Assembly (NCBI GenBank): GCA_025201365.1
Contig: JAIXMF010000214.1
Span: 1-23,241 of the forward strand
Direction of reading: 5' to 3'
DNA from: Syncephalis plumigaleata
Taxonomy: Eukaryota; Zoopagomycota; Zoopagomycetes; Zoopagales; Piptocephalidaceae
Length of the DNA stretch: 23,241 bases
Of this stretch, positions 1 through 23,241 are shown piece after piece. Both the position numbers and the translations under genes were made by a program. Within the stretch, counting starts at the first letter, position 1, and every line of letters starts with the position of its first letter. Under the pieces are notes generated by a model. That model was not told the DNA's origin, did no database searches, and worked only from the letters and a program-made list of their open reading frames with translations.

Positions 1-1
1 A

Positions 2-1024
2 GAGGGTCGACTTATCTTTACCAATTTGAAGAAATCGATTCAATACACCATCACGCACAGTATGCCGGAAGTATTCGCCAGTTTACTTTACATTGTCGTT
101 CCATTACCGCTACCATTGTCGGCCATTCTTATTCTAGTGGTTGATCTCGGTTTCGAAATGTTCATGGCTCTTAGTTTCGCTTGGGAGAAACCGGAGACGA
201 AGCAAGGTCTGATGAAAATGCCACCACGTAAACCGGTAACACCGGCAAGTGTGGAGCGTTTACGTCGTCGTCAAGCACGTCAACTAAAGGGTAGACTTGA
301 CGAGGAATCGGGCGAGATTATTCCACCCACTCGTGCTCAACGCTTCCGTCATTCATGGAGTCAATTCTTCTCGGGTGTCTGGTGGCGTGACCTACGTGAA
401 CCAACAGAGGAACAGGTGCTCGTTGATTTCGGCGTCCTATCATGGGCCTACCTCGAAGTGGGCATCATCGAGACGATCGGTTCATTTGTAGCGTATTTCG
501 TCGCACTTAGCCGACATGGCATTACACCATCCATCGCCAAGGCAGCCGCCAATAGCAACACTGGCAACTACTTTACCAGTATCGCTGATCCATTAGACAT
601 TGGTAATGGCAAGGTGCTCAGTGCCGATGAACAAATGGAGATTCTTGCTCAAGCGCAAACCAGCTACTACATGGCACTGATGATCATGCAGCTGTTCAAT
701 CTATTCGCTTGCAAATGCCGTATCCGCTTGCCATTCGGTCGTTACATGTTCGCTAACCGTGCCTCATTCTACGGTATGTTCGGTGGTATCTTCATCGGTG
801 TATTTGTCAGTTACGTGCCATTCATGAACGTTGCTTTCGGCACCTCCTATAAGACACCGGTCTACTTGCACTTGATTGGCGTGGCATTCGGCGTATTCAT
901 CATCTTCTATGCCACAATGCGTATGATCATCCTTCGTAAGAGTCGACCAATTCGTTGGAATCCCGAGATTTCCGGTTTGCAAATGCATCCTACTGCTTAT
1001 TCAGTGGGTAGTACCAAGAACTAA
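2..1024 (+). CDS. Na+/K+-ATPase alpha-like P-type ATPase, C-terminal part (5' truncated by window)
   Basis: This is the membrane C-terminus (M5 to M10) of a P-type cation pump of the Na,K/H,K-ATPase group. The reading frame is already open at base 2, which gives EGRLIFTNLKKSI, the hallmark just before M5. The TTG at 26 is therefore an internal Leu codon, not a start. About 340 residues follow to the TAA at 1022-1024. The M6 motif reads DLGFEM, so the first ion-site Asp is kept and the second position is Glu where animal pumps have Asp (DLGTDM). The M5 segment has HSMPE in place of the animal SNIPE motif, so the site Glu is kept and the Asn is lost. The cytosolic loop after M6 is expanded with a basic stretch (RLRRRQARQLKGR) and an acidic/proline part. 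Four hydrophobic segments follow. No intron is seen in this part. A polyadenylation-like AATAAA lies at 1230-1235. The family is sure; the transported ion (Na+, K+ or H+) is not. Confidence 0.93.
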   Translation, partial: EGRLIFTNLKKSIQYTITHSMPEVFASLLYIVVPLPLPLSAILILVVDLGFEMFMALSFAWEKPETKQGLMKMPPRKPVTPASVERLRRRQARQLKGRLDEESGEIIPPTRAQRFRHSWSQFFSGVWWRDLREPTEEQVLVDFGVLSWAYLEVGIIETIGSFVAYFVALSRHGITPSIAKAAANSNTGNYFTSIADPLDIGNGKVLSADEQMEILAQAQTSYYMALMIMQLFNLFACKCRIRLPFGRYMFANRASFYGMFGGIFIGVFVSYVPFMNVAFGTSYKTPVYLHLIGVAFGVFIIFYATMRMIILRKSRPIRWNPEISGLQMHPTAYSVGSTKN

Positions 1025-1460
1025 ACTGGACCATACAATTGCTATTAACACCACCACCACTGCAATAACAGTAAACACATACTCATACAACCATATCAAT
1101 AATACTCCCCCACTTCACTTCACTTCTTTTATTACAATATTCCCATTGCTTTTCTTTGGGTAGTACTGCACTACTTTCCTATTCCTTTATATCAGTCTTT
1201 TAATAGTTAGTTAGTTGATTAGTTTCATTAATAAAACCTTATTAACAAATATGATACAAGCAAGTGTAAAAGTGTTAATCGTTTGAATGTCATGGCTATC
1301 ATTATCTACTATCAGTATTTGTACACGTCACTCCCTCATTTCAATCACCGTCCTTTATCTGTTTGTCTCTCTGTTTGTTAGTCATTCCTTTTTGTTCTTG
1401 AAATATTTGTCATTTACTTTCTTCTATTTATACTTGTGATTGCTGCCAGCGTCAGCCTTG
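1025..1460. other. Intergenic: ATPase 3' UTR and UBA3 5' flank
   Basis: No gene is seen. The first 200 bases are AT-rich 3' UTR with AATAAA at 1230-1235. The rest is pyrimidine-rich (TTTCTTCTATTT-type runs around 1385-1430) and probably serves as the UBA3 promoter and leader. Confidence 0.6.
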
Positions 1461-3243
1461 ATGAACAGCGATATGATACAGCAATCTACTAGTAGTTTGT
1501 CGGCTGATTGGCCAGGTCGTTGGGATCACCTACAGCCGATAATATATCGAGCAGGTCCTATGGCTCACGAAGGATTCACACCAGGCACACAGGTATACTA
1601 GAAACATGTAGGCATATATACAAAGCTAACGCTACTTTATTCACGAGTAGACTATGCAGTTTCTAATGGAACAGTGTAAGGTACTAGTGGTCGGTGCTGG
1701 CGGTCTAGGTTGCGAAATACTAAAGAACCTTGCTCTATCGGGATTTCGAGATATTCACGTAATCGATATGGACACCATCGATGTTAGCAATCTTAATCGA
1801 CAATTTCTATTCCGGTAAGCGTTGACGAATAGTATGATGCTTGATCGTATAGCATTGTTTCATTTACGTAAAATATAGCGCAAGCGATGTAGGCAAGTCA
1901 AAGGCAGAGACAGCCGCTGAATTTATTATGCGACGTGTACCTCATTGTACAGTGACACCGTAAGTGTTGTTCTACATGTCCTCACTCGTATTTGTCCGCT
2001 TACTAGATCAGGATGATGTCATTTGTCATGTCACTAGATATTTTGGTAAGATTCAGGATAAGGACGAAGACTACTATATGCAATTCAACGTTGTCATTTG
2101 TGGTCTTGACTCGGTGGAGGCACGTCGATGGATGAACGCCACACTCGTGCAAATGTTCGATAGTGAATCGCCGGAATCACTTAAACCACTAGTGGATGGT
2201 GGCACTGAAGGTAGATTGAATAATAATGCACTATTACTACTATCATGTAATAATGATCATGATACATATGTATAGGTTTCCGAGGACAGGCGCGTGTCAT
2301 TCTACCTACCATCTCTTCTTGCTACGAGTGTTCACTGGACATGCTTACTCCTCAAACGGTCTATCCTGTATGTACTATTGCTAATACACCACGTCTACCT
2401 GAACATTGTATTGAATGGGCATCCGCCTTGGAATGGCCTCGTCTCTTCCCAGGTAATGACTGACTAGCTGACTGACTGACTGAGTAACAATAATAATGAC
2501 ATTAATAATCGATAGAACAAACATTGGATACGGATAATCCTGAGCATTTACAATGGCTATTTCATACAGCATCGGAACGTGCTAGACAGTTCAACATACC
2601 GGGCGTTACCTTCTCGCTTACACAAGGCGTAGTAAAGAACATTATTCCCGCGATTGCCTCTACCAATGCAATTATTGCAGGTAATACACTAACAGATTAT
2701 TGAATGAATCATAACACGTAGAATACTAACGACAGAATATCGATTGTAATATGATAGCGGCCTGTTGTAATGAAGTGTTCAAATTGGCCACATCAAGTGG
2801 CATGCTACTTGACAACTATATGATGTACACGGGTACAGATGGTGTGTACACGCATACATTTGAACACGAGAAAAAGCCGACCTGCTTGGTTTGTGGCCAA
2901 CCACGTATTAAATTGAATGTGCATCCATTGTGGACACTCGAGGAATGGATCGATCATTTGATGGAGGATACTAACATGTAAGTCATTAATAGAATACAGT
3001 AAATACTCATAATAATAATAACAATAATATAGTCGAGTAAAGAAACCAAGTCTACGCACGGCATCTCGTTCATTATATATGCAAGCACCCCGTGCATTGG
3101 AAGAGGCTACACGCCCTAATCTATCCATAGTACTTGGTGAACTACTACAAGAAGGCGATGTCATCACAGTGACTGATGTTACCCTACCCATTAGTTTGGA
3201 GATTACCATTCATTTTACTGAACCTATTGCTACAGCCGAGTAA
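1461..3243 (+). CDS. UBA3: NEDD8-activating enzyme E1 catalytic subunit (UBA3), 8 exons, 440 aa
   Basis: UBA3 adenylates NEDD8/Rub1 with its partner NAE1/Ula1, holds it as a thioester and passes it to UBC12 for cullin neddylation. Exons: 1461-1592, 1651-1814, 1879-1959, 2038-2210, 2276-2452, 2516-2680, 2758-2977, 3033-3243. They total 1,323 nt, which is whole codons. Visible landmarks, in order, are the nucleotide-binding [20 protein letters not shown], the [12 protein letters not shown] and VGKSKAE segments, the zinc-site CYEC with CLVC downstream, and the active-site Cys in [14 protein letters not shown]. Next come [20 protein letters not shown] and a C-terminal ubiquitin-fold-like domain ([20 protein letters not shown]...). 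Length and order match the family. The start is the ATG that opens the frame before the WDH-LQPII segment. Introns are 55-77 nt, and the one ending at 2757 has a perfect TACTAAC. AATAAA lies at 3266-3271. The gene converges on MCTS1 across a 157-bp spacer. Confidence 0.94.
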
Positions 3244-3400
3244 TAGCAAGTAATAAGCAACATGTAATAAATGATGCTTAATCTATTAGACTTTATGGAT
3301 AACATCAAATATGTCCTATTTATTATAATGAAATAGGATAACACTACCTATTGTGTATAGATGGACGGAATCGATAAATGATAAATTATGATGATGACTA

Positions 3401-4187
3401 TTAGGCTTCCGTACGTGTCTTCCATAGTCCATCGCCTAGACAATGCAAGGTCTCGACACCAATTCCCTTGTTAATCTTTTTAATATCCGTGGTAGACATC
3501 TTCATTCTACCGATGGCTAGCGCGTGTTCTTTGCCTTCTGCCATCACTGCTACTAATGCACCCTCAGGCAGTTCTGTATCCATACGTGCACCGGGTGATG
3601 TCAATCCTGGACACATGATATTGGCACCAGATAGTAAGAATTTAATGGCACCACGATCTACTTGAACAGTTGGAATGAAACCAGGATCTATCACGTAGGA
3701 ATAAACAATCATAAACATACGCGTGGTTATCAGCATGATTCATTCATTTATCTATAGCTAGCTGTTAATTACACTCATGTACTAGACGAAGAGTGGGCGC
3801 GTAGGGACCTTCACGTTGATTGAAAAAGAGAATACGATTATTAAGCGATACCAAATTGATATGTTCATGACTAGGAGAGACAACTATCTCGTTAGAAATA
3901 CAATGGATATATACACGCTGACTAGTTGTATTATAGCACTTTACTGCTTCAAGTAGTACTTACCATTTCATTAGGTACATGCTCGATTTCTTTGGTAGAA
4001 TATCGTCGGCAATCGATTGCAACGGTTCATAGTGGTCGAGTACTTTTTGACGAATGCCACGCTGTACAGACGATTTAACGAGACTACTGCTCGATACATC
4101 CTCTTTTACGCTGAATCTAGTCGTGATTCAGATTAGTATGACTTGTACATGTCAAATAACAGGTAATAGTGCCTACTTTTTAAACAT
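3401..4187 (-). CDS. MCTS1: MCTS1/Tma20 PUA-domain translation re-initiation factor, 4 exons, 182 aa
   Basis: MCTS1/Tma20 pairs with DENR/Tma22 on the 40S subunit to recycle tRNA and mRNA and to support re-initiation. Exons on the minus strand: 4187-4177 (only 11 nt: MFK plus two bases), 4116-3964, 3870-3773, 3687-3401. The sum is 549 nt, i.e. 182 residues, almost the usual family length. The N-terminal domain runs [21 protein letters not shown] through [36 protein letters not shown]. The C-terminal PUA domain has [26 protein letters not shown] and ends in [19 protein letters not shown]. The third intron is needed to join LVHE to YPGF; reading straight through the acceptor gives a false start near 3736. 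The first intron carries TACTAATC 16 nt before its AG. A minus-strand AATAAA is at 3324-3319. Confidence 0.94.
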
Positions 4188-4671
4188 GGCTAGAAGAATG
4201 ATATTGGAAACCTAACGTGAAAGAAGAAAGAATAGCAACAATCAAATGGGATGCAAATAAATGATGATTTAAAAATGGGATAGCTTCACTTTTATATTGT
4301 TATTCCTCATTATTGATTCACACTATTAGTTAATAAAAACATATTGCTCGTTCTAATGTGATCAATAACAATATTGAGGTACGGGTTGGTTGACTCGTGT
4401 CATGGGGAGTGGAGTCTCTCCGGTCCCGGATGTATTATTCTGGGTAGTGCTCGACATAGCTTCGCTCACGTATAGTATCTCGCTGTTGAACTCTCAACAA
4501 CCTCTTGCACTCGCAATAACACTAGACAATAAAACGATATGATAACTCGAACGATGATTCTTTTATTCATAATAATGTGTACTGGTATTTATACTAAAGC
4601 TTAAGTAGCGGAGCGCTACAAGCTTATCAACTTTTACCCAGGTATTTATCTATATTCCAGCGGCGACCGGG
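4188..4671. other. Intergenic: F-box gene 3' UTR and MCTS1 promoter
   Basis: No gene or tRNA is seen. A minus-strand AATAAA (4567-4562) lies about 105 nt past the F-box stop. A compact hairpin sits at 4597-4625: AAGCTT, GTAGCG, 3-nt loop, CGCTAC, AAGCTT. A short palindrome, TGTTGAACTCTCAACA, lies near 4482-4501. The rest is AT-rich. Confidence 0.5.
4597..4625. repeat. Inverted repeat / hairpin
   Basis: The sequence reads AAGCTT, two unpaired A, GTAGCG, loop GAG, CGCTAC, AAGCTT, a 12-bp stem with one bulge. It lies 47-75 nt downstream of the F-box gene stop on that gene's strand, upstream of its poly(A) signal, so it would fold in the 3' UTR. Function is unknown. Confidence 0.5.
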
Positions 4672-6322
4672 TTATAGTCCCACAATATAGTATGATTTAT
4701 TGGTGCTTGTTATAGTTCGCCATACTCCTATAATTTCCACACCACTGCCATAAGAACTACATATCGTACCAATCATTACAGCAGCATCCAATTCCCAATC
4801 GGTATTTGGCGCTTTTAGTTTGCGTATTATTTCTTTTGTATTGATGTCCACAAGCAATCGACTTTTTTATCATCATGCTCTGTAATAAAAACATAGATAT
4901 CTCCAACAATATTTCTGATGAAAGTTGTACGCCGTATTCGTAATACTTGATCGTCAATGTAGGATAAGTCGGTCCATACTTTTGCCGGTTCGGAATTAAG
5001 TATTGAAAACCTGCATCCAGCCTTTAATAATGGTGTAGGTATATGTTGGTCAGATATAGTGTAGCAATTACGTGGAGTATGGCTTTGACCACTGGATGCT
5101 ACACTATGCAATATGCATGGATGATAATCAGGATGACCATATAATTCAATTATCATATACGAATCGTATGAATTATACACCTTTATCCATCCCCCTCAGG
5201 TAGTTGAAACCAGCCATTTCGCAATTGTATAGCAGAATTATTGCTCGAGAACTGATGTAGTGCCCATTCAATACGATCTGTATCATCATCTTTGACTAGT
5301 CTTGCCGTGTATACGATTGCTCTATTACTGGTTGTTTTGTAGAAACATGCCACATCCCATGTACCATCAATGCTTCCTGGACACATGACACTATTATCTA
5401 TATCGAATACTATTATATCCACTAAATGTATTGATTATTAGTACTTGTTATATGGCATCATTGTATAATTACTACGCTTACGTATACAATCTGGTGAACA
5501 ATAGAACATTCCCTTTCTCTCATACACTAATAATAGCCATCTCCCCTCGATTTTCTTCATTTGATATCGTCCCGGAACATCGAATGTAGTGAAAAGACCA
5601 CCATGTTTGCGAGAAAGTATTTTTACATTATAGTTGGTGTCGCTCTCAATCTCCTTAGGAGATACAGCTATATAATGATCACCCGAGACATAATTGTACT
5701 CACCTTCATTGTCAATGTCTAGCGGAAGAACATTTGGCGATGTGGAGAACGCACTGTTATACACAATTTTGTTGCTTGATCTATGATTTGAGTGCGGTAA
5801 ATATTCCAAAATATAACTATGATATGATGTTTCGTCTGAATGACTTTGCTTTACGATAACTATGCTATAATCCTCAGCTTTTGTGCTATAATATACTCCA
5901 TGCTTGCCCTGTTCTATATAAATACGCGTGGTATTGTATCGTCCATATCGCCAATTATTCTCGGTGCTCACTCGTCGACGATATGTGTTGTACCAGTCCA
6001 CATTCTCTAGTAGATCGGCTCGTTTATCCGATGTACATGGATTGTTGACATCCGTGCGTATACACCATAATACGAAATCCATTTCTTTAACGTAATAGAG
6101 TCCCGATAGGAAATCCCTATGGTATAGTGCTTGCCATAATGCTCTATCATTTCGAACGCTGCTTGTTAATGAGCGAGAACATGCTGATAAACGCAATAAT
6201 TCGGTATGACCAAATAGACTACGGAAGACACGCTGATCATGAAAGGGAAGAGTATTCAGACAAACTAGTAATCTACAAGACGAGTTGGGATTACTCGATA
6301 TTTCAGTAGTAGCAGTAGACAT
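4672..6322 (-). CDS. F-box protein gene with two apparent 1-nt frameshifts, 2 exons
   Basis: The N-terminus (from the ATG at 6322) holds an F-box-like helix set around residues 18-70: LNTLPFHDQRVFRSLFGH, then LSACSRSL and ALWQALYHRDF. Such proteins usually recruit substrates to SCF ubiquitin ligases through SKP1. The rest, roughly 450 residues, is rich in short beta-type segments and may be a propeller; I do not recognise a subfamily. Exon 1 is 6322-5482. The intron starts GTAAGC at 5481 and ends TACTAATAATCAATACATTTAG. Exon 2 is 5421-4672. Exon 2 is broken twice: at a G5 run (5195-5191) and an A6 run (4868-4863, minus strand). One extra base in each run reopens a single frame to the TAA at 4674-4672. 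The total (1,591 nt) is exactly two bases short of whole codons. Either base-call errors in homopolymers or early decay would explain this. Confidence 0.7.
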
Positions 6323-6421
6323 AGTGGAATGGAATAAGAAAGACAGTAAGGGGTAGAGAAATACGATGACGTTATTTTAATCAAGAATACACAAATAAAT
6401 CATACGCAAACGTGGATAATA

Positions 6422-6793
6422 ATGAAGCATGATGTTCAAGTCTTTCTAATTGACGAGATATCCTACTGTCACTTGTCATGCCTTCTTAATGTGAGTACAA
6501 TCTATAACAATATACTAATCCATTATTCTATTAGATGCATACATCAGAATTGTAAAGATGACATGAATGGTAAAGGATTCAAGTATCGTGTATGGAATCG
6601 GGATATGGTAGCATGTCTGAATGTTATTCAGATTATTCTCAGTCTTCGTAATGGAAATGGTGTTCCAACACAATTACAGCAAAGTGTCATTACTTCTAAC
6701 GTTCAAGAAATGAAGGACAAGGACAACAAAGAACCAAACAACAAACAACAACTTATCTGTGATGGTTATCGTTACTCACATCTAAATACGTAA
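6422..6793 (+). pseudogene. Fanzor/TnpB-like nuclease relic, C-terminal zinc-ribbon and RuvC-III part
   Basis: The open frame begins VFLIDEISYCHLSC, resembling the DE-x-x-TS-x-x-C-x-x-C entry to the zinc ribbon of Fanzor/TnpB nucleases. It continues with CIHQNC (a second C-x4-C knuckle) and YRVWNRDMVACLNVIQII, which matches the RuvC-III motif (RD-x-x-A-x-x-N). The upstream RuvC-I/II domains and the N-terminal half are absent: the F-box gene begins 100 bp away on the other strand. A 44-nt stretch, GTGAGT...TACTAAT...TTAG (6492-6535), looks like an intron but breaks frame. Using the later CATCAG acceptor keeps frame but loses the CIHQNC knuckle. The tail is low complexity (KDKDNKEPNNKQQ). A second copy at 15472-15627 shares about 61 of 68 nt over the WNRD core. 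I infer a dead element fragment. Confidence 0.6.
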
Positions 6794-6870
6794 GTTTTAT
6801 TATCATAGCTATTATTTATTAGTAGAAACAAAAGGATAACAGCGTTAGTCAGAAGGGGAACCTTATAGAA
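6777..6870. repeat. Dispersed ~90-bp repeat, copy 1
   Basis: This segment, from ACATCTAAAT through AAGTTTTA, CTATTATTTATT and AGCGTTAGTCAGAAGGGGAA, aligns by eye with 12406-12497 in the same orientation. The two share roughly three quarters of their bases with small gaps. It starts just inside the end of the Fanzor-like ORF. On the minus strand it carries AATAAATAATAG, like a 3' UTR with a poly(A) signal. A weaker look-alike is at about 15762-15835. Confidence 0.55.
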
Positions 6871-7697
6871 TGGATTGACAAACACACATACACGCGTGCG
6901 CATGTTATTGTTGGTAGTTGCAATATTACACTGTCATCATTATGATATGAATTGATTTACATTCAGCTATATTCATATGCATGGCGTTCAATACAATGAC
7001 AATAGCAAGTGTATGATGGATGTAACAGGTGTACGCATCATTATTGATGATGTGTTGATTCAGACAATTGACAAAGCATGCGGTTACACGATATGACAGA
7101 TATTCACCATTCATTCATTCATCGCTAATTGCTATGATGATTAAACAGATGGATAGCTTTCCTTACATTTCCACTTTAATCGACACTCATATGCATCGTG
7201 TGCATCTAAATGGGATTAAACGATATTGACTATCTTGACACTCACCAGTTGCATGCCTAATTAAATAGTAATAGCTCATACGATGTACATTCATGTGGGG
7301 AGAGGAATGCTACGTGATACATTGTAAGCAAAGGCGACAATGCAATCATGCAATAGGTGACCCGAGCGGCTCATGTCGCCGTTTCACTTTGTCTATTCGG
7401 ATTGCATTACCGGCTAACCGAAACATGTTGTCCTCCATCTAATTGGTACTTATTTTCTCCGTATATTATCTACTCCTTGTAGATTGGTAGTTCAGTTATA
7501 CTAATACCTGCTGTTGTTACATGTATACCGGTTGGAATAAACTTGTTCTATCAGTTAGCGAGTGAATCTCCTGTCCGGTACTCACTCCTATGGAATGGTA
7601 CGAATACAGGTTGATTGATACTCGTTAGATAGAACACGACATCCATGATGGTATTGTTGCCGTGTCTTGTCCGATACTCCATCACTATCATCTCGGC
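6871..7697. other. Non-coding stretch upstream of the micro-exon gene; inverted and direct repeats
   Basis: No convincing gene is seen; the short minus-strand frame at 6926-7114 has no recognisable features. Several symmetric elements occur. AATGCAATC (7339-7347) pairs with GATTGCATT (7400-7408). GGCGAC (7333-7338) pairs with GTCGCC (7375-7380). GTTCTATC...AGCGAGT (7545-7563) is an imperfect inverted match to ACTCGTTAGATAGAAC (7620-7635). TGTCCGGTACTC (near 7572) recurs as TGTCCGATACTCC (near 7668). These may be regulatory sites for the downstream gene. Confidence 0.4.
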
Positions 7698-7704
7698 TAT
7701 AAAT
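7698..7704 (+). promoter_or_regulatory. TATA box of the micro-exon gene
   Basis: TATAAAT lies 123 nt upstream of the ATG at 7827. It is followed by a pyrimidine-rich leader with TCTACT repeats (7749-7782), consistent with a transcription start around 7730. The spacing suggests a well-expressed RNA polymerase II gene. Confidence 0.6.
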
Positions 7705-7826
7705 CAAGCACTTTTGACACACTCAACTTGCCATCTTCATACTCGCTCTTCTACTCTACTCTACTACTTTCTACTCTCGTTCTAGTCAACTTATCTATCT
7801 ATCCATCCCACTAGGCCAACATTAAC

Positions 7827-10146
7827 ATGAAGTTCTCTGCCATTATCGCCATTGCCGTCGCCGTTGTCGCTCTCACCAGTCTGGTCGCCGTTGAAGCTAG
7901 TCCCGTCCTGGAACGTCGTGGTATGTCTGGCCATGACCCTATCGATTGATGTACTAATCGTAGTCTATTGTTTCATTGTCCACCGATGATTAATAATAGC
8001 TGGTAAGTTCATGTATATTAAATGGTTGTTTTGACGTGCTAATCACATCGTAATGTTTATTCTACCTATTATGATGCTAACTATAGAGGGTAAGCTAGTT
8101 TATTGGCCATAGCAAGAATTATGCTAATAGTAATATAAATCATGCGTGATTACCATTTCAAGGGCCCGTAAGTTATCATTTTGATTGTAATAAACTAAAT
8201 ACTAACTACAATTTGTCACACAATCGGTATACTTGTCTACCACAGTGCGTAGGTTATCATTGTGATTGTAATCTATGAATGTACTAATCACGCTATGACA
8301 CATGATCCACGTACACTTCTATATGATAGATTGTAAGTCATTATTCTGACCGTAATGAGTGAGATACTAATTACAACGTGGCACATGATTTCACTATGAT
8401 AGAAAGTAAGTTATCATCCTGACTGCAATGAATCGACGTACTAATTTTAGTATGACACATGATCCATGTATGTTCCCGTATGATAGATCGTAAGTTATCA
8501 TTCTAATGATGCTGTACGGTGCACTAACTACAATATGGCACATAATACATATGCTTGTATACGATAGAGCGTAAGTTATCATTTTGGCAGTAACCTATGA
8601 GGTACTAACTACACTATGGCACACATTTCATCTGCGTTTTTGTATAATAGAACGTAAGTTATCATTTCTGATCGTAATCTATGAGGTACTAATCACGCTA
8701 TGACACACGATCCACATACGTTCTTGTATGATAGAGAGTAAGTGATCGCCTTAAACCAACGTACGATGTACTAACTGTAGTATGACACGCGATCCATGCG
8801 TATGTCCCGGTATGACAGTGTGTAAGTTATCATTCCATTTATAAACTATTGTATACTAATGATGATGTGACACTCTATCCATACGTGTATCTGTCTATAA
8901 CAGTGTGTAGGTTACCGTTATGATTGTAATGAATGGATGAGTACTAACTATGATATCGGACATGATCCACCTATGTTCATGTATGATAGTATGTAAGTAA
9001 TCATTCCGCTCATAATACCTGATGTACTACTAACTGCGTTGCACATAATCTATACGTGTTTTCGTATGATAGGAAGTAAGTTACCATTTTTACTGTAAAG
9101 AATGAATGAGTACTAATCACGTTATGGCGCATGATCAACGTATGTTCCTGTATGATAGAACGTAAGTTATCATCTCGATTGTAATCTATAGATGTACTAA
9201 GCATGATATGACACACGATCCACACACGCTCCTGTACGATAGAGTGTAAGTGAATATGGCTGGCTGTAATGTACGACGTACTAATTATGCTATGATATGC
9301 GATTTACACATGTCCCTGTACGATAGGACGTAAGTCATCATTCCGGTTATAACTATGGTATACTAATTACACTATGACACACGATCCACACGTTCCTGTA
9401 TGATAGAAAGTAAGTAATTATTCTGATTGCAACGTATGAAGGTACTAATTATACCATGCCACATGATCCATATATGTTTTTGTATGGCAGCCTGTAAGTG
9501 ATCATTCTGGCTGCAATGAATGGGATGCTGACTACAATACGGCGCATGATCTACCAATGTTTGTGTATGATAGGGAGTAAGTTACCATTACGACCGTAAT
9601 GAATGAATGATGTACTAATCGTAGCGTGATACATGATTTCCTTATGATAGACCGTAAGTTACCATTCTTATTGTAATGAATGGCGTACTAATTATAACGG
9701 GGCGCATGATTCCTTTATATTTTTGTATGAAAGCTTGTAAGTTGACATTTCAATCGTAATGAATAAGTACTAATCGCAGTATTGACACATAATCCACATA
9801 TGTTTCTGTATAACAGTTTGTAAGTAATCATGCTGGCTATAATGAATGATGTACTAATGATAATATGACACATGATTTCCATACATTTATGGATAACAGT
9901 GCGTAAGTTACTATTCTTGATGATAGCGTATAGATGCATTAATGTTAATACGGCGTATGATCTACCAATGTCCATGTATGATAGGATGTAAGTGATCATT
10001 CTAGCTGCAATGAATGGCGTACTAACCACAATACGGCACATTATCTATGTATGTTTGTGTACGATAGGACGTAAGTTATTATTCTGACCGTAATGAACGA
10101 TGTGCTAATTACAATACAATTTACATCACCTGGACGATAGCGATAA
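7827..10146 (+). CDS. Secreted four-cysteine peptide precursor encoded by single-codon micro-exons (28 coding exons, 59 aa)
   Basis: Exon 1 (7827-7920) encodes a signal peptide (MKFSAIIAIAVAVVAL..., cleavage likely after VEA at residue 24), a short propeptide and a Kex2-type Arg30-Arg31, and ends in phase 1. Micro-exons follow: 8000 CTG, 8087 AGG, 8163-8167 GGCCC. Together with the G from exon 1 these make four whole codons. Then come 23 one-codon exons, by first base: 8246 TGC, 8330 ATT, 8403 AAA, 8487 ATC, 8568 AGC, 8651 AAC, 8735 AGA, 8819 TGT, 8904 TGT, 8990 TAT, 9073 GAA, 9159 AAC; next 9243 AGT, 9327 GAC, 9407 AAA, 9491 CCT, 9574 GGA, 9651 ACC, 9734 CTT, 9817 TTT, 9900 TGC, 9985 GAT, 10068 GAC. 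The last exon at 10141 gives CGA then TAA. Cysteines are residues 36, 43, 44 and 56 (C-x6-CC-x11-C). All 27 internal introns are GT-AG, 70-84 nt. I recognise no family; an effector, antimicrobial or signalling peptide is possible. Confidence 0.85.
8163..8167 (+). other. 5-nt phase-converting micro-exon
   Basis: GGCCC lies between the acceptor TTTCAAG and the donor GTAAGTTATC. The preceding exons leave the frame in phase 1; these five bases complete one codon and add another (GGG CCC), putting every later intron in phase 0. It is the only internal exon that is not a multiple of three. Confidence 0.75.
8168..10140 (+). repeat. Tandem array of 24 homologous ~80-nt introns separated by single codons
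   Basis: Each unit begins GTAAGTTATCATT (variants GTAAGTGATC, GTAGGTTAYC), then TGATTGTAATGAATG-like sequence, a TACTAAY branch box, TATGACACATGATCCA-like sequence and TATGTTCCTGTATGATAG. Intron starts: 8168, 8249, 8333, 8406, 8490, 8571, 8654, 8738, 8822, 8907, 8993, 9076, 9162, 9246, 9330, 9410, 9494, 9577, 9654, 9737, 9820, 9903, 9988, 10071. Lengths are 70-83 nt. The three earlier introns (7921, 8003, 8090) have the same signals but are more diverged. The 5' TATCAT and the 3' ATGATA are complementary in many units. Confidence 0.93.
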
Positions 10147-10410
10147 GCGGTAAGTAATAATCCAACAAGTAATCATACCCATACTAATCCAATATGACTA
10201 CAGGACAAGACAAGGACATCATCAAGTAGATATTATAGGTATTCAAGTCAAGAATGTATTGATGCAAGACCCTTTAGTGTCCATGTCATTCAAGTCATTA
10301 TTCCTTGGTACAACAACAAGCATATCTACAAGTCCCTTCCGCCTATTCATCCATGGTCCTATTACATAAATATTAATCATTGATTGAATAAATATGTAAT
10401 GCTATAGGGC
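10147..10410 (+). other. 3' UTR of the micro-exon gene with one more intron and poly(A) signal
   Basis: After the TAA (10144-10146) the last coding exon ends at 10149. It is followed by a further intron 10150-10203 (GTAAGTAATA ... TACTAATCC ... CTACAG), not of the array family. AATAAA at 10387-10392 is a plausible polyadenylation signal, with the mRNA ending near 10410. Confidence 0.55.
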
Positions 10411-11659
10411 ATTCTTCTACTCTATTCACCGTTCGATTGTTTCTTCTACTCCAGCTATGCTTATTACTTATCGTGTGCCATGAATGTGCATTGTATATCG
10501 AGTGAGGTCATCGAATATTGATTACACGAGTGCTATTTCATCACATATGTCAGTATCCTTAGAACTATGCTTCCTACATATTGTCATTACACTTGGATTA
10601 CAACCTGTCATAACTATGTCTAGTGTTGCTGTATTGCTAGGAACAAAGACAACGTCTACGTTCCTATACTTTAATGCTTACATGATACAACAGCATGGAA
10701 TCGAGTGATGACAACAGCGAGCAATGGGAGTGGCGAAAACACGATTCGATACACATACAAGTGATTACGGAGGACGTAGTCAAGTGTGAAAAAGGGAAGA
10801 AAGAGAAAGAGAGGTAATTGCAACGGACACGTATTCTTCAATAGCACATCGTGGCACCATTAACAATTTGATTTTATTAGCCTATACACACATTACATTT
10901 CTGCGGTTGTTAGCCAAATAATCAGGCAAACGAAATAAAGTTGATTAACTAATAACTATTCATAAAGGATATACTCGTCTCATTGCAATAGTTGATGCCT
11001 TTTTAGCACTTATTAATGCTTATAGTGGAAAGTGACGGGTAAGGAAAGAGAGAATAATCGCCGCTTAGACACGTTTAGAATTACCGCTTTTATATAGATA
11101 CTCCACGAACACACGATCATCTTATACGTAATTAGTATTATTTTATTCGTAATTCAGCGCTGACTAAGCTAGTTACCCTAATAACCAGTATCAACGAGTG
11201 TTGAACAAATGCATGTAGATCAAAGGCCGTTGCGTGATCATGTTACACTGAGTAAATGAAAAATCACGTGATGTTAACATTTCGATTTCTAAGCTTCAAT
11301 CGCGATTACTTTAATATAATACCAGGGCTTGTCAGATGACTATTTTGCAATTACCGGATAGCTATAAGAGAGCGTGCTCCTCGGCAGCCTTCTGTGCTGA
11401 CCGAGCTTACTTCCCTTCTTGCATTCATCTTCTTTTACGCTGCCTTCTAGTCGCCACGTCTTGTTGTCGTATCTTCATATGGATACGATCGTTTCAGGGC
11501 TTTGCTGGGCCTTGCAGATGGATGGATGGATGGATGGATGAAATGACACGTCATTATGGACAGGTATTTCTCCACTCCAATTCCCCTCCTTTTGATGCAA
11601 GCCACTGTAAACTATCGTATCTATATGTTGATTACGACAGTTATACAAGACCATGATCA
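10411..11659. other. Long stretch without a recognisable gene
   Basis: I see no protein family, tRNA or rRNA on either strand. Short open frames at 10484-10708 and 11336-11656 (+) have no domain, no supporting splice pattern and ordinary composition. Elements present are an AATAAAG at about 10935 and a TATATAG at about 11092. There is also a six-copy GATG microsatellite at 11517-11540. Confidence 0.5.
11517..11540. repeat. (GATG)6 microsatellite
   Basis: Six perfect tandem copies of the tetranucleotide GATG in non-coding DNA. Confidence 0.9.
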
Positions 11660-12073
11660 TTAGCAAGTTGCACCGCTAGATAGTCATCCCTCGCATAAGT
11701 ATATGACTGGGTGCAACTAGCTAATGGTTATGGTTGTGGTGGCTAGCTGAGCCATGACTAAGTGGTGGTCATGGCTTAGCAGGGTAAGAGAAATGGAGTA
11801 CTTATACTGAGGAGAGGGTTGAGGTTCGCTATAGGCTTCATACGATGTATGGAAAGAACGTAGAGGTGAGTAGTAGTATCTCTACGTTTCCTCTTCCCCT
11901 CCTTTCCTCTCCCTCCCCTCTCTTTATTGCTTACCTGTGCGTCTACTTTATGTGGTAACACAGGTAAACAATACCCGGGCTACATCTGATCAATGTAGTC
12001 CTTACGTGGTGCATCTAATACATGCCCACGTAAAATGGCAGTCTAATCCAATCTTTATTGGGTTGGACTGCCA
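11660..12073. other. Cluster of consecutive hairpins, candidate structured RNA or foldback element
   Basis: Seven or eight inverted repeats follow one another. (1) TTAGCAAGTTGCACC...GGTGCAACTAGCTAA, 11660-11725. (2) GCTGAGCCATGAC/GTCATGGCTTAGC, 11746-11780, 9-nt loop. (3) A small CATAC/GTATG at about 11839-11850. (4) AACGTAGAG/CTCTACGTT, 11857-11888. (5) TTACCTGTG/CACAGGTAA, 11931-11967. (6) GGGCTACAT/ATGTAGTCC, about 11978-12000. (7) TTACGTGG-GCAT/ATGC-CCACGTAA, 12002-12033. (8) TGGCAGTCTAATCCAAT/ATTGGGTTGGACTGCCA, 12036-12073, a 17-bp stem with a 4-nt loop whose two mismatches fit G-U pairs. A polypyrimidine tract (11889-11927) separates 4 and 5. GTTGCACC recurs at 12106-12113. No known RNA family is recognised. 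Confidence 0.5.
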
Positions 12074-12405
12074 CTTCCAAAACAAGAGCTCTATAATGTT
12101 AACGGTTGCACCAACGATGTACGCTCACACCCTTCTAGAATGGTGGTTGTGATTGCGCTCGTTGTTTGCCAGACAAAGTGCTATTATGCCTCCGCTTATG
12201 AAAGCCCTCTTGGCGTGCCATGCCATTCTAGGGTCATCTACAAGCTGGACATACTATTTATTACAACTCTCTCACTCTATAAAACACATTCCATTCAAAA
12301 TCATTGATTTATTTGCTTTGTTATAATAAAGACGGTATATTACCAATAATTTTATTAAAAAAACCTATTATCTCATTACAATTATTACTGAGTACTTGTC
12401 ATTGC
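12074..12405. other. Intergenic between hairpin cluster and GCL 3' end
   Basis: No gene is seen. CTAGAATGG (12135-12143) is an inverted match to CCATTCTAG (12223-12231). A TATAAAA occurs at 12278-12284 with nothing recognisable after it on the plus strand. The AT-rich tract 12300-12405 is probably the far end of GCL transcription. Confidence 0.4.
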
Positions 12406-12497
12406 ATTTACATCTAAATGGGCAAGTTTTACATCATAACTATTATTTATTCATAAAAATAAAGGGTCAACCGCGTTAATCAGGAGGGAAAAGTCCT
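12406..12497. repeat. Dispersed ~90-bp repeat, copy 2 (in the GCL 3' UTR)
   Basis: This copy aligns by eye with 6777-6870 (ACATCTAAATGGGCAAGTTT, CTATTATTTATT, GCGTTAATCAGGAGGGAAAA). It lies immediately downstream of the GCL stop on the minus strand and supplies its AATAAA (12451-12446). Confidence 0.55.
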
Positions 12498-12500
12498 GTA

Positions 12501-15246
12501 TTATGCAAACTGGCCTAGTAACTCTGGTGCTTTATCGCTACCATTACCAATGGCATCCATGGCTCGTACTAGATCGTAGTTAATCTCTTGACTAACCACC
12601 GAATCATGCTTATAATCCGGATGATTTTGTACAAATTTACGTATCCATGCGGCTGTTGTCATTAATGTACCTAAACAAATAAATAAATAAATAAATAACC
12701 AAAGATATATATATCTCTATTTATGTACTGCAAGTTCACTTACCATTGGCACGAGCACGTATAAATGCAAGATAACGAGAAAGATAACAGCCCGTCTCGA
12801 CATCCATATTAATCGAATTTAAATAGGAATGAATAATTGGAATCAATCCAGGGAATGAGCCCTCCTATAGAATGTCATTCATCGTGATAAGTGGATGTGA
12901 AATCATAGAAGATGCCGTATACAACTAGCTCACCTTTTGTCCATTAATGATCTCATCGATAGACATGAGCTCGTACTCATCCTCCACCGGTCCCCATGGT
13001 ATATCATCGGTGCCCATGACTTGTTTGCGGAAGTAGAATTTCTCATTGAGTACCGCTCCTCGATGATGTGCTCGTTTCATATTCTCATCCACCTAGTTGT
13101 AATAGCAGCTTAGTATCTCTATGATGTGTACACATTAGTAGTCCATGTCAATGTATTCACCTTAGACATGGGAATGTAAAAGTTAAGATTAAAGCTAAGC
13201 ATGGCTCGTGTTAATAATACGACAAAGATGGCGAATGCTGCATTCTCAAAGTCTGTCAGTTGTATCTCCATCGATCGGAATTCAACTCGCCAACCGATAT
13301 CCGCATTGGGTGGTGGTGGTTTGAATCGCATTGTTTGCCAGTTGGTCGATTGAATATTCTATGAATCGTGTATGGCTGGTTAGTATAGAGTGACTACACT
13401 CACTCTACTCGTGTATTAACTATACAATGAATGTACCTCAAAATGATCAGATGATTTGCTGTTGTCTTGCTCGACGAGTTCACGATAAATGACAAGTGGA
13501 TCACGTATAAATAAATGGGCAACATGACGTGCAAGTCGTTCATCCACATCTACATGATCATTATTATTAGTATTGTTGTTGTTGTTGTTGTTGTATTAGC
13601 ATCTCATTAATAATCTACTAATCATCAACACTCACCATTATCCATCAACTGCTGACATATATCTTTATCGTAGACTAGATCAATGTCATTATATTCAGGA
13701 CGTAGTTGTTTATCCGTTGATATATAACAATCAATCGAGTCATAGCGTGACTTATTAATAACGAAACGATCATGCTCCAATGGCTATTCATAGGGTAGAT
13801 ATAGTTATATTAGTGCTGTATTGTTTCCATTAACTATTGTGATATATCTACCTTAATACCGCGTTCCTCATCGGTACGATCATCTACACTCTGAGCAATG
13901 ACACTCCATCGACAATCGACATCGGCCAGGTAACCACGGAAGATGGGGGCAGCTGCCGTCAATGCCAACTATAGACAACGGAACATTCAGTATGCACATC
14001 CATAAATATCCATACTCCATTCACTTACCATAATGGGTCCAACCGGTGCCAATTGATCATAGAGACGACGTGCCTCCACGATATTACACGCTTGAAAGGT
14101 GATTTGCAAGCATGAACAACCCATGCCAAATACCATAGCATCCATGTAGATGTGATCGGGTAGAGCGGCACCTTGAGCTGCTTCTTCATCCTCGGCAAAC
14201 AGATTACGATGTACAGGAATGGTGGGATCGTGGAATGGACGCGGTGTATTTACATCGTGGAATATAGGCATATTAATGGCTACCTTGGATCCACGTCGTC
14301 TTCGAATGTTTGCCGTTAATGTACTGGATATGAGATAGGGTTAGCGCGACATACACCTCGTGACATCATAATGACACTTACGGAAATCGAGCATGTGGGT
14401 TGATAGCCTCATCCGGTACAAATAGACTATGACTGGACTGGCCTTCAGGTTCGGAATGAGGATCGAGAAACACGCCCGGTGCACCTAATCGTGGAAAACT
14501 AGTCATTGAAATGATAGTCTCGTTGGGTTTCAAGTATTCTCGTACAAGTGAACGTCTAATAATAATGATAATGATGAAGATAATAGTAAAGCATTAGAAT
14601 ATGTATTACTATGTAGTGTAGTCATTATTGTTTCTACATTACCTTAATTTCATATTGAGTTCAACATTGAGTAATGAATTAAGATCGCCATTATAGGGCA
14701 CACCCGGTGTACCTAATGATTACATAAATGTTCATCATGGTTAGTCAAATAGCTAGAGACTATCACTCGCTATTCAATCATTGTAGTAACATACCCTCCA
14801 ACATGAATCGACCATATTCAGGTCGCCAGGCAGTTTTAACCTTTGCCATCTTCCTAGTAGACACGCGATAGAACTATTAAATCCACTGAATGATATTGCT
14901 GATAATGCTATTAGTACTTACTCGGGATCACCTTGAGCCTCTTTCTCCTCCTTCTCCAACTCGGCTAGTATTTCAAACACGCGTAGCGATAGACGTGCAT
15001 TGTGCTGTTCGTCATCATACGATATTACCATATACTCAACCTGACAAGCATAGGTTAACAATGTACGGTATGGAATACACAGTACACGCTGCTTACCTCG
15101 TCTCCCCAACGTAAACGGTCGTGCTGTCGCTCCTTGACTCGGTGGTATATGCTAAGAAACTGTTCAATACCATTTTGACGTACATGATTCGCGTATTGCT
15201 TTGCCTCCTTCCAGTGTAATGGTGTACCCAAGGATAGTAGACCCAT
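12501..15246 (-). CDS. GCLC: Glutamate-cysteine ligase catalytic subunit, 13 exons, 630 aa
   Basis: The enzyme performs the ATP-dependent first step of glutathione synthesis, joining the gamma-carboxyl of glutamate to cysteine, in the cytosol. Minus-strand exons: 15246-15097, 15040-14922, 14853-14795, 14712-14643, 14555-14382, 14323-14029, 13968-13852, 13783-13636, 13549-13437, 13358-13161, 13092-12934, 12864-12744, 12670-12501. They sum to 1,893 nt, in frame throughout. Family blocks include [75 protein letters not shown] with [16 protein letters not shown], and [20 protein letters not shown] followed by [21 protein letters not shown]. This is the eukaryotic GSH1/GCLC type, of ordinary length. 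The ATG at 15246 is the start: the frame stays open upstream but has no ATG and is low complexity. Two introns carry microsatellites. Confidence 0.95.
12677..12698. repeat. (AAAT)n microsatellite in a GCL intron
   Basis: About five tandem AAAT/AAAC-type units in the last GCL intron, next to its acceptor on the minus strand. Confidence 0.8.
13573..13594. repeat. (TTG)7 microsatellite in a GCL intron
   Basis: Tandem TTG trinucleotides within the intron between the eighth and ninth GCL exons. Confidence 0.85.
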
Positions 15247-15471
15247 ATTGGTGAGAGGACACGAGTTGAATGAGGAATAGTAGTAACAACAAGAGCAACA
15301 GCAACGACTAATGAGACTATCAAATACGTCACAGAAAGAAGAGGAAGGTAAAGAAGGTAAAGAAGTGGTGGTAGTGGTGGTGTTTACGAACAAAGATTAA
15401 TAGGATGCTGAGTAATCCTTATCAATTATGCTGATTAATCCATCAATGATATTTCGATAATAAAGTTGTAG
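15247..15471. other. GCL 5' flank
   Basis: This is the promoter and leader of GCL on the minus strand, with low-complexity GGTGGTAGTGGTGGTG and GGTAAAGAAGGTAAAGAA (15344-15381). No other gene is seen. Confidence 0.4.
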
Positions 15472-15627
15472 CTAATGTCTCATTGCGGCACCCTTGTCCT
15501 TACGAACACTGTGAATAATCTGAATGTAGTTCAGACATGCTGCCATATCCCGATTCCATACACGATAATCAATAGCTACTTGTAAGTACATGACATGGCA
15601 ATATCCAACTATACTAGTACACTTGTA
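15472..15627 (-). pseudogene. Fanzor/TnpB-like nuclease relic, copy 2
   Basis: A 51-residue open frame retains YKCTSIVGYCH, close to the DE-Y-K-TS-x-x-C-x-x-C ribbon entry of Fanzor/TnpB proteins, then DYRVWNRDMAACLNYIQII, the RuvC-III block. It is preceded by an in-frame TGA and ends MRH-stop. Bases 15500-15567 match 6584-6651 at about 61 of 68 positions in opposite orientation. The catalytic N-terminal parts and the second cysteine knuckle are missing, so it is a decayed fragment. It lies between two minus-strand genes, GCL and the cysteine-desulfurase-like gene. Confidence 0.6.
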
Positions 15628-15853
15628 TCATCTACCTTATAGAATTGACGATGATAGTTATCGCTATCAATAAATGATCCATTACTGAATACTGAATTGT
15701 TATTATTGTCATGCTGTGTCAATTGGCATTTCTACGCTAATAATGATGTTAACAATTGTGTAAATCTATTTATTAATAAACTGCACAAGTGAAAGGATAA
15801 ATGCGCAAATTGGATGGAAAAACACTGTATCATAGCAATTGACTGCTTGTTAA
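15628..15853. other. Spacer downstream of the selenocysteine-lyase-like gene
   Basis: Non-coding by eye. The part at about 15762-15835 weakly resembles the dispersed repeat of 6777-6870 and 12406-12497 (shared AAAGGATAA and TATTTATTAATAAA-type cores) and includes a minus-strand AATAAA for the gene ending at 15854. Confidence 0.35.
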
Positions 15854-17459
15854 TTATTGAGGAATCAATGCTTGGAATATCTTCCATATGGCGTGTATTG
15901 CATCGTCAATATGCTCTACTTGCGTGTCTCGTCCTGTACTGAATCTAATAGAAAGACGTCCAATAGATTCAGGTACTTGCATGGCACGTAAAACTCCCGA
16001 GATACTAGTAATAAATTGATTAATGAATAACAATTCTATTGTACCAGTTGAACAATTCATCCATGATCTTTTGTTGACTTACTTGTTACTACTGGATCCC
16101 GAATGACATGCTGAACCTGCACTCACATAAATGTTCTCCTGTGCCAGCCTAGTCACTAGATCGTTTGACGATGGCCATTCAACTTTTTGTTTAGTTGTTG
16201 TTGCCGCTGTTGTATCCATCGGCACAATAGAGAAATACGTTGTATTTGACACGCGGTTGGTCTCCTCGCCATGTATAAGCACCTGGCAATGAGGCGGCGC
16301 TCGTAGACGTAGATTCGTTTCAAATAATTGTTGTAGCATTCGCATATGATGTACCGTTGATTCAAGCAACTCTTGTGCCATGAAACATGCCTATTATTAT
16401 TATCACGTAATTAGTGATCCTAGTCTACCATGTCTATTCAATCTCACACCTTGCCTAGACCGGCTAACATGGCTGTATTCTCCGTGCTATTCCAGTGTAT
16501 TAATAACGATGATGATGATTCAATGATATTCGTATATAATTTACCCTGCTCTAAGTCCACGCTCCTGTCCTCCACCTAGGAATATCGGCACTAATGGTGT
16601 TTGCCTCGTAGCAAGTCCACGTACATAGAGTGCACCCACACGTGGACCATAAAACTATAGCGAGATTAGTTGTAATGATTCATTACCCATGATTCATTAC
16701 TATTATGATTACCTTATGTCCAGCAATAGTAAGATAATCAGCATCAAGCTGGTTCACCTGTACACGTAGTTTACCAATCGCTTGAGCTGCATCAACATGA
16801 ACGTAAATACGCGATAGCGAACGTGTCACTTCATATTGACGTAGCGTCTTAGTCAACTGAGCAATATCCATGATGACACCCGCCTCATTCTGCACCAGCA
16901 TTACCGATACTAATCGTGTATTTGGTGTGATCAACGCGAGTGTGCCCTCTATGTCAAGTTGACCCGATGACTGAAGTGGTGCATAGGATACTTGTAGCTT
17001 GCCGTTGTCGCTATAAGCTTGCGCGGGTGCTTGTACTGAAGGATGTTCCGCCGCAGATATTACTACATGACTATCATGAAATGTCTGGATTATCGAGTGC
17101 AATACCGTATGATTTGACTCGGTGCCACCCGATGTAAATAGAATATCTATCGATTGTTACATGAATATTAAACTGCTGAACAGTGAGCATACGCGTATAT
17201 ACTATCATGGCAATACCTTGTTCTGGTGCATCAATTACTGCAGCCACTTGTTGACGTGCTTGTTCAATTACTTGTTTTGCTTTACGGCCTTTATATCATT
17301 CCTGTTAATATAACCACGCTATTATTCTTAATATATGTCATTACCAGCTGGTGAAGCAGAACTAGGATTGGCCCATGCTTCGTTTAGAGTCTCCGTGATA
17401 GTACGAACTACTTGTAAATCAACCGGTGTGGTTGCATTATAGTCAAAGTAAAGAGACAT
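15854..17459 (-). CDS. Class V aminotransferase-fold cysteine desulfurase / selenocysteine lyase-like enzyme, 7 exons, 408 aa
   Basis: A PLP enzyme that removes S or Se from cysteine or selenocysteine. Minus-strand exons: 17459-17345, 17288-17217, 17146-16713, 16654-16545, 16486-16450, 16390-16083, 16004-15854. The sum is 1,227 nt, intact. Landmarks: [14 protein letters not shown] at the start, [44 protein letters not shown], and the PLP-lysine in [19 protein letters not shown]. Next is [18 protein letters not shown], then the catalytic-loop cysteine in SAGSACHSG and [11 protein letters not shown] near the end. It resembles animal-type SCLY more than mitochondrial NFS1: no presequence is visible and the second exon block starts at the substrate fold. 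The exact substrate cannot be read from sequence. It is divergent with GCP5 across 444 bp. Confidence 0.9.
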
Positions 17460-17903
17460 GGTGTAATGAATAGACAAGACCAGATAAATAGAATGACGTC
17501 AAATGGATGAATCGCGTAACTAATTAAAACAAACAATTGAACTAGACGGTCTCCTCGATTTCTTTCCTTTTTCTTCCTTCCTCCTTACACTGGTCAATCA
17601 CCATGACACAACGTGTAAAAGACGTGAATCACTTTACGCACGAATTAATCACGCTATTCATAGGTGCAGAGGTACTAGTTAAATAGCACACACTTATACG
17701 CAATAATAGCTAAGAAATGTGTATACTAGCGTGGTACCAGTGACTACAAGCAATGTTGGAAGTTTATTCAAACCGAATTAAATGCCTATCGTTATTCTCA
17801 AGTGGATAGCACGCAATGTAAACAAAGATATACAGGGTAACTAGCTGAAGATAGTATATAAGAATAGTGGCTACAAATACTATCGTGTAGATTAGCGGAG
17901 AAA
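17460..17903. promoter_or_regulatory. Divergent promoter region between the SCLY-like and GCP5-like genes
   Basis: No gene is seen. TATATAA at 17855-17861 lies 43 nt before the GCP5 ATG. A pyrimidine tract (TTTCTTTCCTTTTTCTTCCTTCC near 17560-17582) sits on the other side. Confidence 0.5.
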
Positions 17904-20900
17904 ATGTCAGCTCATTCTCAACAAGTTAAAGCGAATACGCTATTAGCATCGTATACGCGATTATTTCAGTTATGGCATCCTGTAGATCAGGTAAGCAAAT
18001 GAATAATGACTATTTACGATACAATATAATGTACTAATTGCATATTAGATGTTACCTCATAATGTTCTATTCTTGTTGTTGGAACTCTCGCAATCACCTA
18101 CCAATGCAGCGTATTCACCTAGTTCAATGGCTAACAATATTGTAAATTATCAAAAGTTAACATGGGAAGACATTGTTAAAGAATCACCATTAAAGGGCGA
18201 GCACTGGGAGATACCGAGTTATACATCGGATACAGAGGATGATTACGAGAGTGATTACGAAGTAGCAGTAACAGCAGTAGATTCAACGAGTAATACCAAT
18301 GTAAGTGTTGAAATGTATAGAAGCAATTGCAACGGGATAGTAGTGCTAATCTTCATTGACATTAATCAAAGAAACATCGAACGACGCAACAACAACAACA
18401 ACAACAAGACAATATTGCGAGTAATAATAATTTGATAGTGCGACGTGAGCAATATCGATTCATCCTAGATCGACTAGTTCAACAGCAGTACTGGCAATTA
18501 AAGTCATCTAATTTGATATCTACTACAGGTATATATATATATATATATGGATTAGTAACATGATGATATTAACATATTAATTGATTCATTAGAGTTCGAG
18601 TTTTATAAAGCAGACACTTTAGGTAAGTGATTTACATTGCCTATATTATTTATTCACCAAGAGAGATAGCACCAACATTGAATAGAATGATGCGTGAATC
18701 TGTCGAGTATCTTCCATTACAGCGTGAAAACTATATCACGGAAAGAGATCTCATTCGAGAGGTACTATTCATGTTGATGGGTCGATCCTGTTTTCTATTC
18801 AAACATGAGGATAGAATGATTAAAGTAAGTAGATATGACTATTAACAATGTGGATAGTATTAAGATGACTAACAATATGCCCTATAGATATTGAATGAGG
18901 CTCAATTAAAGCATCTGAGTCAAGGTGGACTACTATCATTATTGAAGTCCTTCGCCAGTAATGGAGCAATGATCCATACAGCTCGTACATACGCGTTAAC
19001 GTAGGTGTGGATGCACAACGATTCACGACCATGTATATTGACAATATCATGACATCTAGGATATTAACCATGGGAACTGAACCAAAAAGTCGAGTAAGCG
19101 AAGCATTTGCCGCAGCCATTTACGATGAATTAGTCGAATTAGATAGAGTATTGAGTCAACTAGAGCAAGTGTATATCAATGATGATATGAAGTCAGGTAA
19201 TACTAGTAATAGCAATATTAGTAGTAGTAATAGTAGTAATAATAACTTACAAGCATGTATAGACATTGTCATATCACTATTAAGACTAGAATCGACATTA
19301 AAAGAGCGATTTATTCTGTTCCATGAATTAGGCAAAATACTTGACTGTATTAATACTGAAGGTAATAGTAATGTATATCGTATGATTACAACAACTAAAA
19401 GCATGAATAGATGCTGCCATTTATGCAACAAGTATACTGGATCAACTTTATTACACGGCAGAACATCAATTATACCTAGGATCTACGGAGATCTATCATT
19501 TTATGCAACGTTTATGGCGTAAATCACTTGTACCCTATCTTGAAATAATGTACATATGGCTATGTAATGGTGAATTGGATGATGAGTTCAACGAATTTGC
19601 TATTAAAAGGTAGATAGTTGATTATTGATTTGAGTAAAGAAGGTGAATACTAATCAATCTACATAAGAAATACAGATGTTTCCTTACGATCAAGTCAGTA
19701 TTGGTCAAATGGATTTGTGCTAAAACCTACGCATAACTGTTGTCCGTCATTCTTTCAACCAGTTATTCAATCAATACTGATTACTGGTAAAATGAGATGC
19801 TTACTAAGACAAATAGATACACAAACAGTAAGTGATTACATATCTATAATTGAAATGATTTAGTAAATTATTATTATTAGTCTACAGATACATCTAGTGA
19901 TTGGATGAATACGTTTAAGCAAGCATTGGAACAACAACAAGGGAAAGATCGTTCCTCAATCGAGTATACCATTAGTACCACTGTAAATGAAGAAGGAGAG
20001 TATAATAATGTATTGCAGCATATGTTTCCTGTTCATTCATCCGCATTACCTACATTGAATGATACTCGAACAAGTAGTGCAGCAGACAATGTGTCACACT
20101 CTGATACGAGTAAACATAACAATGTTGATCAATGGATACCATTGACTGCTCGTCTCGCCTCAGCATTTGACGCGTTAGTAGTTGCACCGAGAGAGAATAC
20201 AAGTCGTTTATTACTCGATACACTGATTAACAAGCATCATCTATGGCGTAAATTTGATGGACTATTCGGATTCTATTACATGCTAGCGGGACAGTCATGG
20301 CATAGATTTTGCGATGCACTATTCACAAAGGTAAAGAATGCAAAGTAAACAACCAATGAATAATGGCATTGTAATAACTTTATGTACTCGATTACTCTCT
20401 AGATGGATAGTGAATCCATGTGGGCAGATCGTCAATTCATTAACCATTTACTAATCGATGCAATCTACGACGATGTTAATCTGGATGAACGATGTGTTTC
20501 TGCATGGATTAGAACGACTACAGATGTCGATTTCGATCAAGATATACGTGTACTACAAATACTGGATTTTGACTATTCAGTAAGTAATAATGAGCTTATC
20601 TTCTCTATAACTAACACTGCCATCTGTTAATGATAGATCCCATGGCCTATCAATAATATCATTAGACCTACAAGCTTTAGTATTTATCGTAAAATTACCA
20701 ATTTACTATTACAAGTGAGACGGGCGCGTTACTTGATTGAACGACCGGAATACTTCAAGTACAAGTTCATTCGAGAGGATGTCACTAGTGGTCTATTCTA
20801 CGCGTTACGTATGCGTTTATTAGCATTTACTCATGGTTTCTACAATTATCTAATGACTACCGTAAGATGATGATGATAATGACACATTGTGTAGTCTAAG

Positions 20901-21437
20901 TATTAGTGAATTAATAATAGATTTGTATGTATGTGTTCTACTAGGTGTTACATTCGGAAAGTCAACAAATTCTTAAGGAAATGAAGGAATCCATGGATAT
21001 CGACATTATTATCCAGTTGTATGAACAGCACACTTTACTCGTACGCGATCGTTGTCTACTCAATGAAAAGGTATTAATTATATTAGTAGTCATTTCATTC
21101 CTATATTAATCATTTATACTAGGCTACTATTATTCTACAATCGGTTCTATCCCTTTTGGAGGCATGCTCACAGTTACGCCGATTGTTCAGACAATATGTC
21201 GTTGTTAGTGATCGTACACTTAGAAGCATGCCTGGTTTTCATGATGCATTAACTGCATTAGCATCTGAATTTGAACGTACTCGTTCATTCGTTGAAATAT
21301 CTCTACGCGTAATAGCACGAGCAGGTGGTTTCCAACATTGTAAGTGTAATAAGTGATATGTTAACATTTACTACAAAAATACTAATCATGCTTGTTGTAC
21401 ATTAGTGGAAGTATTGGCACTGCTTATTGCCAATTAA
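17904..21437 (+). CDS. Gamma-tubulin complex component, GCP5-like (Spc97/Spc98 family), 15 exons, 893 aa
   Basis: This is a structural subunit of the gamma-tubulin ring complex, which nucleates microtubules at organising centres. Exons: 17904-17990, 18049-18300, 18372-18528, 18593-18622, 18670-18824, 18888-19000, 19060-19361, 19411-19609, 19668-19827, 19881-20330, 20403-20579, 20637-20861, 20945-21070, 21123-21339, 21406-21437. They total 2,682 nt, in frame. The GRIP1 part has ITERDLIREVLFMLMGRS. A mid-region has LWRKSLVPYLEIMYIWLCNG with ELDDEFNEFAIKR and a YWSNGFVL block. The GRIP2 part has PINNIIRPTSFSIYRKITNLLLQVRRARYLI and ends RAGGFQH-LEVLALLIAN. The acidic DTEDDYESDYE near residue 90 and the overall order favour GCP5 over GCP2-4. 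Exon 3 encodes polyglutamine and exon 7 Ser/Asn repeats, both low complexity. The 49-nt intron at 19362-19410 is needed to keep frame. Confidence 0.88.
18529..18549. repeat. (TA)n microsatellite in a GCP5 intron
   Basis: GTATATATATATATATATGG: about nine TA units directly at the donor of the third GCP5-like intron. Confidence 0.8.
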
Positions 21438-21780
21438 CTAATAACACGACGTATAATCTCAACATTTGTTTACTAGTTGCCATATCAAATAGATTGAATC
21501 ATAATGTATATTAAATAAACAGTATTCGCGATAAATGTTAATGTCGATAGTAATAATAAGCATGCACGCATTTGGTAATAGGGTCAAGGATAAGGAACAA
21601 CATCGGGAATATTTAATCAGGTGATAATCGCATGACGATATTGCCTCTACTCTTCTATACACGCTTCCTTCCAACTCTTTCATCTACTTCCACTTCTACT
21701 CTACTCTACTCTACTCATTAACCTTTGTGCTTAAACTGAAAAAGACACTGCATCTATCGTCTCTTCATTGATACTACACC
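21438..21780. other. Intergenic: GCP5 3' end and CAP promoter
   Basis: No gene is seen. The CAP leader holds TTCTACTCTACTCTACT (21694-21710), identical to 7749-7765 in the leader of the micro-exon gene. Confidence 0.5.
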
Positions 21781-23241
21781 ATGGCTGAACACCCAACACT
21801 TGCCTCTCTATTGAACCGTCTAGAGTTGGCCACGGAACGACTGGAGGACTTATCGCTCTCGGGTAACTTGAATGGCAGTGCAGGTGGTGCTGGACGTGCA
21901 GTCGGACGTTCTATCAAGAAGAACGCGGATGCCGTTCAAGCTACCGTGCCCGCATCAGTCGAGAGTTACGATGAGATTATCAATGGCTCGCTTAAAACGT
22001 ACCTAGAGCAATCTGAGGAAATTGGCGTTTTAGTCAAGGAACAGGTACGATAACCGCTATTACCCGTCTATTAGTACTAATGACATAGTATATAAATATA
22101 TGTATATAGAGTCTAGCGGTACAGCGTTTATTCCAAATTCAACGTCAATTTATTCTTATAGCGTCGCAGTCGAAGAAGCCCGACTTTGAATCGGCAACGT
22201 TCACCGAGTTGATCACCCTACTCAGCAAGCGATGAACACCATTTGTGCTTATCGCAACGAAACCGAGGATCTCCCTTCTTCAACCATTTGTCTACGGTTA
22301 GTGAGGGTATCTCGGCATTAGGCTGGATCACCGTGGTAAGTGGCATCATCATTGTCATCATTTAATGTGGAATAAAAAGTGTCACTACTAACAAGTAATG
22401 TAAATGTAGGAACCTGCACCGCACCTTATGTCGGTGAAATGAAAGATAGCGCTCATTTCTACGCTAATCGTGTATTAAAAGACTACAAGGAAGAGTGAGT
22501 ATACATATGTATGTGTATATATATACAGAACTAATAATGGCAAATAGCGATCCAAAACACGTGAAATGGTCCAATGCATTCATGGCCATTCTCGAGGAAT
22601 TACAAAACTACGTAAAGGTCTACCATACGACTGGTCTAGTATGGAATCCCAATGGTAAAGATGCACAGGAAGTTGCCGGTAAGTCAATTGGAATAAACGC
22701 GACTATCACTGTCGGCTAAGTCAGCTGCGCGTGTATGTTCACTAGCTTCATTGGTGGATCTCCAAGTAGCTCGGCTAAACGTACTCGTCCACCGTGCCAC
22801 CTCGTCATGATCGTGCTCAATCGCAGCTGGTGAATCAGCTAGCGGTAATCAGGATACAGCAGCATCAGCAGCAACAGGAACACCACCAAGTAGGGCAGCC
22901 CTATTTAGTGCTATTAATTCGGGTGAAGGTATTACCTCCGGTTTACGTAAAGTGAACAAATCCGATATGACCCACAAGAATCCAGAACTACGCGGTTCAA
23001 GTGTGGTACCAGCATCACCCGCTGCCAGTAAGTAGAATTGTCACATTATCTAATAGTATTTAGCAATTAGTAACAATTTATGATAATAGCATCTTCGACA
23101 CCATCTACTACACAGCAGAAACGATCACCACGTACCGTACTTGAAGGCAAGAAATGGATTGTTGTAAGTAATTGATGATGACTAAAGTGTAATCATGTAT
23201 ATAACATGTAATCATCAATCATCATTATTATTACGTAGGAA
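21781..23241 (+). CDS. Cyclase-associated protein (CAP/Srv2), 3' truncated by window, with apparent 1-nt deletions
   Basis: CAP recycles cofilin-bound actin monomers and, in fungi, binds adenylyl cyclase through its N-terminal coiled coil. Exons: 21781-22044 (LASLLNRLELATERLEDL and VESYDEIINGSLKTYLE), 22110-22335, 22410-22494, 22548-22678, one from about 22720 to 23027, 23090-23163, and the first codon of the next at 23239. The helical domain reads SLAVQRLFQIQRQFILIA, then FFNHLSTVSEGISALGWITV, and DDPKHVKWSNAFMAIL. The proline-poor linker is followed by the actin/WH2-side block LFSAINSGEGITSGLRKV with THKNPELR. The final KKWIV begins the beta-sheet CARP domain. The frame is lost at about 22216 (CCC), 22273 (CCC) and 22417-22424. 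Adding one base at each restores it, and exon 2 then becomes whole codons. A further slip is likely near 22780-22850. Strong protein conservation argues for base-call errors over decay. Confidence 0.82.

Follow-up and report, generated by a model that had tools for sequence, protein, structure and literature searches.

The window analysed here, a stretch of 23,241 nt from the fungus Syncephalis plumigaleata (Zoopagomycota, Zoopagales), contains on its forward strand a predicted gene in which 23 consecutive exons are 3 nt long (Table 1). A splice-chain search seeded with exon 1, which scores donors, branch points and acceptors, ignores the reading frame and weights all exon lengths up to 60 equally with no length preference, parsed positions 7827–10149 into exons of 94, 3, 3, 5, 23 x 3 and 9 nt. 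This frame-blind parse reproduced exactly the 23 consecutive 3-nt micro-exons that a preliminary description, made from the sequence alone, had proposed for the same interval, and it arrived at the same uninterrupted frame ending in CGA TAA, with a CDS of 180 nt (59 codons and the stop). The corresponding 59-aa product has a hydrophobic leader and possesses the Arg-Arg pair (residues 30–31) and the four cysteines noted earlier, the latter in the order C..CC..C. The statement that each intron carries the consensus donor and branch box was too strong, because only 23 of the 27 introns start with GTAAGT and TACTAAY is present in 20 of the 27 introns that precede the stop exon, the remainder lacking the respective element. 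The terminal coding exon is of the type xxxTAAGC[GA], in which many paralogues end. For the last intron the program favoured an acceptor at 10238, and the shorter form given in Table 1 was chosen from the intronless paralogues discussed below. Tandem Repeats Finder calls an 84-bp array in the window.

Table 1. Features of the micro-exon gene in the window (positions in the window, with the evidence for each assignment)
Feature	Position	Strand	Basis
TATA box (TATAAA)	7698..7703	+	sequence at site; family promoter comparison
Exon 1 (94 nt), encodes the hydrophobic leader and a pro-region up to Arg-Arg; phase 1 at its end	7827..7920	+	splice-chain parse; 150 scored genome matches
Exon 2, CTG, split codons, phase 1	8000..8002	+	splice-chain parse
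Exon 3, AGG, split codons, phase 1	8087..8089	+	splice-chain parse; 9 nt in many paralogues
Exon 4, GGCCC, 5 nt, sets frame to phase 0	8163..8167	+	splice-chain parse
Single-codon exon TGC (Cys)	8246..8248	+	splice-chain parse
Single-codon exon ATT (Ile)	8330..8332	+	splice-chain parse
Single-codon exon AAA (Lys)	8403..8405	+	splice-chain parse
Single-codon exon ATC (Ile)	8487..8489	+	splice-chain parse
Single-codon exon AGC (Ser)	8568..8570	+	splice-chain parse
Single-codon exon AAC (Asn)	8651..8653	+	splice-chain parse
Single-codon exon AGA (Arg)	8735..8737	+	splice-chain parse
Single-codon exon TGT (Cys)	8819..8821	+	splice-chain parse
Single-codon exon TGT (Cys)	8904..8906	+	splice-chain parse
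Single-codon exon TAT (Tyr)	8990..8992	+	splice-chain parse
Single-codon exon GAA (Glu)	9073..9075	+	splice-chain parse
Single-codon exon AAC (Asn)	9159..9161	+	splice-chain parse
Single-codon exon AGT (Ser)	9243..9245	+	splice-chain parse
Single-codon exon GAC (Asp)	9327..9329	+	splice-chain parse
Single-codon exon AAA (Lys)	9407..9409	+	splice-chain parse
Single-codon exon CCT (Pro)	9491..9493	+	splice-chain parse
Single-codon exon GGA (Gly)	9574..9576	+	splice-chain parse
Single-codon exon ACC (Thr)	9651..9653	+	splice-chain parse
Single-codon exon CTT (Leu)	9734..9736	+	splice-chain parse
Single-codon exon TTT (Phe)	9817..9819	+	splice-chain parse
Single-codon exon TGC (Cys)	9900..9902	+	splice-chain parse
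Single-codon exon GAT (Asp)	9985..9987	+	splice-chain parse
Single-codon exon GAC (Asp)	10068..10070	+	splice-chain parse
Terminal coding exon CGA-TAA-GCG (CGATAAGCG), with stop codon	10141..10149	+	splice-chain parse
Last intron, 54 nt, in 3' UTR, ends GACTACAG	10150..10203	+	comparison with intronless paralogues
3' UTR, AATAAA signal at 10387-10392	10204..10392	+	start common to the paralogues shown

The region 7000–11500 contains 25 AG-NNN-GTRRG units, the longest properly spaced run being 23; 500 order-1 Markov resamples of the same region gave on average 0.43 units (maximum 4) and no run longer than 1. The preference for the 3-nt distance is specific: across 21 loci (the window and L009–L028) a YAG lies 3 nt ahead of a GTRRGT donor 521 times, and each of the other distances from 0 to 30 nt occurs 3 to 37 times. 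Searches of the 32.6-Mb assembly (383 contigs), with the patterns read backward as a control, yielded 120 occurrences of AGNNNGTAAGTTATCATTNTGA versus 0 in the control and 907 of TAGNNNGTAAGTTA versus 85, while the versions of the unit pattern with a 4-nt spacer (39 versus 92) and a 6-nt spacer (68 versus 111) stayed below their controls. A single locus with two-codon exons, together with its near-identical copy, accounts for 29 of the 68 matches with the 6-nt spacer.

The evidence supports reading this locus as a fungal micro-exon gene of an extreme kind, and the reading can be extended to a family, as the exon-1 peptide gave 150 scored matches from 169 candidates in the genome, duplicate haplotypes included. 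The number of different genes is smaller than 150, because the matches include near-identical copies (all seven locus pairs examined are of this kind and probably represent haplotypes); our guess is about 100. Arrays of at least 6 units are present in all 20 of the 10-kb loci fetched by the unit pattern, and 20 of the 22 family members compared have TATAAA or TATATA within the 165 nt upstream of their first exon. Among 20 models built without reference to the frame, 13 have a 5-nt exon preceding the array, and in 10 the frame persists from the leader into a terminal micro-exon that holds the stop (in 11 once GC donors are permitted); the others break, at least in part because of weak sites. 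Plain splice-chain searches miss units with GTAGGT or GC donors, and the later runs allowed GC donors and imposed the frame; most models then give complete products, but with the frame imposed by the model builder their openness is not independent evidence. In 25 models of the latter kind, 653 of 738 micro-exons are 3 nt long, and the longest (L040 and L041, likewise with imposed frame) comprise 47 three-nt exons, 45 of which are consecutive whole codons. Owing to low penalties some models run on into 3' sequence; L016, the 5' end of L009 and the ends of L038 and L039 are poorly modelled, and the models of L020, L023, L024, L026, L028, L038 and L044 have imperfect ends.

The introns separating these exons are highly stereotyped (length mode 80 nt, mostly 77–84 nt, donor GTAAGTTAT, acceptor TATGATAG) and exhibit the features of the U2 type, i.e. 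GT-AG (GC-AG) ends, a TACTAAY branch and an AG-poor stretch preceding the acceptor. The CTAA of the branch box lies exactly 46 nt from the intron end in 226 of 418 introns, and GC donors were counted in 5 of 653 units. The exon itself appears to give the splice site little help, since no more than 79 of 560 units have G as the last exonic base. From the branch point to the acceptor, AG was observed 122 times versus 1038 expected, and 474 of the 586 introns with CTAA 30–60 nt from their end (709 introns in total) are free of AG between branch and acceptor; upstream of the branch AG is also rare, though less strongly so (358 in 16,218 positions). Judged from the sequence, this depletion and the codon bias described below indicate that the introns are selected for accurate splicing. 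A stem formed by TATCAT close to the donor and ATGATA at the acceptor was also considered, but in 709 introns the covariation between positions was not convincing (the best z was 4.2, and the signals were scattered among unrelated pairs), so a structural role of the intron ends was dropped. The first three introns match position by position between genes (nearest neighbours 24/24, 24/26 and 19/25), and the array introns form a mixture in which 146 of 789 nearest neighbours come from the same gene versus 4.4% expected, which suggests that units may be exchanged both within and between genes.

In five family members (L017-1634, L042, L046, L047 and L049) the leader continues into an uninterrupted frame, which spans 112 aa in L017-1634 and extends into 3' sequence in L047. 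Three of the five come from five loci chosen for long open frames, the other two of which (L048 and L050) turned out to be micro-exon genes. In all five intronless members the stretch found downstream of the last intron in micro-exon genes is present and the intron itself is absent. For L042 the match covers both flanks of the junction (TAAGTG then AACAAGACAAG, corresponding to TAAGC[GA], intron and RRCAAGAC in the micro-exon genes) and the intron is missing exactly at the inferred junction; in the other four the junction is comparable on the 3' side only. L049 has CTCCTCAAGAAGAAG unbroken, which equals exon 2 joined to exon 3 of the micro-exon gene L026, and L017-1634, the one intronless member compared upstream, retains the family promoter. 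By eye, the deposited protein record P0215 corresponds to L046. Such members would fit either a loss of introns by way of cDNA or an ancestral gene that was still continuous. An alternative that we regard as rather unlikely is that introner-like elements colonised once continuous exons and that the triplets are leftovers or 3-bp target duplications. The great uniformity of intron length and sequence speaks for such an origin, as do the intronless members, with the same leader and 3' UTR start and, in the one case compared, the same promoter. However, AGNNN precedes 120 of the 141 exact GTAAGTTATCATTNTGA sites genome-wide, so that introns of this type are probably not widespread elsewhere; moreover, adjacent triplets mostly differ, unlike target duplications, and the first three introns are shared by the genes position by position. 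This alternative concerns only the origin of the arrays, and the present working of the gene would stay unchanged.

Whether the triplets are read as codons was assessed from their composition. In 26 sequences (the window, L009–L028, L038, L040, L043, L044 and L045, near-identical copies excluded) 29 arrays of at least 6 units supply 712 triplets, only 2 of which are stops versus 22.6 expected from the base composition by position. Both belong to one array of 28 triplets on the minus strand of L020; on visual inspection this array has an open frame one base away, its codons then being divided between exons. In the micro-exons of the 25 models AAA outnumbers AAG 42:5 and CAA outnumbers CAG 21:0, versus 11:34 and 22:8, respectively, in two host ORFs; the shortage is as expected if AAG or CAG beside a donor could serve as an acceptor. 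A corresponding avoidance of GAG was not seen in these micro-exons (GAG 20, GAA 16), and their codon choice departs from that of the two host ORFs in further ways as well. In a unit-by-unit alignment of near-identical copies 2.5% of codon sites and 3.4% of intron sites differ (Fisher p=0.23), and as this difference is not significant we do not claim purifying selection.

Deposited protein records provide a further line of evidence. A word-based search with the window product, of a kind that misses remote homologues, matched only 9 records, and 8 of these bear the name Syncephalis plumigaleata. In P0209, which like P0212 comes from the same genome as the window, 36 successive residues correspond to ordered single-codon units of L044 spread over ~3.1 kb (two skipped), and in P0212, 31 successive residues correspond to those of L041 over ~2.7 kb (also two skipped), with chain scores of 34.8 and 29.8 versus 5.4 and 5.2 for the best of 500 shuffled tails. 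Alignment of P0212 to the model lengthens the match, with more skips, and beyond the leader GRKFMYINY alone is readable from contiguous DNA of its own locus. These records demonstrate the use of long codon series in two protein models. For 6 of the 9 records no triplet chain was found in the loci examined (best score 3.4), several of their own loci probably not being among these. Some codons are missing from the deposited models, which also extend into intron sequence. Exons of 3 nt are very rarely predicted by ab-initio programs, and transcript support behind the deposited models is likely.

The same data bear on the possibility that splicing joins exon 1 directly to the last exon, or that the array is retained or otherwise processed, the triplets being untranslated decoys that slow or regulate splicing. 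Exons of 3 nt should indeed be hard for any spliceosome, and two records point in this direction: P0210 matches just 7 triplets (1 skipped) and then enters intron sequence, and P0214, the leader of which fits L009, contains no triplet chain. Untranslated decoys, on the other hand, would not be expected to avoid stops, to follow, in 13 of 20 frame-free models, a 5-nt exon that sets the frame, to yield products in which the C..CC..C layout recurs, or to appear in order, 36 and 31 in succession, in P0209 and P0212, and we consider such a scheme very improbable. That the array is a non-coding minisatellite of ~84 bp with an accidental resemblance to splice sites, as the call by Tandem Repeats Finder might suggest, is hardly credible, given that the bases at exon positions vary and avoid stops, that AG is purged most where splicing needs its absence, and that conservation of the promoter, the leader and the start of the 3' UTR extends to many separate arrays.

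Thus, the window very probably carries a protein-coding gene of S. plumigaleata whose mature peptide is encoded with one codon per exon. The anatomy of the gene, the existence of the family, the avoidance of stops and the signatures of selection at splice sites are established at the level of sequence. Transcription would start from the TATA promoter, and exon 1 carries the conserved 31-aa leader; the 5-nt exon would set the frame, and each later 3-nt exon would contribute exactly one codon until the small exon with the stop is reached. The codons are flanked by stereotyped introns of ~80 nt with a strong GTAAG donor, TACTAAY, ~45 nt of AG-poor sequence and the TATGATAG acceptor. As a 3-nt exon should be too small for both splice-site complexes, the spliceosome presumably defines introns rather than exons, and their stepwise removal would join one codon at a time. 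The product could then be cleaved by a Kex2-like protease after Arg-Arg and secreted as a small, often disulphide-containing peptide. Syncephalis parasitises other fungi, and a role of the peptides towards the host fungus may be envisaged.

The products share the conserved 31-aa leader, signal-like by hydropathy, and vary in the rest, so that one leader would drive a set of fast-changing small peptides, often with cysteines and presumably secreted. A CC pair is present in 11 of the 25 listed models (near-identical copies and L016 excluded), and all 11 exhibit the C..CC..C layout if the alternative models of L020 and L024 are used; other products have a high content of Pro, Glu/Arg or Gly/His. 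The window product, P0209 and P0212 match no Pfam family, and no solved structure matches the window product. A function as effectors can be proposed from the hydrophobic leader and the cysteines.

Changes in the triplets were counted over nine pairs, of which six are near-identical copies, one involves a third copy of a locus and two are pairs of paralogues; the count used the 268 of 270 aligned triplets with clearly matched flanks, those of phase-1 exons included. Only 10 of the 268 differ, none of them synonymously and 6 at two or three bases, numbers that are small and include some changes adjoining diverged flanks or a deletion edge; in the same pairs the flanks differ at 3.1% and the triplet bases at 2.1% of positions. 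Since different genes have similar introns, whole codons could be gained or lost by recombination with the frame left intact. On this basis we tentatively consider, with more doubt than conviction, that the variable repertoire consists of codon cassettes among interchangeable introns, where recombination or conversion inserts, deletes and swaps codons and exon skipping gives isoforms, which would be in frame whichever 3-nt exon is skipped. Hints in this direction are the 12 whole units present in L027 and missing from L018, the multi-base changes of triplets and the single codons skipped in the deposited models.

If our prediction is correct, these genes represent the limiting case of split genes, with exon equal to codon dozens of times running in a large family. 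It would become testable how the spliceosome orders 3-nt exons with few errors in a situation where exon definition should be impossible. A class of genes of this kind would be easily missed by standard annotation and by standard RNA-seq mapping, and it suggests that peptides may evolve by whole-codon steps. If the peptides are secreted and act on the host fungus, a repertoire of effectors would be hidden in intron-like DNA, and if the codon-cassette reading is true as well, evolution and splicing would both proceed one amino acid at a time.

The literature search, which covered open PMC papers, returned no description of genes of this kind for Syncephalis. The closest parallels are found in other lineages. 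The micro-exon genes (MEG) of schistosomes, as described in the portion of the source used here (PMC10526429), form 35 genes with 10–20 micro-exons each, exons of 6–81 bp according to the text and 3–81 bp according to the abstract, mostly 15 bp, and introns of 0.1–5 kb. They resemble the Syncephalis family as families of secreted proteins (secretion being putative here) with many tiny exons, mostly multiples of three (here 653 of 738 micro-exons in the 25 frame-imposed models are 3 nt), and with a signal peptide that is conserved while the remainder varies, the hydrophobic 31-aa leader being the putative counterpart here. They differ from it in that the unit here is one codon, repeated in the models up to 45 times in a row, exon 1 has 150 scored matches compared with 35 MEG genes, the introns are of ~80 nt (mode 80 nt) instead of 0.1–5 kb, the exons are of 3 instead of mostly 15 nt, and the organism is a fungus. 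The bicycle genes of aphids, in the part of their description considered (PMC9168663), have ~17 exons on average with internal exons almost all in phase 2, and are likewise fast-evolving putative effectors recognised mainly by many small exons of the same phase; the array exons of Syncephalis are, in contrast, whole codons in phase 0 and belong to another kingdom. Fungal secreted effectors are represented by the SP7-like family of arbuscular mycorrhizal fungi, which has a conserved intron and hydrophilic tandem repeats; the available part of its description (PMC11333574) places the family in Glomeromycotina only and mentions no single-codon exons, which sets it apart. In plants, according to the sections of the source covering them (PMC8831610), even 1-nt exons can be spliced, the smallest microexons are often missed by annotation, and intronless copies are explained by reverse-transcriptase-mediated intron loss; these are, however, isolated exons in conserved genes, whereas here whole coding regions are cut into codons. 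Because exon size, phase, intron length and lineage all differ, we do not file the Syncephalis family under either the MEG or the bicycle genes.

Searches of the 32.6 Mb genome assembly of the host (G000) revealed near-identical copies of members of the micro-exon gene family on separate contigs; the copies in the seven locus pairs examined, which range from 91% identity up to identical sequences, are probably haplotypes, and the locus counts for this assembly are too high because such copies are included. Comparison of nine locus pairs (six of near-identical copies, one with a third copy of one locus, and two of paralogues) identified differences in 10 of 268 triplets, i.e. 3-nt exons that normally encode one whole codon. 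None of these 10 changes is synonymous, and often two or three bases are altered together (6 of the 10 involve two or more bases).

Locus L020 possesses a second array of 28 triplets on the minus strand (about 31–2545, locus coordinates), in which the frame, as judged by eye, is open in phase 1 only, a reading in which each codon is shared across two exons. On the minus strand of L019 and L034 (contigs C58 and C223 of G000), a series of 6-nt exons, each comprising two codons, follows 30-odd single-codon exons of the same gene. Five further members (L017, on the minus strand from position 1634, L042, L046, L047 and L049) lack introns; their leader and the start of the 3' UTR are those of the family, and L017, the sole intronless member whose upstream region was compared, also retains the family promoter.

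ARAGORN detected no tRNA genes in the window, and no Rfam family was matched there at gathering scores. The genes neighbouring the micro-exon gene are ordinary.

Protein-coding features around the micro-exon gene (window coordinates)
Feature	Position	Strand
Cation-ATPase C-terminus	26–1024	+
PUA domain	3401–3736	-
Glutamate-cysteine ligase	13987–14271	-
Class-V aminotransferase	16683–17102	-
CAP N-terminal motif	21781–22053	+
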